Origin: Acidimicrobiia bacterium
Lineage (GTDB): Bacteria; Acidobacteriota; Vicinamibacteria; Vicinamibacterales; UBA2999
NCBI GenBank assembly: GCA_016871275.1
Contig: VFZG01000008.1
Location: 62,001-126,000 of the forward strand
Direction of reading: 5' to 3'
Length of the DNA: 64,000 nt
Shown: one piece after another, positions 1 through 64,000 of the stretch
How the letters are laid out: each line of letters begins with the position of its first letter
How positions within the stretch are numbered: position 1 is the first letter of the stretch
The notes under the pieces: model-generated
What the model was told of the DNA's origin: nothing
Databases searched by the model: none
The model's input: only the letters and a program-made list of their open reading frames with translations
Position numbers and translations under genes: made by a program

Positions 1-543
1 ATGAACGGCGTGCGCCTGACGGTCATCGTCCTGCTGGCGGCCTCACTCGGTGCCTGCGCCGCGAAGGCGCAGGTGCGCACCGAAGTGGCGATGCCGCTCC
101 TCGATCCGCCACCGCCGCCGCCGCGCGTGGTGGCTGCCTACCTGCCGGAGCCCGAGCCGGTGGTGGCACCGCCGGTGGAACCGGTCGCGCCGCCCCGTGC
201 TCCGGCGCGGCCCTCGCGCCCCGAACCGAAGCCGGAACCAGTGCCGCCTGCGCCAGACCCCGCTGGAGCCGCCGCCCGTCCCGTGCCGCCGTCGTTGACG
301 CTCACGCCGACAGCGGGTTCTGAGGCGCAGACCGTGAACGCCATTCGCGGCTTGATGGCCCGCGCCTTGCGCGATCTCTCGCGGGTGAATGTCGCGACGC
401 TGAACAACGATGGCCGCGCCCAGTTCGACACGGCGCGGCGCTTCATCCAGCAGGCCGAAGAGGCACTCAAGGGGCGCAACTTCGTGTTTGCGGGGAAACT
501 CGCCGATAAGGCCGCGACCCTGGCGGCTGTTCTCGTTCGTTAG
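1..543 (+). CDS. Proline-rich lipoprotein, function unknown
   Basis: A 180-residue protein that starts with ATG at the first base of the window. Residues 5-18 are hydrophobic and end in L-G-A-C at 16-19, so a lipobox with Cys19 as the lipidated residue is likely. Residues 35-100 are rich in Pro, Glu and Ala, which suggests an extended linker across the periplasm. The last 80 residues (Leu/Ala-rich, with Arg/Asp) look like a small helical domain of TPR-like character. I recognise no family. The gene could in principle start before the window, but the lipobox distance fits this Met. Its neighbour, a methylase gene 95 bases downstream, gives no functional hint. Confidence 0.7.
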   Translation: MNGVRLTVIVLLAASLGACAAKAQVRTEVAMPLLDPPPPPPRVVAAYLPEPEPVVAPPVEPVAPPRAPARPSRPEPKPEPVPPAPDPAGAAARPVPPSLTLTPTAGSEAQTVNAIRGLMARALRDLSRVNVATLNNDGRAQFDTARRFIQQAEEALKGRNFVFAGKLADKAATLAAVLVR

Positions 544-638
544 CGCACGGCGCACCCCCGGGGGTCATTGACCGTGCTGCGATCAGGAGGCGCGGGTTTG
601 CCCGTTCCAGGCCGTCGGTTAGACTGCGATTGGCGCAG

Positions 639-1442
639 ATGCCCGTCATCACCCGCACCCGTCCGGACGCCCTGCAGCCGCCTCTGAAATGGGCTGGCGG
701 GAAGCGGTGGCAGGTTCCGCACATCAAGTCCTTATGGGAGCCACACGCCCATCGTCGACTGATTGAGCCGTTCGCTGGTGGTTTGGCTGTCACGCTAGGC
801 GTGCAGCCGGAACGGGCGCTGCTCAACGATGCCAACCCACATCTGATCAACTTCTACCGCTGGCTCAAGAAGGGCCTCCGCACCTCCATTGCCATGGAGA
901 ACGACGAAGGCCTGTTCTACCAGCACCGTGATCGGTTCAACGCGCTGGTGCGCGCCGGGGAGTCAGATTCTCGAGAGTCTGCGGCGCTGTTCTACTACTT
1001 GAATCGGACCGGTTATAACGGCCTGTGCCGCTTCAATAGCCGGGGCGATTTCAACGTCCCATTCGGGAGCTACAAGACCATCACGTATGCCAGGTCGTTC
1101 GCGGCGCACCGCGAGGCGTTTGCCGATTGGGAGTTTACGACCGGGGATTTTGCCGAGATTCCTCTCGACAGAGACGACTTCGTGTACGCCGATCCGCCGT
1201 ACGACGTGGAGTTCACGGCCTATTCGCCGGGCGGGTTCTCTTGGGACGATCAGAGGAGGACGGCGGAGCTGCTGGCCATGCACAGTGGTCCGGTGGTGCT
1301 GGTCAACCTGTCCACGCCGAGAATCGATTCGATGTACCGCAAGCTCGGCTACGAGGTGCGCTATCTCGACGCGCCCCGGCGGATCAGTTGCAATGGCAAC
1401 CGGCGCCCGGCCAGGGAAATACTCGCAACTCGCAACCTATGA
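639..1442 (+). CDS. DNA adenine-N6 methyltransferase, D12 (Dam) class
   Basis: A 267-residue S-adenosylmethionine-dependent methylase that would transfer a methyl group to adenine N6 in a short DNA site. The order of motifs is that of the Dam/DpnM alpha class. PPLKWAGGKRW near residue 13 and EPFAGGLAV near 43 form the SAM-binding part, and DFVYADPPYDV (DPPY at about 185-188) is the catalytic motif. Length matches Dam-like enzymes (260-280). ATG 639 is preferred over an in-frame TTG at 630; neither has a clear Shine-Dalgarno sequence. No restriction endonuclease gene is adjacent, so it looks like an orphan methylase used for regulation or repair, or a phage-derived gene. The target sequence cannot be read from the protein. 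Confidence 0.85.
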   Translation: MPVITRTRPDALQPPLKWAGGKRWQVPHIKSLWEPHAHRRLIEPFAGGLAVTLGVQPERALLNDANPHLINFYRWLKKGLRTSIAMENDEGLFYQHRDRFNALVRAGESDSRESAALFYYLNRTGYNGLCRFNSRGDFNVPFGSYKTITYARSFAAHREAFADWEFTTGDFAEIPLDRDDFVYADPPYDVEFTAYSPGGFSWDDQRRTAELLAMHSGPVVLVNLSTPRIDSMYRKLGYEVRYLDAPRRISCNGNRRPAREILATRNL

Positions 1443-1626
1443 CGCCGCGCTCAGTTAAGCCACGGGCGTCGGGGACCAGGAAACTCGCCGACACGTCCGC
1501 TACCATGGCGACCGTTCTCGTCCGTTGGTGCACTTCTGCGCAAACTTGCGCTATCGCGACCGTTTGGCTTGCCGAAAAATTCTCGTTAAGCGAAAATCGA
1601 GCGAATAATTAGGATCTGGCCGAAAA

Positions 1627-1674
1627 GCTCGATATATTGCGGACGACCTAACAAAAAAACCCAACATGTAGTGT
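1627..1674 (+). promoter_or_regulatory. Tandem NrdR boxes upstream of nrdJ
   Basis: Two 16-base sites resemble the NrdR operator consensus (acaCwAtATaTwGtgt). Box 1 (1627-1642) is GCTCGATATATTGCGG and keeps the central C-x-ATATAT-T-G. Box 2 (1659-1674) is ACCCAACATGTAGTGT and matches about 13 of 16 positions. The linker is exactly 16 bases, the spacing that puts NrdR boxes on the same helix face. NrdR is the ATP/dATP-sensing repressor of ribonucleotide reductase genes, and the next gene is nrdJ. The nrdR gene itself is not in the window. Confidence 0.6.
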
Positions 1675-1683
1675 TCTAAGTAC

Positions 1684-1712
1684 TTGACAACAAATGGTTG
1701 CAAGCGCATATT
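1684..1712 (+). promoter_or_regulatory. Candidate sigma70-type promoter of nrdJ
   Basis: A perfect TTGACA lies at 1684-1689. After a 17-base spacer comes CATATT at 1707-1712 (4 of 6 matches to TATAAT). It begins ten bases after the second NrdR box, so bound NrdR would hinder polymerase. It implies a leader of about 200 bases before the nrdJ start. Confidence 0.45.
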
Positions 1713-1916
1713 TGGCGACGCACGCGAAAACGACTCTTCGATCGCCAGGCACTCCCAGTGGCCCGGTGATTGAGCCGGATCGCAAGCACTTAACGAAGAG
1801 ATTCAGCGATTCAGGAACAAAGTCGGATCCGCGCGTATTAGCCAAATTTAAAGCGTTCGAAGTAGACAGGGCGATTGACCCTTGGGGGAGGGGTGTCGCC
1901 ATGCGGAGGAAGAAGC

Positions 1917-4826
<2,910 letters not shown>

Positions 4827-4829
4827 GCG

Positions 4830-4869
4830 GGCCGACTGCACGACCGCCCGACTGCCCGTCAGCCCGCTA
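4830..4869 (+). repeat. Period-8 degenerate tandem array
   Basis: Five 8-base units lie head to tail: GGCCGACT, GCACGACC, GCCCGACT, GCCCGTCA, GCCCGCTA. The array starts three bases after the nrdJ stop and its last unit contains the stop codon of the convergent CotH-like gene (4867-4869). The reverse complement belongs to the TCGGGCNG unit family also seen at 7187, 11558 and 43189. Confidence 0.7.
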
Positions 4870-6105
4870 GCCTCCGCACGCTGCGTCGCCGCGTTCCAGC
4901 GCGCACTTCACGTAAGCGATACGGTCGCGGGCGAACGTCAGCATTTCGCCGGCCTCGCCCTCGTAGGTGCCGTTGGAGTACGGCTTGTAGGGATCTTCCT
5001 TCATTGCCGCATCAATCAACTGCAGGTTCTTGATGATCTCGGTGTCGAGCCAGTTCTCGGCCTCGGCCATTTTCAGGGCGCGCGCCAGCTCGGAGTACCA
5101 CAACGCGTCGTACTCGGGGATCCGCATCAGCTTCTGCATCAGCACGTTGGTGTTGTCGGGGGCGATGCGGAACGCCGGGCCCCAGAAGGTGTTGTCGGTG
5201 TCCCACGCGATCAACGCATGCTGGTCGCGGTTCTCGAGGCGATACAGGTAGAAGTTGTTCATGCCCCACGACCCGAGGAAACCGTCGGTGTCGCCGAGAA
5301 AGGCCTGCGCCGCTACGAAGCGGATGAAGCCGGGCAGGTCGAAGCGTGGCCCTATCACGCCGACGAATTGATCCGTCGACGTCTCGTTCGCCAGCGTCAC
5401 CAGCTCCTGCACCTTCCGGTACTTCTGCTCGTCGGTGCTCGACTCGTGCGTGGTGGCTTCGAAGCGCAGCTTGTAGGGCGCCAGGTCGGTCCCGAGGTCG
5501 CTGAAGCGCCAGTCTTCCTGCCACGAGAATTCGTACAGCCAGCCGTCGTTCTGCGTGTCGGTGCCAATCTCGCCGTAGATGCGCGCGAGGAAGTCCTTGT
5601 CGATCGCCTCCACCAGTGCGTAGAGGCCGACGTATTCGCCCCGGACGTAGAGCTTGACGTGCGCTTCACGTGGCACGGGGATGCCGAGCCGCTCGTAGAA
5701 CGCCATCGACACCGTCTCGTGAATCCCCGACGGATCCTGCGTCAGGTTGTCGAGCACCAGCGACTTCAGCCCGAGGAACCTCTGGGTGGTGGAGTACAAA
5801 TCGAAATCGATCTTGAGACCGGGCTTGGTGGCGCTGCGCGAGCCGCGGCCGCGCGAGCGGATGCCGACGTTGCGGACGGTCTGGCCGTTCCACGTCATGT
5901 CGGCCGGGTAGTAGGTGTTGGTCCGGAAGTTTTCTTTCAGCTTGGCCCAGTCGGACGAATGCAGCTCGAGGTCGAGGCGCTGCAGCGTCGATTTGCTGAA
6001 CAAATCGGTGGTCGTCAGCGCCTGGCCGGCCGGCGCGGCCGGCGAGAGGGCGACGAGACAAGCGAGTGCGGCCGGTAGCAGCCGGGTTGCGCTCAAGCTG
6101 GGCAC
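4867..6105 (-). CDS. Secreted CotH-family protein kinase-like protein
   Basis: A 412-residue protein of the CotH family. In Bacillus, CotH is an atypical kinase that phosphorylates spore coat proteins; non-sporulating bacteria carry secreted homologues of unknown role. The N-terminus (about 25 residues, Leu/Ala-rich, ending near PAAPAGQA) is a signal peptide. The mature part shows the family pattern: LELHSSDWAKLKENF, then GIRSRGRGS, KPGLKIDFD, LKSLVLDNLTQDPS and a block around YVGLYALVEAIDKDFL, plus IAWDTDNTFWGP later. The start is GTG at 6105. It is divergent from a lipoprotein metallophosphoesterase with only 70 bases between them, so a kinase/phosphatase pair acting outside the cytoplasm is conceivable but unproven. 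Confidence 0.85.
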   Translation of the reverse strand: MPSLSATRLLPAALACLVALSPAAPAGQALTTTDLFSKSTLQRLDLELHSSDWAKLKENFRTNTYYPADMTWNGQTVRNVGIRSRGRGSRSATKPGLKIDFDLYSTTQRFLGLKSLVLDNLTQDPSGIHETVSMAFYERLGIPVPREAHVKLYVRGEYVGLYALVEAIDKDFLARIYGEIGTDTQNDGWLYEFSWQEDWRFSDLGTDLAPYKLRFEATTHESSTDEQKYRKVQELVTLANETSTDQFVGVIGPRFDLPGFIRFVAAQAFLGDTDGFLGSWGMNNFYLYRLENRDQHALIAWDTDNTFWGPAFRIAPDNTNVLMQKLMRIPEYDALWYSELARALKMAEAENWLDTEIIKNLQLIDAAMKEDPYKPYSNGTYEGEAGEMLTFARDRIAYVKCALERGDAACGG

Positions 6106-6125
6106 GGGTACAATATTGACTACAA

Positions 6126-6162
6126 GGTCCTATCGGGCGTCAAGCCCCTGCCGGGTAGGACC
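6126..6162. promoter_or_regulatory. Inverted repeat in the divergent cotH-like/phosphoesterase intergenic region
   Basis: GGTCCTA (6126-6132) and TAGGACC (6156-6162) form a perfect 7-base inverted repeat with a 23-base loop that is itself GC-rich. On the plus strand it is followed by GAGCGG and a run of five T (6169-6173) just before the phosphoesterase ATG. It could be an operator shared by the two divergent genes or an attenuator-like hairpin. TTGACT (6116, plus) and TTGACG (6143, minus) are possible -35 elements, but no convincing -10 partners were found. Confidence 0.35.
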
Positions 6163-6175
6163 GAGCGGTTTTTGT

Positions 6176-7186
6176 ATGTCCGCCGCCCCACGGCCGATTC
6201 TTGGTCTGGCACTCGTATTGGCCTCCGGACTCATGCTGAGTCAGTGCGGCGGAGGCTCGCCCACCGCGCCGCAAACCATCACCGTGGTCGAATCAACTCC
6301 GGTGACCACCACGCCACCCACGCAGACCCAGATTCCCGGCCCGGCGACGCAGCCCGAAGTCGCGCCGCCGACCACGCCGCCGGTGCCGGCGATCCCTGGC
6401 ACCGCGTCGGTATCCGTCAACGTGCTCGGCGACACGGGCTGGTGCGGTTCGCCCGCGCTCGGCCCGATCGCGCGGCTGTTCGAGCGCTTCGACGGCGAAA
6501 TCCTGCTGGCCGGCGACCTGGCATATCCGAGCGGCACGATCGAGGAGTTCAGGAACTGTTTCGAGCCGCATTTCGGCCGTTTCAAGTCGCGGATGCGGGC
6601 CTCGCCCGGCAATCACGATTACGTGGCGTCGCCGACCGCCGACTCCTACTTCAACTATTTCGGCGATCGTGCGGGACCGAACCGCCTGGGCTACTACAGT
6701 TTTCGCGCCGGTGAGTGGACGATCTTCATGCTGAATTCCAGCGTGCCGATTGGCCGCCACTCAGCGCAGCTGGCCTACGTCCGCGACGTCATGCAGCAGC
6801 GGCCGACGCGCTGCACGGCTGCGGTCCTGCACCACCCGTTCGACAGCTCCGGCGTCAACGGCCCGTCGCCGTTCCTGCGCGACATGTGGGAGCTGATCTA
6901 CAACCTCAATGGCGACGTGGTGATCGCCGGCCACGATCACCTCTACGAGCGTCATGCGCCGGTCGACGCGTCGCAACGGCGAGACGACGTCAGGGGCATT
7001 CGCCAATTCACGGTCGGCACCGGCGGCGCGCCGCTCTACAACCGTGTCCGCGCCGCGCTCAACTCCGAGCTCTTCATCGCGACCTACGGCATGTTGCGCC
7101 TCAAGCTCGATCCCGCGTCATACGAGTGGCAGTTCATGGACATGAACGGCAACGTGCTCGACCGTGGCCTGAACGTGTGCCACTGA
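6176..7186 (+). CDS. Lipoprotein metallophosphoesterase (calcineurin-like)
   Basis: A 336-residue predicted phosphatase anchored outside the cytoplasm. The signal sequence ends in L-S-Q-C with Cys24 as the lipidated residue, followed by a Thr/Pro-rich linker (residues 30-75). The catalytic domain has the calcineurin-like metal motifs in order: VLGDTGWC, LLAGDLAYPSG, SPGNHDY, AVLHHPFDSSG and VIAGHDHLYERH. This arrangement is closest to purple acid phosphatase or secreted phosphodiesterase relatives. The start is ATG 6176; earlier in-frame codons overlap the divergent CotH-like gene. The substrate is unknown. The divergent neighbour is a secreted kinase-like protein, which makes a phosphorylated extracytoplasmic protein or surface polymer a reasonable guess. 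Confidence 0.88.
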   Translation: MSAAPRPILGLALVLASGLMLSQCGGGSPTAPQTITVVESTPVTTTPPTQTQIPGPATQPEVAPPTTPPVPAIPGTASVSVNVLGDTGWCGSPALGPIARLFERFDGEILLAGDLAYPSGTIEEFRNCFEPHFGRFKSRMRASPGNHDYVASPTADSYFNYFGDRAGPNRLGYYSFRAGEWTIFMLNSSVPIGRHSAQLAYVRDVMQQRPTRCTAAVLHHPFDSSGVNGPSPFLRDMWELIYNLNGDVVIAGHDHLYERHAPVDASQRRDDVRGIRQFTVGTGGAPLYNRVRAALNSELFIATYGMLRLKLDPASYEWQFMDMNGNVLDRGLNVCH

Positions 7187-7218
7187 CGGGCCGTCGGGCT
7201 GTCGGGCCGACGGGCACC
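7187..7218 (+). repeat. Period-8 degenerate tandem array
   Basis: Four units follow the phosphoesterase stop codon directly: CGGGCCGT, CGGGCTGT, CGGGCCGA, CGGGCACC. The four GGG tracts with 5-base loops also fit a G-quadruplex pattern on the plus strand. It ends 13 bases before the recQ start. Confidence 0.75.
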
Positions 7219-7231
7219 TTAAGATAGGTCG

Positions 7232-9061
7232 TTGCTCTCACTCGCCGACATTCTCGAAAAGTACTGGGGCTACCACTCGTTCCGCCCGCTGCAGCGCGAG
7301 GCGATGGAGGCGGTGCTGTCCGGCCGCGATTCGCTGCTGGTGCTGCCGACCGGCGGCGGCAAGTCGCTCTGCTTCCAGGCGCCGGCCATGGTCAACGACG
7401 GGCTGGCGGTGGTGGTGTCGCCGTTGATCTCGCTGATGAAGGATCAGGTCGATACGCTGGTTGGCAACGGGGTGCCGGCGGCCTGCTACAACAGCTCGCT
7501 GCTGTCCGAGCAGAAGAGCGAGGTCGCGCGCGGGGTGCGCGAGGGCCGCTACCGCCTGTTGTATGTCGCGCCCGAACGGTTGGTCGGCGAGGGCGGCGAC
7601 CTCTTCCAGCAGCTGCTGTCGTCGCGGCCCGTGAACTTCATCGCGGTCGACGAGGCTCACTGCATCAGCCAGTGGGGACACGACTTCCGGCCCGAGTACC
7701 GCCAGCTGGCGCGGCTCCGCGACCGCTGGCCGGACATCAGCCTGCACGCCTACACCGCGACGGCGACCACCCGCGTGCGGCGTGACATCGTCGCGCAGCT
7801 CGGGCTGCGCAACGCCATCGAGCTGGTGGGCTCGTTCGATCGTCCCAACCTGGTCTACCGCGTGCTGGCGCGCTCGACCATCAAGGCCCAGATCCTCGAA
7901 GTGCTGGAGCGGCATCGCGGACAGGCCGGCATTGTCTATTGCTCGTCACGCCGGGAAGTCGATTCGCTGGCGCAGTGGCTGCAGGACACCGGCTGGCGGG
8001 CGCGTCCGTATCACGCCGGCATGGCGGACGAGGAGCGGCACCGCAACCAGGACGCGTTCCTCAACGAAGAGATCGATCTGATCGTGGCGACGGTGGCGTT
8101 CGGCATGGGCATCGATCGCTCCGATGTCCGCTGCGTGATCCACGCCGGCGCGCCGCAGTCGCTCGAGCACTACCAGCAGGAATCGGGCCGCGCCGGCCGC
8201 GACGGCCTCGAGGCCGAGTGCGTGTTGATTGCCTCGGGCGCGGACTTCCTGAAGTGGCGGATGATGCTCGAGAAGAACGGCGAGCTGTCCGACGCCCGCC
8301 GCACGCTGCTGCGCGACATGGAGCGCTACGCGGCGAGTGTCGGCTGTCGGCACAAGCGGCTGGTGAGCTACTTCGGCGAGACGTTCACCAAGGACGATTG
8401 CCTTGCCTGCGACTACTGCCTGGGCGAGCTCGAGGCGGTGCCCGAGGCGATCACCGTGGCCAGGAAGATCCTGTCGTGCGTGGCGAGAGTCGGGCAGCGC
8501 TTCGGCGCTGCGCACGTCACCAACGTGCTGCGCGGCTCCGACAGCGAGCAGGTGCGATCGCGTGGCCATCACCAGCTGACGGTGTTCGGCCTGATGAAGG
8601 ACGCGACGATTGACGAGCTGCGCGGCTACCTCGATCAACTGCTGGCCCACGGACTGCTGCAGCAGGCGGGCGATGAGTACCCGATCCTGCAGATCACGGC
8701 CGAGGGACTCTCGTTGTTGAAGGACGCCGCCGCCTCGCCCGAGCTGACGCTGGCGCGGCTGAAGCGCCCGGATCGCCGCCTGCCCAGGCGGGCGCGCGTG
8801 GAGACCGAAGGCTGGGACGGCGTCGATCGCGAGCTGTTCGAGGAGCTGCGCGTGCTGCGCATGGCAATCGCGCGCCGCCGCGGCGTGGCGCCCTACGTGA
8901 TTTTCCACGACACCACGCTGCGCGAGATCGCGCGGTCGCTGCCGAAAACCAAGGACGAGCTCCGGCACGTCTACGGCGTCGGCGATCGCAAGGCCGAGGA
9001 CCTGGGCGAGCTGGTGCTCGCCGTCGTGGCGGCGAAGGCAAGAGGCAATTTGAAACTCTAA
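7232..9061 (+). CDS. recQ: RecQ-family ATP-dependent 3'-5' DNA helicase
   Basis: A 609-residue DNA-unwinding enzyme for recombination and replication-fork repair, the same length as E. coli RecQ. The helicase core has FRPLQ near 17, Walker A LPTGGGKS (Lys44), VDEAHCISQWGHDFRP (DEAH plus the aromatic-rich loop) and motif VI QESGRAGRDG. The RQC zinc site is C-R-H-K followed by CLACDYC. The C-terminal 75 residues form an HRDC domain (ELFEELRVLRMAIARR...VYGVGDRKAEDLGE). The start is TTG 7232; no better in-frame ATG exists upstream of the core. It lies between two short tandem arrays and appears to be transcribed alone or with the downstream hydrolase. Confidence 0.95.
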   Translation: MLSLADILEKYWGYHSFRPLQREAMEAVLSGRDSLLVLPTGGGKSLCFQAPAMVNDGLAVVVSPLISLMKDQVDTLVGNGVPAACYNSSLLSEQKSEVARGVREGRYRLLYVAPERLVGEGGDLFQQLLSSRPVNFIAVDEAHCISQWGHDFRPEYRQLARLRDRWPDISLHAYTATATTRVRRDIVAQLGLRNAIELVGSFDRPNLVYRVLARSTIKAQILEVLERHRGQAGIVYCSSRREVDSLAQWLQDTGWRARPYHAGMADEERHRNQDAFLNEEIDLIVATVAFGMGIDRSDVRCVIHAGAPQSLEHYQQESGRAGRDGLEAECVLIASGADFLKWRMMLEKNGELSDARRTLLRDMERYAASVGCRHKRLVSYFGETFTKDDCLACDYCLGELEAVPEAITVARKILSCVARVGQRFGAAHVTNVLRGSDSEQVRSRGHHQLTVFGLMKDATIDELRGYLDQLLAHGLLQQAGDEYPILQITAEGLSLLKDAAASPELTLARLKRPDRRLPRRARVETEGWDGVDRELFEELRVLRMAIARRRGVAPYVIFHDTTLREIARSLPKTKDELRHVYGVGDRKAEDLGELVLAVVAAKARGNLKL

Positions 9062-9073
9062 ACTCTAAACTTC
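9053..9073 (+). repeat. Period-7 tandem array over the recQ stop codon
   Basis: AAACTCT, AAACTCT and AAACTTC lie head to tail, and the recQ stop (9059-9061) is inside the array. It is AT-rich, unlike the other arrays in the window, but has the same short period and the same position against a stop codon. Confidence 0.55.
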
Positions 9074-9093
9074 GCACTACAATCCTCCCACCC

Positions 9094-9909
9094 GTGACCC
9101 GCCAGTATTGTCACATCGGCACTCGGACCATCGCGTATCTCGATTCGGCGCCGAAGCACAACGAGCTGCGGGCGATCGTGTTGCTGCACGCCTTTCCGAT
9201 TGGCGCCAACCTCTGGGAGCCGCAGATGCGCAGCATCCCCGGGGGCTGGCGGCTGATTACGCCCGACCTGCGCGGCTTTGGCGGCAGCACCGAGCTCGAT
9301 TCACTCTCGGCGCTGTTGATCGCCGATTACGCGGCCGACGTCATGGACCTGCTCGCAGAGCTGGGTATCCGGAAGGCGGTGATCGGCGGATGCTCGATGG
9401 GGGGCTATGCCGCCCTGGCGCTCTACCAGGCTGAGCCGCGGCTGTTCGACGGCATGGTGCTCGCCAATACGCGCGCCGGCGCCGACTCGCCGGAGGCGCG
9501 CGCCAACCGACGCAACATGCTGGCGCTGGTCGATCGCGAAGGGCCGTTGGGCGTGGCGCGGGAAATGATGCCGAAGCTGCTTGGCTCGACGACGCGTGAC
9601 ACCAACGCCACCGCCGAAGCCACCGTGCGCCGGTTCATCAAGCAGCAATCGCCGGTCGCGATCCGCAGCGCCATCCATCGCATGATGCACCGGCCGGACT
9701 CGATGCCGCTGTTGAGCCGGGTATCGGTGCCGACGCTGGTGATCACCGGCGCCGAAGATGAGCTGATTCCAGTCGATGAGTCGCGGCGCATGGCCAGCGC
9801 CATACCGGGCGCGACGCTGGTGATCATCCCCGGCGCCGGGCACCTCGCCAACCTCGAGCAGCCCGATGCTTTCAACGCGGCGTTGGCCGACTTTCTGGAT
9901 ACGCTGTAA
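9094..9909 (+). CDS. Alpha/beta-fold hydrolase
   Basis: A 271-residue cytosolic hydrolase of the alpha/beta superfamily, similar in pattern to 3-oxoadipate enol-lactonase and other small-ester hydrolases. The oxyanion region is LLHAFPIGANLW (30-41) and the nucleophile elbow is GGCSMGGY (Ser101). The acid is probably Asp in TGAEDELIP and the base is His in GAGHLANLEQP near residue 250, so the triad is complete. The start is GTG 9094. It heads a compact operon: a DUF547 gene follows after 3 bases and an SDR gene after a further 2. The substrate is not indicated. Confidence 0.88.
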   Translation: MTRQYCHIGTRTIAYLDSAPKHNELRAIVLLHAFPIGANLWEPQMRSIPGGWRLITPDLRGFGGSTELDSLSALLIADYAADVMDLLAELGIRKAVIGGCSMGGYAALALYQAEPRLFDGMVLANTRAGADSPEARANRRNMLALVDREGPLGVAREMMPKLLGSTTRDTNATAEATVRRFIKQQSPVAIRSAIHRMMHRPDSMPLLSRVSVPTLVITGAEDELIPVDESRRMASAIPGATLVIIPGAGHLANLEQPDAFNAALADFLDTL

Positions 9910-9912
9910 CGC

Positions 9913-10779
9913 ATGACGTCCGTTGGACCGCCAGTCGTGGCCGGGCTGGTCTGGTTGTCCGTGCTGTCTGCGCCTGCGGTGGCCCTGGTCAGGCCGCTCG
10001 AGCAACAGTCCGGGCCATCCGCCGTGGAAGGCCTGCATCGGCCGTTTGACGACATCCTCGATCTCTACGTGCGCGATGGCCTGGTCTATTACCTGGCGTT
10101 GCGCAACGAGCGCGCCAGGTTCGATCGCTACGTGCAGTCGCTCGGCGACGTCAGCGCCGGCACGTTGTCGTCGTGGCCGAGAGAGCGGCAGCTGGCCTAC
10201 TGGATCAACGCCTACAATGCCTTCGTGCTGCGCACCGTGATCGACCACTACCCGATTCGCGGGAAGTCGGCCGAGTACCCCGCGAACAGTCTTCGCCAGG
10301 TGCCGGGCGCCTTCGAGCGGCGCACCTTCCGCGCAGGCGGGCGCTCCGTGACGCTCGATGCGATCGAGCAGGACGTGGTGGCGACGTTCAACGATCCGCG
10401 CGCGCTGCTGGCGCTGAGCCGCGGCGCGCAGGGCGGCCCTCGGCTCAAGAGCGAAGCCTTCACGGCGGAGCGGCTCGACGCCCAGCTCGAGACGATGCAG
10501 AGCGAGCTGGTGACCCGGCGGGAGCTGGTGTTTGTCGACATTGCCAACGAGCGCCTGTCCGTGAACCCGCTGTTTTCGTGGCGCGAAGAGGCGTTTGCGA
10601 ACGGACTGGCGCAGCACGCCGCTGACGTCTACGCCACCCGCAGCCCGCTCGAGCGCGCCGTGCTGGCGTTGATCGAACCGCTGCTGGTGCCGAACGAACG
10701 CGAGTATCTTCGCAACAACACGTTCCGCATGGCGTTTCACGACTTCGACTGGCGGTTGAACGATTTGACGGGGCGATAG
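9913..10779 (+). CDS. DUF547 domain protein, probably secreted
   Basis: A 288-residue protein. The first 28 residues are hydrophobic and suggest export. The rest matches the DUF547 pattern: HRPFDDILDLYVRDGLVYY, then REAQLAYWINAYNAFVLRT-type helices (RQLAYWINAYNAFVLRTVI near 96-115), and IEQDVV with FNDPRALLALSRGAQGGPR. DUF547 has no firmly assigned chemistry; the fold has been compared with transglutaminase-like proteins, though I see no clear Cys nucleophile here. It sits in the middle of a three-gene operon, overlapping nothing but with gaps of only 2-3 bases. Confidence 0.82.
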   Translation: MTSVGPPVVAGLVWLSVLSAPAVALVRPLEQQSGPSAVEGLHRPFDDILDLYVRDGLVYYLALRNERARFDRYVQSLGDVSAGTLSSWPRERQLAYWINAYNAFVLRTVIDHYPIRGKSAEYPANSLRQVPGAFERRTFRAGGRSVTLDAIEQDVVATFNDPRALLALSRGAQGGPRLKSEAFTAERLDAQLETMQSELVTRRELVFVDIANERLSVNPLFSWREEAFANGLAQHAADVYATRSPLERAVLALIEPLLVPNEREYLRNNTFRMAFHDFDWRLNDLTGR

Positions 10780-10781
10780 AG

Positions 10782-11555
10782 ATGGATCTGGGACTCACCG
10801 GGAAGGTTGCGATCGTCACCGGCGGCAGCCGCGGACTGGGGCGTGCCGCCGCCGCTGCCCTGGCGGCGGAAGGCGCGCACGTGATCGTGTGCGCACGCGG
10901 CGAGGACGTGCTGCAGAGCGCCGCCGCCGATCTGCAAGAGACCGCGGCCGCCGGCGCCCGAGTGGTGCCGGTCGTCGCTGACGTATCCACCGAAGCCGGC
11001 GTGAAGCAGGTGATTGATGCGGCCGCCGGCGAGTTCGGCCGCATCGATATCGTCGTCAACAACGTGGGCCTGGCCCGGGGCGCGGATCTCGAATCCACCA
11101 CCGATGCCGACTGGCAGGAGGCCTTCGACCAGACGTTGTTTCCGGCGATTCGAATGTCGCGCCTCGCGGCGCCCTATCTTCGCAAGCAGGGCGGCGCGAT
11201 CGTGATGGTCTCGTCCATCTTCGGCCGTGAATCCGGTGGCCGCATGACCTACAACGCGGTAAAGGCGGCGGAGATCAGCCTCACCAAATCGCTGGCGCAG
11301 CAGCTGGCGAAGGATCAGATCCGGGTGGTCTCGGTGGCGCCGGGCTCCATCCTGTTCGAAGGCGGTTCCTGGTGGAAGCGGCAACAGGCCGATCCGGCCG
11401 GCATCGCGGCCTTCATCAAGCAGGAGTTGCCGTTCGGCCGCTTTGGCACGCCCGACGAAGTGGGCGCGGCGATCGCATTCCTCGCATCGCCCAAAGCCAG
11501 CTGGATCAGCGGCACCACAGTGGTCGTCGACGGCTGCCAGTCGCGGATGTTCTAA
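10782..11555 (+). CDS. Short-chain dehydrogenase/reductase
   Basis: A 257-residue classical SDR that would oxidise or reduce a hydroxyl/keto group with NAD(P). The cofactor motif is TGGSRGLG near residue 13, NNVG replaces the usual NNAG near 90, and the catalytic set is Ser in MVSSIFG with Y-x-x-x-K in TYNAVKAAE (about 154-158). The C-terminal PGSILFEGGSW and WISGTTVVVDG are typical of FabG-like members. It is the third gene of the hydrolase/DUF547/SDR operon. The substrate is unknown. Confidence 0.9.
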   Translation: MDLGLTGKVAIVTGGSRGLGRAAAAALAAEGAHVIVCARGEDVLQSAAADLQETAAAGARVVPVVADVSTEAGVKQVIDAAAGEFGRIDIVVNNVGLARGADLESTTDADWQEAFDQTLFPAIRMSRLAAPYLRKQGGAIVMVSSIFGRESGGRMTYNAVKAAEISLTKSLAQQLAKDQIRVVSVAPGSILFEGGSWWKRQQADPAGIAAFIKQELPFGRFGTPDEVGAAIAFLASPKASWISGTTVVVDGCQSRMF

Positions 11556-11557
11556 GG

Positions 11558-11589
11558 CGGGCCGTCGGGCAGTCGGGCTGTCAGGCGCG
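11558..11589 (+). repeat. Period-8 degenerate tandem array
   Basis: Units CGGGCCGT, CGGGCAGT, CGGGCTGT and CAGGCGCG begin three bases after the SDR stop and run into the last codons of the convergent permease gene (its stop is at 11581-11583). It is the same unit family as at 7187. Confidence 0.7.
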
Positions 11590-12900
11590 GTTCTTGAAGA
11601 ACAGGTAGTAGACCGGCAGCCCCAGCAGCACTACGCCGAAGGTGACCGACGTCCACACCGGATCGGTGATGAGTGCGTTGATTACCAGGTAGATAGCCGC
11701 GGCAATGAACACGGCCGGCACGAACGGGTATCCCACCACCTTGTAAGGGCGCTCCAGGTTCGGCTGCGAGCGTCGCAGCGTGTAGATGGCGGCGACGCTG
11801 AGGGCGTAGAACGGCCACATGGCCAGCACGAAGGTGTCGGTCAACTGCTCGAAGGTTTGCGTCATCACCATCGCCACGCCAAGCACGCACGCCAGCGAGA
11901 TGGCCACGTGGGGCGTCTTCCAGGTCGGATGCACACGGGCGATTGGTTCGAACAGCAGCTGGTCGTCGGCCATCGCGAAGAAGATGCGCGGCGAGGCGAG
12001 CATGCTGCCCATCAGCGATCCGAACGTCGAGATCATCACAATTACCGACACGAACGACACGCCAATCTGCCCAAACAGCGCGCCCATGGTGTCGGCGGAG
12101 ATCAACCGCGACTTCGCCAGGACGCCGATGGGGTTGATGTAGAGGTAGGCGGCGTTGGCGGTCAGGTAAATGGCGATGATCAGCAGCGTGCCGATGATGA
12201 TGGCGCGCGGCAGGTTGCGTTGCGGATCCTTGACCTCGCCGCTCGCGAAGGTCAGGTCGGCGAAGCCGTCGTAGGCCCACATCACCGAAATCAGCGCCAG
12301 GCCGAACAGGCCGGCATCGACGGCGGCACCGGTGGATTGGAAATTCGTGAACGACCCGCCCACGCTGCCGCCCATCAGGAACGAGGCGAGCACCAGGATG
12401 GTGAGGGCGCCGAACTTGCAGATCGTGGAGATGCCGGCAAACAGCGCGCCGAACTGCACGCCGATGATGTTGGTGGCGCCGGCAATGATGATGGCGCCCG
12501 CAGCAAGATAGTCGGCCCAGTCCCCGTGCAACGCCGGATCGAGGCCCACGACGCGCAGGAAATACTCGCCGAACACCGACGATATGCCGCCCAGCGCGGC
12601 CGCGCGGATCAGCACCAGCTGCGCCCAGCCGTACAAGAACCCGAACGGACGGCCCCAGCCTTCCCGCAAGTAGACGTACATGCCGCCGGTTTCCGGCATC
12701 GACGCCGACAACTCGGCGAACGCCAGCGCGCCGCAGAGGACGATGAGGCCGCCGAGGATCCAGACGCCCATCATCCACATCGGATCGGGCACGCGCGTGG
12801 CAATGCCAGCGGGCGTCCGGAAAATGCCGCCGCCGATCGTGATGCCGATCACCAAGCCGATGGAGCTCCACAATCCGAGCCTGCGGGCCAGCGTTGCCAT
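11581..12900 (-). CDS. APC-superfamily amino acid permease
   Basis: A 439-residue inner-membrane transporter with about 12 hydrophobic helices. The first helix carries GLVIGITIGGGIFRTPAGIA, the glycine-rich unwound-helix motif of APC (LAT/CAT-like) amino acid exchangers. The ends are cytoplasmic and Arg-rich (MATLARRLGLW). I start at ATG 12900; an upstream in-frame extension to 13041 would overlap the divergent mrfA start and adds a Pro/His-rich segment with no membrane character. It is convergent with the SDR operon and divergent from mrfA. The amino acid carried cannot be named from sequence. Confidence 0.88.
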   Translation of the reverse strand: MATLARRLGLWSSIGLVIGITIGGGIFRTPAGIATRVPDPMWMMGVWILGGLIVLCGALAFAELSASMPETGGMYVYLREGWGRPFGFLYGWAQLVLIRAAALGGISSVFGEYFLRVVGLDPALHGDWADYLAAGAIIIAGATNIIGVQFGALFAGISTICKFGALTILVLASFLMGGSVGGSFTNFQSTGAAVDAGLFGLALISVMWAYDGFADLTFASGEVKDPQRNLPRAIIIGTLLIIAIYLTANAAYLYINPIGVLAKSRLISADTMGALFGQIGVSFVSVIVMISTFGSLMGSMLASPRIFFAMADDQLLFEPIARVHPTWKTPHVAISLACVLGVAMVMTQTFEQLTDTFVLAMWPFYALSVAAIYTLRRSQPNLERPYKVVGYPFVPAVFIAAAIYLVINALITDPVWTSVTFGVVLLGLPVYYLFFKNRA

Positions 12901-13039
12901 ATGGGCGTGAATCCTATCGTCTGGGGCGCGATCCGTCCACGCATTCACTCCGGCTGCGGGGTGGTGCGGATAAGACGGCGGCTTTCGATTCACTTTCGCC
13001 TTTCGCCGGGTGATCGTGTAGCATTGCACACGGTTACTC

Positions 13040-15514
13040 ATGGCTCTACCAGCGCGACGGCCTCACGAGCACAAGCAGGTCGCGCTCCACAACGCGCTCA
13101 CGGTCTTGAACTCGGGGGCAGAGCTCGACCGCCCCGACACCCCGGACGAGGTGGTCACCGCCGTCCGGCGCCTGCCGGCGGTTGAAGCGGCCTACGCGCC
13201 GTTCCCCGACGACATCGATCCTCGTCTGAAGGCCGCGTTCGAGGCGCGCGGCGTGCATCAGCTCTATTCGCACCAGGCGGAAGCGTGTGCGCACGTTGCC
13301 GCCGGACGCCAGGTCGTTGTCACGACCCCGACAGCATCAGGCAAGACGCTCTGCTACAACCTGCCGGTGCTCGATCGCATTCTGAAGAAGCCGTCGTCGC
13401 GCGCGCTGTACCTGTTTCCCACCAAGGCGCTGGCGCAGGATCAAATGGCGGAGCTGCACCAGCTGGCCGCCGCTCTCAAAGACGCTGGCATTGGGGAGGT
13501 CGGCGGCGAGGGATTGGGCATCCACACCTACGACGGCGATACGCCGCAGGATGCCAGGCGGACGATTCGCACCCGGGCACACATCGTGCTGAGCAATCCC
13601 GACATGGTGCACTCCGGGATCCTCCCGCACCATCCGCGGTGGGCGAAGCTCTTCGAGAACCTCGACTTCATCGTCATCGACGAACTGCACGCCTATCGCG
13701 GCGTGTTCGGCAGCCACTTGACGAACGTGCTGCGGCGGCTGCAGCGCATCTGCCGGCACTACGGATCGAATCCGCAGTTCATCTGCTCGTCGGCGACCAT
13801 CGCCAACCCTGCCGAGCTCGCCGAGCGCCTGGCCGAGAAGCCGTTCGCGCTGGTGGAGAAGAGCGGCGCGCCGCGCGGCGAGAAGTTCTTCGTGTTCGTG
13901 AATCCGCCGGTGGTGAATCGCGAACTGGGCATCCGCCGCTCGTACATTGCGGAGTCCCGCCGCGTCGCGGGCGAGTTCCTGCGCCAGAACCTGCAAGTCA
14001 TCGTGTTTGCGCAGAGCCGGCTGTCGACCGAGATCCTCACCACGTACTTGAAGGAAGACTTCGAGGATGTGCCGGGCATGCCCGAGCGCATTCGCGGCTA
14101 CCGCGGCGGCTACCTGCCGCTGCGGCGGCGGGAGATCGAGAAAGGGCTGCGCGCCGGCCAGGTGCGCGGCGTGGTATCCACCAACGCCCTCGAGCTGGGC
14201 ATCGACATTGGTGCGCTCGATGTCTGCGTGATGGCCGGCTATCCCGGCACGATTGCCTCCACCTGGCAGCGGGCCGGCCGCGCCGGCCGGCGGCGGGGGC
14301 AGTCGGCGGCGGTGATGGTCGCCTCGAGCGCGCCGATCGACCAGTTCGTGGCGCGTCATCCGTCGTTCTTCTTCGACGCCTCGCCGGAGCACGCGCTGGT
14401 GAATCCCGACAACCTGCACATCCTGGTCGATCACGTGAAGTGCGCGGCGTTCGAGCTGCCGTTCACCACCGAAGAGCACTATGGCCAGGTGAATGTGCAG
14501 GAGGTGTTGGGCATTCTGCAGGAATCGGGGCTGGTGCATCGCTCGGGGGGTGAAGACGCGGCAGGGCAGTGGCACTGGACCAGCGAGTCGTACCCGGCCA
14601 ACGCGGTCAGCCTGCGGTCGGTGTCGTCCGACAATTTCGTGATCACCGATCACACCCACGGCTCGAAGGTGATTGGCGAGACGGATTTCACCAGCGCCTT
14701 GTCGACGCTGCATCCCAAGGCGATTTACATGGTCGAGGGCAGGATCTTCCAGGTTGAAGAGCTCGACTTCGTGGGCCGCAAGGCGCACGTGCGCGAAGTG
14801 GACTGCGACTACTACACGACCGCGATCACCTACACGAAGGTGACGATCCTCGATCGCTTCGCGGAGGATGCGCCGAAGGTCGCGCTGCACGGCGAAGTGC
14901 GCGTGGTCTCGCGCGTCGTCGGGTTCAAGAAGATTCGTTTCCAGACCAATGAGAATGTGGGCTCCGGCGAGCTCGACCTGCCGGAGCAGCAGATGCACAC
15001 CACCGCCTACTGGCTGGAGCTGCCGCTGCCGTTGATGAACGCGCTGCCGTACGCGTCCGACGATCGCCGCGACGGCGTCATCGGCCTGGCGTTCGCGATG
15101 AAACAGGTGGCGCAGCTGCTGCTGATGTGCGACGCGAGGGATATTGGGCTGTCCGTGAATACCGACGACCCCGACGGATCCGCAACCGCCCCGTCTCGCC
15201 GCAGCGCCGACGGCGCGACGGCGGAAACGCCACGCATTTTCATCTACGACGCCTATCCCGGCGGCATTGGCTTCAGCGCGCCGCTATGGGGCATGCAGCA
15301 GGAACTGCTCGAGAAGACCAGCGCGTTGATCGCCGGCTGTGATTGCGACAGCGGCTGCCCGATGTGCGTGGGACCGGTCGGTGAAACGGGCCCGCTCGCA
15401 AAGCAGGTCGCGCTGCGGATGCTCCAACACTTACAGGTGTCGACTCTTGACGGTTCGTCAGAGGATTTGTCGACCGTCGCGCGAAGCGCGAAGGTGGAAG
15501 AAGTGCCTTTCTAG
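13040..15514 (+). CDS. mrfA: DEXH-box helicase with C-terminal DUF1998 zinc domain (MrfA/YprA)
   Basis: An 824-residue superfamily 2 helicase of the YprA/Hrq1 group. Bacillus MrfA works with MrfB in repair of mitomycin C damage. Walker A is TPTASGKTL (Lys102), box II is DELH in IVIDELHAYRG near 214, and the group signature PDMVHSGILPHHPRW precedes it. Motif VI is WQRAGRAGRR. The C-terminal domain ends with AGCDCDSGCPMCVGP, the four-cysteine site expected for DUF1998. ATG 13040. The next gene starts immediately after the stop codon and encodes the MrfB-type exonuclease, which makes the assignment stronger than homology alone. Confidence 0.9.
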   Translation: MALPARRPHEHKQVALHNALTVLNSGAELDRPDTPDEVVTAVRRLPAVEAAYAPFPDDIDPRLKAAFEARGVHQLYSHQAEACAHVAAGRQVVVTTPTASGKTLCYNLPVLDRILKKPSSRALYLFPTKALAQDQMAELHQLAAALKDAGIGEVGGEGLGIHTYDGDTPQDARRTIRTRAHIVLSNPDMVHSGILPHHPRWAKLFENLDFIVIDELHAYRGVFGSHLTNVLRRLQRICRHYGSNPQFICSSATIANPAELAERLAEKPFALVEKSGAPRGEKFFVFVNPPVVNRELGIRRSYIAESRRVAGEFLRQNLQVIVFAQSRLSTEILTTYLKEDFEDVPGMPERIRGYRGGYLPLRRREIEKGLRAGQVRGVVSTNALELGIDIGALDVCVMAGYPGTIASTWQRAGRAGRRRGQSAAVMVASSAPIDQFVARHPSFFFDASPEHALVNPDNLHILVDHVKCAAFELPFTTEEHYGQVNVQEVLGILQESGLVHRSGGEDAAGQWHWTSESYPANAVSLRSVSSDNFVITDHTHGSKVIGETDFTSALSTLHPKAIYMVEGRIFQVEELDFVGRKAHVREVDCDYYTTAITYTKVTILDRFAEDAPKVALHGEVRVVSRVVGFKKIRFQTNENVGSGELDLPEQQMHTTAYWLELPLPLMNALPYASDDRRDGVIGLAFAMKQVAQLLLMCDARDIGLSVNTDDPDGSATAPSRRSADGATAETPRIFIYDAYPGGIGFSAPLWGMQQELLEKTSALIAGCDCDSGCPMCVGPVGETGPLAKQVALRMLQHLQVSTLDGSSEDLSTVARSAKVEEVPF

Positions 15515-16894
15515 ATGGCCACGCTCGATCGCCTTCGCGACATCGTCAGGACCCGCCGCCCCTCGGCGGTGCCGGCCGTCGAGCCGGGTGCCGGCGCGCG
15601 GGAACCCCATGAGCCGCCTCACTCGCACGCGCGTCTCGCGCCGCCGGCGCCGGCCGACCCGACGCGCGCGGCGCTCGAGCTGGGCGGCGCCCTGGTCGAG
15701 CACGCCGATGGCGCGGTGATTGTCGTCGATCGCGCCTACACGGCCGATGATCGGCACGGGCGCACGCCGGTCGGCGAGATTGCCTCGACTATCACCGGGG
15801 GCGCCGACGCGCTGCGCCTGATGGGGAAGGCCTGGCCATCCGCCCAGGGCGTTGGCGGCAGTCCGCCCGGAGAGACGGGCGGTGGGCCACTGCTGTTTCT
15901 CGATCTCGAGACCACCGGTCTGTTTGGCGGCGCGGGCACGCAGGCGTTTCTCGCGGGCTGCGCGTCGATTGAGGGCACGTCGATCCGCGTGCGCCAGTTC
16001 CTGATGCCGGGCTTCGAGCACGAACGCGCCGTGCTGCGCGCGCTGCAGTCGTGGGCGGCTGATCACGGCGCCCTCTGCACGTTCAACGGCCGCACCTTCG
16101 ACGTGCCCCTGATCGAGACGCGCTTCCTGTTCCATCGCATGCCGTGCCCGCTCGACGGCGTCCCACACCTCGACATGCTGCACCCGTCGCGCCGCATGTG
16201 GCAACAGCGTCCGCTCGCGACCGGCACGCCCGACCCGGATGACTCCAGCTGCTCGCTGTCGGTGCTCGAGAAGCAGATTGCCGGACTGCATCGCGTGGGC
16301 GATGTGCCCGGCTACGAGATCCCGTCGCGCTTCTTCAACTTCGTCCGCACCGGCGACGCCCGCCCGCTGGAGGCGGTGATGGAGCACAACCGGCTCGACC
16401 TGCTGTCACTGGCGGCGGTCCTGGCGCGGGCAATAGTGCTGATCACGAACGGCCCGGCGGCCTCGACGACCGCGCAGCAGGCCTACGGCCTGGCGCGCGT
16501 CTACGAGCGCGGCGGCGAATACGACAATGCGGAAGCGGCGCTGCTCAAGACGATTGAGTTCGCCAGGCGTGTCGGCCTCGAGCCCGAGGTGCACGGTGAA
16601 GCGCTCCGCCGGCTGGCCTGGATCCGCCGCCGCGATCGCCGTCCACACGAGGCTGCCGAGGCGTGGCGCGAGCTGGTCGTCCTGCCGCGTTGCGCGGCGG
16701 CGCTGCGCCGCGAAGCCAGGGAGGCGCTGGCGATCCACCACGAGCATCGACTCAAGGATCTGCAGACGGCGCGGGCCCACGCGCTCGATCTGCTGGCCGA
16801 CGGCACGGCCAATCCGGCCCGCCTACAGCATCGCCTCGATCGCATCGAGCGCAAGCTGGCCCGCTACATGGAACCAACGCTCCCCCTGCAATAG
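15515..16894 (+). CDS. mrfB: DEDD exonuclease with TPR tail (MrfB/YprB)
   Basis: A 459-residue ribonuclease H-fold exonuclease, the partner of MrfA. The acidic residues are visible in order: Asp130 and Glu132 in LFLDLETTG, Asp196 in TFNGRTFDVPL, and the last acidic position in HNRLDLLSL (His291, Asp295). Residues 310-459 are helical repeats (YGLARVYERGGEYDNAEAAL and similar), matching the TPR part of Bacillus MrfB. A variable N-terminal 110 residues precedes the nuclease domain. ATG 15515 directly follows the mrfA TAG, so the two are translationally coupled. Expected function is degradation of damaged DNA strands after MrfA remodelling. Confidence 0.87.
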   Translation: MATLDRLRDIVRTRRPSAVPAVEPGAGAREPHEPPHSHARLAPPAPADPTRAALELGGALVEHADGAVIVVDRAYTADDRHGRTPVGEIASTITGGADALRLMGKAWPSAQGVGGSPPGETGGGPLLFLDLETTGLFGGAGTQAFLAGCASIEGTSIRVRQFLMPGFEHERAVLRALQSWAADHGALCTFNGRTFDVPLIETRFLFHRMPCPLDGVPHLDMLHPSRRMWQQRPLATGTPDPDDSSCSLSVLEKQIAGLHRVGDVPGYEIPSRFFNFVRTGDARPLEAVMEHNRLDLLSLAAVLARAIVLITNGPAASTTAQQAYGLARVYERGGEYDNAEAALLKTIEFARRVGLEPEVHGEALRRLAWIRRRDRRPHEAAEAWRELVVLPRCAAALRREAREALAIHHEHRLKDLQTARAHALDLLADGTANPARLQHRLDRIERKLARYMEPTLPLQ

Positions 16895-16999
16895 CCTGAG
16901 GGGCCTCACGAAAAGCTCGAACCCTGTTGCGTGATGGACCAAGCGTCTGCAGGGCAGAAAGTCCCGCTACCGCCCGTATACTGTGCCTGCTCGCTGTCC

Positions 17000-17173
17000 A
17001 TGCCCGCCCTCACGCCCGGCACCCGCCTCGGTCCCGACGAGATCCTCAACGCCATTGGTGCGGGTGGCATGGGCCAGGTGTATCGCGGGCGCGACACGCG
17101 GCTGGACCGCGTGGTCGCCATCACGGTGCTGGCCGCGAACCTGGCGGCGGACGTGCCGACGACGCCTCGCTGA
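17000..17173 (+). pseudogene. Truncated Ser/Thr protein kinase relic (PknB type)
   Basis: Fifty-seven codons encode the first 55 or so residues of a bacterial Hanks-type kinase and then stop at TGA 17171. GTRLGPDEIL, AIGAGGMGQVYRGRDTRL and VVAITVLAANLAAD align with the usual GTRLGPYEIL, the glycine-rich P-loop and VAIKVLP. The catalytic lysine of VAIK is replaced by Thr and the rest of the kinase is absent, so it cannot be active. Such kinases are very numerous in Acidobacteriota. The decay left the fragment between mrfB and the AtoE-like gene. Confidence 0.75.
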
Positions 17174-17182
17174 TGACTCCCC

Positions 17183-18616
17183 ATGGATGAGCGACCAGGC
17201 TTCGTTGCCAGGACCGCGCTGCGGCTGACGGCGTGGACCGAACGCTGGATTCCCGACGCGTTCATCTTCGCGCTGCTTGCCACGGTGATCGTGTTCGTCG
17301 CGGCGCTGATCTGGACGCCCTCGACCACCGGGCAGGTGATCGATGCATGGGGCGGCGGCTTCTGGGACTTGATCCCGTTCACGCTGCAAATGTCGCTGAT
17401 CATCATCACCGGCCACGTGCTGGCGACCTCGGCGCCGATGGTCAAAGCGATTCGCTCGATCGCCGGCTGGCCGCGCACGCCGCGCGGCGCGATTGCGCTG
17501 GTGACGTTCTTCGCGATGGTCACGTCGTGGTTCAACTGGGGCTTCAGCCTGATCTTCAGCGCGGTGCTGGCGAAGGAAGTGGCGCGGCGCGTGGCCGGCG
17601 CCGACTATCGCGCGTTGGCGGCCGCGAGCCTGATGGGCATTGGCAGCATCTGGGCCCAGGGGCTGAGCGGATCGGCGGCGCTGCAAATGGCGACGCCCGG
17701 GGCGCTGCAGCCGGCGATTCGCGAGATCGTCGCCGGCGGCGGCGTGGTGCCGGGCGGCATCATCCCGTTCCGCGACACCATCTTCCTGTGGCAGAGCCTC
17801 GTCTCGGTGCTCGTCGAGATCGTGGTGGTGGTGTTCGTGATGTGGCTGGCGACCCCGCCCGCGGCGCGCGCCAGGACGGCGCGGATGCTCGGCGTCGAGC
17901 TGGGCGAAAGTGAAGGGCCCGCCTTCGCCAACGCTACGGCGGGCGAGCCAAGCCCCCAGATTCCTCCGGGGGCTTGGCTCGAGCACTCACCGGCGCTCAA
18001 CTGGCTGATTGCCGCGATGGGCTTCGCGTTCCTGTACCGCTACTTCGGGCGCGCCGCCGAGCCGCTCAATGCCCTCAGCGTCAACATCATCAACTTCACG
18101 TTCCTGATGTTCGGCATTCTGCTGCACCGCACGCCGGCCCGGTTGATGCAGGCCGTGGCCAACGCCACGCCGGCGGTGTGGGGCGTGATCCTGCAGTTTC
18201 CGTTCTACGCCGGCATTGCCGCCATCATCACCACCACCCACCTCAACGAGCAGATCGCCAACGCATTCGTCGGCATTTCCACCCGCGAGAGTTTCCCGGC
18301 GGTGGTCGCGATCTATTCCGCGGTGCTCGGCGTGTTCGTGCCGTCCGGCGGATCGAAGTGGGTGATCGAAGCGCCCTACGTGATGGCCGCCGCCCACGAA
18401 TTGAAGGTGCATCTTGGATGGGTGGTGGCGTCCTACGATCTCGGCGAGGCGATCGCCAACCTGCTGCAGCCGTTCTGGATGCTGCCGACGCTGGGGATGT
18501 TGGGGCTGCGCGCCCGCGACGTCATGGGCTACACCTTCATGGTCGCGCTGGTGCTGACGCCGGTGGTGATCCTGCTGGTGACGTTGCTCGGCGCCACGTT
18601 GTCGTACCCGCTTTAA
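17183..18616 (+). CDS. atoE: AtoE-family short-chain fatty acid transporter
   Basis: A 477-residue inner-membrane protein with about 11-12 hydrophobic segments. It matches the AtoE (TIGR00366) pattern from its first residues: WTERWIPDAFIFALLAT, WGGGFWDLIPFTLQMSLIII, SWFNWGFSLIFSAVLAKE and PSGGSKWVIEAPY near the C-terminus. AtoE proteins take up short-chain fatty acids such as acetoacetate or butyrate. Residues 246-268 (about bases 17917-17984) are encoded by a pair of palindromic repeats and interrupt a loop between helices, so the family's usual length is exceeded there. The start is ATG 17183, ten bases after the kinase relic. No fatty acid catabolic genes are adjacent. Confidence 0.88.
   Translation: MDERPGFVARTALRLTAWTERWIPDAFIFALLATVIVFVAALIWTPSTTGQVIDAWGGGFWDLIPFTLQMSLIIITGHVLATSAPMVKAIRSIAGWPRTPRGAIALVTFFAMVTSWFNWGFSLIFSAVLAKEVARRVAGADYRALAAASLMGIGSIWAQGLSGSAALQMATPGALQPAIREIVAGGGVVPGGIIPFRDTIFLWQSLVSVLVEIVVVVFVMWLATPPAARARTARMLGVELGESEGPAFANATAGEPSPQIPPGAWLEHSPALNWLIAAMGFAFLYRYFGRAAEPLNALSVNIINFTFLMFGILLHRTPARLMQAVANATPAVWGVILQFPFYAGIAAIITTTHLNEQIANAFVGISTRESFPAVVAIYSAVLGVFVPSGGSKWVIEAPYVMAAAHELKVHLGWVVASYDLGEAIANLLQPFWMLPTLGMLGLRARDVMGYTFMVALVLTPVVILLVTLLGATLSYPL
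17917..17981 (+). repeat. REP-like double palindrome inside the atoE coding sequence
   Basis: Two adjoining hairpins lie in frame within atoE. The first pairs GCCCGCC (17917-17923) with GGCGGGC (17938-17944). The second is a perfect 14-base inverted repeat, CGAGCCAAGCCCCC (17944-17957) and GGGGGCTTGGCTCG (17968-17981), with a 10-base loop. The first arm starts with GCCCGCCTTCGC, a word also found in the palindrome at 43749. The reading frame stays open through the element. Confidence 0.7.
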
Positions 18617-18708
18617 GCGCCGCCGAGTCCAACCGCCTGCCGCAGGTCGGCACGGCTCGACCAGCGGGTGCCAGGCCAGGTCGATCCGTTCCTGACGGAA
18701 TACGCGCG

Positions 18709-18987
18709 CTAATTCTTCGTTTTCTGGGCGGTCTTCTTCGCAGTTACGGCCTTCTTGGCCTTTGCCGCGGTCTTGCGCTGTTCGGAGGTCTGCGCGCCGA
18801 ACTTCTTGGTGAAGCGGTCAACGCGGCCTTCGGTGTCGATCAGCTTCTGGCGTCCCGTGAAGAAGGGATGGCAGTTGGAGCAGATGTCGAGGTGCAGTTC
18901 CTTGCTGGTGCTGCGGGTCTGCCAGGAGGCGCCGCAGGCGCAATGGACGGTGATTTCCTTGTATTCAGGATGGATGTTCGGCTTCAC
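18709..18987 (-). CDS. rpmE: 50S ribosomal protein L31, zinc-binding type
   Basis: A 92-residue ribosomal protein beginning [12 protein letters not shown], the hallmark of L31. Cys16, Cys18, Cys36 and Cys39 form the zinc site, so this is the C+ paralogue. The C-terminal 25 residues are an Ala/Lys-rich tail longer than in E. coli (70 residues) and likely contact rRNA. The start is GTG 18987 with AAGGA eight bases upstream. It is transcribed alone on the minus strand behind its own promoter and a structured leader. Confidence 0.95.
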
Positions 18988-19000
18988 GATCGGTGTCCTT

Positions 19001-19053
19001 CTGCCGGGACCGGGGCAGCGGGTCTAGGGCGTCCATTCCACCCACTCCCGCAT
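19001..19053 (-). other. Leader with a 9-residue ORF and hairpin upstream of rpmE
   Basis: On the minus strand, ATG 19053 opens a short frame reading MREWVEWTP before TAG at 19024-19026, with two Trp codons. Immediately after it a stem CTGCC/GGCAG (19014-19018 with 19001-19005) forms just upstream of the rpmE Shine-Dalgarno sequence. It may be a leader peptide plus attenuating hairpin controlling L31, or coincidence in a 90-base leader. No clear ribosome binding site precedes the short frame. Confidence 0.25.
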
Positions 19054-19084
19054 GTCCACTTACCGGCGGTCTTGCGAAACCCCA

Positions 19085-19090
19085 ATCATA
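19085..19090 (-). promoter_or_regulatory. Candidate -10 element of the rpmE promoter
   Basis: The minus strand reads TATGAT here, 5 of 6 matches to the -10 consensus, and would start transcription near 19077, leaving a leader of about 90 bases before rpmE. No good -35 hexamer is present at the right distance; the expected position falls in the tandem array beginning at 19100. Confidence 0.35.
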
Positions 19091-19099
19091 GCAGGGTGG

Positions 19100-19139
19100 T
19101 AGGCCAATAGGCGAATAGGCCGATAGGCCAAGAGCTCGG
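19100..19139 (+). repeat. Period-8 degenerate tandem array
   Basis: TAGGCCAA, TAGGCGAA, TAGGCCGA and TAGGCCAA are followed by a decayed unit GAGCTCGG. The array ends one base before the aguA stop codon (19141-19143). The second unit resembles the GCGAACGG units at 33385 when read in another phase. Confidence 0.75.
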
Positions 19140-19140
19140 G

Positions 19141-20193
19141 CTAGACGCGAGGCTGTTGCTGTGTAAAACAGTGCACGGCGCCGAGGCCCCAGATCAATTT
19201 GCGGCAGTCCACGCCGATCACGTCGCGATCGGGCAAGTGCCTCTGGAGAATCGACCGCGCGCGCCGATCGCGGTCGCGTTGGCCGAAGGTCGGCACCAGC
19301 AGCGCGCGATTGGCGAAGTAGAAATTCACGTAGGTGGCCGGCACACGCTGGCCGTCGTAGGCCATCGGACGCGGCATCGGCAGTTCGACGATGTGGAACG
19401 GCTGGCCGTCCTGGTCGCGGGCCTGGTCGAGGGCACGACGCGCCTTTTGCAAGATGGCGTGATTGGGATCGCGCCGGTTCGATTCCAGCGCGATGGCAAT
19501 GGTGCGCGCGTCGAGGAATCGCGCCAGGTCGTCGATGTGGCCGTCGGTGTCGTCGCCTTCAATGCCCTCGCCGAGCCAGATCACGTGCCGCTGGCCGTAG
19601 AAATCCTTCAGGTATCGCTCGATCCTGGCTTTCGAGACGCCGCGGTTGCGGTTCCTGTTCAACAGGCACGACGTGGTCGTCATCACGGTGCCCTCGCCGT
19701 TGAAATCCACCGCGCCGCCTTCCATGACAATGCGCGGATAGAAGACGGGGAGTGTCAGCTCTTCCGCAATTCGGGTGGGGACGTTGTCGTCGGCGTCCCA
19801 CGGCGGATACTTGCCGCCCCAGGCATTGAAGCCCCAATCGACAATCGCCGCCTCGGTCCTGCCGCGGCGCGTCCGCAGCACGAACGCCGGCCCATGGTCG
19901 CGCGCCCAGGCCTCGTTGGTGGGAATGTGATGGAAGAAGACCCGGCGCAGAGGAATGCGGCGGGCTCTGAGGAAGTCACGAACGATCCGCTCGCAATTGT
20001 CGTTCGGAACGTTGAGGTGCACCTCTTCGCGTTGCACGAGCACGCGAATCAGCCCGGCGATGTCCTCGATGGCTTCGTGATACCTGCCCGGGAACGAAAT
20101 GCCTTCCGGCCGCGGCCAGGAGATCCACGTTGCCTTGTGCGGGTGCCACTCCGGTGGAAAGGAGAACCCGTTTTGCGCCGGGGTCCCCGTCAC
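19141..20193 (-). CDS. aguA: Agmatine deiminase
   Basis: A 350-residue cytosolic enzyme that converts agmatine to N-carbamoylputrescine and ammonia, the first step of putrescine synthesis from arginine-derived agmatine. Family signatures are PPEWHPHKATWISWP near residue 12, HGPAF near 110, GGAVDFNGEGTVMTT in the substrate pocket, DDTDGHIDDLARF, and the catalytic Cys near residue 342 in GAVHCFTQQQP. The start is GTG 20193, which shares one base with the stop codon of aguB; the reading frame is open further upstream but only as the antisense-like overlap of aguB. AguB, encoded just upstream, performs the next step. Confidence 0.93.
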   Translation of the reverse strand: MTGTPAQNGFSFPPEWHPHKATWISWPRPEGISFPGRYHEAIEDIAGLIRVLVQREEVHLNVPNDNCERIVRDFLRARRIPLRRVFFHHIPTNEAWARDHGPAFVLRTRRGRTEAAIVDWGFNAWGGKYPPWDADDNVPTRIAEELTLPVFYPRIVMEGGAVDFNGEGTVMTTTSCLLNRNRNRGVSKARIERYLKDFYGQRHVIWLGEGIEGDDTDGHIDDLARFLDARTIAIALESNRRDPNHAILQKARRALDQARDQDGQPFHIVELPMPRPMAYDGQRVPATYVNFYFANRALLVPTFGQRDRDRRARSILQRHLPDRDVIGVDCRKLIWGLGAVHCFTQQQPRV

Positions 20194-21101
20194 TAATCGT
20201 GGAAGCGCCTGGTGAGCGGTCCGTAGGCGTCGATGCGGCGATCGCGCAGGAACGGCCAGTGCGTGCGGCTGAACTCCACGCGGGACAGGTCGCAGTCCAC
20301 GACCATCACCGTTGGTTTGCCAATCGGCGCGCGCCGCACGACCTGGCCGTCGGGCGAGGCGACGAACGACTGGCCCCAGAAGATCAACCCGTCCTTGTTG
20401 ACGGGCCCGCCCTTGGTGTCGCTGATGATCTCGTGACCGATGCGGTTCGGCGTGCAAACGTAACAGCCGTTGGCGATGGCGTGGCTGCGCATGATGGTTT
20501 CCCACGAGTCGTGCTGCGCCTTGCCGTACTGCTTGCGCTCCGAGGGGTGCCAGCCGATTGCCGTCGGATAGAACAGGATCTCCGCGCCCTGCATCGCGGT
20601 CAGGCGGGCGCCCTCCGGGAACCACTGATCCCAGCAGATCAGCGTGCCGATGGTCGTGACCTTGGTCTTCCAGGCGATGAAGCCGGTGTCGCCGGGCGTG
20701 AAGTAGAACTTTTCGAAGAACAGCGGATCGTCCGGGATGTGCATCTTGCGATACACGCCCATCAGCGAGCCGTCGGCGTCGATCACCGCCGCGGTGTTGT
20801 GGTACACGCCGGCGGCCCGCCGCTCGAACAGCGACGCAATGATCACCGCCTGGTACTTCTTCGCGAGCTTTGCGAACGCGTCGGTCGAGGGCCCGGGAAT
20901 CGTCTCCGCAAGCGCGAAGAAGCGATGGTCCTCGGTCTGGCAGAAATACTGGGAGCGGAACAGTTCCTGGGTGCAGAAGATGTTGGCGCCCTGCTTCAGC
21001 GCCTGCTCGGTGAGCGTGAGCTGATGGGCGAGGTTCCGCTTGGGATCCTCGCCGCAGCTCATTTGTGAAAGACCAACCTTGACAATGGTCGACCGGGCCA
21101 T
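20193..21101 (-). CDS. aguB: N-carbamoylputrescine amidase
   Basis: A 302-residue member of the nitrilase superfamily that hydrolyses N-carbamoylputrescine to putrescine, CO2 and ammonia. The Glu-Lys-Cys triad is visible: Glu46 in FCTQELFRSQYF, Lys119 in YRKMHIPDDP and Cys156 in LICWDQWFPE. The PDDPLFFEKFYFTPGD stretch is characteristic of AguB. It is cotranscribed with aguA (one-base overlap). The pair gives the cell an ornithine-independent route to putrescine. Confidence 0.94.
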   Translation of the reverse strand: MARSTIVKVGLSQMSCGEDPKRNLAHQLTLTEQALKQGANIFCTQELFRSQYFCQTEDHRFFALAETIPGPSTDAFAKLAKKYQAVIIASLFERRAAGVYHNTAAVIDADGSLMGVYRKMHIPDDPLFFEKFYFTPGDTGFIAWKTKVTTIGTLICWDQWFPEGARLTAMQGAEILFYPTAIGWHPSERKQYGKAQHDSWETIMRSHAIANGCYVCTPNRIGHEIISDTKGGPVNKDGLIFWGQSFVASPDGQVVRRAPIGKPTVMVVDCDLSRVEFSRTHWPFLRDRRIDAYGPLTRRFHD

Positions 21102-21118
21102 CCCGTTATTGTAGCCCT

Positions 21119-21142
21119 GGAGGCCCGGAGGCCTGGATGCCC
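21119..21142 (+). repeat. Period-8 degenerate tandem array
   Basis: GGAGGCCC, GGAGGCCT and GGATGCCC lie in tandem between the aguB start and the rho stop codon (21144-21146), ending one base before that stop. Three units only, with two substitutions. Confidence 0.55.
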
Positions 21143-21143
21143 G

Positions 21144-22490
21144 CTACTTGCCCTGCTGCATCGCCGACAGGAACTCGCTGTTGGTCTTGGTCTTGCTCAT
21201 CTTCGACAGCAGCAGCTCCATGGCCTCCACCGCAGACAGCGGCGTCAGCACGCGGCGCAGCACGTAGACGCGGTTGAGGTCGTCCTTGTTGATCAGCAGC
21301 TCTTCCTTGCGAGTACCGCTCTTCTGGATGTCGATGGTCGGGAACACGCGGCGATCGGCGAGCTTGCGGTCGAGGTGCACTTCCGAGTTGCCGGTGCCCT
21401 TGAATTCCTCGAAGATCACTTCGTCCATGCGCGAGCCGGTGTCGATCAGCGCCGTGGCGACAATGGTCAGCGAGCCGCCCTGCTCGATATTGCGGGCGGC
21501 GCCGAAGAAACGCTTCGGACGCTGCAGGGCGTTGCTGTCCACGCCGCCAGACAGCACCTTGCCCGACGTCGGCACGATGGTGTTGTAGGCGCGCGCCAGG
21601 CGGGTGATCGAGTCGAGCAGGATGACCACGTCCTTCTTGTGCTCGACCAGCCGCTTGGCCTTCTCAATCACCATTTCGGCCACCTGGACGTGGCGCTGCG
21701 CCGGCTCGTCGAACGTCGACGACACGACCTCGCCCTTCACCGAGCGCTGCATGTCGGTGACCTCTTCGGGCCGCTCGTCGATCAGCAGCACGATCAGGTA
21801 GACCTCGGGGTGGTTGGTGGTGATGGCATTGGCAATCGCCTGCAGCAGCATGGTCTTGCCGGTGCGCGGCGGCGCGACAATCAGGCCGCGCTGGCCCTTG
21901 CCGAGGGGCGTCATCAGGTCCATGACGCGCGTCGACAGGTTCTCGGGGTCCGCTTCAAGGCGGATGTGCTCCTGCGGGTAGAGCGGCGTCAGGTTCTCGA
22001 AGAACACCCGCTCCTTGCCGCGGGCCGGCGGCTCGAAGTTGATGGCCTCGACCTTGATCAGCGCGAAGTAGCGTTCGCCTTCCTTGGGCGAGCGAATCTG
22101 CCCGGAGATGGTGTCACCGGTGTGGAGGTCGAACTTGCGGATCTGTGAGGGGGAGACGTAAATGTCGTCGGGGCCGGCCAGGTAGTTGTAGTCGGGGGCG
22201 CGTAAGAACCCGAATCCGTCCGGCAGCACCTCGAGCACGCCTTCGGAGAAGATCAACCCCGCTTTCTCGGCGCGGGCCCGGAGGATCTCGAAGATCAGCT
22301 CCTGCTTGCGCATGCCGGTCGCGCCGGGGATGTCCAGCTCCCGCGCGATCTTGGTCAGCGCGGTGGTCGGTAAATCCTTGAGCGTCGACAGGTCGAGCTT
22401 TTCCGTTTCCTGTTGGGGTGGTGCGGGGGGCGCCGAGGCGGGTGTTGCTACTGCCGCGCCGTTCGTATCTGGTTTGCGATCTTCTTCCAC
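21144..22490 (-). CDS. rho: Transcription termination factor Rho
   Basis: A 448-residue ring-shaped RNA-dependent ATPase that terminates transcription. Order of parts: a Pro/Ala-rich N-terminal extension (1-30), the Rho N domain ([18 protein letters not shown]), the RNA-binding OSB domain with [14 protein letters not shown] (91-105), and the ATPase core with Walker [12 protein letters not shown] (Lys212), followed by [15 protein letters not shown]. Start ATG 22490 lies 43 bases inside the end of engB; there is no other reasonable start before the Rho N domain, so the overlap appears real. It is the last gene of the tig-to-rho block before the agu pair. Confidence 0.96.
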
Positions 22491-23047
22491 AGTTCGTCCA
22501 ATCCCTCACCGGTCTGGGCCGAGACGGCCAGCACCGGTCCTGAGTAAATCCGTTCCAGTTCACCGAAATGACGCTGCCGCTCGGCGCGCGTCAGCTTGTC
22601 CACCTTCGTCGCCACGGCGTATCGCTCTACGCCGACCTGTTCCAGCCAGTTCCACGTCAGCCGGTCGCTATCGAGGCCCGGATGCCGGCTGTCGATCAGG
22701 ACCAGCGCGCCGCGAAACCGCGGATCATCGACGCGGGCCCTGAAATACGCCGCGGCCAGCGCGTCGAACCCTTCGCGCGCCTTGTCGCCGCCGCGCGCGT
22801 AGCCGAAACCGGGCAGGTCCACCAGGAAGAACGGCGGACGCGGCGCGGCCTCGACCCGATAGAAGTTGGCCAGGCGTGTCTTGCCGGGCGCGGCGCTCGT
22901 GCGGGCCAGCTTCTTCCGGACGAGCGCGTTAATCAGGGACGACTTGCCGACATTGGACCGGCCCACCATCGCAATTTCCGGCAGGCCATCCCGCGGGAGC
23001 CCCTCGGCTCCAGCGGCGCTGGTTACAAACTCCGCTGATACTTTCAC
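22448..23047 (-). CDS. engB: Ribosome biogenesis GTPase EngB (YsxC/YihA)
   Basis: A 199-residue GTPase needed for 50S subunit assembly. G1 is GRSNVGKSS (29-37), followed by the switch region [15 protein letters not shown]3 DLPGFGYA, and G4 TKVDK near 150. Length is standard. It lies between lon (upstream, 96 bases away across a heptamer array) and rho, which begins inside its last 43 bases in another frame. Confidence 0.94.
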
Positions 23048-23052
23048 AGATC

Positions 23053-23139
23053 GGGCTGCGGGCTGCGGGCTGCGGGCTGCGGGCTGCGGGCTACGGGAGA
23101 TGAACCCGCAGTCCTTAGCCCGCAGCCCGCAGCCCGTTA
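23053..23139 (+). repeat. Period-7 arrays facing each other (large hairpin)
   Basis: Six heptamers on the plus strand (five GGGCTGC then GGGCTAC, 23053-23094) are followed after ten bases by CCCGCAG, TCCTTAG, CCCGCAG, CCCGCAG, CCCGTTA (23105-23139). The halves are complementary and can fold into a long hairpin between lon and engB. The G-rich half also fits a G-quadruplex pattern. The array ends four bases before the lon stop codon. No spacers are present, so it is not a CRISPR array. Confidence 0.8.
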
Positions 23140-23143
23140 TCCC

Positions 23144-25525
<2,382 letters not shown>

Positions 25526-25572
25526 AGCGATACTGCGTAACGAGTGCGCGCGCGGGCCACCGCGCCGCACGC

Positions 25573-26823
25573 TTAGCCGGCTTTTTCGATCACTTCGAGG
25601 CCGGCCGACTTGCTGACCACCATCTCGCGCGTGATCACGCACTCACGCGCCTTCTTCTGCCCGGGGATCTGGTACATCAGGTCAAGCATCAGGTCTTCGA
25701 TGATCATCCGCAGGCCGCGTGCGCCAATCTTGCGGGCCAGCGCCATCTCGGCAATCGCGTCGAGCGAATCATCGGTAAAGCGCAGCTTGACGTTTTCGTA
25801 CTCAAAGAGTTTCTGGTACTGGCGGGTAATGGCGTTCCTGGGCTGGGTCAGAATCTGCACCAGCGCGGGGCGATCGAGCTCGTGGAGCGTGCCCATCACG
25901 GGCAGGCGGCCGACGAACTCCGGGATCAGCCCGAACTTGATCAGGTCCTGCGGCTCGACCTGCTCGAGGACCAGGCCGACGTCGCGGCCCTTCTGCGACT
26001 TGATATCGGCCTTGAACCCCAGCGTCTTCTTGCCGACGCGGCGCTCCACCACCTTCTCCAGGCCGACGAACGCGCCGCCGCAGATGAACAGGATGTTGGT
26101 GGTGTCGATCTGGAAAAACTCCTGGTGGGGATGCTTGCGTCCGCCCTGCGGCGGCACGTTGGCCACCGTGCCCTCCAGGATCTTCAGCAGCGCCTGCTGC
26201 ACGCCCTCACCGGATACGTCGCGGGTGATCGACGGGTTTTCGTCCTTGCGGCCGATCTTGTCGATCTCGTCGATGTAGACAATGCCCTGCTGGCACTTCT
26301 CGATGTCGCCACCGGCGGCCTGCAGCAGTTTGAGGATGATGTTCTCGACGTCCTCGCCGACATAACCCGCTTCGGTGAGCGTGGTGGCGTCGACGATCGT
26401 GAACGGTACCGACAGCAGCTTGGCCAGCGTCTGTGCGAGCAGCGTCTTGCCGGTGCCGGTCGGACCGATCAGCAGGATGTTCGACTTGGTCAGGTCGACG
26501 TCGTGGCGGCTGCGCGGCTGCTTCTGGATCTCGAGCCGCTTGTAGTGGTTGTAGACGGCGACCGCGAGCTTCTTCTTGGTCAGTTCCTGGCCGATCACGT
26601 ACTCGTCGAGGAACTTCTTGATCTCGGGCGGCGAGGGCAGCGACGTGCGCGTAGCGCGGCTGTCGAAGCGGTTGTCGTCCGCGATGATGTCGTTGCAGAC
26701 CTCAACGCACTCATCGCAGATGAAGACCGTCGGTCCTGCGATCAGCTTACGGACGTCGTTCTGATCCTTGTTGCAGAACGAGCAGCGAAGAATCTCGCCG
26801 CCGTCACCGCTCTTCTTGACCAT
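25573..26823 (-). CDS. clpX: ClpX, ATP-dependent unfoldase of the ClpXP protease
   Basis: A 416-residue AAA+ unfoldase that recognises substrates and feeds them to ClpP. The N-terminal zinc domain has Cys14, Cys17, Cys36 and Cys39 (CSFCNKDQ and [10 protein letters not shown]). Walker A is GPTGTGKT at 120-127 and Walker B is [11 protein letters not shown]. The GYVGEDVE pore loop and an IGF-type loop region precede [10 protein letters not shown] (sensor II). The length matches E. coli ClpX (424). A TTGACA promoter lies directly upstream. clpP lies 186 bases upstream on the same strand. Confidence 0.96.
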
Positions 26824-26836
26824 GCCGTATCCCTAG

Positions 26837-26866
26837 GTTACACCCGATTGTGAACCCGGTTGTCAA
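26837..26866 (-). promoter_or_regulatory. Candidate clpX promoter
   Basis: On the minus strand TTGACA (26866-26861) is followed, after 18 bases, by TGTAAC (26842-26837; 4 of 6 matches). Transcription would start only about 7-10 bases before the clpX ATG, after AGGGA. It suggests that clpX-lon can be expressed independently of tig-clpP. Confidence 0.4.
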
Positions 26867-27009
26867 TTATCTCCCGCCGGCGCGGACCGGGACCTTGTGT
26901 GGTGTTTCGGCTCCTGGCGCCCCTCGCAATAGGCGCGGAGTGAGGCGGCTGACCTTTACGGCCACCGGGCGTCAGCGGGGCGCCGCTGGTCCCGCGATGT
27001 GCGGCGGCG

Positions 27010-27612
27010 TTACGTCCGCTTGCGGATCACATCGTCGATGATGCCGTACTCGCGTCCCTGGTCCGGCGACATGATGTAGTCGCGCTCCGTGTCCTGCTGG
27101 ATTCGTTTGATGTCCTGACCGGTGTGGACGACGAAGAGCTCGTTGATGCGCTCCCGCATGCGCAGGATTTCCTTGGCGGCCAGATCGATGTCGGTGGCCT
27201 GGCCGCCCAAGCCCGACATCCACGGCTGGTGAATCAGGATGCGGGAGTTCGGCAGGGAATAGCGCTTGCCCTTGGCGCCGGCCGCCAGCAGCACCGCGGC
27301 AATCGACGCCGCCTGTCCGATGCAAATGGTCTGCACGTCGGGGCGCACGAACTGCATCGTGTCGTAGATCGCGAATCCAGCGGTGATCGATCCGCCGGGA
27401 CTGTTGATGTACATCTGGATGTCTTTGTCCGGGTCTTCGGCTTCCAGGAACAGCATCTGCGCGATGGCCAGATTCGCGACCGCATCGTCGATCGGCGTGC
27501 CGATGAAGATGATGTTGTCCTTGAGGAGCCGGGAAAAGATGTCGTAGGCGCGCTCGCCGCGGTTCGTCTGCTCGACGACCATTGGCACCAACTGGTTCTG
27601 ATAGACGCTCAT
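27010..27612 (-). CDS. clpP: ClpP, proteolytic subunit of the Clp protease
   Basis: A 200-residue serine peptidase that assembles as a double heptamer and pairs with ClpX. The catalytic Ser103 is in [12 protein letters not shown] and His128 is in RILIHQPW. The Asp is near 177 in the IIDDVI-type C-terminal region. YINSPGGS (69-75) is the substrate-binding beta strand. The Met usually next to the catalytic serine (ASMGA) is Ile-Ala here, a mild variation. The gene follows tig by 90 bases and precedes clpX. Confidence 0.96.
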
Positions 27613-27702
27613 GTGGCACCATTATCCTTCCAAACGTGACCGGCGATGCGCGCAACCGTAGCGCGAATCCTGCGGCAGGCAAAATCGGAAGGCACCCCTC
27701 GC

Positions 27703-28992
27703 TCACATCTTGGTGATGGTCGCCCTCGACAGCACGGACGCCACGGCTTTCTCGCGGCGCAGCCCCGCCGCCAGCCGTCCCAGTTCGCCGTCTTTTTCCA
27801 GCCGCGCGCGGATGCTGGCGCTGCTGTGGCCGGTTTGTTGCGAGTAGCGCTGCAGTTCCGCGTCCAGTTCCTCGTCTGAGACCGTGATCTGCTCGCGCCG
27901 GGCGATTTCGTCGAGCACCATCGCCGAGGCGACCGCCTCGGTGGCCGGCGCGCGCTGCCCGTCGCGGAACGCGTTCCAGTCGATGTTGGCCTGGCGCGGA
28001 TCGATGCGCTGTTCCATTAACCGCCGGGCGAAGTCTTCGAGCCGGCGATCGATCTCGCGCTCGATCAGCGATTCGGGTGCGGCAAACGGGACCCGCGTCG
28101 CCAACTGCTTCAACGCGTCCTGGCGGACCTGGCGTTCGGCCGCGTGCATCGCCTCCTGTTCGAGATCGCTCCGCACGCGCGCCCGCAACCCGTCGAGCGA
28201 CTCGAAGTCCCCGATGTCCTTCGCAAAATCGTCGTCGAGCGCCGGCACCACGCGCTGCTTGATCTCCTTGAGGTGGACCGTGTAATCGACCGTGCCGCCG
28301 GCCAGCTCCGCCGCGGCGTGGTCGTCCGGATACGTGATGGTGAAGCTCTTCGACGCGCCCGGCGTCATGCCGATCACCTCCTGGTCGAAGCCCGGCGGGT
28401 TGGACGGCGCGCCCAGTTCGATGTTCACCTGCTCGTGCTTGTCGACGTCGCCGGTCTTGCCGTCCTTGTCGGTGCCCTGGCGCTCGAGGCCCACGACCAC
28501 CGTGTGGCCGGCCTCGACGGTGCTGCCGTCGACCGGTTCGTAGCGCGCGTGGCGCTCGCGCAGCCGTTCGAGCGACTGGTTGACCGCCTCGTCGTCGACG
28601 ATGCGCGATGGCTCGGTGACCGCGATCGTCGTCAAATCGCCAGGATCGAAACCTGGCACGATGTCGAACGTGGCCCTGAAGGTCAAAGGCTTGCCCTCTT
28701 CGAGCACCAGGTCCTTGATATCCGGTGTGCCAATCGGCTCGACGCCCTTGTCGAGCAGCGCCTCGCCAACCGCCTTCGACACCAGGTGCTCGGCCACGTC
28801 CTGCATGATCTGCGGCTTGAAACGCTGGCGAATGACGTTGACCGGCACCTTGCCCGGCCGGAACCCCGGAATGCGCGCCTGCCTGCCCAGCTTTGCCGCC
28901 GCCTGACCAATGGCCTGGGCGACAACGTCGGCAGGCACCTCGACCGTCAGATCGCGGCGCGTTTCGTTCACGTCGACAATTTCTGATTTCAT
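27703..28992 (-). CDS. tig: Trigger factor, ribosome-associated chaperone
   Basis: A 429-residue chaperone that binds the ribosome exit tunnel and meets nascent chains. The N-terminal ribosome-binding signature is GFRPGKVP (43-50). An FKBP-type prolyl isomerase domain covers roughly 150-245 (VEAGHTVVVGLERQ...YPDDHAAAELAGGTVDYTVHLKEI). The helical C-terminal arm follows. The first gene of the tig-clpP-clpX-lon order found in many bacteria. A tRNA-Leu gene lies about 50 bases upstream on the same strand. Confidence 0.95.
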   Translation of the reverse strand: MKSEIVDVNETRRDLTVEVPADVVAQAIGQAAAKLGRQARIPGFRPGKVPVNVIRQRFKPQIMQDVAEHLVSKAVGEALLDKGVEPIGTPDIKDLVLEEGKPLTFRATFDIVPGFDPGDLTTIAVTEPSRIVDDEAVNQSLERLRERHARYEPVDGSTVEAGHTVVVGLERQGTDKDGKTGDVDKHEQVNIELGAPSNPPGFDQEVIGMTPGASKSFTITYPDDHAAAELAGGTVDYTVHLKEIKQRVVPALDDDFAKDIGDFESLDGLRARVRSDLEQEAMHAAERQVRQDALKQLATRVPFAAPESLIEREIDRRLEDFARRLMEQRIDPRQANIDWNAFRDGQRAPATEAVASAMVLDEIARREQITVSDEELDAELQRYSQQTGHSSASIRARLEKDGELGRLAAGLRREKAVASVLSRATITKM

Positions 28993-29038
28993 GCTTTCAG
29001 TCTGGTCGCGTCGATGCCCGTCTTTGCGGTGGGTCGAA

Positions 29039-29125
29039 TGGTGCGAAAGGTGGGACTCGAACCCACACAGCCTTTCGGCTACCGGCTCCTAAGACCGGCG
29101 CGTCTGCCAATTCCGCCACTCTCGC
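29039..29125 (-). tRNA. tRNA-Leu (anticodon UAG)
   Basis: Read on the minus strand, acceptor arms GCGAGAG and CTTTCGC pair (one G-U) with discriminator A and an encoded CCA (29041-29039). The anticodon stem CCGGT/GCCGG closes the loop CTTAGGA, giving anticodon UAG for CUA/CUN leucine codons. The long variable arm (TAGCCGAAAGGCTGT) is the class II form expected for tRNA-Leu. The T arm contains GTTCGAGTC. Confidence 0.95.
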
Positions 29126-29139
29126 GCGCGGATCAACCA

Positions 29140-29168
29140 ATTAAGCCTAGCACGGCTGGCCAAGTGAA
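29140..29168 (-). promoter_or_regulatory. Candidate tRNA-Leu promoter
   Basis: On the minus strand TTCACT (29168-29163) and CTTAAT (29145-29140) are separated by exactly 17 bases. Each matches its consensus at 4 of 6 positions. Transcription would start 7-10 bases before the mature tRNA 5' end at 29125. Confidence 0.4.
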
Positions 29169-29196
29169 CAGGCCAGTCCCGCCGCACCAGAGAGAA

Positions 29197-29514
29197 TCAC
29201 CAGCAGGCCGGCGGCCATGGCGAGTACGGCCCGCCCGGCCTGTCGGCCCGATCGACCCCGCGAATGTTGTTCGTCCGGTTGCGCAGGAGCTGGACTTGCG
29301 CGTTGTTGACGAGCGAGATCAACGAATCGACATTCGAACTCGCCGCCGCGGCCTGCACCTGCTGCCAGATGTTCTCTTTGCGAAGCTTCTCGGTGCGGAC
29401 CGTCGTCAGGCCGATGTTGAAGTGCGAGAGCCGCTCGCTGACGATGTTCTGGCGGGAATCGAGCGCGCCGGCGTCCTGACGCTCACGCTACTCCGCCAGG
29501 GCCAATCTCCAATG
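29197..29514 (-). pseudogene. Relic of a GumC/Wzz-type polysaccharide chain-length protein
   Basis: No intact gene fills the 620 bases between tRNA-Leu and the first propeller gene. On the minus strand a frame ending at TGA 29199-29197 encodes SRQNIVSERLSHFNIGLTTV and TEKLRKENIWQQVQ. This resembles the LDERQNIVVQRL-type coiled region of GumC/Wzz exopolysaccharide export proteins. It has no start codon, is interrupted by an in-frame TAG at 29490-29488 exactly where LALAEY would continue, and loses similarity after QLLRN. It is therefore a nonsense-mutated fragment of about 75 recognisable residues. Bases 29515-29630 contain nothing I can identify. Confidence 0.55.
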
Positions 29515-29630
29515 TGCAGGCCGAGAGCCTCCCGCACACGCAAACAGTAAGCCCTCTTGTCATGAGGACGCTGACGATTCGTCCGTCTGGCTGCCATTAC
29601 ATGACAGAAAAGACTGTTTACCTCTGCGCT

Positions 29631-29657
29631 TGCATCTTTTCTTCCCTGGCTACAATC
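29631..29657 (+). promoter_or_regulatory. Candidate promoter of the propeller gene cluster
   Basis: TACAAT at 29652-29657 is a good -10 element. TTGCAT at 29631-29636 is a possible -35, but the spacer is only 15 bases. It lies about 90 bases before the ATG of the first PQQ-like protein, in a locally AT-richer stretch. Confidence 0.3.
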
Positions 29658-29749
29658 CCGTGCAGGTCCAGGCCGGAAATCACGAATCGGGCTACCATCT
29701 GGGAGTTCCGGCCCGTAAACGGCCTTTGAGAGAATCACGTAAGCGAATC

Positions 29750-31957
29750 ATGACTCCCGCACTCCTCCAGATAGCTCTGCGACGCACGGCGTGGACGGTC
29801 CTGGCCGCAGCCGCGGCCATCGCTGTTCCTGCGGCCAGCGACTGGCCCGAATGGCGCGGACCGTCACGCGATGGGCGTTCTGTGGAGCGCAATCTCCCGG
29901 AACGGTGGTCGCCTCAGGGCGACAACCTGGCGTGGCGCGTTCCAATTGGCAGCCGATCGGCGCCGGTGGCGTTTGGCAATCGCATCTACATCAATTCGCC
30001 GACGCCGGGCGATCCGTCGCGCACCCAGGAACGACTGATCGCCATCGACGCCGAGAGCGGCAAGGTCGTGTGGGAGCGGCGCTTCAGTCTGTTCCTCAGC
30101 GACGTGCCGCAGCACCGCTCGTCGTGGGCGTCGCCGGCCGTGGATCCCGAAACCGGCAACGTCTACCTGTTCACCGTTGCCGCGCAGCTGGTGTGCGTGT
30201 CGCCGGACGGCAAGGTGCTGTGGGATCGCTCGCTGACCGATGAATACGGCGCCGTGACGACGCACGGCGGACGCACGACCTCGCCGATCATCGAAGGCGA
30301 CAAGATCGTGCTGAACGCCCTGATCCTCGCCTGGGGCGATCTCAATCGTCCGGGCAACCGTTACTTCGCCTTCGACAAGAAGACCGGGCAGACCATGTGG
30401 ATCAGCTCGCCGCAGGCGCGCCACTACGACACCAACTACTCCACGCCGATCGTCAGCACCATCGATGGCACGCGCGCCTTGATGGTTGGCGGCACCGACG
30501 GCGCGTATCACGCCCTCAAGCTGAATACCGGCGAGAAGATCTGGTCGGTGGAAGTCAGCAAGCGTGCCATTCTCAACAGCCCGCTGTTCAGGGACAACGT
30601 CGCCTACATCACGCACGGCGAAGAGAACATGGACACCACCGAGATGGGCCTGGTGGCGGCGGTCGACGCGACCAAGACCGGCGTGCTCACGGCTGATGCG
30701 TTCAAGTGGCGCACGCGGGGCTTCCTGCCGACGTTTGCGTCGCCGGTGATGGACAACGACCGCCTCTACAGCATCGACAACAGCGCCATCGTCGGCGCTT
30801 TCGACCTGAAGACCGGCGCCAAGTTGTGGGAGAAGACGCTCGGCACGCTGCAGAAGGGATCGCCGGTGCTCGCCGACGGCAAGCTCTACGTCGGCACCGA
30901 GAACGGCAAGTTCTACATCCTGCGTCCGTCGGCGACCGGCGTCGAGGTGCTGGATGAAGACGTGCTCGGCCGCGCGCAGACGCCGGAGCCGATCGTCGCG
31001 TCGCCGATCGTCGCCGACGGCCGCATCTACGTGACGACGATGGATGCGATGTATGCGATTGGCCGGCGCGTGCCGCGCAAGGGCGGTGCGGCGCCGGCCG
31101 CGCCGATTGCGCCATCGACCGCCGCGCCCGCGGTGGTGCAGCTGTTCCCCTATGAAGTGCTGCTGTCGCCCGGCCAGACCGCGGCGCTGCAGGCGCGTCT
31201 GTTCGACGCCAAGGGCAACTTCATTCGCGAAGAGCCGGCCGCCACCTGGGCCGTCGATCAGGCGGGCGGCAGCGTGGACGCCAATGGTGTCTACAGCGCC
31301 GCCAGGACCGGATCGACCGCCGGCTTCGTCAAGGCCACCGTCGGCGGCCTGACGGGGCAGGCGCGCGTGCGAGTGATTGAGCCTGCGCCGTGGACGTGGG
31401 ACTTCGACAACGCGACCTCGGAAGCGCCACCGGCGTGGTGGGTGGGTGCGCCGACCAAGGTGTTCCAGCGAACCGTGGACGGCGTCGGCCAGGTGTTGGT
31501 GCGTCCCCGCGACGAAACGGTGGGCCGCCGCGCGAAGGTGTTCTTCGGCCAGCCGAACCTCGCGGGTTTCACCGTGGAAGCGGACGTGCGGGGCCGCGAG
31601 CAGCGCCGGCAGCGTGGCGACGTCGGCCTGATCACCGAACGCTACGGCCTGGTGCTGTTCGGCAACGGTCAGAAGCTCGAGCTGCACCCGTGGCAGGCCG
31701 CCGACGAAATGACGACGCGCGTCGACTTCAAGTGGGACGCCGACCGGTGGTATCGCATGAAGCTCCGCGTCGATCATCAGAAGGACGGCACCGCGCGCGT
31801 GCGCGGCAAAGTCTGGGCGGCGGATGCCGCCGAACCGGATGCGTGGACAATCGAGAAGATCGATCCGATCCCGCATGTGATGGGCAGCCCAGGCATTTAC
31901 GCCGACGGCATCTCCGACGTGTACTTCGACAACCTCAAGGTCTACAGGAATCAGTGA
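29750..31957 (+). CDS. Secreted PQQ-like beta-propeller protein with C-terminal sugar-hydrolase-like domain
   Basis: A 735-residue exported protein. Residues 1-30 are a signal peptide (ATG 29750 chosen; the frame is open 40 codons further upstream without signal character). Residues 35-480 form a PQQ/BamB-type propeller starting WPEWRGPSRDGRS, with repeated G-x-x-x-A-x-D-x-x-T/S-G-x-x-x-W blades such as AIDAESGKVVWE, AFDKKTGQTMW and AFDLKTGAKLWE. A linker domain of bacterial Ig type (VLLSPGQTAALQARLFDAKG) follows. The last 185 residues (WTWDFDN...GIYADGISDVYFDNLKVY) resemble the beta-sandwich of 3-keto-disaccharide hydrolases (DUF1080). The substrate is unknown. It overlaps the next propeller gene by one base (TGATG). 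Confidence 0.85.
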   Translation: MTPALLQIALRRTAWTVLAAAAAIAVPAASDWPEWRGPSRDGRSVERNLPERWSPQGDNLAWRVPIGSRSAPVAFGNRIYINSPTPGDPSRTQERLIAIDAESGKVVWERRFSLFLSDVPQHRSSWASPAVDPETGNVYLFTVAAQLVCVSPDGKVLWDRSLTDEYGAVTTHGGRTTSPIIEGDKIVLNALILAWGDLNRPGNRYFAFDKKTGQTMWISSPQARHYDTNYSTPIVSTIDGTRALMVGGTDGAYHALKLNTGEKIWSVEVSKRAILNSPLFRDNVAYITHGEENMDTTEMGLVAAVDATKTGVLTADAFKWRTRGFLPTFASPVMDNDRLYSIDNSAIVGAFDLKTGAKLWEKTLGTLQKGSPVLADGKLYVGTENGKFYILRPSATGVEVLDEDVLGRAQTPEPIVASPIVADGRIYVTTMDAMYAIGRRVPRKGGAAPAAPIAPSTAAPAVVQLFPYEVLLSPGQTAALQARLFDAKGNFIREEPAATWAVDQAGGSVDANGVYSAARTGSTAGFVKATVGGLTGQARVRVIEPAPWTWDFDNATSEAPPAWWVGAPTKVFQRTVDGVGQVLVRPRDETVGRRAKVFFGQPNLAGFTVEADVRGREQRRQRGDVGLITERYGLVLFGNGQKLELHPWQAADEMTTRVDFKWDADRWYRMKLRVDHQKDGTARVRGKVWAADAAEPDAWTIEKIDPIPHVMGSPGIYADGISDVYFDNLKVYRNQ

Positions 31958-33384
31958 TGCGTCGATTCATGGTGTGTAGCGCGGTCGTGATGGCCGCAGT
32001 GGCCGCGGTGCCGGCGCAGGTGAAGGACTGGCCGATGTGGGGCGGAACGCCGGGCCGCAACATGGTGTCGGACATGACCGGCGCGCCAACGTCGTGGGAC
32101 GTCAAGACCGGCAAGAACGTGAAGTGGGTCGCCGAACTGGGCTCGCAGTCGTACGGCAACCCCACCGTCGGCAACGGCGTGGTGCTGGTCGGCACCAACA
32201 ACGAAGCGATGCGCGATCCGAAACAGGGCGGCGACCGCGGCGTGTTGATGGCGTTCCGCGAGGAGACCGGCGAGTTCCTGTGGCAGGCGACCTTCGAGAA
32301 GCTTGCCTCGGGCCGCGCCAATGACTGGCCGTTCCAGGGCATTGCCAGCTCGCCGCTGATCATCCGCAACGTCGCCTACTTCACGACCAACCGCGGCACG
32401 ATCGTCGCAGCCGATCTCGAAGGCTTTCACGACAACGAGAACGACGGCCCCACCAAGGACGAGAAGCTGACCGGCAAGACCGATCCCGACATCATCTGGA
32501 CGTTCGACATGATGGAGGAGGTGGGCGCCTTCCCGCACAATCTCGCCAACTGTTCCCCGGTCGCCGACGCGGGCCTGCTGTTCTGCAGCACCGGCAACGG
32601 CCAGGACGAAAGCCACGTCAACGTGCCGTCGCCGAAAGCGCCGTCGATCATCGCGCTCGAAATCGAGAGCGGCAAGTTGCGCTGGGAAGACAACTCGGTC
32701 GGCGAGAAGGTGCTGCACGGCCAGTGGTCCACGCCGGCGGTCGGCGACATCGGCGGCGTGCGCCAGGTGGTCCATGCGCAGGGCGACGGCTGGGTGCGCG
32801 GCTACGAAGCGCAGTCCGGCAAGAAGCTGTGGGAGTTCGACACCAACCCCAAGGACTCGGTCTGGCCGAAGACGCGCAATGAAGTGATCAGCACGCCGGT
32901 GATCGTCCAGCACGTCGTCTACCTCGCGAACGGCCAGGACCCGGAGCACGGTGAAGGCGTCGGGCATGCCTACGCCATCGATGGCACCAAGCGCGGCGAC
33001 ATCACCCAGACCGGACGGTTGTGGCACTTCGACAAGATCCGGCGCTCGATCTCGACGGCGGCCGTGAAGGACGGCATTGTCTACCTGGCCGACTTCAGCG
33101 GCTTTCTGCACGCCGTGGATGCCAAGACCGGCAAGCCGCACTGGACGCACGACATGTTCGCCGCGATCTGGGGCTCGCCGATGCTGATAGGCGACAAGGT
33201 CTACCTGGGCGACGAGGACGGCGACGTGACCGTCATCCAGCACGGCACGACGTTCAAGCTCGTGAGCGAGATGAACATGGGCAGCTCGGTGTACGCGACC
33301 GCGGTGCCGGCCAACGGCAAGCTGTTCATCATGAATCGCAATCAGCTCTACGCTCTTCAAGAGGGCGCCCAGCTCAAGAAATAG
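31957..33384 (+). CDS. Secreted PQQ-like beta-propeller protein
   Basis: A 475-residue exported propeller of the PQQ/BamB-like family. The signal peptide is MRRFMVCSAVVMAAVAAVPA. DWPMWGGTPGRNM opens the first blade, matching the W-P-x-x-x-G-x-x-x-x-x start of such proteins. Blades include AFREETGEFLWQ, ALEIESGKLRWED, GYEAQSGKKLWEFD and AVDAKTGKPHWTHD. I see no covalent haem or quinone motif, so these may be structural or ligand-binding propellers. The gene is translationally coupled to the preceding gene and followed by a third propeller. Confidence 0.85.
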   Translation: MRRFMVCSAVVMAAVAAVPAQVKDWPMWGGTPGRNMVSDMTGAPTSWDVKTGKNVKWVAELGSQSYGNPTVGNGVVLVGTNNEAMRDPKQGGDRGVLMAFREETGEFLWQATFEKLASGRANDWPFQGIASSPLIIRNVAYFTTNRGTIVAADLEGFHDNENDGPTKDEKLTGKTDPDIIWTFDMMEEVGAFPHNLANCSPVADAGLLFCSTGNGQDESHVNVPSPKAPSIIALEIESGKLRWEDNSVGEKVLHGQWSTPAVGDIGGVRQVVHAQGDGWVRGYEAQSGKKLWEFDTNPKDSVWPKTRNEVISTPVIVQHVVYLANGQDPEHGEGVGHAYAIDGTKRGDITQTGRLWHFDKIRRSISTAAVKDGIVYLADFSGFLHAVDAKTGKPHWTHDMFAAIWGSPMLIGDKVYLGDEDGDVTVIQHGTTFKLVSEMNMGSSVYATAVPANGKLFIMNRNQLYALQEGAQLKK

Positions 33385-33408
33385 GCGAACGGGCGAACGG
33401 GCGAACAG
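33385..33408 (+). repeat. Period-8 tandem array
   Basis: GCGAACGG, GCGAACGG and GCGAACAG follow the stop codon of the second propeller gene with no gap and end next to AGGAGGG, the ribosome binding site of the third. Nearly perfect units. Confidence 0.7.
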
Positions 33409-33418
33409 GAGGGACGAC

Positions 33419-34609
33419 GTGCGGCGGCGGGAGTTCTTACTGACATGCGCGGCGCTGGGGATGGTGCCGTCCGCCACCGCTCGTGCTGGATCTCACGAGC
33501 TACGCCGCGACCTCGCCGAAGGCGGACGCGTTGCTTCGGCACAGACCAAGCCTGTGCCGAACGCGGCGCCCGCGAATGCATGGCCGCAGTTCCGCGGCTC
33601 GTACGCGCTCACCGGTATTTCATCCACCACCATTTCGCCTGCGCCGAAACTGGCGTGGGCGTGGGAAGGCGGCGAGGCCTTCGACTCGTCGGCGGCGATC
33701 GTCGATGACGTTGTGTACGTCGGCACGGCGACCGGCGAGCTGATTGCGGTCGGACTTACGGACGGCAAGTTGCGGTGGCGCTACAAGGCCGGCGAAGCTA
33801 TCGGCGAGTCGTCGCCAGCCGTGGCGAACGGCCGGGTGTTCATTGGCGACCTGATCGGCGTCGTGCACGCCGTCAACGCCGCAAACGGCAAGCCGCTGTG
33901 GACGTTCACGACCCAGACCGAGATCAAGTCGTCCCCCGTCGTGGTTGGCAACCTGCTGCTGATGGGATCGTACGACGGCAATCTCTACGGCCTCGACGTC
34001 GCCACCGGCCGGCAGTTGTGGGCCTACAAGACCGAGAACTACGTGCACGGCACGCCGTGCGTCGTGAACGGCGTGGCGCACTTCGCCGGGTGCGATGAGG
34101 TCTTTCATGCGGTCGATGTCACCACCGGCAGAGCACGCTACGCGACCAGCGCCACGGCGTACACCGGCGCCTCAGTGGTGATTGTGAACAACGTCGCGTA
34201 CTTCGGCACGTTCGACAACCAGGTGCTGGCGCTCGACCTGCAGTCACGCAAGGTGCTGTGGCGGTACGAGCATCCCGATCGGAAGTTCCCGTTCTACTCG
34301 TCGGCCGGCGTGATCGATGGCACGGTGGTGCTGGGCGGTCGCGACCGCATGCTGCATGCCCTCGATGCGAAGACTGGAAAGGCGCGCTGGACCTACATGA
34401 CGCGCGCGCGCATCGATTCGTCGCCCGCGATCGCCGGCGGATGTGTCTACGCCGGCTCGAACGACGGCCGGTTGTACGCGGTGGATCTGACGAGCGGGAA
34501 GGTGGTGTGGCAGCACGACGAGGGCGCGGCGCTCAGCGCGTCACCGGCCCTCGCGTCGGGACGAATCGTGATTGGCTCTACCGAAGGCCGGCTACTCTGT
34601 TTCGCGTGA
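33419..34609 (+). CDS. PQQ-like beta-propeller protein with Tat-type signal
   Basis: A 396-residue propeller. The N-terminus reads RRREFLLTCAALGMV, a twin-arginine pattern (R-R-x-F-L), unlike the Sec signals of its two upstream neighbours, so it may be exported folded. Blades are regular and short: AVGLTDGKLRWRYKAGE, AVNAANGKPLWTF, GLDVATGRQLWAYKTE, ALDLQSRKVLWRYE, ALDAKTGKARWTY and AVDLTSGKVVWQHDEG. This makes a 7- or 8-bladed BamB-like ring. The start is GTG 33419 with a strong AGGAGG eight bases upstream. It is the last of three propeller genes and is convergent with a lipoprotein gene. Confidence 0.85.
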   Translation: MRRREFLLTCAALGMVPSATARAGSHELRRDLAEGGRVASAQTKPVPNAAPANAWPQFRGSYALTGISSTTISPAPKLAWAWEGGEAFDSSAAIVDDVVYVGTATGELIAVGLTDGKLRWRYKAGEAIGESSPAVANGRVFIGDLIGVVHAVNAANGKPLWTFTTQTEIKSSPVVVGNLLLMGSYDGNLYGLDVATGRQLWAYKTENYVHGTPCVVNGVAHFAGCDEVFHAVDVTTGRARYATSATAYTGASVVIVNNVAYFGTFDNQVLALDLQSRKVLWRYEHPDRKFPFYSSAGVIDGTVVLGGRDRMLHALDAKTGKARWTYMTRARIDSSPAIAGGCVYAGSNDGRLYAVDLTSGKVVWQHDEGAALSASPALASGRIVIGSTEGRLLCFA

Positions 34610-34615
34610 CCCGCC

Positions 34616-34643
34616 CCCGCAGCCCGTGGCCCGCAGCCCTATC
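34616..34643 (+). repeat. Period-7 tandem array
   Basis: CCCGCAG, CCCGTGG, CCCGCAG and CCCTATC lie between the convergent propeller and lipoprotein genes; the last unit covers the lipoprotein stop codon (34639-34641). The unit is the reverse complement of the GGGCTGC heptamer at 23053, so these two arrays share a family. Confidence 0.6.
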
Positions 34644-35448
34644 TGAACTCCACCCTGATCGACGGGCCGTCGATCTTGATCCCCTTCGCGTCCTTCAAGT
34701 ACGGCTTCACTTCGCTCAGCGACGAATCGAGGCCGAGCTTTCCCTGGAGCTGCTTGAGCAGTCCGTCGTTGCTGAGCAGCGCCATCGCATCGAGCTCGAG
34801 CAAGGTGATGCGTGATCCGCTCACGTACTCGGCGTTGGTCCTGACGATCTGGCCCGCCACTTCGAGGCCGACGTTGAGTCGGAAGCCCTGGAACAGGGTC
34901 TTCATCATGCTCAGCATCATCGGGTTGGTGAGGTCCGGCATGTCGCCGCCGCCACCGGCGCTGACGTCGATCTTGGTGCCCCCGCCGGGACGATCGACGT
35001 AGTTGATGCTGAGCGTTGACGTGCCGTCGTTGCGGGTCAGCTTGAAGCGCACCGGGTCATCGTCGGATGGTTCCGCCGACCGCGAGCCGCCGGAGCCGCC
35101 GCCCATCGGCAGTCCCTGGCTCACCTGAATCTGGTTGATGTCGTCGAACGCAAACGTCGCCTTGACGCCCTCGAAGCCCATGTCGCCCTTGACGTTCTCG
35201 GTGGACACCAGGCGAACGCCCTTGCCCATGCTTTCGGCGGTGCGCTCGAGATCCGCCTTGTTCATCATCGGACCGGTTGGGCCGCCCTGGCCGCCGATCG
35301 TGCCTTTCATGGCGGCCATGTTGACCAGGGTGGTCTGTTCAACCGTGCCGCTGCCATCGGGCTGCACCTTTACGACGGTGGTGCTGTTGAGGCACGCGGT
35401 GAGGGTGAGTGACGAAACGAGCACGGTCAGGGAGCGAAGCACACGCAT
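34639..35448 (-). CDS. Lipoprotein of unknown function
   Basis: A 269-residue lipoprotein. The signal ends in L-T-A-C within SSLTLTACLNSTT. The mature part begins TTVVKVQPDGSGTVEQTTLV, a pattern of small surface lipoproteins that open with a beta hairpin. It then has a Gly-rich segment (GGSGGSRS) and ends near AKGIKIDGPSIRVEFR. I start at ATG 35448, which has GGAGG seven bases upstream. I recognise no catalytic motif. It is divergent, with only 39 bases between starts, from an SDR gene. Confidence 0.7.
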   Translation of the reverse strand: MRVLRSLTVLVSSLTLTACLNSTTVVKVQPDGSGTVEQTTLVNMAAMKGTIGGQGGPTGPMMNKADLERTAESMGKGVRLVSTENVKGDMGFEGVKATFAFDDINQIQVSQGLPMGGGSGGSRSAEPSDDDPVRFKLTRNDGTSTLSINYVDRPGGGTKIDVSAGGGGDMPDLTNPMMLSMMKTLFQGFRLNVGLEVAGQIVRTNAEYVSGSRITLLELDAMALLSNDGLLKQLQGKLGLDSSLSEVKPYLKDAKGIKIDGPSIRVEFR

Positions 35449-35487
35449 GGTGATCCTCCGGGGCAGGTGCACTATCTTACGGCAGTT

Positions 35488-36294
35488 ATGGCAGAAGGTT
35501 CGGGCAAGACCGCGCTGGTGACCGGCGCGTCATCAGGCATCGGCAAGGCGTTCGCCGAGTTGCTGGCAGCGAAGGGCTACGCCCTGGTGCTGACGGCCCG
35601 ACGCGTGGATCGGCTCGAGGCCCTGGCGGCCGAGCTGACGCGGAAACACGGCATCGCGGCGCATACGATCGCGGCCGATCTTTCTGCCATCGATGCACCC
35701 GAAACGATCGCCTCGGAGTTGCTGGCGCGCGGTTTGCGCGTCGACATCCTGGTGAACAACGCCGGCTACGGCGTGCCTGGCAGCTACCTCACGGTGTCAT
35801 GGAGCGATCACGGGAAGTTCATGCAGGTGATGGTCACCGCGGTCATGGACCTCACCTATCGACTGCTGCCCGGGATGCTCGAACGAGGGTGGGGCCGCGT
35901 CATCAACGTCGCGTCGGTGGCGGGCATGGTGCCGGCGCCGGCCGGCCACACGCTGTATGGCGCGTCCAAGGCTTTTCTGATTCGCCTGTCGGAGGCGTTG
36001 GCGGCCGAGAATGCGCCGAAGGGCGTCAACGTCACGGCCGTGTGCCCCGGGTTCACGTGGAGCGAGTTCCACGACGTGACCGGCACCCGCGACCGGATGA
36101 ACCATATGCCGGGCTTCCTCTGGCTCACCGCCGCCGACGTGGCCCGTGAAGGCTATGACGCGGTGATGAATGGCACGCCGGTGGTGGTGAACGGGCGGAT
36201 CTACCGGTTGCTGGTGTGGCTGAACGGGGCCATGCCGCGCGGCCTGGCGCGATGGGTTTCGACCCTGGCGGGCCGGCGCTATCGCAAGACCTGA
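35488..36294 (+). CDS. Short-chain dehydrogenase/reductase
   Basis: A 268-residue SDR. TGASSGIGKAFAE is the cofactor motif, NNAGYG follows near 90, and the catalytic set is Ser in VASVAGMVPAP with Y-x-x-x-K in LYGASKAFL. PGFTWSEFHDVTG is typical of the YqjQ/DltE-type branch acting on lipid or keto substrates. ATG 35488 is used; a frame extension to 35467 crosses into the divergent lipoprotein leader. A single-gene unit, followed by the ADOP permease relic. Confidence 0.88.
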   Translation: MAEGSGKTALVTGASSGIGKAFAELLAAKGYALVLTARRVDRLEALAAELTRKHGIAAHTIAADLSAIDAPETIASELLARGLRVDILVNNAGYGVPGSYLTVSWSDHGKFMQVMVTAVMDLTYRLLPGMLERGWGRVINVASVAGMVPAPAGHTLYGASKAFLIRLSEALAAENAPKGVNVTAVCPGFTWSEFHDVTGTRDRMNHMPGFLWLTAADVAREGYDAVMNGTPVVVNGRIYRLLVWLNGAMPRGLARWVSTLAGRRYRKT

Positions 36295-36336
36295 TCGCCC
36301 GAACTTCACCTCGCCAGATTCGTAGCGTCCGCTCTG

Positions 36337-37141
36337 GTCGAGGCCCTGCTCAAAGACGTTCGCTATGCCCTGCGCTGGATGCGGCGCGGCCCCGGTTTCC
36401 CGGCGGGCGCGATCCTCTCACTGGGACTCGGCGCGGGCGTCAACACCGCGATGCTCCCGCTGGTGGATTCGCTGTTGTTCCGGCCGCTGCCGGTCACCTC
36501 GCCCGACACGCTCGTCGACGTCTTCACTACCGGCGGTGACGCCGCCATCGCCGGCCAGTTGCTCACGTTGGGCGGCCTCCAGTACTCGATCGTCGGCGTG
36601 GCGCCGCCCTCATTCACCGGAGTGGTGCCGCTGTTGACCCCGGAATGGTTCCTGCCGATCACGGATGTGGAAGAAGTGGAGCCGGTGGGCATCACCGATC
36701 AGGTAGCGTCGCCGACCGGCAGCGCCCAGCTCGAACGCCGCGGTTGGCGGTGGATGTCCATCAAGGGGCCCTCAAGCCCGGTGTGAATTCCGACCAGGCG
36801 CACGCGAACGTGGCGCTGATCGGCACGCAGCTGGCGGCGACGCACATTGCCACCAACAAGGATCGCAAGATGGCCGCGATTCCGACCGAGGACGTGCGAC
36901 TGCTGGTGCCTCAGGCCGGCGGTGTGCTGTCGATCGGCGCCGCCGGCCTGATCGTCGGAAGCCTGCTTGCCGCGGGTGCCGCCAGCGTGCTGCGCGGACT
37001 GCTCTACGGCATTACGCCATTCGATCCAGTGGCCTGGAGCCTGGCGCTGGCGGCGGCCGCAGCGTTCGCCAACTTCGTGCCCGCCCGGCGCGCCATGCGC
37101 GTCGATCCGATGACCGCACTTCGTACCGAGCAGCCGCGGTC
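36337..37141 (+). pseudogene. Decayed ABC transporter permease (ADOP/MacB-FtsX type)
   Basis: The first part reads LLKDVRYALRWMRRGPGF and ILSLGLGAGVNTAMLPLVDS, followed by LLFRPLPV, the classical start of acidobacterial duplicated orphan permeases. It then jumps from DVFTTGGDAA to QYSIVGVAPPSFTG, missing over 100 residues. A one-base deletion near 36768 shifts the frame, ending the first frame at 36786. The second frame continues LKPGVNSDQAHANVALIGTQ, then EDVRLLVPQAGG, skips another large part, and resumes GLIVGSLLAAGAASVLRGLL to the family's end VDPMTALRTE. About 265 codons remain of the roughly 800 of an intact gene. Confidence 0.8.
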
Positions 37142-37156
37142 GCTGCCCGAAGCAAG

Positions 37157-37190
37157 GCCCCGCCGTCGCTCGCGCTTTGCGAGCCGGGGC
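37157..37190 (+). repeat. GC-rich palindromic element upstream of the amidohydrolase
   Basis: GCCCCG (37157) pairs with CGGGGC (37185-37190) and inner GCTCGC (37168-37173) pairs with GCGAGC (37179-37184), leaving a five-base bulge. It resembles REP-type hairpins and lies between the permease relic and the next promoter. Confidence 0.5.
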
Positions 37191-37193
37191 GGA

Positions 37194-37199
37194 TATACT
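37194..37199 (+). promoter_or_regulatory. Candidate -10 element of the amidohydrolase gene
   Basis: TATACT, 5 of 6 matches to the consensus, 20 bases before ATG 37219. The expected -35 position falls in the GC-rich palindrome and has no good hexamer. Confidence 0.3.
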
Positions 37200-37218
37200 T
37201 CCCCTTTTGGAGGCGACG

Positions 37219-38826
37219 ATGCCGCGTCAGTTGCGCTGGTTGCTGGTGTGTTCGGCCGTGTGCGCGACGGCCATGCTGTCCCTGTCAGCCCAACAGATGA
37301 GCCAGACCCCGGCCCGCCAGGCCGGCGAGGGCGAAGGTCCATTCGAGCGGCTGGTGATTCGCGGTGTCACGGTCATCGACGGCACCGGCGCGCCGCCGCG
37401 CGGCCCGATGGACGTGGTGGTGCAGAACAACCGCATTGCGGAAGTCTCGAGCGTCGGTTTTCCCGGCGTCCCGATCAGCGAGCGCGGCCGTCCCCAGAAG
37501 GGCGCCCGGGAAATCGACGGCGCCGGCTGGTACCTGATGCCGGGCTTCGTCGACGCGCACGTGCACTGCGGTGGTGGCCAGGCGCGCGATCCCGAATACG
37601 TCTACAAGCTCTGGCTGGCCCATGGCGTGACCACGGTCCGCGGCGTGCCGTGCGGATCGATGGACTGGGACCTGAACCAGCGCGATCTGTCGGCGAAGAA
37701 CCAGATTGTCGCGCCTCGCATCTTTTCGTATCACCGTCCGTTCAGCGGTGAAGGCTGGGATCGCAGCCGGCCGCAGACGCCTGACACCGCGCGTGAGTGG
37801 GTGCGCTTCGCGGCCAAGAAGGGCATTGACGGCCTCAAGCTGGGCGCGTACGACCCCGAGATCATGGCAGCGCTGCTCGACGAGGCCAAGAAGCTGAACC
37901 TCGGCTCCACCGCGCACCTCGACCAGATGGGCGTGGCGCGCATGAACGCCCGCGACGCCTCGCGCCTGGGCCTCGGCACGCTGACGCACTATTACGGCCT
38001 GTTCGAATCGCTGCTGAAGGACCACGTGATTCAGCCCTTCCCGGTGAACCAGAACTACAACGACGAACAGCACCGCTTCGGACAGGTGGCGCGGCTGCAC
38101 GACAAGATTCATCCGCGCGGCAGCGAACCGTGGAACGCGCTCATCAAGGAATGGGTCGATCGCCAGTTCGTGATCGATCCGACCATGACGATCTATTCGG
38201 CGGGCCGCGACGTCATGCGCATGCGCGAGGCCGAGTGGCACGACAAGTACACGCTGCCGTCACTGTGGGAGTTCTACCAGCCGAATCGCAACGCGCACGG
38301 CTCGTACTGGTTCTACTGGACGACCGAGGACGAAATCCAGTGGAAGCGCTTCTACCAGGTGTGGATGTCGTTCCTGAACGACTTCAAGAACGCCGGCGGC
38401 CGGGTGACCACCGGCTCAGACTCGGGGTTCATCTACCAGACCTACGGCTTCGGCTACATCCTCGAGCTCGAAATGCTCCAGGAGGCCGGCTTCCATCCGC
38501 TCGAAGTGCTGCGCTCGGCCACGCTCAACGGCGCGCAGACGCTGCATGAACCCAAGGGCACGCCGATCGATTTCGGCATCATCCGTCCGGGGCTGCGCGC
38601 CGACATGGTGCTGGCCGATCAGAACCCGCTCGAAAACTTCAAGGTGCTGTACGCCACCGGCGCGGTGAAGCTGGACGAGCAGAACCGGCCGTCGCGCGTC
38701 GGCGGCATCAAGTACACCATCAAGGACGGCATTGTGTACGACGCGAAGAAGCTGGCCGCCGACGCGGCGGCGATTGTTGACCGCGCCAAGCGCCGGCCCG
38801 CAACCTCGCCGCAACCACAGCGATGA
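37219..38826 (+). CDS. Secreted amidohydrolase
   Basis: A 535-residue exported metal-dependent hydrolase. The signal peptide is MPRQLRWLLVCSAVCATAMLSLSA. The domain order is that of the imidazolonepropionase/prolidase-like amidohydrolases: VIRGVTVIDGTGAPP, then metal site GFVDAHVHCGGG, a lysine in DGLKLGAYD, histidines in STAHLDQMG and LTHYYGLFE, and Asp in TTGSDSGF. The end has RADMVLADQNPLENF, the return of the small beta domain. ATG 37219 follows GGAGG. The substrate is unknown. Its last four bases overlap the start of a cytochrome c gene (ATGA), so the two are cotranslated. Confidence 0.88.
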   Translation: MPRQLRWLLVCSAVCATAMLSLSAQQMSQTPARQAGEGEGPFERLVIRGVTVIDGTGAPPRGPMDVVVQNNRIAEVSSVGFPGVPISERGRPQKGAREIDGAGWYLMPGFVDAHVHCGGGQARDPEYVYKLWLAHGVTTVRGVPCGSMDWDLNQRDLSAKNQIVAPRIFSYHRPFSGEGWDRSRPQTPDTAREWVRFAAKKGIDGLKLGAYDPEIMAALLDEAKKLNLGSTAHLDQMGVARMNARDASRLGLGTLTHYYGLFESLLKDHVIQPFPVNQNYNDEQHRFGQVARLHDKIHPRGSEPWNALIKEWVDRQFVIDPTMTIYSAGRDVMRMREAEWHDKYTLPSLWEFYQPNRNAHGSYWFYWTTEDEIQWKRFYQVWMSFLNDFKNAGGRVTTGSDSGFIYQTYGFGYILELEMLQEAGFHPLEVLRSATLNGAQTLHEPKGTPIDFGIIRPGLRADMVLADQNPLENFKVLYATGAVKLDEQNRPSRVGGIKYTIKDGIVYDAKKLAADAAAIVDRAKRRPATSPQPQR

Positions 38827-39800
38827 AAACGCTGCTCAAGATCGTCGGCGGGCTGGCTGGCGTGCTGGTGCTGGTGGCCGCGTGCGGCTACCTTTACCTG
38901 ATGTTCTCGTATCCGAGCGTGCCGCCGCCGCGCACCGACGTCACGTTCGACACCTCGCCTGAGCGACTGGCGCGCGGCAAGTACCTGAACGATCACGTGG
39001 TGGGGTGCACGACGTGTCACACGCAACGGGACTGGACGAAGTTCGCCGGCCCGGTCAAGACCGAGTTGCTGGGGGCCGGCGGTGACAAGTTCACGCGGGC
39101 GCCCGGCAGCGACTTGTACGCCAAGAACATCACGCCGGCGGCGATCGGCTCGTGGACGGATGGCGAGTTGTTGCGCGCCGTCACCCAGGGCGTGTCGAAA
39201 GATGGCACGCCGCTGTTTCCCTTGATGCCGTATCCACATTATGGGGCGCTGGCCGAAGACGACATCCACGCGGTGCTGGCGTACATCCGCTCGTTGAAGG
39301 CGATCGAGAGCATCGTGCCGGAGCGCACGCTTGGCTTCCCGCTCAATCTGGTGGTGCGCACGATTCCGTCGGCCAACACCTTTGGGACCAGGCCGTCGCC
39401 GAGCGACACGCTCGCATACGGCCGCTACATGACGAAGGCTGCGCGGTGCACCGACTGCCATACGCCGATTGACGATCAGGGGACGCCGCTGCCAGGCATG
39501 GAGTTCGCCGGCGGCATGGCGTTCATCGAAACCGGCTACCGGACCCGCTCGGCAAACATCACGCCCGATGTCGACACCGGCATCGGCTCGTGGACCGAGC
39601 AGCAGTTCGTGGACAAATTCAAGGGCTTCGAAAAGCCCACCAATGCGACGTTGAGCGAACCCGAGCGGCCGCAGAACACGCCGATGCCGATGCTGGCCTA
39701 TGCCGGCATGACGCGCCAGGACCTTGCCGCAATCTACGCCTATCTGCGAACCATCAAGCCGATCATCAACCGGGTTGAGAAGTTCCCCGATGCGAGATGA
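38823..39800 (+). CDS. Membrane-anchored diheme cytochrome c
   Basis: A 325-residue electron carrier. A single N-terminal hydrophobic helix (residues 4-27) ends before the PPPRTD linker and would hold the protein in the membrane. Two haem-binding sites are present: GCTTCH near residue 61 and CTDCH near 213, each starting a cytochrome c domain of similar design. LARGKYLNDHVVGCTTCH and YGRYMTKAARCTDCH show the domain duplication. It would accept or donate electrons in the periplasm. It is coupled to the amidohydrolase gene, an unusual pairing without an obvious redox substrate. Confidence 0.9.
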   Translation: MKTLLKIVGGLAGVLVLVAACGYLYLMFSYPSVPPPRTDVTFDTSPERLARGKYLNDHVVGCTTCHTQRDWTKFAGPVKTELLGAGGDKFTRAPGSDLYAKNITPAAIGSWTDGELLRAVTQGVSKDGTPLFPLMPYPHYGALAEDDIHAVLAYIRSLKAIESIVPERTLGFPLNLVVRTIPSANTFGTRPSPSDTLAYGRYMTKAARCTDCHTPIDDQGTPLPGMEFAGGMAFIETGYRTRSANITPDVDTGIGSWTEQQFVDKFKGFEKPTNATLSEPERPQNTPMPMLAYAGMTRQDLAAIYAYLRTIKPIINRVEKFPDAR

Positions 39801-39803
39801 CGA

Positions 39804-39843
39804 GGGGCTTAGGGGCCTAAGGGCTTGGGGGCTTGGGGAGTTC
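39804..39843 (+). repeat. Period-8 tandem array that reaches the next start codon
   Basis: GGGGCTTA, GGGGCCTA, AGGGCTTG, GGGGCTTG and GGGAGTTC fill the gap between the cytochrome c stop and ATG 39844. The last units supply GGGGAG as the ribosome binding site of the downstream gene. The G tracts fit a strong G-quadruplex pattern. Confidence 0.75.
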
Positions 39844-40749
39844 ATGTTCGACTACTTGACCGGGATCTACAACATCACGCCGACGCCCTTCAAGGCGGAC
39901 GGCACGCTCGACGAGCCGAGCCTCCGCAGGCTCACCGAGTTCACGCGCGGCACTGGCGTGAACGGCATGACGATACTCGGCGTGCTCGGCGAAGCCGACA
40001 AGCTCACCGAGCGCGAACGCGAGCGCGTCACCGAAATCTGCATCGAGACGGCGGGCGCGAACTTCCCAATCTGCGTCGGCACGACTCATGCCGGCACGGA
40101 TGGCTGCATTGCCTACAGCCGCCGCGCCCAGGCGCAGGGCGCCAGGGCGGTGATGGTGGCGCCGCCGAGGCTGGCGCGCAGCAACGACGCCGCGCTCGAG
40201 CGCCACTACCTGGCGGTCGCCGAGGCCATCGACATTCCGGTGGTGGTCCAAGACTTTCCGCCGGCGGTGGGCGGCATCACGATGAGCGTCGAGCTGATTG
40301 CGAAGCTGGCCGCGGCGGGGCCGAAGCTGGCCTGCCTCAAGCTCGAGGACGATCCGGCGCCGATGAAGATCACGCAGATTCGCGCGATTTCGAAGGACGT
40401 CCGGATTTTCGGGGGCCTCGGCGGCATGATGTTCCTGGAGGAATTGCGGCACGGCGCCATTGGCACCATGACCGGGTTCGCGTTCCCGGAGATCCTGGTC
40501 GAGATCTTCAGGAAGTTCACCAGCGGCGATCGCAACGGCGCGACCGAGGTGTTCTACAAATACCTGCCGATCATCCGCTTCGAGAACCAGCCGCGCATCA
40601 ACCTGGCGCTGCGCAAGCACATCTATCACCTGCGCGGCGTGATCGCCTCGTCGCGGGTGCGATCGCCATTCACCCCGGTCGACGCCGACACGCTCGCGGA
40701 TCTCGATGACATCCTGGCGCGGCTCGACCTGATCACAACGAAGGTATAA
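39844..40749 (+). CDS. Dihydrodipicolinate synthase-family aldolase, not a canonical DapA
   Basis: A 301-residue TIM-barrel lyase of the DapA/NanA family, which forms a Schiff base between lysine and a 2-keto acid. The N-terminus YLTGIYNITPTPFKADGTLD and the GVLGEADKLT loop are standard. The Schiff-base lysine is in ACLKLEDDP near 164. The catalytic tyrosine of the usual Y-N-x-P loop is missing: the equivalent segment is VVQDFPPAVGG. True DapA activity is therefore doubtful and a different aldol or decarboxylation reaction is likely. ATG 39844; an SDR gene follows after 8 bases. Confidence 0.85.
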   Translation: MFDYLTGIYNITPTPFKADGTLDEPSLRRLTEFTRGTGVNGMTILGVLGEADKLTERERERVTEICIETAGANFPICVGTTHAGTDGCIAYSRRAQAQGARAVMVAPPRLARSNDAALERHYLAVAEAIDIPVVVQDFPPAVGGITMSVELIAKLAAAGPKLACLKLEDDPAPMKITQIRAISKDVRIFGGLGGMMFLEELRHGAIGTMTGFAFPEILVEIFRKFTSGDRNGATEVFYKYLPIIRFENQPRINLALRKHIYHLRGVIASSRVRSPFTPVDADTLADLDDILARLDLITTKV

Positions 40750-40757
40750 CTGGACTC

Positions 40758-41546
40758 ATGGAACTCGGACTGAAGGGCAAACGCGCGATCGTCATGGCGG
40801 CGAGTCGCGGATTGGGATACGCCTCGGCGCTCGGGCTGGCGCGCGAGGGATGCAGGCTGATGATCTGCAGCCGCGATCGGGCACGCATTGACGCCGCGGC
40901 CGCGGCGATCCGCCAGGAAACCGGCGCCGAGGTGACGGCGCTGGTCGCTGATGTCAGCACCGCGGCCGAGGCCCAGCGGCTCGTCGACGAAGCGGTGTCG
41001 GCCTACGGCGGGCTCGAAATCGTGGTCCACAACGCCGGCGGCCCCCCGGCCGGCGAAACGCTGGCGATGACCGACGACCAGTGGCAGAAAGCATTCGAGC
41101 AGAACCTGCTCAGCTTCACGCGGATTGTCGGCGCCGCCGCGCCGGAGATGCGCAAGGCCGGGTACGGCCGCGTCCTGACGATCGCATCCTCATCGATCAA
41201 GCAGCCCATCCCGAATCTCGCGTTGTCGAACGCGCTGCGCGCCGGCGTGTGGGGCGTGGCCAAGACGCTGTCGCGCGAACTGGCGCCGCAGGGCATTCTC
41301 GTCAATGTGATCGCCCCCGGTCGCATCGACACCGAGCGCATCGCCGAGTTGGATCACATCAACGCGCAGAAGAACGGCAAGTCGGTGGAAGATGTACGCA
41401 AGGCGTCGCTGGCCAGCATCCCCATCGGGCGGCTGGGACGGCCGGAGGAGCTGGCGAATCTTGTGGTCTTCCTGGCCTCGGCAGCAGGCAGCTACATCAC
41501 GGGTCAGGCCATCATGGTTGATGGCGCGGCCGGTAATGCGCTGTAG
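40758..41546 (+). CDS. SDR-family protein with altered active site
   Basis: A 262-residue Rossmann protein, beginning GLKGKRAIVMAASRGLG. The cofactor motif is A-A-S-R-G-L-G rather than T-G-x-x-x-G-x-G. Aligning to FabG, the Ser is present in TIASSSIKQPIP, but the Y-x-x-x-K pair is replaced by S-x-x-x-R in LSNALRAGV. Known BKR-like SDR subgroups share this divergent tetrad; their chemistry is not well defined. WGVAKTLSRELAPQGI and YITGQAIMVDG complete the fold. It lies in an operon with the aldolase-like gene upstream and a transglycosylase whose start lies within its last 11 bases. Confidence 0.87.
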   Translation: MELGLKGKRAIVMAASRGLGYASALGLAREGCRLMICSRDRARIDAAAAAIRQETGAEVTALVADVSTAAEAQRLVDEAVSAYGGLEIVVHNAGGPPAGETLAMTDDQWQKAFEQNLLSFTRIVGAAAPEMRKAGYGRVLTIASSSIKQPIPNLALSNALRAGVWGVAKTLSRELAPQGILVNVIAPGRIDTERIAELDHINAQKNGKSVEDVRKASLASIPIGRLGRPEELANLVVFLASAAGSYITGQAIMVDGAAGNAL

Positions 41547-42582
41547 CCAGTTGAGAGTTGGCCGTTGCCAACTTGCCATACTCGTCTCGCTCACACTTCT
41601 TCTTCCGGTGAGCGCGCAGGTGGCACCTGCGCCCACCGCGCCCGCCGACTCGCGCCCGCCATTTGCTGAGTTCCTGGCGCTACTGAAAGAGCAGGCGATC
41701 GCGGCCGGTGTCAGCGCCGCGACCGTCGATGCGTCGCTGAACGGCCTCGAACCGCTCGAGGTCGTCGTCGAGCGCGACCGCAGCCAGGCCGAAGTCGTGC
41801 TGACGATCGATCAATACGTGAATCGACGGCTGACGCGCGCGTTCGTGCGCGCCGCCACGGAGCGTGCCATGCAGCACCGCGCCGAGTTGACGCCGATTGC
41901 CAGGCAATTTGGCGTCGAAGGCAGCGTCATCGTGGCGATCTGGGGCATGGAGTCGAACTTCGGGCGGTTCACCGGGACGCGTCCCACCGTGCAGGCCCTG
42001 GCCACGCTGGCGTGGGAAGGCCGACGCCGCGCGCTGTTCACCAACGAGCTGATCAGCGCGCTGCATATTCTCGACAAGGGCTACATCGAGCTCGGGCAGA
42101 TGAAGGGCTCCTGGGCGGGCGCGATGGGACAGGCCCAGTTCATGCCGTCGAGCTACCTCGCCTACGCGCAGGACTTCGATGGCGACGGCCGGCGCGACAT
42201 CTGGAAGACGTTGCCCGACGTGTTTGCGTCGATTGCGAACTACCTGTCGGCCCACGGCTGGAAGGACGATCAGATCTGGGGTCGCGAGGTGAGAATACCC
42301 GCTGCCGGCGCGACGAAGCTGGCGGCATCGGTCGGATTCCGCCAGGATGGCTGCCGGGCCAACCGGGAACTGACGGTCGCCGTGCCGCTGGCGAAGTGGC
42401 AGGCGCTTGGCGTGCGTACCGCGGGCGGCGGCGCCCTGCCGGCAGTCGACCGGGCCGCGTCACTGCTGCGTGCCGGTTCGAAGTCTTACCTGGTGTACCG
42501 CAATTACGACGCGCTGCTGGGCTACAACTGCGCGCACGCCTACGCGCTGGCGGTAGGCCTGCTTTCCGATCGCTTGGACTAG
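41536..42582 (+). CDS. mltB: Lytic murein transglycosylase B-type
   Basis: A 348-residue periplasmic enzyme that cleaves peptidoglycan glycan strands. ATG 41536 gives a signal peptide (CQLAILVSLTLLLPVSAQ). The catalytic Glu is in AIWGMESNFGRFTG, and GSWAGAMGQAQFMPSSYLAYA is the MltB (SLT_2) signature. DFDGDGRRDIW is a calcium-type loop found in MltB. The C-terminal 90 residues (VAVPLAKWQALGVRT...YLVYRNYDALLGYN) close the domain. It may be membrane-free since no lipobox is visible. It overlaps the SDR gene by 11 bases. Confidence 0.92.
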   Translation: MRCSQLRVGRCQLAILVSLTLLLPVSAQVAPAPTAPADSRPPFAEFLALLKEQAIAAGVSAATVDASLNGLEPLEVVVERDRSQAEVVLTIDQYVNRRLTRAFVRAATERAMQHRAELTPIARQFGVEGSVIVAIWGMESNFGRFTGTRPTVQALATLAWEGRRRALFTNELISALHILDKGYIELGQMKGSWAGAMGQAQFMPSSYLAYAQDFDGDGRRDIWKTLPDVFASIANYLSAHGWKDDQIWGREVRIPAAGATKLAASVGFRQDGCRANRELTVAVPLAKWQALGVRTAGGGALPAVDRAASLLRAGSKSYLVYRNYDALLGYNCAHAYALAVGLLSDRLD

Positions 42583-42592
42583 AATCAAAGGC

Positions 42593-42772
42593 ATGGCAGT
42601 CAACAAACCGCCGGCGTCCGCGGTCATCGCGGTGTTGTCGCTGGCGGCCATTTCGATGGCCGCTGGGGTGTTTTTTGGAGGGAACGGGCAAGTGCCGCTG
42701 GCCATGACCGGCGCGGCGTTGTTCGTCATTCTGGGAGGCGTGGGCTTTGAGCTCGCGCGTCGTCGATCATGA
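42593..42772 (+). CDS. Small two-helix membrane protein
   Basis: A 59-residue open frame with ATG 42593. Residues 10-28 and 37-53 are hydrophobic and would form two membrane helices joined by GGNGQV; the C-terminus is basic (ELARRRS). Third codon positions are GC-rich as in the neighbours. It starts ten bases after the mltB stop and its last four bases overlap the next gene's ATG, which supports that it is translated. Function unknown. Confidence 0.6.
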   Translation: MAVNKPPASAVIAVLSLAAISMAAGVFFGGNGQVPLAMTGAALFVILGGVGFELARRRS

Positions 42773-43188
42773 TTCGTCGTCCGTTGTTCAGCGTGCTTGC
42801 CGTGACCGTCTTCGCCGCCGCATGCGGCGGTGGCTCCGACACTCCTGCCGCGACGCCGGCAGCGGCCGCGCCCGCCACGGCATCGGCAGCCGCGCCCAAG
42901 CCGGCCGGCACCGTGGCCTTGATCGAGCCGTCCGAAGGCGCGATGGGCGGCCATATCGACATGTTCCGCTGGTCGCCGGTCGAGGGCGCCGACAACTACC
43001 TGATCATCATCAAGGCGGTGACGGGCGATCGCACCGTGTGGGAGAGCCCGGTCATGACCGCCACCGAGACCAAGCTGCCGACCACGGTGGCGCTCGAGCC
43101 GGAAGTGCATACCTGGAGCGTCACGGCCCGTAAGGCGGGGCAGGTGATAGCGACATCGGCAATCCATCGATTCACCATCACCCCCTGA
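42769..43188 (+). CDS. Lipoprotein with fibronectin-like domain
   Basis: A 139-residue lipoprotein: the signal ends A-A-A-C in FAAACGGGSD, followed by an Ala/Pro/Thr linker. The rest (GTVALIEPSEGAMGGHIDMF, YLIIIKAVTGDRTVWE, HTWSVTARKAGQVI) has the pattern of a small beta-sandwich like a fibronectin type III module. No catalytic motif. It overlaps the small membrane protein gene by four bases (ATGA). Confidence 0.75.
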   Translation: MIRRPLFSVLAVTVFAAACGGGSDTPAATPAAAAPATASAAAPKPAGTVALIEPSEGAMGGHIDMFRWSPVEGADNYLIIIKAVTGDRTVWESPVMTATETKLPTTVALEPEVHTWSVTARKAGQVIATSAIHRFTITP

Positions 43189-43212
43189 CGGCCCGACAGC
43201 CCGACAGCCCGC
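43189..43212 (+). repeat. Period-8 tandem array
   Basis: CGGCCCGA, CAGCCCGA and CAGCCCGC follow the lipoprotein stop with no gap and end two bases before the ferritin ATG. The reverse complement TCGGGCTG belongs to the same family as the arrays at 4830, 7187 and 11558. No other ribosome binding site precedes ferritin. Confidence 0.7.
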
Positions 43213-43214
43213 TT

Positions 43215-43745
43215 ATGACCAAAGACCTCCTGAAAGGCCTCAACGAGCATCTGAAGCTCGAGTTCCGCGCCTCGCATGAATACCTGGCGATGTCGATCTG
43301 GCTCAACGAGCACGATCTCCCCGGCTTTGCGACGTGGATGCGCAAGCAGTCGGGCGATGAGCTGCTGCACGCGCAGCGCATCATCGATCACCTGGTCGAG
43401 CGCGATCAGAAGGTGATGCTGCCGGCGATTGCCGCGCCGCCCACGACGTGGAAATCGGCCGAAGCGCTGTGCGCGCACGTGCTCGAGAACGAGCAGGAGG
43501 TCACCGCGTCGATCAACGTGCTGTACGCGATGGCCGAGAAAGCCAAGGATCGCCCCGGCGTGGTGATGCTGCAGTGGTTCGTGACCGAGCAGATGGAAGA
43601 GGAAGCTGCGGCGCGCGCGGTGCTGGGTCGCATCCGCCTCGCCGGCAGCACCGGTGTCGGCCTGCTGATGATCGATCAGGAGCTCGCCGGCGGATCGGTG
43701 CCGGGCATGCCCGCATCACCGACCGACGCCGGCAACGCCAACTGA
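43215..43745 (+). CDS. Ferritin (iron storage)
   Basis: A 176-residue ferritin that forms 24-subunit cages and oxidises ferrous iron. The ferroxidase ligands are visible: Glu16 in HLKLEFRAS, Glu49 and His52 in GDELLHAQR, Glu near 93 in ENEQEV and Glu in TEQMEEEA near 126. The length and lack of a haem-ligating Met pattern favour FtnA over bacterioferritin. An extended C-terminal tail (PGMPASPTDAGNAN) is low-complexity. ATG 43215. Confidence 0.93.
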   Translation: MTKDLLKGLNEHLKLEFRASHEYLAMSIWLNEHDLPGFATWMRKQSGDELLHAQRIIDHLVERDQKVMLPAIAAPPTTWKSAEALCAHVLENEQEVTASINVLYAMAEKAKDRPGVVMLQWFVTEQMEEEAAARAVLGRIRLAGSTGVGLLMIDQELAGGSVPGMPASPTDAGNAN

Positions 43746-43748
43746 TTG

Positions 43749-43784
43749 GCCCGCCTTCGCGCCGCGTGCTTCGGCGAGGCAGGC
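43749..43784 (+). repeat. REP-like imperfect palindrome
   Basis: The left arm begins GCCCGCCTTCGC (43749-43760) and the right arm ends GGCGAGGCAGGC. The pairing has two mismatches. The left word is the same as in the atoE insertion at 17917, so the two probably belong to one dispersed family. It fills most of the gap between ferritin and the cupin gene. Confidence 0.5.
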
Positions 43785-43789
43785 TCTGA

Positions 43790-44095
43790 ATGACTCCTCA
43801 TAGGTGGAATGCGGCCGACGGCCCGCTGACCGAAGCGGGCCTCCGTGCCAAGCTCGAAGCGCTCGGGTATCGCGTGGCGAAGTACGTCTACGAGCCGGGC
43901 ACGGTGTTTCCCGATCACAAACATGACGTCGACAAGATTGATGCGGTGTTGTCGGGCCGCTTCCGTCTCGTGGTCCGCGGCCACATGAAGGTGCTCGGTC
44001 CGGGCGAGTGGATCGAAATCCCTCGCGGCACGACCCACAACGCCGCGGTCATGGGCGATGAGCCGGTCGTCAGCCTCGATGCGGTGCGGCTGTGA
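43790..44095 (+). CDS. Small cupin-domain protein
   Basis: A 101-residue single-domain cupin. The metal-binding set appears as H-x-H in FPDHKHDVDKID followed by a Glu/Asp position, and the second His in IPRGTTHNAAV. YEPGTVFPDHKH and LGPGEWIEIPRG are the usual cupin turns. The reaction is unknown; proteins of this size are often sugar or small-acid binders or dioxygenases. Its last four bases (GTGA) overlap the next gene's GTG. Confidence 0.85.
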   Translation: MTPHRWNAADGPLTEAGLRAKLEALGYRVAKYVYEPGTVFPDHKHDVDKIDAVLSGRFRLVVRGHMKVLGPGEWIEIPRGTTHNAAVMGDEPVVSLDAVRL

Positions 44096-45009
44096 GAATC
44101 GCGATCTTCGGTTCCGGCGGTGTCGGGGGCTACTTCGGCGGCAGGCTCGCCGCCGCTGGTGAAGACGTCGCCTTCCTGGCGCGTGGCGCGCACCTGAATG
44201 CCCTGCAGCAGCATGGGCTGCGCATCTCCAGTCCGCTCGGTGACGTCCACCTGCCGAAGGTGCAGGCCACCGACCGGCCGCAGGCCATTGGTCCGGTCGA
44301 CGTCGTGCTCTTCACTGTCAAGTTGTACGACGCGGACGCCGCCGCGGCGGCGCTGGCGCCGCTGATCGGGCCGGACACCGCGGTCATCACGCTGCAGAAC
44401 GGCGTGGATGCAATGGACATGGTGGCGAAGCACGTCGGCGAACAGCACGTTGCCGGCGGCGCCGCCTACATCGTGGCCGTCGTCGATCAACCCGGCCACG
44501 TCCGTCACACGGTGGCGCAGCAACTGGTGTTCGGCGGGCGTGACGGCCGCCGCTGCCATCGGCTCGCGGCGTTCGAGGACGCCGGCAAACGCGCGGGGTT
44601 GCACGCCCGGGTCAGTACCGATGTGTCGGTGGACCTGTGGGTGAAGTTCGTGCGGCTGGCCACCTGGAGCGGCATGACCACGGTCACGCGATCGCCCATG
44701 GGCGTCGTGCGCGACCATCCCGGCACCTTCGAGATGATGATGGCCGCGATCGATGAAGTGATCGCCGTCGGCCAGGCCCGGGGCATCAACTTTCCATCTG
44801 ACCTCATGGAGGGGACGGTGTCGTTGACCAAGAACTTCCCGGCCGCCGCGAAATCGTCGATGCTCGAAGACCTGGAGCGCGGCCGGCGGCTCGAACTACC
44901 GTGGCTCAGCGGCGCGGTGGTGCGTATCGGCAGGGAAGTCGGCGTGCCGACGCCGATCCACCAGTTCATCACCACGGTCTTGACGCCGTTCGTCAACGGA
45001 TCGCGCTAG
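44092..45009 (+). CDS. Ketopantoate reductase-like (PanE/ApbA family)
   Basis: A 305-residue NADPH-dependent reductase. MRIAIFGSGGVGGYFGGRLA is the nucleotide-binding fold; VDVVLFTVKLYDAD and ITLQNGVDAMD contain the family Lys and Asn. KFVRLATWSGMTTVTRS and SSMLEDLERGRRLELPWLSGAVV (the E-x-x-x-G-R-x-x-E motif) mark the C-terminal domain. It could make pantoate for CoA synthesis, or act on another 2-keto acid, since a second paralogue lies at 59829. The start is GTG 44092. Its TAG stop and that of the convergent HupE-like gene share the bases CTAG (45006-45009). Confidence 0.88.
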   Translation: MRIAIFGSGGVGGYFGGRLAAAGEDVAFLARGAHLNALQQHGLRISSPLGDVHLPKVQATDRPQAIGPVDVVLFTVKLYDADAAAAALAPLIGPDTAVITLQNGVDAMDMVAKHVGEQHVAGGAAYIVAVVDQPGHVRHTVAQQLVFGGRDGRRCHRLAAFEDAGKRAGLHARVSTDVSVDLWVKFVRLATWSGMTTVTRSPMGVVRDHPGTFEMMMAAIDEVIAVGQARGINFPSDLMEGTVSLTKNFPAAAKSSMLEDLERGRRLELPWLSGAVVRIGREVGVPTPIHQFITTVLTPFVNGSR

Positions 45010-46124
45010 GCAAAGAACAGCCGCTCGACGAACCAATACCCGCCGGCGCCGATGACTGCCACCGATCCAAGCAGGGCAATGCGGTCGGCGGCGCCGTCAC
45101 TCATCCGTCGAATCACCGTCAACACGCCGGCTGCCGCCGCCACAATGAGTAACTGCCCGATCTCGACCCCGACGTTGAACGCCAGCAGCGACCAGGCGAG
45201 GGCGGCCTGCGGCAGGCCGAATTCCTTGAGGACGTAGGCAAACCCGAATCCGTGAATCAACCCAAAGGCGGCCGCGAGCCAGGCCCTGATGTCAGCGGCC
45301 GTCGCGGGATTGACCCGGGTGTTGCGCAGGACCAGCAGGTTGTCGGCTCCAACGACCACGATGGTGAGCGCGATCAGCGGTTCGATCAGCCTGGCTGGCG
45401 GCGCCAGGATGTCGAGCGCTGCCAGTGACAGCGTGATGCTGTGGCCGATGGTGAACGCCGTCACGATCAGCGCCAGCCGTGGCAGCGAACCGCCGAGCAG
45501 CAGCAAGCCGATCAGGAACAACACGTGATCGGGACCGATCAGGATGTGCTCGACGCCGGAGGCCACGAAGGTCTTGACGACGGCCCATCGCCCCTGCGTG
45601 CTGCCCGAGTAGTACTCCGCGGACTGCTGGGTCGCGTCGAGAATCACCTGCAGCGTCAGGGCGGTGTCTTCATAAACGTTGATGAAGGTCTGGTGAATCG
45701 GATCGTACGGAAACAGGCAGGCCTGAATCCGGATGTGACCCGGCCGCACGTTGGTGACGGTGAACGACAACTTCAGGCTCTGCCGATCCGGCACGACCTC
45801 AATGCCGCCCCACGCGATCGTGGCGGTCGCGCCATCGAGCGTCAGCGACAGGCGCGGCGTCAGCAACGCGGTCAGCGCCTCTTTGTAGCGGGCGGCCTCG
45901 GCAGGATTGAGCAGGGAATCCGCGTTCGTCACGCCGAGGTCGTGCGCGGCGTCGAGATCGTGCACGACCAGCGTGCCCTTCAAGCCGCTGGCATCGAGAT
46001 GCAGGTCGAGATAGCTGAACGGCGCGGGATGGGCGAACGCCGGCACCGGCGCCGCCAGGGCCGCCAGCAGTGCGAGCTTCGCCACCAGGCTCACAAGACG
46101 GCTCGAGCGGTGGCCCAGATCCAT
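45006..46124 (-). CDS. HupE/UreJ-like membrane protein
   Basis: A 372-residue exported membrane protein. A signal peptide (LALLAALAAPVPAFAHP) precedes a 170-residue beta-rich extracytoplasmic part (LDLHLDASGLKGTLVVHDLD). Six to seven helices follow, with GVEHILIGPDHVLFLIGLLL and FTIGHSITLSLAALDI, then GLIHGFGFAYVL; the His-rich helices are the HupE/UreJ-2 signature, proposed to move nickel or cobalt. ATG 46124 is chosen and overlaps the PAP2-like gene by 34 bases; the frame is open further upstream. No hydrogenase or urease is in the window, so the metal role is untested. Confidence 0.8.
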   Translation of the reverse strand: MDLGHRSSRLVSLVAKLALLAALAAPVPAFAHPAPFSYLDLHLDASGLKGTLVVHDLDAAHDLGVTNADSLLNPAEAARYKEALTALLTPRLSLTLDGATATIAWGGIEVVPDRQSLKLSFTVTNVRPGHIRIQACLFPYDPIHQTFINVYEDTALTLQVILDATQQSAEYYSGSTQGRWAVVKTFVASGVEHILIGPDHVLFLIGLLLLGGSLPRLALIVTAFTIGHSITLSLAALDILAPPARLIEPLIALTIVVVGADNLLVLRNTRVNPATAADIRAWLAAAFGLIHGFGFAYVLKEFGLPQAALAWSLLAFNVGVEIGQLLIVAAAAGVLTVIRRMSDGAADRIALLGSVAVIGAGGYWFVERLFFA

Positions 46125-46690
46125 GTCAGGCACATGATTGCGGTCAGCATGACGTCGCTGGGCCAGTGCGCGCCCAGCGCCACGCGCGCCAGGCAGCCGA
46201 GGGCCAGCATCGTGAACATCACCACCATGACGGGAATCCGGCTCGGCGCCTTCTTGTTCATTGCCGCCAGCAGGCCGACCGCGCCAAACGTGACCGCGAA
46301 GAACGTGATCGTGGTCGAGGGGAATGAGAATCCGGATGGGTTGCCCACCACGGCAATCAGGTCGCGCGATGGCCGCGGACGTTGAAACCACTGCTTGGTG
46401 TGCTCGGCGCCGTACTGTTCGAGCAGCAGCAAGCCGAGCATCAGCGCCAGGCCGCGCCAGCCGCCGACAAAGAACGCGGCGACGATGGTGACGGCCATCA
46501 CGTAGTACTTCTGTGGCGCCGGCGCGAGCCTGCTGATTGGCGTGGCCCACCATCCCGGTTCTGGAGACACGGCCTGAATCGCCTTTGCCACCGCGATGTC
46601 ACCGGCAAAATACGGCTCCATCGACACGCCGATACCGATCAGCAGCGACACGGCCAGCGCGATCGCAAACGGCACGAAGGGCGATTTCAT
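46091..46690 (-). CDS. PAP2-superfamily membrane phosphatase, variant active site
   Basis: A 199-residue membrane protein with five or six helices. Motif 1 is K-x6-R-P in TKQWFQRPRPSRD and motif 3 is ARVALGAHWPSDV (Arg, His, Asp present). Motif 2, normally P-S-G-H, reads FSFPSTTITFF, so the general-acid histidine is replaced by Thr. Either catalysis is altered or the role is binding. The family dephosphorylates lipid phosphates such as undecaprenyl pyrophosphate. It overlaps the acetamidase-like gene by four bases and the HupE-like gene by 34, so the three form one minus-strand operon. Confidence 0.82.
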   Translation of the reverse strand: MKSPFVPFAIALAVSLLIGIGVSMEPYFAGDIAVAKAIQAVSPEPGWWATPISRLAPAPQKYYVMAVTIVAAFFVGGWRGLALMLGLLLLEQYGAEHTKQWFQRPRPSRDLIAVVGNPSGFSFPSTTITFFAVTFGAVGLLAAMNKKAPSRIPVMVVMFTMLALGCLARVALGAHWPSDVMLTAIMCLTWIWATARAVL

Positions 46691-47712
46691 CGGCGGGCGC
46701 CCGTGAAGATTGACTTCGGCATCTTGACGTGCACGCCCATGGTGCCGTCCACCAGCTGCGTGATCGCCACATCGCCCGCCAGGCTCGTGAGCTGATAGGC
46801 CTGATGGCTGTCCAGCTTCTTGGTGGCGGCCAGAAAGTCGATCATCTCCTGGATGGCGACCCGCGTCGCCTTGGTGAGGTCGACGTCGGTGCCCATCGAG
46901 ATGTAGTGCGTCTTCGTTTCCGCGCGCGGCCACGCCAGCGTCATGCCTTTGCGGACGGTGAGCTGCAGGCGGCCGCGCAGCGAGGTTTCAAGGCCGGTTT
47001 GATCGACTTCGCCGTCGCCCTGCGCGGCATGGCCGTCGCCGACTTCGAACAGCGCGCCCTTCACGTGCACCGGGATGAAGAGGGTGGTGCCGGCGACCAG
47101 TTCCTTGTTGTCCAGGTTGCCGGCGTGGGTGCTGGGCGGGTTACTGCTGACGCGCCCGACTTCGGCGGCCGGCGCGACGCCCATGCTGCCGAAGAACGGA
47201 CGCAGCGGAAGGACGATGCCGGGCGCGAAGGTGGCGGTCATCGCCTTGCGATCCATGCGAATGATTGTTGGGCCACGTCCGAGCTCGCAGTTCTCCCGGA
47301 CGAACCCGCTGCAGCCGTTGTAGCCGTAGGCAATCGGGAGATCGATCGACAGCACCTTCACTTCGAGCGCATCGCCCGGCTCAGCGCCGTTGACGTAGAC
47401 GGGTCCGGTGAGGATGTGGCCGCCAGGGCCACGATCTGTGACCTGCGCCACGATCGCTCGGAGCGACGCCTGGATTTCCGACGGCGGCACCCCTGCTTTC
47501 TCGAGCCGGTCCGGTGTCGACGTCAGCAGCGTGTCGACGTCGATGATGTCGCCAGAGTTGATGGTCAGGACCGGCTTGGTCTCCGCCCAATAGTGCCCGT
47601 AGGCAACGGTGGTTGGCGTCGCTTCGAGGCGGTGCGTCTTGGGCCCCTGGCCGGCGGCCGGTGTCGTGGCCAGTAGCAAAGCGAGTGGCAGCGTGCGGAG
47701 CAGGCGCGGCAT
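46687..47712 (-). CDS. Exported acetamidase/formamidase-family protein
   Basis: A 341-residue member of the FmdA/AmdA family with an N-terminal signal peptide (LLRTLPLALLLATTPAAG), so it would act in the periplasm. Landmarks are INSGDIIDVDTL, HILTGPVYVNGAEPGDALEV and the metal-site block LFIPVHVKGALFEVGDGHAA, then QGDGEVDQTGLET. These enzymes hydrolyse small amides to acid and ammonia; exported members have no established substrate. It is the first gene of the amidase/PAP2/HupE operon. Confidence 0.87.
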   Translation of the reverse strand: MPRLLRTLPLALLLATTPAAGQGPKTHRLEATPTTVAYGHYWAETKPVLTINSGDIIDVDTLLTSTPDRLEKAGVPPSEIQASLRAIVAQVTDRGPGGHILTGPVYVNGAEPGDALEVKVLSIDLPIAYGYNGCSGFVRENCELGRGPTIIRMDRKAMTATFAPGIVLPLRPFFGSMGVAPAAEVGRVSSNPPSTHAGNLDNKELVAGTTLFIPVHVKGALFEVGDGHAAQGDGEVDQTGLETSLRGRLQLTVRKGMTLAWPRAETKTHYISMGTDVDLTKATRVAIQEMIDFLAATKKLDSHQAYQLTSLAGDVAITQLVDGTMGVHVKMPKSIFTGARR

Positions 47713-47767
47713 GCGCGCATTCTACTGCCGTCGCCGGAAGGCCGGAACCCGGATAGAATTCCCCGCA

Positions 47768-48994
47768 ATGCCTTGGTACAAAGAGGTGTCCCGCCAGCAG
47801 TGGAAGACTTTTCTCACCACCTATGCGGCGTGGACCCTCGACGCCTTCGACTTCACCATCATCACGTTCGTCCTGACCGACATTCGCCGCAGCTTCGAGG
47901 TGAACCTCGCGCTGGCCGGAGCGTTGGCCACGGTGACGCTGCTGTTCCGCATGGTCGGCGGCATTGGCGCCGGCACGCTCGCCGACAAATACGGACGCAA
48001 GGGGCCGATCCTGTTTTCGATCGCGTGGTTTACCGGCTTTGCGTTCCTGAGCGGCCTGTCGACCAGCTACGTGATGCTGTTCGCCTGCCGCGGTCTGTTC
48101 GGCATTGGCATGGGCGGCATGTGGGCCGCGGGCATGCCGCTGGCCCTCGAGCAATGGCCGGCGAAACATCGAGGCATCGCCTCCGGCATCCTGCAGGGCG
48201 GCTACTCAACTGGCTTCCTGCTGTCGTCGCTGGTCTATCAGCTGGGCTATCCGCTGGTCAGCGACAACCCCGATTGGGCCTGGCGGTTGATGCTGTGGGC
48301 CGGCGTGCTGCCGGCGATTGTCATCTTCTACCTGATGCTGCGCGTGAGCGAGAGCCCGTTATGGCTCGAACAGCAGCGCGAGCGCGCCGGCCGGCCGGTG
48401 CGATTGTCCTTATCGCGGCTGTTCGATGCGGACCTTCGCTGGGTGACCATTCATACCTCCATCCTGATGGGCGCGTTCGTGTGGATGTACCAGTCGACGA
48501 CCATCTGGTACCCGACGCTGCTGGCGAACCTCAAACAGCAGCCGCTCGCGTTCCTGTTGCTGCTCAATGCCAGCGGCATGATTGGCTCGATCGTATTCGG
48601 CGCGCTGTCGGAGCGGTGGGGCGGGCGCCGTGGCGCCGCAACGCTCGGCTTGATCGCCGGCGTGCTGTCGGCGCCGGTCTACCTGTTTTCCACGACCAGC
48701 GGCGGACTGCTGCTCGGTGCATGGTTGATTGGCTTCTGCGCATCTGGTGCGTGGGGCATTGTCCCCGGCTACCTGGCGGAGCGCTTTCCGACCGAAGTGC
48801 GCGGTGTCGGCACCGGGTTCTCGTATCACGTCGGGGTCGGCATTGGCGCGTTTGCGCCGTACCTGATCGGCGTGCTGACCGACGCCGGCAGTCAGCTTCA
48901 GACGGCGATGTTCTGGTGCGTGGTCTCTGGTGGCATTGGCGTGATCACATTCCTCTGGCTGGGCCCCGAGACCCGCGGCCGCGAGCTGCGCTAA
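47768..48994 (+). CDS. MFS transporter (sialate/lactate-type branch)
   Basis: A 408-residue 12-helix major facilitator. WTLDAFDFTIITFVLTDIRR in helix 1 carries the D-x-x-D pattern of the SHS/AAHS acid symporters. GGIGAGTLADKYGRKGPIL is the loop 2-3 motif (D-x-x-G-R-R/K). RGLFGIGMGGMWAAG and the later ERWGGRRGA repeat it in the second half. It probably imports an organic acid with protons. ATG 47768 lies 55 bases from the divergent acetamidase-like gene, so the two may be expressed from a shared region. Confidence 0.88.
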   Translation: MPWYKEVSRQQWKTFLTTYAAWTLDAFDFTIITFVLTDIRRSFEVNLALAGALATVTLLFRMVGGIGAGTLADKYGRKGPILFSIAWFTGFAFLSGLSTSYVMLFACRGLFGIGMGGMWAAGMPLALEQWPAKHRGIASGILQGGYSTGFLLSSLVYQLGYPLVSDNPDWAWRLMLWAGVLPAIVIFYLMLRVSESPLWLEQQRERAGRPVRLSLSRLFDADLRWVTIHTSILMGAFVWMYQSTTIWYPTLLANLKQQPLAFLLLLNASGMIGSIVFGALSERWGGRRGAATLGLIAGVLSAPVYLFSTTSGGLLLGAWLIGFCASGAWGIVPGYLAERFPTEVRGVGTGFSYHVGVGIGAFAPYLIGVLTDAGSQLQTAMFWCVVSGGIGVITFLWLGPETRGRELR

Positions 48995-49012
48995 ACCTAC
49001 GCGCCGCCCTGC

Positions 49013-49057
49013 AGTTGGCAACCGCCTTGGCAACTGCCAACCGGAGAACTGCCAACT
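49013..49057. terminator. Palindromic region between convergent MFS and cbs genes
   Basis: AGTTGGCA (49013-49020) pairs with TGCCAACT (49050-49057), and the loop contains a second palindrome TTGGCA-AC-TGCCAA (49027-49040). The GGCAACTGCC words are repeated directly with a 12-15 base period. It sits exactly between two convergent stops and could terminate both; there is no T-run, so Rho-independent activity is unproven. Confidence 0.4.
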
Positions 49058-50427
49058 TACGAGAGCGCCTTAATGATGTCCCAGCGCGTGATGATGTAGG
49101 TCGCGTCCAGCTTGAAGTCGCGCACCAGCACGGCGGGACTGTCGGGCGTGAGCATCTGCGCCAGCGCGTCCACGCTGGTCGAAATGTCGGCGAACGGCAG
49201 CGCCGGCTGCATGATCGCCTCCACCGGGCCGCGCAGGATGTCCGGGTTCTTGACGATCTCCGAATACAGGTAGCCTTCGCTGACCGTGCCGATCAGGCGG
49301 CCGTCGGCGGTGATCGGAATCTGCGAGTAGGCGTGCTCGGTCATGATGTGCGCGGCGGTCTCGACCGACTGGTTGCGGTCGATCGTCACCAGCGGCGCCT
49401 TTTGGCGGTTGGCCACCAGGTCGCGCGCGATCAGGCCCTTGCGATCCAGGAAGCCCTTCTCGCGCATCCACGCCGGGTTGTACATCTTGCCGAGGTAGCG
49501 CGTGCCGTGGTCGTGGAAGATCACCACCACGGTTTCGCCCGGCTTGAACCGATCGGCCAGCTGCAGCAGCCCGGCCACGGCTGAGCCGGCGGAATTGCCG
49601 GCGAAAATTCCCTCCTCGCGCGCGATGCGGCCGGTCATGATGGCGGCGTCGCGGTCGGTCACCTTCTCGAAGTGATCGATCAGGCTGAAGTCGACGTTCT
49701 GCGGCAGGAAATCTTCGCCGATGCCTTCGGTGATGTACGGGTAGATTTCGTTCTTGTCGAACACGCCGGTCTCTTTGTACTTCTTGAACACCGATCCGTA
49801 GGTATCGATGCCCCAGGCCTTGACGGACGGCTTGCGCTCTTTCAGGTACTTCGCGACGCCGCAAATCGTGCCGCCGGTGCCGACACCCACGACGAGGTGA
49901 TCGATCCTGCCCTGGGTCTGCTCCCAGATCTCCGGGCCGGTCTGCTCGTAATGCGCGATCGCGTTCGACGGATTGTCGTACTGATTCGCCTTCCACGAGT
50001 TCGGCGTGTCGTGTTCGAGGCGAGACGACACGGAGTAGTAGGACCGCGGATCCTCCGGATCGACGTCGGTCGGGCAGACGATGACGTCGGCGCCGAAGGC
50101 GCGCAGCGCATCGACCTTCTCCTTCGACTGCTTGTCGGTGGTCGTGAAAATGCACTTGTAGCCCTTGACGACCGCGGCAATCGCCAGGCCCATGCCGGTG
50201 TTGCCCGACGTGCCCTCGATGATGGTGCCGCCCGGCTTCAGCTTGCCGGATTTCTCGGCATCCTCGATCATCTTCAGGGCCATGCGGTCCTTGATCGAGT
50301 TGCCGGGATTGGTGGTCTCGATCTTGGCGTAGACGTCGGCCGCGATGTCCCTGGTGATGCGATTGAGCCGAACCATCGGCGTGTCGCCGATCGCTTCGAG
50401 GATGTTATTGTAAATCGGTCTCGCCAT
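49057..50427 (-). CDS. cbs: Cystathionine beta-synthase with CBS-domain pair
   Basis: A 456-residue PLP enzyme that condenses serine (or O-acetylserine) with homocysteine, or cysteine synthesis in reverse context. The PLP lysine is Lys46 in NPGNSIKDRM, with phosphate loop EGTSGNTG (71-78) and GVGTGGTICGVAKYL. Residues 330-456 form two CBS domains (LVTIDRNQSVETAAHIMTEH and PALPFADISTSVDAL), typical of regulated CBS rather than CysK. ATG 50427; an in-frame extension to 50553 is not supported. Divergent from a polytopic membrane protein gene. Confidence 0.92.
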   Translation of the reverse strand: MARPIYNNILEAIGDTPMVRLNRITRDIAADVYAKIETTNPGNSIKDRMALKMIEDAEKSGKLKPGGTIIEGTSGNTGMGLAIAAVVKGYKCIFTTTDKQSKEKVDALRAFGADVIVCPTDVDPEDPRSYYSVSSRLEHDTPNSWKANQYDNPSNAIAHYEQTGPEIWEQTQGRIDHLVVGVGTGGTICGVAKYLKERKPSVKAWGIDTYGSVFKKYKETGVFDKNEIYPYITEGIGEDFLPQNVDFSLIDHFEKVTDRDAAIMTGRIAREEGIFAGNSAGSAVAGLLQLADRFKPGETVVVIFHDHGTRYLGKMYNPAWMREKGFLDRKGLIARDLVANRQKAPLVTIDRNQSVETAAHIMTEHAYSQIPITADGRLIGTVSEGYLYSEIVKNPDILRGPVEAIMQPALPFADISTSVDALAQMLTPDSPAVLVRDFKLDATYIITRWDIIKALS

Positions 50428-50492
50428 CGGGCAGCTCACGGACCGGATCGCGTGAAACAGTATCGTCACCCGCCGGCTCCTCGCAGCGAGCG

Positions 50493-50515
50493 GGGCCGTT
50501 GCTACGGAACGGCCC
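50493..50515. promoter_or_regulatory. Perfect hairpin in the cbs leader/divergent region
   Basis: GGGCCGTT (50493-50500) and AACGGCCC (50508-50515) form an 8-base perfect stem with a 7-base loop, GCTACGG. A second small stem, CTCG-CAG-CGAG, is at 50480-50490. Together they give the cbs transcript a structured leader. I compared it with SAH and SAM riboswitch consensus elements and did not find their conserved core. Confidence 0.35.
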
Positions 50516-50542
50516 GGTAGTACCCAGGGAGTACGAGCGTTA

Positions 50543-52150
50543 GTGACGTCCATTCATCATACACGTCCGGTCCTCGTCTCGCTGGCGGCGTTCATCGCGC
50601 TGGCGGTCGTGCATACGTGGCCGCTGGCTGTGTCGCCGGCGCACTGGTCGCGGATTGACGGCGACGGCGGATTGAACACCTGGGCGGTGGCGTGGGTCGC
50701 GCACGCGCTGCTGCAGCACCCGGACCAGCTGTTCGACGCCAACATCTTCTACCCGCATCGCCACACCCTCGCGTTTTCGGAGGCGATGATCCCTCAGGCC
50801 ATCTTTGCCGTCCCGGTGATTGCCTTCGGCGGCTCCGCGGTGCTGGCGTACAGCGTGTCGGTGCTGGCGGGGTTCGTCCTCACCGGCTGGGCCTTTTGCC
50901 TGCTGACCGCGCGGTGGACCGGCAGTTGGACGGCCGGGTACCTGGCCGGCTCGCTGGCCGCGTTCAACGCGTTTACGCTCGTCAACCTCACGCACCTCCA
51001 GTTCCTGCACACCGAGTTCCTGGCGCTGATGCTGTTCGCCCTCGACCGGTTGATTGCCCTGCCGCGGGTGCGGGACATCGCCTGGCTGGCACTTGGTTTC
51101 GCGCTGCAAGCCATGGCGTCGATCTACCTGATGGTGTTCTCGGTATTCGCGTTGGTGTGTGCGGTGCTGGCGAGGGTGCCGGAGTGGTGGCGGCGCGCCG
51201 GCCCGCTCGCCGCCAGGCTGGCGGCCGCCGCCGCCACGGCGGTGGTGCTGCTGTGGCCGTTCATCGCACAGTACCGGGAGGTGCAACGCACCGAACGCTT
51301 CGAACGCTCGGCGGCCGACGCCGAAGCGGCCACGTGGCGCAATTACCTGTCGACCGGCGCGACCATTCACTACCACCGCTGGAGCCGTGAGCTGGGCGGC
51401 GGGTCGTCCACGTCGGTGTTCCCCGGCGTCGTCGCGCTCGCGTTGGTCGGCGCCGCGGTGGCGGACGCATCAACCCGGAAGGACCCGAGGTTCCGCATGT
51501 GCGGCGCTGCCGCTGTCGGGTGCATGGCGATCTCGTTCATGCCGCTGTTGCCCTTTTATCCGGCGCTGCACGCCGCGATCCCGCTGCTGCAGATGATTCG
51601 CGCCGTGCACCGCATCGCGCAGCTGACGCTGCTGATGGTGGCGGTGCTGGCCGCGTTCGGCCTCGTGGCGCTGGCCCGGCGATGGGGACGCGCAAAGCCC
51701 TGGCCGGCCGCAGCGGTGCTGATCATCGCCGCCGTCAACGCCGAGGCGCTGCGCGCGCCGATTGGCTACGTGTGGTTCGACGGCGTGCCCCCGGTCTACG
51801 ACGTGCTGGCGGCTGAACGCACCGCCGTGGTTGCCGAGCTGCCGTTCCCCATGCCGTCGCAGTGGTTCCTGAACAGTCCTTACATGGTGAACTCAACCCG
51901 GCATTGGCGGCCGCTGCTGAACGGCTATAGCGGCTTCAGGCCGGCCTCGTACGAAAAGGCCTACGCGGCCACCCGAGGGTTCCCGTCGAACGAGTCGCTG
52001 TTGGCGCTCTCCGAGCTCGGCGTCACTCACGTCGTCATTCACCGGCGCGAAGCGAACGTCCCGGCAGGCGACGATCCGTACGGCAACGTCAATTCGATCC
52101 GGCTCGTTGGCCGTGATGACGACATCCTGATCTACCGCCTGGGGTGGTAA
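50543..52150 (+). CDS. Polytopic membrane protein, GT-C glycosyltransferase-like
   Basis: A 535-residue integral membrane protein with about ten to eleven helices. The first helix is followed by a long loop with HWSRIDGDGGLNTWAVAWVA, an acidic first loop like that of GT-C glycosyltransferases. NIFYPHRHTLAFSEAM and a soluble C-terminal segment (VAELPFPMPSQWFLNSPYMV onward) resemble putative membrane mannosyl- or arabinosyltransferase relatives. No lipid-sugar partner gene is adjacent. The start is GTG 50543. Function is inferred from topology only. Confidence 0.65.
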   Translation: MTSIHHTRPVLVSLAAFIALAVVHTWPLAVSPAHWSRIDGDGGLNTWAVAWVAHALLQHPDQLFDANIFYPHRHTLAFSEAMIPQAIFAVPVIAFGGSAVLAYSVSVLAGFVLTGWAFCLLTARWTGSWTAGYLAGSLAAFNAFTLVNLTHLQFLHTEFLALMLFALDRLIALPRVRDIAWLALGFALQAMASIYLMVFSVFALVCAVLARVPEWWRRAGPLAARLAAAAATAVVLLWPFIAQYREVQRTERFERSAADAEAATWRNYLSTGATIHYHRWSRELGGGSSTSVFPGVVALALVGAAVADASTRKDPRFRMCGAAAVGCMAISFMPLLPFYPALHAAIPLLQMIRAVHRIAQLTLLMVAVLAAFGLVALARRWGRAKPWPAAAVLIIAAVNAEALRAPIGYVWFDGVPPVYDVLAAERTAVVAELPFPMPSQWFLNSPYMVNSTRHWRPLLNGYSGFRPASYEKAYAATRGFPSNESLLALSELGVTHVVIHRREANVPAGDDPYGNVNSIRLVGRDDDILIYRLGW

Positions 52151-52360
52151 CTACCAACACTTGAGGAGTTCCGCGGACATCCGAAATTCCGGCAACACAT
52201 CCGATTCGATGGCCTCAATGTTCCGAAACGTCCGCCGGGCGTCGGGTCCATGCATGGTCAGGCGGATGACTTCGATCTCGCGCGTGAGCTGGTGCATCGG
52301 CCAGCATGCCTTGACGCCGTACTGCTTGAAGTAGTGGATGCGTTTCTCCGCTTCACGTCT
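52151..52360 (-). pseudogene. C-terminal relic of a Uma2-family (PD-D/EXK-like) protein
   Basis: On the minus strand, 65-70 codons before TAG 52153-52151 read RIHYFKQYGVKACWPMHQLT, then REIEVIRLTMHGPDARRTF and ESDVLPEFRMSAELL. This pattern (K-I-x-Y-F-x-x-G-V-K-x-C-W ... V-L-P-E-F) is the end of Uma2/DUF820 endonuclease-like proteins. The upstream catalytic part is absent, replaced by a GC-rich frame with no recognisable sequence. I treat it as a broken gene. The rest of the interval to 52667 has no coding gene. Confidence 0.5.
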
Positions 52361-52387
52361 TCGCCGAAAGGGCGGTCTGACCTCCAC

Positions 52388-52420
52388 GGATGGGGCCAAC
52401 GCCGCGCGTCGGCCCCATCC
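52388..52420. repeat. 10-base perfect inverted repeat in a gene-poor stretch
   Basis: GGATGGGGCC (52388-52397) pairs with GGCCCCATCC (52411-52420) around a 13-base GC-rich loop. It lies in the non-coding interval next to the Uma2 relic. Confidence 0.5.
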
Positions 52421-52473
52421 TCTCGGGACCCGGGAAAGCGCCACTCGTTCGCCCGATTGCGCGGCTCGCTGAT

Positions 52474-52517
52474 ACGCGCGATTCCGATCTCTGACTGGAC
52501 AGTTCGGAATCGCGCGT
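52474..52517. repeat. 14-base perfect inverted repeat in a gene-poor stretch
   Basis: ACGCGCGATTCCGA (52474-52487) pairs exactly with TCGGAATCGCGCGT (52504-52517), separated by 16 bases that contain ACTG/CAGT. This is the most extensive perfect stem in the window outside coding sequence. It could be a mobile-element remnant or the core of an unknown structured RNA. Confidence 0.55.
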
Positions 52518-52667
52518 GCAATCGGTCTCACTCGACGCGGTGTCGCAAATAGCCATCCGCGTCCCCCAAGTCGGTCAGACTGCCATTTCGGCTCCGCCGT
52601 TGGCTTGTCGCTTTGTTTGCCACCCGCCTCGGGGGAGAGCCGGGCCGTCGCCCACCCTCGCCGACGG

Positions 52668-53330
52668 TTAACGCTCGGCGCACTTGGCGTTGCTGTAGCC
52701 GGAGCGGAAGGGTGTGACGATGCCTGTCTGTGCGTCGAAGCGGTGACGGGTGACACACGCGGTGTCGTTAGCGAGCAGGTGAATCGAGATCGAGGGCGTG
52801 TCGGAGATGGTCCTGACGTAGTGGATGTCGTCGAGCGGTGGCAGCAGCGTGTAGAACTCCCCGTGTTTCACCGTCTGGCGGCGCGCGACGTCCAGCTTGG
52901 CATGTGACTCATCGCTGCCGTCGTCCAGGCGGCGATACACCGTTTCGTCCTGGACCCCGCGATACACGCCAATCAGACCCCACGCGAGGTGATCGTGGAT
53001 TGGTGTTTGCGCGCCGGCGGGGATGACGAGCGAGAAGAGGCAGAGGGATCCGTCCTCGGCGCGATAGAGCGCGTACTGCCCGATGCCGCCGCCCATGCCG
53101 CTCGTGAGATCAGGCTCACCGTATTCCTTCGGCAACCAGTTGTCGGCCGAGAGGAGCTTACCGAAGGCCGGCCGCAATGCATCGACACGCGCCTGCGTGT
53201 CGGCAATCTTTGCGGTGAGCCGACGCGTCTCGTCGATCAGCGAACGAACCTCGGGCACGTCCACGAGAAACCCATAGTGCAGGTGCGTGCCTGCGCCGGG
53301 CTCGGTCGTGGGGCGCCCGAAATCACACAT
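52668..53330 (-). CDS. Cysteine dioxygenase-like cupin protein
   Basis: A 220-residue cytosolic cupin of the cysteine dioxygenase/COG5553 type. The iron-binding histidines appear as H-x-H in QTPIHDHLAWGL and a later His in DDIHYVRTISD or SISIHLL. GVYRGVQDETVYRRLDD follows the first site as in CDO proteins. It may oxidise a thiol with O2, but the substrate is unknown. The start ATG 53330 shares bases with the stop of the upstream Asp-box gene (TGATG), so the two are coupled. Confidence 0.78.
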   Translation of the reverse strand: MCDFGRPTTEPGAGTHLHYGFLVDVPEVRSLIDETRRLTAKIADTQARVDALRPAFGKLLSADNWLPKEYGEPDLTSGMGGGIGQYALYRAEDGSLCLFSLVIPAGAQTPIHDHLAWGLIGVYRGVQDETVYRRLDDGSDESHAKLDVARRQTVKHGEFYTLLPPLDDIHYVRTISDTPSISIHLLANDTACVTRHRFDAQTGIVTPFRSGYSNAKCAER

Positions 53331-56300
53331 CAGTTCGATCCGGAGAGCTTCTTCAGCTGTGCCTCGATCGCCTGCATCTCCTTGAGCAGGTCAGCATAGC
53401 GATCGTGCGCGTCCCTGCCGACACGCTGGTCGGCCTGCGTCGTCATGCGATTGATGTTGTTCAACTGGCTGATCAGCATCGGCTGTGTGTAGATGCCGGG
53501 CGTGTCGACCACGCGGGCATACAGGCGCTGCAGTTCGTTGCTGTACTTGGTGTTGCTCGGCGAGTCGCCGGGCAGGGCAGGCGCGAGACCCGGCTTGAGA
53601 CCGGCCTTCTGCATCGCCTGCTCAATGGACTGCTGCAGCTTGCGCGCGTCGCTGATCGCATCGCGCACCTGCAGCTGGAACTTCACCTGCTCGGTGATCG
53701 CCGCATCGCTCACGCCGTCGGCGGCGACGCGCGGATCAGCGATCAGCGCAAACGTCTTCGCGATCGTCCCGCTTCCGGACGTCAGCCGCACGGTGTACTT
53801 GCCCGGCGGCACCATCGGTCCGCCCTGGCCGCCGTTCGGGTTCTGCACCGTCCACGGGCCTGGGTAGCGCAGGTCCCACGTGATGCGCTGCATGCCGGCT
53901 TCGGCCCGGATGCTGGCGGAGCCCTGCGGTCCCCGGAAGAAGGGGCCGCGCATCTCCTGGCCGGCCGAGCCGGCGCTCTTGGGCGCCGCCACGTTGAAGG
54001 TGCGAAGCACCGCACCGCCGGCATCGAGCACCTCCAGCTTCGTGTCAGCGCCGGGGGCCGTGGCGAAGTAGAAATCGAACTGCGCGCCCTGGAACGGATA
54101 CTCCGGGTCGACGTTCGAGAACGGGGCGGTGCTGCTGCGATAGCGGATGGTGTCGCGCGGCTGGAACAGTGCGACCGCCGGCAACTTCGACTGTTCCTCT
54201 TCGTTGGCGAAGCCGAAGCTCGCGCCGGCCGCCGGCGGCGCGCTCGCGAGCCGCGCCAGCTCCTGCAGCGGCGTGATGTTGTCCATGATCCACGCCGACC
54301 GTCCCATCGTTGAAACGACCAGGTCGTTGCGATGCACTCTGATGTCGGTGATTGGCGTATTGGGCAGGTTCTGCTGCAGCGACTGCCAGTTCCGGCCGCC
54401 GTTGAATGACACGAAGAACCCGAATTCGCCGCCGGCGTAGAGCAGGCCGGCCTGGCGCGGATCTTCGCGAATCACGCGCGTCGCGTGATCGGCGGGAATG
54501 CCGTTGGTGCCGTCGGTGAGCAGCGTCCACGTCTCGCCGTAGTTGTCGGTGCGGTAGATGTACGGCTTGAAGTCGTGCTCGCGCAGGAAGCGATAGCCGG
54601 CAAGGTAGGCGCGGCCCTTCATGTGCGGGGAGTCTTCAACGGTCTGAATGCGGGCGCCGACCCAATCCTTCGGCGTCACGTTCTTCCACGTTTTGCCGTT
54701 GTCGCGCGACACGTGCACCGGGCCGTCGTTGGCGCCGGTCCAGATGACGCCCCGTTCGAGGCGCGACTCGGTCATCGCGTAGATGGTGGAGTAGACCTCT
54801 TCGCCGGTGACGTCACGCGTGATCGGGTTGCCTGAGACGATCTGGTACTGCGGTTCCTTCGCCGTCAGGTCGGGGCTGATGATGTCCCACGAAATGCCCT
54901 CGTCCATTGAGCGATGCATCACGTGCGAGGCCTGGTAGATCACGCGCTCGTCGTGCGGCGACACGTAGACCACCGTCTGGCGCGGGAAGCGGAACTTGAT
55001 TTCGTCGGGATCGTGGCCGTACCGGTTCTGCGGATATACCCAGTAGTGCTTTTCCTGGCCGGTCTCGGTGTTGTAGCGGCCGACCTCGCCCTTGCAGGCG
55101 CCCCAGACGACCTTGCCGTTCTTCTTCGGCCAGATCTGTCCGGTCTCGCAGCCCGAGGCCTGCTGCCACGACTGCGCCGGGTGCTCGAAGCCCCACGACA
55201 CCGGCGGAATGCTCGGGATGATCAGCGTGCTGTTGTCCTGCTGCGGCATGTAGAGGCGATACGGGTACTGCTCGTCCACCGCCACCATGTAGTACTCGGC
55301 GGTCGGCTGGTTGAGAATCGACGACCAGCTGCGGCCGCCGTTCAGGCTCACGTTGGCGCCGCCGTCGTTCACCTGCAGGATGAGGTTCGGATTGTCGGGG
55401 TTGAACCACATGCCGTGGTTGTCGCCGTGCGGCGTATCCACCGTCGTGAACGTCTTGCCGCCGTCGATCGACTTGTGCAGGCCGAGCTCGTTGACCCAGA
55501 CTTCGTTGTCGTTGAGCGGGTTGACCGTCACGTAGTGGAAGTAGAACGGGCGCGCCCGCAGTCGCTGCGAGCTGTTGACCAGCGTCCAGGATTCACCGGC
55601 GTCGTTCGAGCGGAACAAGCCGCCTTCGTTGCCGGGCGCTTCCACCATCGCGTAGAGCACCTTCGGGTTGCTCCGAGCGATGTCGATGTCGATCTTGCCA
55701 ATGAGCTTGTCGGGAAGACCCGCGGTGATCTTCTTCCAGGTCTCGCCGCCGTCGGTGGATTTGTAGATGCCGCCTTCGCTGGCCGGGCCGCCGCTGATGA
55801 TGTCCCAGCCCTTGCGGAAGCCGCGATACATCGCCGCATAGAGAATGTCCGGGTTCTGCCAGTCGACTTCAATGTCGCGGCCGCCGGTCTCGTTGTTCAC
55901 GAACAACGTCTTCTTCCACGTCCGGCCGGCATCGGTGGTCTTGAAAATGCCGCGCTCGTCGTTGGGACCGAAGGGCGATCCCAGCGCCGCCAGCCACACG
56001 GTGTTGGTGTTGTAGGGATGCACCTTGATGCCGCCGATCTGCCCGGAGTCCTTGAGACCCATGAACTCCCACTTGTTGCCGGCATCGGTTGACTTGTAGA
56101 CACCCCGGCCGATGATCACGTTGGAGCGAATCGCCGCGCTGCCGGTGCCGACCCACACGTGATTCGGATTCGACGGCGCCACGTCGATCGAGCCAATCGA
56201 ACCGGTCGACGTGATCTGGCCGTCGCTCACCGGCGCCCAGGTAATACCCGCATCGTCCGTCTTCCACACGCCGCCGCCGACGCCGCCGAAGTAGAACGTG

Positions 56301-56509
56301 TGCGGCAGCTGCCGCACGCCGGAATAGGCGGTGACGCGCCCGCCGCGCGTCGCGCCGACGCTGCGCCACTTCAGGTCCTTGTAGGCGTTGGTCGGAACGA
56401 TCTGGTTGGCGTCGGGCTGGGCGGACAACGGGGTCTGGGAGCCGGGGACTGCCAGGAGCGCGATGACGACCGCGGCCGCGGCCGAACGGAACGACAGTGA
56501 CACATTCAT
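53330..56509 (-). CDS. Large secreted Asp-box (BNR/VPS10-like) beta-propeller protein
   Basis: A 1059-residue exported protein. A signal peptide (residues 1-30, AAAAVVIALLAVPGSQTPLSA) precedes repeated Asp-box blades of the form S-x-D-x-G-x-x-W: KTDDAGITWAPV, KSTDAGNKWEF, KTTDAGRTWKK, KSTDGGETWKK, RSNDAGESWTL, HVSRDNGKTWKN and so on. They make one or two propellers over residues 45-770. The last 230 residues are helical (KLQQSIEQAMQKAGLK, LNNINRMTTQADQRVG). Such proteins are often annotated as glycosyl hydrolase or sortilin-like; neither activity is shown. Common in Acidobacteriota. Confidence 0.85.
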   Translation of the reverse strand: MNVSLSFRSAAAAVVIALLAVPGSQTPLSAQPDANQIVPTNAYKDLKWRSVGATRGGRVTAYSGVRQLPHTFYFGGVGGGVWKTDDAGITWAPVSDGQITSTGSIGSIDVAPSNPNHVWVGTGSAAIRSNVIIGRGVYKSTDAGNKWEFMGLKDSGQIGGIKVHPYNTNTVWLAALGSPFGPNDERGIFKTTDAGRTWKKTLFVNNETGGRDIEVDWQNPDILYAAMYRGFRKGWDIISGGPASEGGIYKSTDGGETWKKITAGLPDKLIGKIDIDIARSNPKVLYAMVEAPGNEGGLFRSNDAGESWTLVNSSQRLRARPFYFHYVTVNPLNDNEVWVNELGLHKSIDGGKTFTTVDTPHGDNHGMWFNPDNPNLILQVNDGGANVSLNGGRSWSSILNQPTAEYYMVAVDEQYPYRLYMPQQDNSTLIIPSIPPVSWGFEHPAQSWQQASGCETGQIWPKKNGKVVWGACKGEVGRYNTETGQEKHYWVYPQNRYGHDPDEIKFRFPRQTVVYVSPHDERVIYQASHVMHRSMDEGISWDIISPDLTAKEPQYQIVSGNPITRDVTGEEVYSTIYAMTESRLERGVIWTGANDGPVHVSRDNGKTWKNVTPKDWVGARIQTVEDSPHMKGRAYLAGYRFLREHDFKPYIYRTDNYGETWTLLTDGTNGIPADHATRVIREDPRQAGLLYAGGEFGFFVSFNGGRNWQSLQQNLPNTPITDIRVHRNDLVVSTMGRSAWIMDNITPLQELARLASAPPAAGASFGFANEEEQSKLPAVALFQPRDTIRYRSSTAPFSNVDPEYPFQGAQFDFYFATAPGADTKLEVLDAGGAVLRTFNVAAPKSAGSAGQEMRGPFFRGPQGSASIRAEAGMQRITWDLRYPGPWTVQNPNGGQGGPMVPPGKYTVRLTSGSGTIAKTFALIADPRVAADGVSDAAITEQVKFQLQVRDAISDARKLQQSIEQAMQKAGLKPGLAPALPGDSPSNTKYSNELQRLYARVVDTPGIYTQPMLISQLNNINRMTTQADQRVGRDAHDRYADLLKEMQAIEAQLKKLSGSN

Positions 56510-56608
56510 GTGAGGAACCTCGGCGGCGACAGGTGTCGCCGTAGGTGCAAAGTATAACGTTCGCGCGTGTCAGCGATTGTCAGCACCAGCCGCGTGCGCC
56601 CGGCCGCG

Positions 56609-57226
56609 CTACCGGCTGGCCGTCTCCCACGTGGATGTGAATCCGTTGGTGCCCTTGTGATTCCATGAATGCGTGGCGCTGGTATGCGTGTGCGACACCG
56701 ATCGGAACTGCGTGTAGTTCTGGAACACCGGGCTGGGCAGGTTGGACACCGTCACGGCCTTGCCGTTGAACCCACGGATCACCTCCATCTCCACCGACGA
56801 ATCCGGTCCCGCAAACCGCACCCGCGACTCGGTGGCGTCCATCGTGATCGGCGCCTTGGTGAACGACAACATGCCCTTGTGAAACCCGGCGAACGCCAGC
56901 GGCAGCAACGCTTCGACGGCCCGCATCTGCCGGTCGTTGACCTGGTCGCTCACGTAGATCTTCGACCAGTTGCGCATGTTGAACGTGACCAGCAGTTGCA
57001 CGCCGGCCAGGTCGACGCCGTCATACGAGCCGGATTCAATCGAGATGAAGCGGTTGCCCTCGCAGGGCATGCGCGACGGCTCACCGCCGAAATTGCATGG
57101 GCACGACACGGTGCAGCTGCAGCTTTCGGCGACGGTGGCGCTCAGCTTCCACGCCGGCTGCCGTGCCGCCGACGGGACCTCGAGGAACAGGGCGAGTGTG
57201 ACGAGCAGGCAGAGGGTGATTCGCAT
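56609..57226 (-). CDS. Secreted DUF1326 protein
   Basis: A 205-residue exported protein. After the signal peptide (ITLCLLVTLALFLEVPSA) the mature part opens with VAESCSCTVSCPCNFGG, the C-x-C-x3-C-x-C signature of DUF1326, followed by GNRFISIESGSYDGVDLAGVQ. DUF1326 members are thought to bind metal or a cofactor through these cysteines; no reaction is assigned. I chose ATG 57226 over GTG 57232. Confidence 0.8.
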   Translation of the reverse strand: MRITLCLLVTLALFLEVPSAARQPAWKLSATVAESCSCTVSCPCNFGGEPSRMPCEGNRFISIESGSYDGVDLAGVQLLVTFNMRNWSKIYVSDQVNDRQMRAVEALLPLAFAGFHKGMLSFTKAPITMDATESRVRFAGPDSSVEMEVIRGFNGKAVTVSNLPSPVFQNYTQFRSVSHTHTSATHSWNHKGTNGFTSTWETASR

Positions 57227-57248
57227 CGCCACAGCCTATCCGATCACG

Positions 57249-58250
57249 CTATTTCCGGACGTGCCTCTCGAGCATCTGGCGCCGGACGACGGCCCCGTAG
57301 ACATTGCCGTGCGCATCGACGCCCACACCCTCGGCGCCGGAGTGATCGGGTGTGGTGGACTCCATGTCTTCGATGAAGGCGGTGACCGAGCCGTCCCGGG
57401 CGCTGCCGATGCGGATGCCTTTCTTGATGCCGGGCAGCTCCTTCGCGCCGGTATCGGGGCCAGACTCCGAGTCGGCGACATAGATCGTGTCGTCCGCGGT
57501 GATGAAGATCCCGCTCGGCCGGCCGAACTGGCGCCACTCGTCGAGCACGTTGCCGTCCTGGTCGAAGATCAGGATCCGGTTGTTCTCGCGGTCGCCGACG
57601 AACAGACGGCCCCGTGCATCCATCGCAATGGTGTGAGGTTCGCTCATCTGCCCGCGTCCCGAGCCTTTCTGGCCCCACGCCTTGACGTACTTGCCCTCGC
57701 GCGTGAATCGCACCACGCGGTTGTTCTTGCCGTTGCGGTGGCTGTCGGTCACGAAGATGTCGCCGCCTGGTGCAATCACCACGTCGGTGGGCTGGTCGAA
57801 CAGCGTGTCGCTCGATCCGCTGACGCCTTTCTGTCCGAGTGTCATCAGCACCTTGCCGGTGGCATCGAACCCGATCGCCTGGTGGCCGATGGTCCCGTCG
57901 CCGCGCGCATCGGTGACCCACAAATGGCCCTGGCGATCGACCGTTGCGCCGTGCGGGAAGATGAACATCCCGGCGCCCCAGCTTGCGAGCAGCCTGCCGG
58001 ACGCGTCGAATTTCAGGATCGGGTCTTCCTTGCGATTCGCACACGAGTTCGCAAAGCAACGGTGAATCACGTAGATCGAGCCGTCGGGCGCGGGTTCGAC
58101 CGCTGTGACGGCGGCCCACTTCACGCCCGGCGGAAGCTGTCCCCAATCGCGCGTGGTGCGATACGGCTGCGGTAGATCGTTCCGCGGCGGATTCGCGCCC
58201 GGCTGCAAGGCGGCGGTCAAGACCAGGACGACGAGTGTGGTCAATCGCAT
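57249..58250 (-). CDS. Secreted NHL-repeat beta-propeller protein
   Basis: A 333-residue exported propeller. After a signal peptide (LVVLVLTAALQPGA) come NHL repeats: DPILKFDASGRLLASWGAG, FPHGATVDRQGHLWVTD, QPTDVVIAPGGDIFVTD, EPHTIAMDARGRLFVGDREN, RPSGIFITADDTIYVADSE. The order resembles the lyase domain of peptidylglycine alpha-amidating enzymes, but bacterial proteins with this label are untested. Divergent from the acyl-CoA synthetase gene with 54 bases between. Confidence 0.84.
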   Translation of the reverse strand: MRLTTLVVLVLTAALQPGANPPRNDLPQPYRTTRDWGQLPPGVKWAAVTAVEPAPDGSIYVIHRCFANSCANRKEDPILKFDASGRLLASWGAGMFIFPHGATVDRQGHLWVTDARGDGTIGHQAIGFDATGKVLMTLGQKGVSGSSDTLFDQPTDVVIAPGGDIFVTDSHRNGKNNRVVRFTREGKYVKAWGQKGSGRGQMSEPHTIAMDARGRLFVGDRENNRILIFDQDGNVLDEWRQFGRPSGIFITADDTIYVADSESGPDTGAKELPGIKKGIRIGSARDGSVTAFIEDMESTTPDHSGAEGVGVDAHGNVYGAVVRRQMLERHVRK

Positions 58251-58304
58251 GTCAGCACCTTTAGTGATTGACGATTCCGATGGGGTGGGACAAATTGTAG
58301 CGCC

Positions 58305-59828
58305 ATGACTTCCGTGAATGCTTCACCCACGACACTGCTCGGGCTGACCGATGCGGTGCCGGCGGGAAATACCGCCATCATCGTTCCCGAACAAAACCTC
58401 AAGATCACCTACGGCGCGCTCCGCGACAACGTCACCGCGCTGGCCGAACAACTGGCCGCGACCGGCGTGCAGCGCGGCGACCGCATCGGCATGGCGATGC
58501 CCAACGGCCTGGCCTGCGTGGTGTCGTTCCTCGCTTCGTCGATGGCCGGGACCTCCGCGCCGCTCAATCCTGGCTACAAGGACGAAGAGTTCCAGTTCTA
58601 TCTCGACGACACCAACGCGAAAGTCATGCTCCTGCCCCCGGACGGTCTCGACGACGCTCGGGCTGCGGCCAGGGCCAAGGGCACGCGCATGCTGATCGCG
58701 GACACCGATGCCAGCGGCGTGGTCTCGCTCAGAGAGGTCAAGGAGCGGCAAGCCATCCCGCCGCCATCGGTAGACGATGTGGCCTTGATTCTGCACACCA
58801 GCGGCAGCACCGGCCGGCCGAAGCGCGTGCCGCTCAGCCACAAGAACCTCACCATTTCCGCTCGCAACGTGGCGCGCGGCTACGAGCTGAGCGCCAGTGA
58901 CGTGTCGCTGTGCGTGATGCCGCTGTTCCACGTGCACGGACTGGTGGCGTCGACACTGGCGACGCTGGCCACGGGCGGCACGGTGGTGGTGCCCGCCAAG
59001 TTCAACCCGATGAACTTCTGGCAGACCGCCGAAGCCTACGGCGCCACGTGGTATTCCGCGGTGCCGACGATTCACCAGTTGCTGCTGGCACGCGTCAAGA
59101 AGGATGCGCCGCGGCCGGCCGGCGCCGCCAAACTCCGCTTCATCCGCTCCTGCAGCGCGTCGTTGCCGCCCCAGGTGCTGCACGATCTCGAAGCGTCGTT
59201 CGGCGCGCCGGTCCTTGAGGCCTATGGCATGACCGAAGCCGCGCACCAGATGGCGTCGAACCCGCTGCCGAAGCACGGACCGCACCTGCCTGGCTCCGTC
59301 GGACCCGGCACCGACGTGCAGATCACCATCGCCGACGACCGGGGCAATCACCTCGAGCCGCACGAACGCGGCGAGGTATGCATCAAGGGGCCGAATGTCA
59401 TCACCGGCTACGAGAACAATCCCGACGCGAACACGACGTCGTTCTTCGACGGATGGTTCCGCACTGGCGACCAGGGTTTCCTCGACGAGAACGGCTACCT
59501 GACACTGGTCGGCCGCCTCAAGGAGCTGATCAACCGCGGCGGCGAAAAGATCTCGCCGCGCGAGATCGACGACGTGCTGATGACGCACCCGGCCGTGAAC
59601 GAAGCTGTGTGCTTCGGCGTGCCGCACAAGATGTGGGGCGAGGAGGTCGAGGCCGCGGTCACGCTGAAAGAGGCCGTGGACGAAGAGGCGCTGCTGGCGT
59701 TCTGCAAGGAGAAGCTGTCGGACTTCAAGCGGCCGAAGCAGATTCACATCACCGAGGCGATTCCACGCACCGCCACCGGTAAAATCCAGCGACGCGTGGT
59801 CGCGCAGGCGTTCGCACCGAAGGCGTAG
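58305..59828 (+). CDS. AMP-forming acyl-CoA synthetase (oxalyl-CoA synthetase-like)
   Basis: A 507-residue ANL-family ligase that activates a carboxylic acid with ATP and CoA. The P-loop is LHTSGSTGRPKR near 165, YGMTEA near 306, GWFRTGDQGF near 388 and the catalytic Lys in RTATGKIQRR near 487. Short length and overall pattern resemble the AAE3/Pcs60 group, which includes oxalate-CoA ligase. This is suggestive because an OFA-family transporter lies in the same operon; however, no oxalyl-CoA decarboxylase is in the window. ATG 58305; the next gene starts at the following base. Confidence 0.87.
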   Translation: MTSVNASPTTLLGLTDAVPAGNTAIIVPEQNLKITYGALRDNVTALAEQLAATGVQRGDRIGMAMPNGLACVVSFLASSMAGTSAPLNPGYKDEEFQFYLDDTNAKVMLLPPDGLDDARAAARAKGTRMLIADTDASGVVSLREVKERQAIPPPSVDDVALILHTSGSTGRPKRVPLSHKNLTISARNVARGYELSASDVSLCVMPLFHVHGLVASTLATLATGGTVVVPAKFNPMNFWQTAEAYGATWYSAVPTIHQLLLARVKKDAPRPAGAAKLRFIRSCSASLPPQVLHDLEASFGAPVLEAYGMTEAAHQMASNPLPKHGPHLPGSVGPGTDVQITIADDRGNHLEPHERGEVCIKGPNVITGYENNPDANTTSFFDGWFRTGDQGFLDENGYLTLVGRLKELINRGGEKISPREIDDVLMTHPAVNEAVCFGVPHKMWGEEVEAAVTLKEAVDEEALLAFCKEKLSDFKRPKQIHITEAIPRTATGKIQRRVVAQAFAPKA

Positions 59829-60839
59829 ATGAAGATTGTCATTGCCGGCGCCGGGGCGATCGGCGGATACATTGGCGCCCGCCTGGCGAAGAACGGCGCC
59901 GACGTGGTGCTGTTCGCGCGCGGCCCGCACCTCGCGGCCATGCAGCAGCGCGGCCTGCGCGTCATCAGCGCCGAAGACGGCGACTTCGAAGTCAGGTTCG
60001 ACGCGGCGAAGCCGGGCGGTGGTGGGCCGCAGGTGACCGGCGACTTGGCCTCGATCGGCACGTGCGACGTCGTGTTCCTCGGCGTGAAGGCCCACGCGCT
60101 CACTGGCCTGGCTGCCTCTCTCAAACCGCTGTTCGGTCCCGACACGGTGGTCGTCAGCACCCAGAACGGCGTGCCCTGGTGGTACTTCCAGAACTATCCG
60201 GGCGAGCTGAACAACCTGCGCCTCGAGCGGGTCGACCCGGGCGGGACGATTGCCAGCGCAATCGAACCGCAGCGCGTGCTCGGATCGCTGGCCTATTTCG
60301 CCACCGACATCGTGGATCCCGGCGTGATTCGCCATATCGAGGGCAACCGGCTGAGTTTTGGCGAGCCGGATGGCTCGAAGTCCGAGCGCGCCAAGAAGAT
60401 TGCCGAAACGCTGATTGCGGCAGGCTTCCGGTGCCCGGTGACGACGCGCTTCCGCCATGAGATTTGGGTGAAGCTGCTCGGCAACGTGGCGTTCAATCCC
60501 ATCAGCGCGCTCACCGGCGGGACGCTCGAAGAGCTGGTTCGCGACGCCGGCACCTGCCGGGTCGTGCGCGACATCATGGTCGAGACCGAAGCGGTGGCCG
60601 CGCGGTTGAGCATCGAGCTGCCGATCTCCATCGAGCAGCGCATTGCCGGCGCCGAGAAAGTTGGTGCGCACAAGACGTCGATGCTGCAGGATCTCGAAGC
60701 CGGCCGGCCGATGGAGATCGAAGCGGTGGTCGGCGCGGTCGTGGAACTGGGCGAGCGACTCGGCGTCCCGATGCCGGCGACCCGAACCGTCTACGCGTGC
60801 GTGAAGCTGCTTGACGACAAGCAAAGGAGATCCGCGTGA
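59829..60839 (+). CDS. Ketopantoate reductase-like (second paralogue)
   Basis: A 336-residue PanE/ApbA-family reductase: MKIVIAGAGAIGGYIGARLA (nucleotide fold), VVFLGVKAHALTGLA and VVSTQNGVPWWYF (family Lys and Asn), and KLLGNVAFNPISALTGGT plus MLQDLEAGRPMEIEAVVGAVVE in the C-terminal part. It differs from the 44092 paralogue in its internal GNVAFNPIS block, which is closer to 2-dehydropantoate 2-reductases. Within this operon a reduction of a 2-keto acid is plausible. The next gene overlaps it by four bases. Confidence 0.88.
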   Translation: MKIVIAGAGAIGGYIGARLAKNGADVVLFARGPHLAAMQQRGLRVISAEDGDFEVRFDAAKPGGGGPQVTGDLASIGTCDVVFLGVKAHALTGLAASLKPLFGPDTVVVSTQNGVPWWYFQNYPGELNNLRLERVDPGGTIASAIEPQRVLGSLAYFATDIVDPGVIRHIEGNRLSFGEPDGSKSERAKKIAETLIAAGFRCPVTTRFRHEIWVKLLGNVAFNPISALTGGTLEELVRDAGTCRVVRDIMVETEAVAARLSIELPISIEQRIAGAEKVGAHKTSMLQDLEAGRPMEIEAVVGAVVELGERLGVPMPATRTVYACVKLLDDKQRRSA

Positions 60840-62074
60840 GCACCCGGTGGCTACAACTGGTGTACGGCGTCGCCTGCATGGTCGCCGCCTCGAACATCCA
60901 GTACTCGTGGACGCAATTCGTGCCCGAGATTCAGAAGGCGCACGGCTGGGAGCGTGCCGCCATCCAGACGGCATTCAGCATCTTCGTCGTGGTCCAGACC
61001 TGGTCCACGCCGTTTGTGGGCCACTTCATTGACCGCTACGGTCCGCGCCTGCTGGTGCTGCTCGGTGGTGTGCTCACCGGGTTGGCGTGGGTGATTAACT
61101 CCTACGCTACGTCGCTGCCAGGTTTCTATGTGGGGTCGGTGGTCGGCGGCCTTGGTGTCGGCGCGGTCTACGCCACCTGCATCAACAACTCCATCAAGTG
61201 GTTCCCGGACAAGCGCGGGCTGGCCGTCGGCCTGACCGCGGCCGGTTACGGTTCCGGCACGATCCTGACGGTCATTCCGATCGCCAACATGATTGCGAGC
61301 GCCGGCTATCAGGCCGCCTTCTTCACCTTCGGCTTGATTCAGGGCGTGGTGATCGTGACCTTCGCCTCGTTGCTGCGTGGTCCCGCGCCCGGCGCCATCA
61401 ACTTCTCGGCGAAAGTGGCGCAGTCGCGGCGCGACTACACGCTGGGCGAGGCGCTGCGGACGCCGGTGTTCTGGGTGATGCTGGCGATGTTTACCGGCAC
61501 GGTCACCGGCGGCCTGATGGCGGTGGCGCAACTGAGCGTGATTGCCGAAGACCTCGGCGTCAGGAACTACCAGATCAATTTCTACTTCTTCACGATGGCG
61601 GCGCTGCCGTTCGCGCTGATGATGAACACCATCGTCAATGGCATTTCCCGGCCGACGTTTGGATGGCTGTCGGACCACATCGGCCGCGAGCGCGTGATGT
61701 TCATCGCGTTCACGCTGGAGGCGCTCGGCATCCTCGCGCTCGGCTGGTACGGACACAATCCGTGGGCGTTCGTCGTGCTGTCCGGCATCGTGTTCTTCGC
61801 CTGGGGCGAGGTGTATAGCCTGTTCAGTGCCACTGCCGGCGACACCTTCGGGACCAAGCACATCGGTACGATCTATGGTTTGCTCTACTGCGCCAAGGGC
61901 ATCGCGGCGCTGCTGGTGCCGTTCGGCAACCTGCTGATGGAGGCGACCGGCACCTGGTCCAGCGTGCTGTACTCGATGGCGGCGCTCGACATCACCGCCG
62001 CGCTCGCGGCCATCTTCCTGCTGATGCCGATGCGGCGTCGCATGGCGGAAGCCGATTCGAGAGCCGCGGCGTGA
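60836..62074 (+). CDS. OFA-family MFS antiporter (oxalate/formate type)
   Basis: A 412-residue 12-helix transporter of the oxalate:formate antiporter family. The first helix region STRWLQLVYGVACMVAASNI and QYSWTQFVPEIQKAHGW are family-specific. GHFIDRYGPRLLVLLGG is the loop 2-3 motif, and KWFPDKRGLAVGLTAAGYGSG follows helix 4, as in OxlT-like proteins. It probably exchanges small mono- or dicarboxylates. The start is GTG 60836, overlapping the upstream gene by four bases, and the hydratase gene overlaps its end by four. Confidence 0.9.
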   Translation: MSTRWLQLVYGVACMVAASNIQYSWTQFVPEIQKAHGWERAAIQTAFSIFVVVQTWSTPFVGHFIDRYGPRLLVLLGGVLTGLAWVINSYATSLPGFYVGSVVGGLGVGAVYATCINNSIKWFPDKRGLAVGLTAAGYGSGTILTVIPIANMIASAGYQAAFFTFGLIQGVVIVTFASLLRGPAPGAINFSAKVAQSRRDYTLGEALRTPVFWVMLAMFTGTVTGGLMAVAQLSVIAEDLGVRNYQINFYFFTMAALPFALMMNTIVNGISRPTFGWLSDHIGRERVMFIAFTLEALGILALGWYGHNPWAFVVLSGIVFFAWGEVYSLFSATAGDTFGTKHIGTIYGLLYCAKGIAALLVPFGNLLMEATGTWSSVLYSMAALDITAALAAIFLLMPMRRRMAEADSRAAA

Positions 62075-62880
62075 TCGAACCCAGCGCGCTCGCGCGAGAG
62101 ATTGCCGACGCCTACGCGCGCCGGCTGCTCATCACCACGCCATCGTCTCGTGAGGGCGGGCTCGATCTCGTGACCGCCTATGCCATCGAGCGTGAGCTCG
62201 TACGTCTCCGCCAGGGCGAAGGGCACCGCACGGTGGGACTCAAGGTCGGGTTTGCCAACCGGGCGATGTGGCGCGTCCTCAAGCTCGACACGCTGGTCTG
62301 GGCGCACATGTACGACAACACTGTGCATCACGCGCCGTCGAATGAACTCGAAATCCCGGTCGGCGCGATGGTGGCGCCCAGGATCGAGCCCGAGATCGTC
62401 TTTCGCCTCAAGCGGCCGTTGGAGGGCGCCACCGACGCCGATGCCGTGCTGGCGTGTGTCGAATCAATCTCGCTGGGATTCGAGATCATCGACTGTGTGT
62501 ATCCGGACTGGAAGTTCACGCCGGTCGACTTCGTGGCGGCCTACGGCCTGCATGCCGGGCTGATTGTTGGAGCACCGCTGGCCGTCGCCCCCGGTGACAT
62601 TCCGGCGCTGGTCGAACAGCTCGCGTCGTTCACCGTCACATTGCAGAAGAACAGCGCAACCGTGGCCACGGGCGCGGGGAAGAACTCGCTGAAGAATCCG
62701 GCGTTGTGCCTCGGTGAACTCGGTTCCGCGATCGTCAGGCAGGGTGCGGAGCCGATAGCCGCAGGGGAGTATGTCAGCTCGGGCACGCTGACCGAAGCGC
62801 AATCGATCGCGCCCGGTGACACGTGCACCGCCGTGGTTGAGGGCATCGGCTTGCCGCCGTTGACGGCCCGAATCGCTTAA
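62071..62880 (+). CDS. 2-keto-4-pentenoate hydratase-like enzyme
   Basis: A 269-residue member of the fumarylacetoacetase-fold hydratase/decarboxylase family (MhpD/HpaH-like). RTVGLKVGFANRAM, then PEIVFRLKRPLEG (metal-binding Glu in RIEPEIVF) and FEIIDCVYPDWKF (second acidic site) are typical. Related enzymes hydrate 2-hydroxy-dienoic acids from aromatic meta-cleavage. Here no ring-cleavage gene is present, so the substrate may be a simple unsaturated 2-keto acid. The start is GTG 62071. It is the last gene of the four-gene operon and is convergent with intI. Confidence 0.88.
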   Translation: MIEPSALAREIADAYARRLLITTPSSREGGLDLVTAYAIERELVRLRQGEGHRTVGLKVGFANRAMWRVLKLDTLVWAHMYDNTVHHAPSNELEIPVGAMVAPRIEPEIVFRLKRPLEGATDADAVLACVESISLGFEIIDCVYPDWKFTPVDFVAAYGLHAGLIVGAPLAVAPGDIPALVEQLASFTVTLQKNSATVATGAGKNSLKNPALCLGELGSAIVRQGAEPIAAGEYVSSGTLTEAQSIAPGDTCTAVVEGIGLPPLTARIA

Positions 62881-62969
62881 GGCGGTGTGCCTCCGTTCCG
62901 AGGTGCCTCTGTGCTGATTCACCCCGCCGACGCGGCCATCGTCTGTTTCGGGTTGCCAAGCAAGGCGGG

Positions 62970-63953
62970 TTACAACCGATCTGCCGGGCTCCTGACGCCG
63001 CGGCCACCGCGATTCAACACGTGCGTGTAGATCATGGTGGTGCTTACATCCGCATGGCCGAGCAGTTCCTGCACTGTCCGGATGTCGTAGCCGTCTTCCA
63101 GCAAGTGGGTCGCGAATGAATGGCGCAGCGTATGGCAACTGGCGCGCTTGGTGATGCCGCTGCGCCGCACCGCTGCTGAGAACGCGCGCTGGACGGCTGA
63201 TTCGTGGAGATGAAAGCGCGTCGGACGGCCCCATTGTGGATCTCGGCAGATGCGCCCGGCAGGAAAGACGAACTGCCATGGCCACGACGCGGCAGCATGG
63301 GGATCCTTGCGGTCGAACGCATCTGGCAGGACGACGTGACCGAATCCTGAGGCGAGATCCCGGCGATGGAGATCGCAGACGGTGTCGAGGTGTTTTCGCA
63401 GAAGGCCGGTCAGTGACCCGGGCATCATGGTCATGCGGTCTTTCCGACCCTTGCCTCGCCGCACGGTGATCTCCGCGCGTTCGAAATCGAGATCCTTGGC
63501 TCGCAGTGCCAGGCATTCGAGCAGGCGCATGCCGCTGCCATAGAGGAGTGACGCCACGAGGTGTGGGACACCGGAGAGCTCGCCGAGCACGGAGCGGACC
63601 TCGGTGCGAGTCAGCACGACCGGCAAGGAGGTGGACGGCCTGGGTTGTGGCAGTTCGAGGCGCTCGTGCAGTGGCTGGCGCAGAACGGCACGATAGAGGA
63701 AGAGCAGTGCGCACAACGCCTGATTCTGGGTCGACGCGCTGACCTGCCGGCGGTCGGCAAGATCGGCCAGGAAGGCGGTGACGTCCTGGCTACCGAGTTC
63801 GGAGGGGTGGCGTTTGCCGTGGTGGAGGATGAACCGGCGCGCCCAATGCGTGTAGGCATCTTCGGTTCGGCGGCTGAAATGCCGAAGCCTGCACGCCTGC
63901 CGGATCTGGTCGAGCAGTTTCGGTGAGTTGGGGGGCGACGAAGTGGCCGTCAT
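62970..63953 (-). CDS. intI: Integron integrase (tyrosine recombinase IntI)
   Basis: A 327-residue tyrosine recombinase. Catalytic residues are Arg143 ([12 protein letters not shown]), Lys171 region (GKGRKDR), His274 and Arg277 (CHTLRHSF), His300 and Tyr309 (STTMIYTH). The insertion specific to integron integrases is present at about 200-250: [34 protein letters not shown] and [13 protein letters not shown], which is absent from XerC/D. The C-terminal [14 protein letters not shown] is also typical. It would recombine attC sites of gene cassettes with attI. The gene points away from the window end, so attI and any cassettes lie to the right of 63953, mostly outside. Function is otherwise complete, with no frameshift. 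Confidence 0.93.
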
Positions 63954-64000
63954 GCTGCGATCAGAGCGAAATCGGTGCCATCGGCGATCGGGCCGAAATC
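63954..64000. other. Start of the expected attI/Pc region beside intI
   Basis: The 47 bases between the intI start and the window end hold no gene. In integrons the attI site and cassette promoter lie here, upstream of intI. I see no R-Y-Y-Y-A-A-C/G-T-T-R-R-R-Y core within these 47 bases, so a site, if present, extends beyond the window. Confidence 0.3.

Follow-up and report, generated by a model that had tools for sequence, protein, structure and literature searches.

A dispersed REP-like palindrome, probably mobile, lies in frame within an atoE-like transporter gene

REPs are called extragenic, and palindromes that code for protein were long thought to be a speciality of Rickettsia. A sequence-only reading of the DNA treated here likewise supposed that frame-keeping insertion of repeats is hardly noted elsewhere, but published reports are wider than this. 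Passages in PMC2229807 and PMC2759123 describe palindromes that keep the frame, or small mobile repeats, for Rickettsia, Wolbachia, enterobacteria and Neisseria. Sections of PMC3733652 report that intragenic REPs add residues in several species, the largest numbers being in Opitutus terrae and Rickettsia conorii, with Thauera and others also among the hosts of intragenic palindromes. According to a part of PMC2817692, REP copy number is usually over 100. As to the enzymes involved, TnpA_REP proteins process single-stranded REP hairpins (passages of PMC8266576), and Acidobacteria have a class of Y1 transposases with high-copy hairpins (passages of PMC6006769).

In the window (the whole stretch of 64,000 nucleotides analysed) two adjoining hairpins occupy 17917-17981 of an open frame, as the sequence-only reading described (Table 1). 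The encoded protein matches Pfam SCFA_trans (PF02667; E 3.6e-109, residues 9-468) and shares 84.7% amino acid identity with its orthologue in the sister genome G007 (L067/L234). Folded as single-stranded DNA, 17910-17990 gives z = -4.57, and none of 200 shuffles was equally stable; Rfam on 17700-18200 returned five matches, all far below the gathering score and taken as chance. Hairpin 1 has the sequence GCCCGCC-TTCGCCAACGCTAC-GGCGGGC. Its 26-base core (17918-17943) has the stem CCCGCC/GGCGGG, which one outer G-C pair extends to 7 bp. Hairpin 2 has perfect arms of 14 bases around a 10-base loop, and is the perfect inverted repeat noticed earlier.

Table 1. Features of the atoE-like gene and of the repeat family in the window
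Feature	Position	Strand	Remark
atoE-like short-chain fatty acid transporter gene, host of the insertion	17183..18616	+	477 aa
Hairpin 1, copy of the dispersed REP-like element	17917..17944	+	read as G-PAFANATAG-E
One-sided tag of the element, tail CGAGCC (family consensus CAAGCC)	17944..17949	+	column counts of 57 copies
Hairpin 2 left arm, element tail and sequence like the heptamer tract of the sister genome (CCCAAGC/CCCAAGT)	17944..17957	+	
Hairpin 2 right arm, native coding sequence for PGAWLE, not inserted	17968..17981	+	
Second copy in the window, CGAG type (GGCGAG then tail GCAGGC), intergenic	43749..43784	+	4 bases after gene end 43745

Two side observations concern this gene and its surroundings. 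Just upstream, 16931-17173 contains a frame of 80 aa with an early stop, probably a gene remnant, whose sequence (GAGGMGQVYRGRD) looks like the N terminus of a serine/threonine protein kinase. A public MAG contig titled Cyanobacteria bacterium (JAIEMQ010000007.1, L250) carries an atoE that is 85% identical to that of the window; the next close atoE matches (L251, L252) are titled Acidobacteriota/Acidobacterium, so that the label of the former is probably wrong.

The alignment of AtoE homologues that had been proposed as a check found the hairpin absent from all 26 other homologous rows. At this site the loop segment has 58 residues in the window protein, 51 in six congeners (L068, L069, L071, L072, L073, L075), 52 in L070 and L074, and 56 in the nearest relative, L067 of G007, which carries a tract of the heptamer units CCCAAGC/CCCAAGT at the insertion site. 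The net gain is 7, 6 or 2 residues, respectively, and not the 22 or so first suggested. In an AlphaFold2 model of the protein (mean pLDDT 85.4, 16 sequences in the alignment) the insert region sits in a coil at residues 224-261, between helices 203-223 and 262-268, with three helical residues near 227-229. Only residues 243-257, the insert region, have a pLDDT below 50.

The family was searched for with the 26-base core (three free positions, at most 3 mismatches), using the reversed pattern as control. The host genome (G000, 3.96 Mb) has 31 places for the core, against 0 for the control, and within the window hairpin 1 is the only match to the central core with a paired stem. Counted with up to 3 mismatches, so that looser members are left uncounted, the core occurs at 9-74 places in the eight other genomes of the genus and at 99 in G038. 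Across 60 genomes, host included, the places add up to 945 versus 6 for the control, and 48 of the 60 have at least one. A phylum-wide draw of 149 genomes gave matches in 34, among them 10 of the 12 drawn members of the order. Outside the order matches are mostly single, with at least 5 only in G067 (23), G165 (7) and G114 (5), and the stems there, e.g. CCCTCC/GGAGGG or CCAGCC/GGCTGG, differ on both sides.

Anatomy was analysed in 57 copies, 27 from 2.39 Mb of G007 and 30 from the host, where one of the 31 places (C99) had no locus and was left out. The element consists of the 26-base core and a 6-base tail, about 30-32 bases in all, and has the REP feature of a palindrome of 20-40 bases forming a stem-loop. 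Most copies show the core followed by CAAGCC, while a second type shows GGCGAG followed by CAGGC. The word that the sequence-only reading had seen recurring outside genes at 43749 is indeed there, as part of a copy of this second type with a slightly longer loop. In the tail, position +3 is A in 43 copies, +4 is G in 47 and +6 is C in 45; the G at +2 of the atoE copy is present in 4.

The paired stem is maintained across the family. Pair 4/23 is Watson-Crick in 51 of the 57 copies (shuffle mean 31.1, maximum 39). An independent search in G007 with the central 14 bases only gave 155 matches, 26 of which form at least five of the six stem pairs, compared with 4.2 (maximum 9) when right arms were shuffled; here stem position 4 is paired in 25 of 28 (shuffle 7.05, maximum 14), and G-C, A-T, T-A and C-G pairs are all present. 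Both sides of pair 4/23 are nonsynonymous in the commonest frame, and from the codons we infer that the hairpin has been conserved at the cost of the protein. Abutting + and - copies were seen in G047 (e.g. C25:29-54 and 54-79) and as one pair in G052, with none noted in the host. The G047 examples at C25:29-79, C264:302-352 and C283:29006-29102, sometimes with a third copy nearby, are like the BIME arrays of REPs.

The proteins that host copies are mutually unrelated, and all 10 of those scanned have a Pfam match, including FtsQ and an AMP-binding enzyme. Comparison with orthologues covered 11 of the 21 intragenic host copies and one sister genome, at 57-85% identity; the other 10 were set aside, since the fetched part of G007 contains no orthologue close to them. 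At least 4 extra residues lie at the element in 10 of these 11, as against 2.0% of 3,783 control windows taken from other parts of these host-G007 alignments. The clean insertions are L062 and L059 (10 residues), both read from stop to stop with a stop in the alignment that is presumed to fall in the upstream extension, and L040 and L063 (9 residues). In-frame insertion into unrelated protein genes, a feature of Rickettsia palindromic elements, is thus found here as well. No target duplication was evident by eye at the compared insertion sites. Among the 11, only L035 has a trace in G007, in the form of a degraded copy, which suggests turnover; the copies of L042 and L047, outside firmly called genes, are common to both genomes.

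Genes were called by codon usage with a caller trained on the window and not taken from an annotated record. Searching the genome for the palindrome and mapping it to coding sequence, also proposed beforehand, placed most copies within genes. Inside host genes lie 21 of 30, all of them read through without a stop, some in sense and others in antisense. G007, with a coding density of 0.896, has 16 of 27 fully inside genes, 4 overlapping a gene end and 7 outside, and the core search gave 20 of 26 inside. These intragenic shares are below random placement (p 4e-5 for 16/27, 0.003 for 21/30); copies are fewer in genes than expected by chance, yet far from extragenic. Both genomes together have 37 of 57 copies intragenic, a count in which the L042 copy, overlapping a weak 240-base frame, was entered as non-intragenic by hand, its G007 orthologue (L224, 246-base frame) as intragenic by script, and the L063 copy was assigned to its gene by position.

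The intragenic copies are unevenly distributed over the six frames (18, 10, 5, 3, 1 and 0 of the 37; chi-square p 4.9e-7, with frames of the 21 G000 copies assigned by eye from their peptides), and the two favoured frames encode PAFAKATAG-like and PAxALAKAG-like peptides. The two subtypes also differ in location, 6 of 18 copies of the CGAG type being inside genes versus 31 of 39 of the others (Fisher p 0.0011), although this split was seen after inspection of the data and its p values are post hoc. It is conceivable, if rather unlikely, that this is one family with two niches, a tiny mobile hairpin of free-living bacteria in which the paired CAAG-tailed type is a specialist of coding sequence, mostly as an in-frame linker, and the CGAG/CAGGC sister type is mostly intergenic (12 of 18); core proteins, FtsQ among them, would then receive new linker peptides from the family.

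Tandem arrays of short units were observed alongside the family. The 2.39 Mb of G007 contain 16 arrays of the heptamer CCCAAGC/CCCAAGT, 9 of them inside called genes, and 9 arrays of an octamer (CAAGACCT), 3 of them inside called genes; examples from its stretches (L130-L249) are L145:1365-1471, L234:14170-14191 and L193:12151-12206. At three sites, atoE, L053 and L043, G007 arrays occupy the linker that holds a hairpin in the host. The window itself has an 8-base array at 19100-19131 (TAGGCCAA, 4 copies) and a 7-base array at 23052-23097 (CGGGCTG, 6.6 copies).

We read hairpin 1 as a non-autonomous, REP-like mobile element, its AtoE copy lying in a disordered loop and hairpin 2 being a by-product; this reading has a probability of about 0.8. 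It draws on the repeat family, the stem covariation, the in-gene location, the in-frame insertion relative to orthologues, the frame bias and the low-confidence loop of the model, all observed here. A point against it is that the atoE site itself is only 2 residues longer than that of the nearest relative. The element would comprise a stem of 6-7 bp, a 3x3 mismatch, a short inner stem and a one-sided tail CAAGCC (on the other strand, CTTG before the hairpin), and would spread through genomes of the order, landing in genes with only modest avoidance. Copies might persist where the net length change keeps the frame and the site is a tolerant linker, and where the reading frame yields a mild peptide rich in Ala, Thr and Gly (PAFAKATAG or PAxALAKAG). 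Its atoE insertion would lie in the disordered loop that joins two helices, at the place of the heptamer tract of the nearest relative. Movement may proceed through a single-stranded DNA form of the hairpin, with a Y1 (TnpA_REP/RAYT-like) transposase cutting and joining it in trans.

Copy number rises with the number of PF01797 (Y1) genes across the 60 genomes (Spearman 0.57, kinship ignored), and the correlation is 0.51 when the element's own genus is left out. Genome size also correlates with copy number (0.34), and two of the 24 genomes with at least 10 copies have no PF01797 match. At none of the five Y1 loci of the host does a copy lie within the 1.5 kb flanks, and within the G007 stretches no copy is nearer than about 1.6 kb to either of two Y1 genes, so that adjacency to a Y1 transposase, sought as proof of mobilisation, was not found in either. 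Despite this, movement in trans by a Y1 enzyme tentatively appears the likeliest route, a little short of even odds, because of the correlation, the published processing of REP hairpins by TnpA_REP and the Y1 class of Acidobacteria.

The alternative that survives best, though improbable, is that the hairpins are selected for a task in the host at the level of RNA or DNA, such as mRNA stability, ribosome pausing or the binding of gyrase or a nucleoid protein, and are not mainly selfish. Stem pairing kept in mostly intragenic copies would suit such a task, and passages of PMC3733652 credit REPs with roles of this kind. Against it, the host proteins are unrelated, the single trace of an intragenic copy in the sister genome suggests turnover, and the Rfam scan of 17700-18200 gave no match as high as a gathering score.

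Hairpin 2 has to be judged apart from hairpin 1. As a second dispersed repeat it was rejected, since it occurs at one place in the host genome only. Perfect repeats with arms of at least 14 bases number 16 in the 2.39 Mb of G007, 2 of them inside called genes; judged in this genome, long perfect inverted repeats are rare inside genes. PGAWLEHS, which its right arm helps to encode, is conserved in near relatives that lack any palindrome. The sequence-only reading, which took all 65 bases as a single REP-like insert in frame, therefore stands for hairpin 1, a genome-wide repeat placed in a transporter linker, and falls for hairpin 2, confined to one place and with a native right arm. Two codons of this arm are uncommon by G007 gene usage (GGG is 10.4% of Gly, GCT 3.6% of Ala). 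Six of the nine nearest relatives have GGC GCC or GGC GCG at the corresponding Gly-Ala codons, and the other three have GGG GCC, GGC GCA and GGT GCC. Third-position changes that complete a palindrome fit template-switch correction of a near-palindrome. Hairpin 2 might be a by-product, formed when the element tail, together with a remnant of heptamer-like sequence, came to complement native codons, the palindrome being perhaps completed by template-switch correction.

Another conceivable origin is local slippage or template switching, by which linkers would lengthen and the hairpin would arise repeatedly in place with no mobile element. The sister genome does have heptamer tracts at the atoE and L053 sites and an octamer tract at L043, and in hairpin 2 the codons GGG and GCT of the right arm agree with its having been corrected against the left one, but slippage cannot yield the same 26-base core and tail at tens of unrelated sites; very improbable for the family, it is the best account of hairpin 2 only. 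Scarcely credible is a native Ala-rich linker whose codons form a palindrome by chance in a GC-rich genome (GC3 about 0.85), a reading that does apply to hairpin 2 in its right arm, which is truly native, and is refuted for hairpin 1 by the 31 occurrences of the core against none in the control, in sense and antisense and also outside genes, by orthologues without the segment, and by stem changes that are compensated even though, in the commonest frame, a change on either side of the pair is nonsynonymous.

An element of 30 bases whose intact copies are mostly intragenic supplies many natural examples of in-frame insertion outside the obligate intracellular bacteria. Two questions become testable, namely to what extent selfish DNA is a source of new linkers for bacterial proteins, and which transposase moves such hairpins. 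The literature searches on palindromic repeats in this group yielded no paper listed as describing this family.

The closest described systems are the GTAG- and CGTC-tagged intragenic REPs, which in the relevant sections of PMC3733652 are likewise dispersed palindromes of 20-40 bases with a one-sided tag, some of them in the frames of conserved proteins and adding residues. They differ in the tag, the tail here being CAAG(CC) (CTTG on the opposite strand), or CAGGC in copies of the CGAG type. The same sections place REPs mostly between genes, whereas most intact-stem copies here are intragenic, and Acidobacteria appear there in passages on transposase-flanking repeats of Koribacter. A cognate RAYT gene flanked by the repeat, as in REPs, was found at none of the five Y1 loci of G000. 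The element is REP-like and not a REP, because it has neither the GTAG/CGTC tag nor the mainly extragenic location.

Rickettsia palindromic elements and Wolbachia palindromic repeats, as described in parts of PMC2229807, also keep the frame and add peptide to unrelated proteins; those of Rickettsia, however, measure 105-146 bases and reside in obligate intracellular bacteria, in contrast to about 30-32 bases here. Enterobacterial RU-1/ERIC and Neisseria Correia elements are likewise small and non-autonomous, and have open frames that are fused into genes; those of Neisseria are intragenic in one size class and intergenic in another. They exceed 100 bases, however, and have the terminal inverted repeats of MITEs (passages of PMC2759123 and PMC2229807), a structure that was not seen in the present element. 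Within the same phylum, the hairpins of class 3 TnpA_Y1, compared by description only, reach high copy (about 600 in Solibacter usitatus) and are associated with Y1 transposases in the passages available from PMC6006769, whereas here no copy lies beside a Y1 gene. Elements of this kind are known. What appears new, as far as the literature was searched, is this particular family, together with its tail, the group that hosts it and its mostly intragenic placement.

Follow-up and report, generated by a model that had tools for sequence, protein, structure and literature searches.

Sedentary chromosomal integrons have been described in Vibrio, Xanthomonas and other bacteria, where the integrase gene intI is divergent from the cassettes, the attI site lies between, and the attC sites are of a matching type. 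In Vibrio, SOS control of intI by LexA has been established (PMC3108266). Inverted integrons are known in Treponema (Treponema denticola, PMC3607928), and inverted integrases have been described as a sub-clade (PMC8352920) and as a third group (PMC10500605). Outside the Proteobacteria, integrons are less explored. Acidobacteriota have been listed among the carriers (PMC8618304), and an acidobacterial attC group with a phylum-specific attC model has been defined (Ghaly et al., 2021, PMC8352920).

The stretch of DNA analysed here (the window, 64,000 bases, C8:62001-126000 of a contig that ends at 127181, 1,181 bases further on) holds what is very probably the integrase end of an acidobacterial sedentary chromosomal integron, the order probably being Vicinamibacterales, in the canonical divergent layout. 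It shares with the described sedentary systems the divergent IntI, the intervening attI, the matching-type attC, a low-GC foreign cassette and, elsewhere in the same genome, a toxin-antitoxin cassette, and it differs from those of Vibrio and Xanthomonas in its acidobacterial host, its order-specific IntI lineage and the opposite layout of most of its sister lineages. The inverted integrases of Treponema denticola and others offer a second comparison, as the window IntI is placed among inverted integrases on the tree, whereas its cassettes are found 5' of intI. The integron itself is of a known kind and ordinary; the flipping of intI and the shared operator treated below are leads. IntI, a tyrosine recombinase that acts on folded single-stranded attC hairpins, would insert circular cassettes by recombination between attC and attI, whose core lies 266 bases upstream of the intI start codon, and the cassettes would be excised again through attC recombination. 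Facing away from intI, they could be transcribed from a promoter located within the attI leader.

Table 1. Features of the integron and of the second array in the same genome. Positions without a contig name count from the first base of the window and are extended past its end as contig C8 position minus 62000.
Feature	Position	Strand	Details
intI, integron integrase	62970-63953	-	327 aa, complete with stop; TIGR02249, 2a3v, motifs
Intergenic intI-attI region, first 47 bases	63954..64000	.	continues to 64219 beyond the window end
Operator doublet (palindrome pair, candidate)	64024-64068		sequence outward from intI; 24-68 bases beyond the window end
attI core TACTA-G^TTAGCC	64219-64225		placed by comparison with relatives
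Cassette 1	64220-65094		875 bases; 250-aa ORF at 64245-64997
attC1	65031-65100		fold and leave-one-out covariance model
Two attC with RelE/NadS cassette between	C93:5027-5878		contig end, beside UbiX gene

The open reading frame at the right edge has been confirmed as a genuine full-length integron integrase. Its product matches the NCBIfam integron integrase model TIGR02249 with 425.6 bits (cut-off 265 bits) over model positions 1-315 of 315, and the domain profiles Phage_integrase and Phage_int_SAM_4 with 117.7 and 99 bits. A phmmer alignment with the IntI4 chain 2a3v, a solved structure, runs end to end (E 2e-79); the fold is thereby settled by sequence match. Residues 224-233 and 246-255 are aligned to the additional-domain region of 2a3v and form the IntI-specific insertion, and the catalytic motifs are all intact (RLLECLALR at 143-151, GKGRKDR at 167-173, further motifs at 273-285 and 298-312). 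Both the insertion and the full catalytic set had been recognised in an earlier sequence-only reading, which also had the 5' end of the gene facing the right edge, in agreement with the minus-strand frame. The enzyme is presumably active in recombination.

The same reading had considered it likely that attI and cassettes lay just outside the window edge and had proposed an extension beyond position 64000 with a covariance search for attC. Indeed, the next 1,181 bases contain the attI core, a cassette and its attC site (attC1), the latter 1,078 bases away from the start codon of intI, so that the integrase does not stand alone without attC sites within about 10 kb. Across relatives the attI core TACTAG^TTAGSC is kept, and the sequences diverge past the cassette junction. 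attC1 reads GGCTAAC AACGGGTT-G-CAGCCG A CGTTGC ... GCAACG CGGCTG AACCCG ACC GTTAGGC and folds as a canonical attC with R''/R' and L''/L' arms and an extrahelical G (-23.7 kcal/mol). The start of cassette 1 (TTAGCC) together with the preceding G is the exact complement of the R'' box GGCTAAC of its own attC, which fits the expectation for an excisable circle. The cassette has a GC content of 47%, compared with 65.5% for the window and 55.5% for the lowest equal-sized stretch within it, and its reading frame is bounded by the recombination sites and runs in the direction of attC. The encoded class I methyltransferase (250 aa) reached no equivalog among the family profiles and has no close relative in the viral contigs scanned; its best-covering plasmid relative is 27% identical. 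A scan for consensus promoters found none; near the spot where relatives carry one there is just a weak extended -10 (candidate Pc), and a cassette promoter would presumably lie in the attI leader. An Rfam search over 11 kb around intI gave no match above threshold.

For the attC family, 19 sites picked by pattern and folding (attC1 and 18 from related genomes) have been aligned. The alignment holds 24 shared pairs with 95.2% of cells paired, 13 of the pairs showing two-sided changes, and none of 500 shuffles came as high. A covariance model built without attC1 scores this site at 66.4 bits (E 7e-15). Inside the window the best covariance match reaches only 17.3 bits (E 0.26, at 47875), and a second covariance model gives no window match at E <= 1; two models thus agree, across the whole window, with the earlier statement that no attC is visible to the left of intI. 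That the platform is dead, with a lone or degenerate integrase and a chance inverted repeat past the edge, is very unlikely: the single attC and cassette before contig C8 ends, 81 bases past attC1, and the empty promoter scan would suit it, and against them stand the intact frame and catalytic motifs of intI, the fit of attC1 to a family model in whose training it had no part, the attI kept up to the exact cassette junction, and a cassette GC well outside the range of the window.

The host is an acidobacterium, probably of the order Vicinamibacterales, represented by a draft genome of 3.96 Mb in 124 contigs. Its closest named IntI (67%) is that of Acidobacteria bacterium RIFCSPLOWO2_02_FULL_67_21, to whose family the genome belongs, and it shares its order with acidobacterium gp6 AA50, so that the assignment outside the Proteobacteria made from the letters alone holds. 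Gp6 equates to the class Vicinamibacteria. Of the 162 genomes sampled in the order, 57, or about a third, match the window IntI at E <= 1e-60. The related genomes have been searched for a conserved position of the integron on the chromosome, and none was found; the relatives of the window's flanking genes do not stand beside the integrons there, and the locus is therefore not conserved. This would accord with a mobile integron, borne on a plasmid or transposon and recently arrived, rather than with a sedentary one, an origin rendered very improbable by the 127-kb contig, albeit one of a draft assembly, on which the genes near intI are ordinary metabolic ones (MFS transporter, ketopantoate reductase, FAA hydrolase domain), by an IntI less than 60% identical to each of the best 5000 plasmid records and 56% identical to IntI1, by its grouping with the IntI of its own order, and by an attC1 of the order's own type. 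The idea that an ordinary XerC/D-like tyrosine recombinase has been taken for IntI can be dismissed, as the weaker matches to the XerC and XerD models (145 and 136 bits) stay below half of their cut-offs with TIGR02249 far above its own, the insertion aligned with 2a3v is present, and attI and attC adjoin the gene.

Returning to the sedentary integron, a whole-genome scan with the first covariance model has found six attC sites above 40 bits, the next match scoring 20.9. Besides attC1 there are five sites of 40-55 bits, none of them in the model training: two on contig C93, one on C78 and two on C37. The cassette on C93 encodes a RelE-family toxin and a NadS-family antitoxin. A pair flanked by an attC site on either side in a genome of the same genus (G004) shows 91% and 98% identity to these proteins, and the pairs found elsewhere in the order show 65-78%. 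Consequently, there is direct evidence that cassettes are shared within this group. The DNA at the end of contig C8 has no convincing match to the other contigs of the assembly, which left C8 without a link to C93, C78 or C37; the C93 array presumably belongs to the integron of the window. The two sites on C37 are lone attC (L148:3169-3242 and 14458-14531), far apart, far from intI and amid TonB-dependent receptor-like genes, and that on C78 (L147:251-316) likewise stands alone and far from any intI. These lone sites may represent cassettes inserted at secondary sites.

Two further features extend beyond the ordinary integron. We consider evenly poised the combined proposal that intI has turned repeatedly beside a fixed attI, the window being a return to the canonical layout, and that intI may be under a paired-palindrome control coupling cassette recombination to a transformation or recombination regulon rather than to the presumed LexA box. 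The region upstream of intI contains two GCAGWWWCTGC palindromes whose centres are 34 bases apart. The same doublet precedes intI of a related genome (G008) and comM of the window genome; the controls in 31 genomes gave 0 matches. A near-equal doublet, 32 apart, precedes comM of another (G045); such doublets also precede unrelated genes in other genomes. The third exact doublet of the window genome is found at C22:4089-4133 (L219:1501-1545), about 340 bases before the gene of a small CPCC-motif protein. With up to one mismatch, the motif occurs in 14 of 22 comM, 16 of 40 intI and 6 of 25 recA upstream regions (shuffles 0.2, 0.65 and 0.25), counts that were made post hoc on related genomes. Genome-wide the motif is not enriched (27 sites vs 24 in the control), and single sites therefore mean little.

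As a LexA box, GCAGWWWCTGC has been rejected, since the host's own lexA lacks it and CTTGACTTTCGCTTG is found instead in 23 of 25 recA upstream regions. The latter, matched at 12 of 15 positions in the host's own lexA, is the stronger candidate for the order's LexA box; before intI it occurs in 3 of 40 regions against 1.6 in shuffled sequence, no clear excess over chance. Taken together, the data point to an intI regulator other than LexA, whose putative motif would be common to comM and some recA promoters. If intI does share its operator with comM, cassette capture would be tied to DNA uptake.

The second feature concerns the layout. In the window genome attI and attC are located 5' of intI, with none on the 3' side within the window. 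Most relatives in the order have attC on the 3' side and in the direction of intI, as in the closed genome G050 with ten attC on that side, and a minority have them on the 5' side. On the tree the window IntI falls into a supported clade of seven rows of canonical layout (98/93), nested in an order-specific clade of 27 rows (100/99) that holds 18 inverted rows. For 8 tree rows the layout was judged solely by where attI lies. Two more canonical rows, G110 and G115, form a pair nested within inverted ones, and the window IntI itself lies among inverted-layout IntI of acidobacterial, rokubacterial, planctomycete and krumholzibacterial origin. The AU test has rejected a single clade of all inverted rows (p-AU 0.0001) and, weakly, a single clade of the order's nine canonical rows (p 0.037).

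A further indication comes from attI itself. The sequence GCAGGTCCAATASTAGTTAGNC is common to the canonical pair G110 and G115 and to G118 and G120, in which attI lies on the 3' side, and the leader is similar across both layouts, which argues that attI and its leader stayed and intI turned. Most likely, then, the integron of the window descended from ancestors whose intI pointed toward attI, and it would be intI, not attI, that turned; the direction of this change depends on rooting a tree without Treponema sequences on its proteobacterial and cyanobacterial rows, and also on one moderately supported node (81/86). The comparison offers the lead that, in this order, intI has flipped its direction relative to attI more than once. 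With repeated turning, layout would not reliably identify an "inverted" integrase lineage, and if genuine flips have occurred more than once, the inverted integrase group would not stem from a single event. No report of a return from the inverted to the canonical layout has been found in the open-access papers searched. If the flips are real and recurrent, comparisons within the order could show how orientation affects integrase and cassette expression. Among the integrases with attC matches, the sites lie on one side only with a single exception, a weak attC-like match of 26 bits (L075:3940-4023), which is found on the unexpected strand, 5' of an integrase of Pseudomonas mangrovi.
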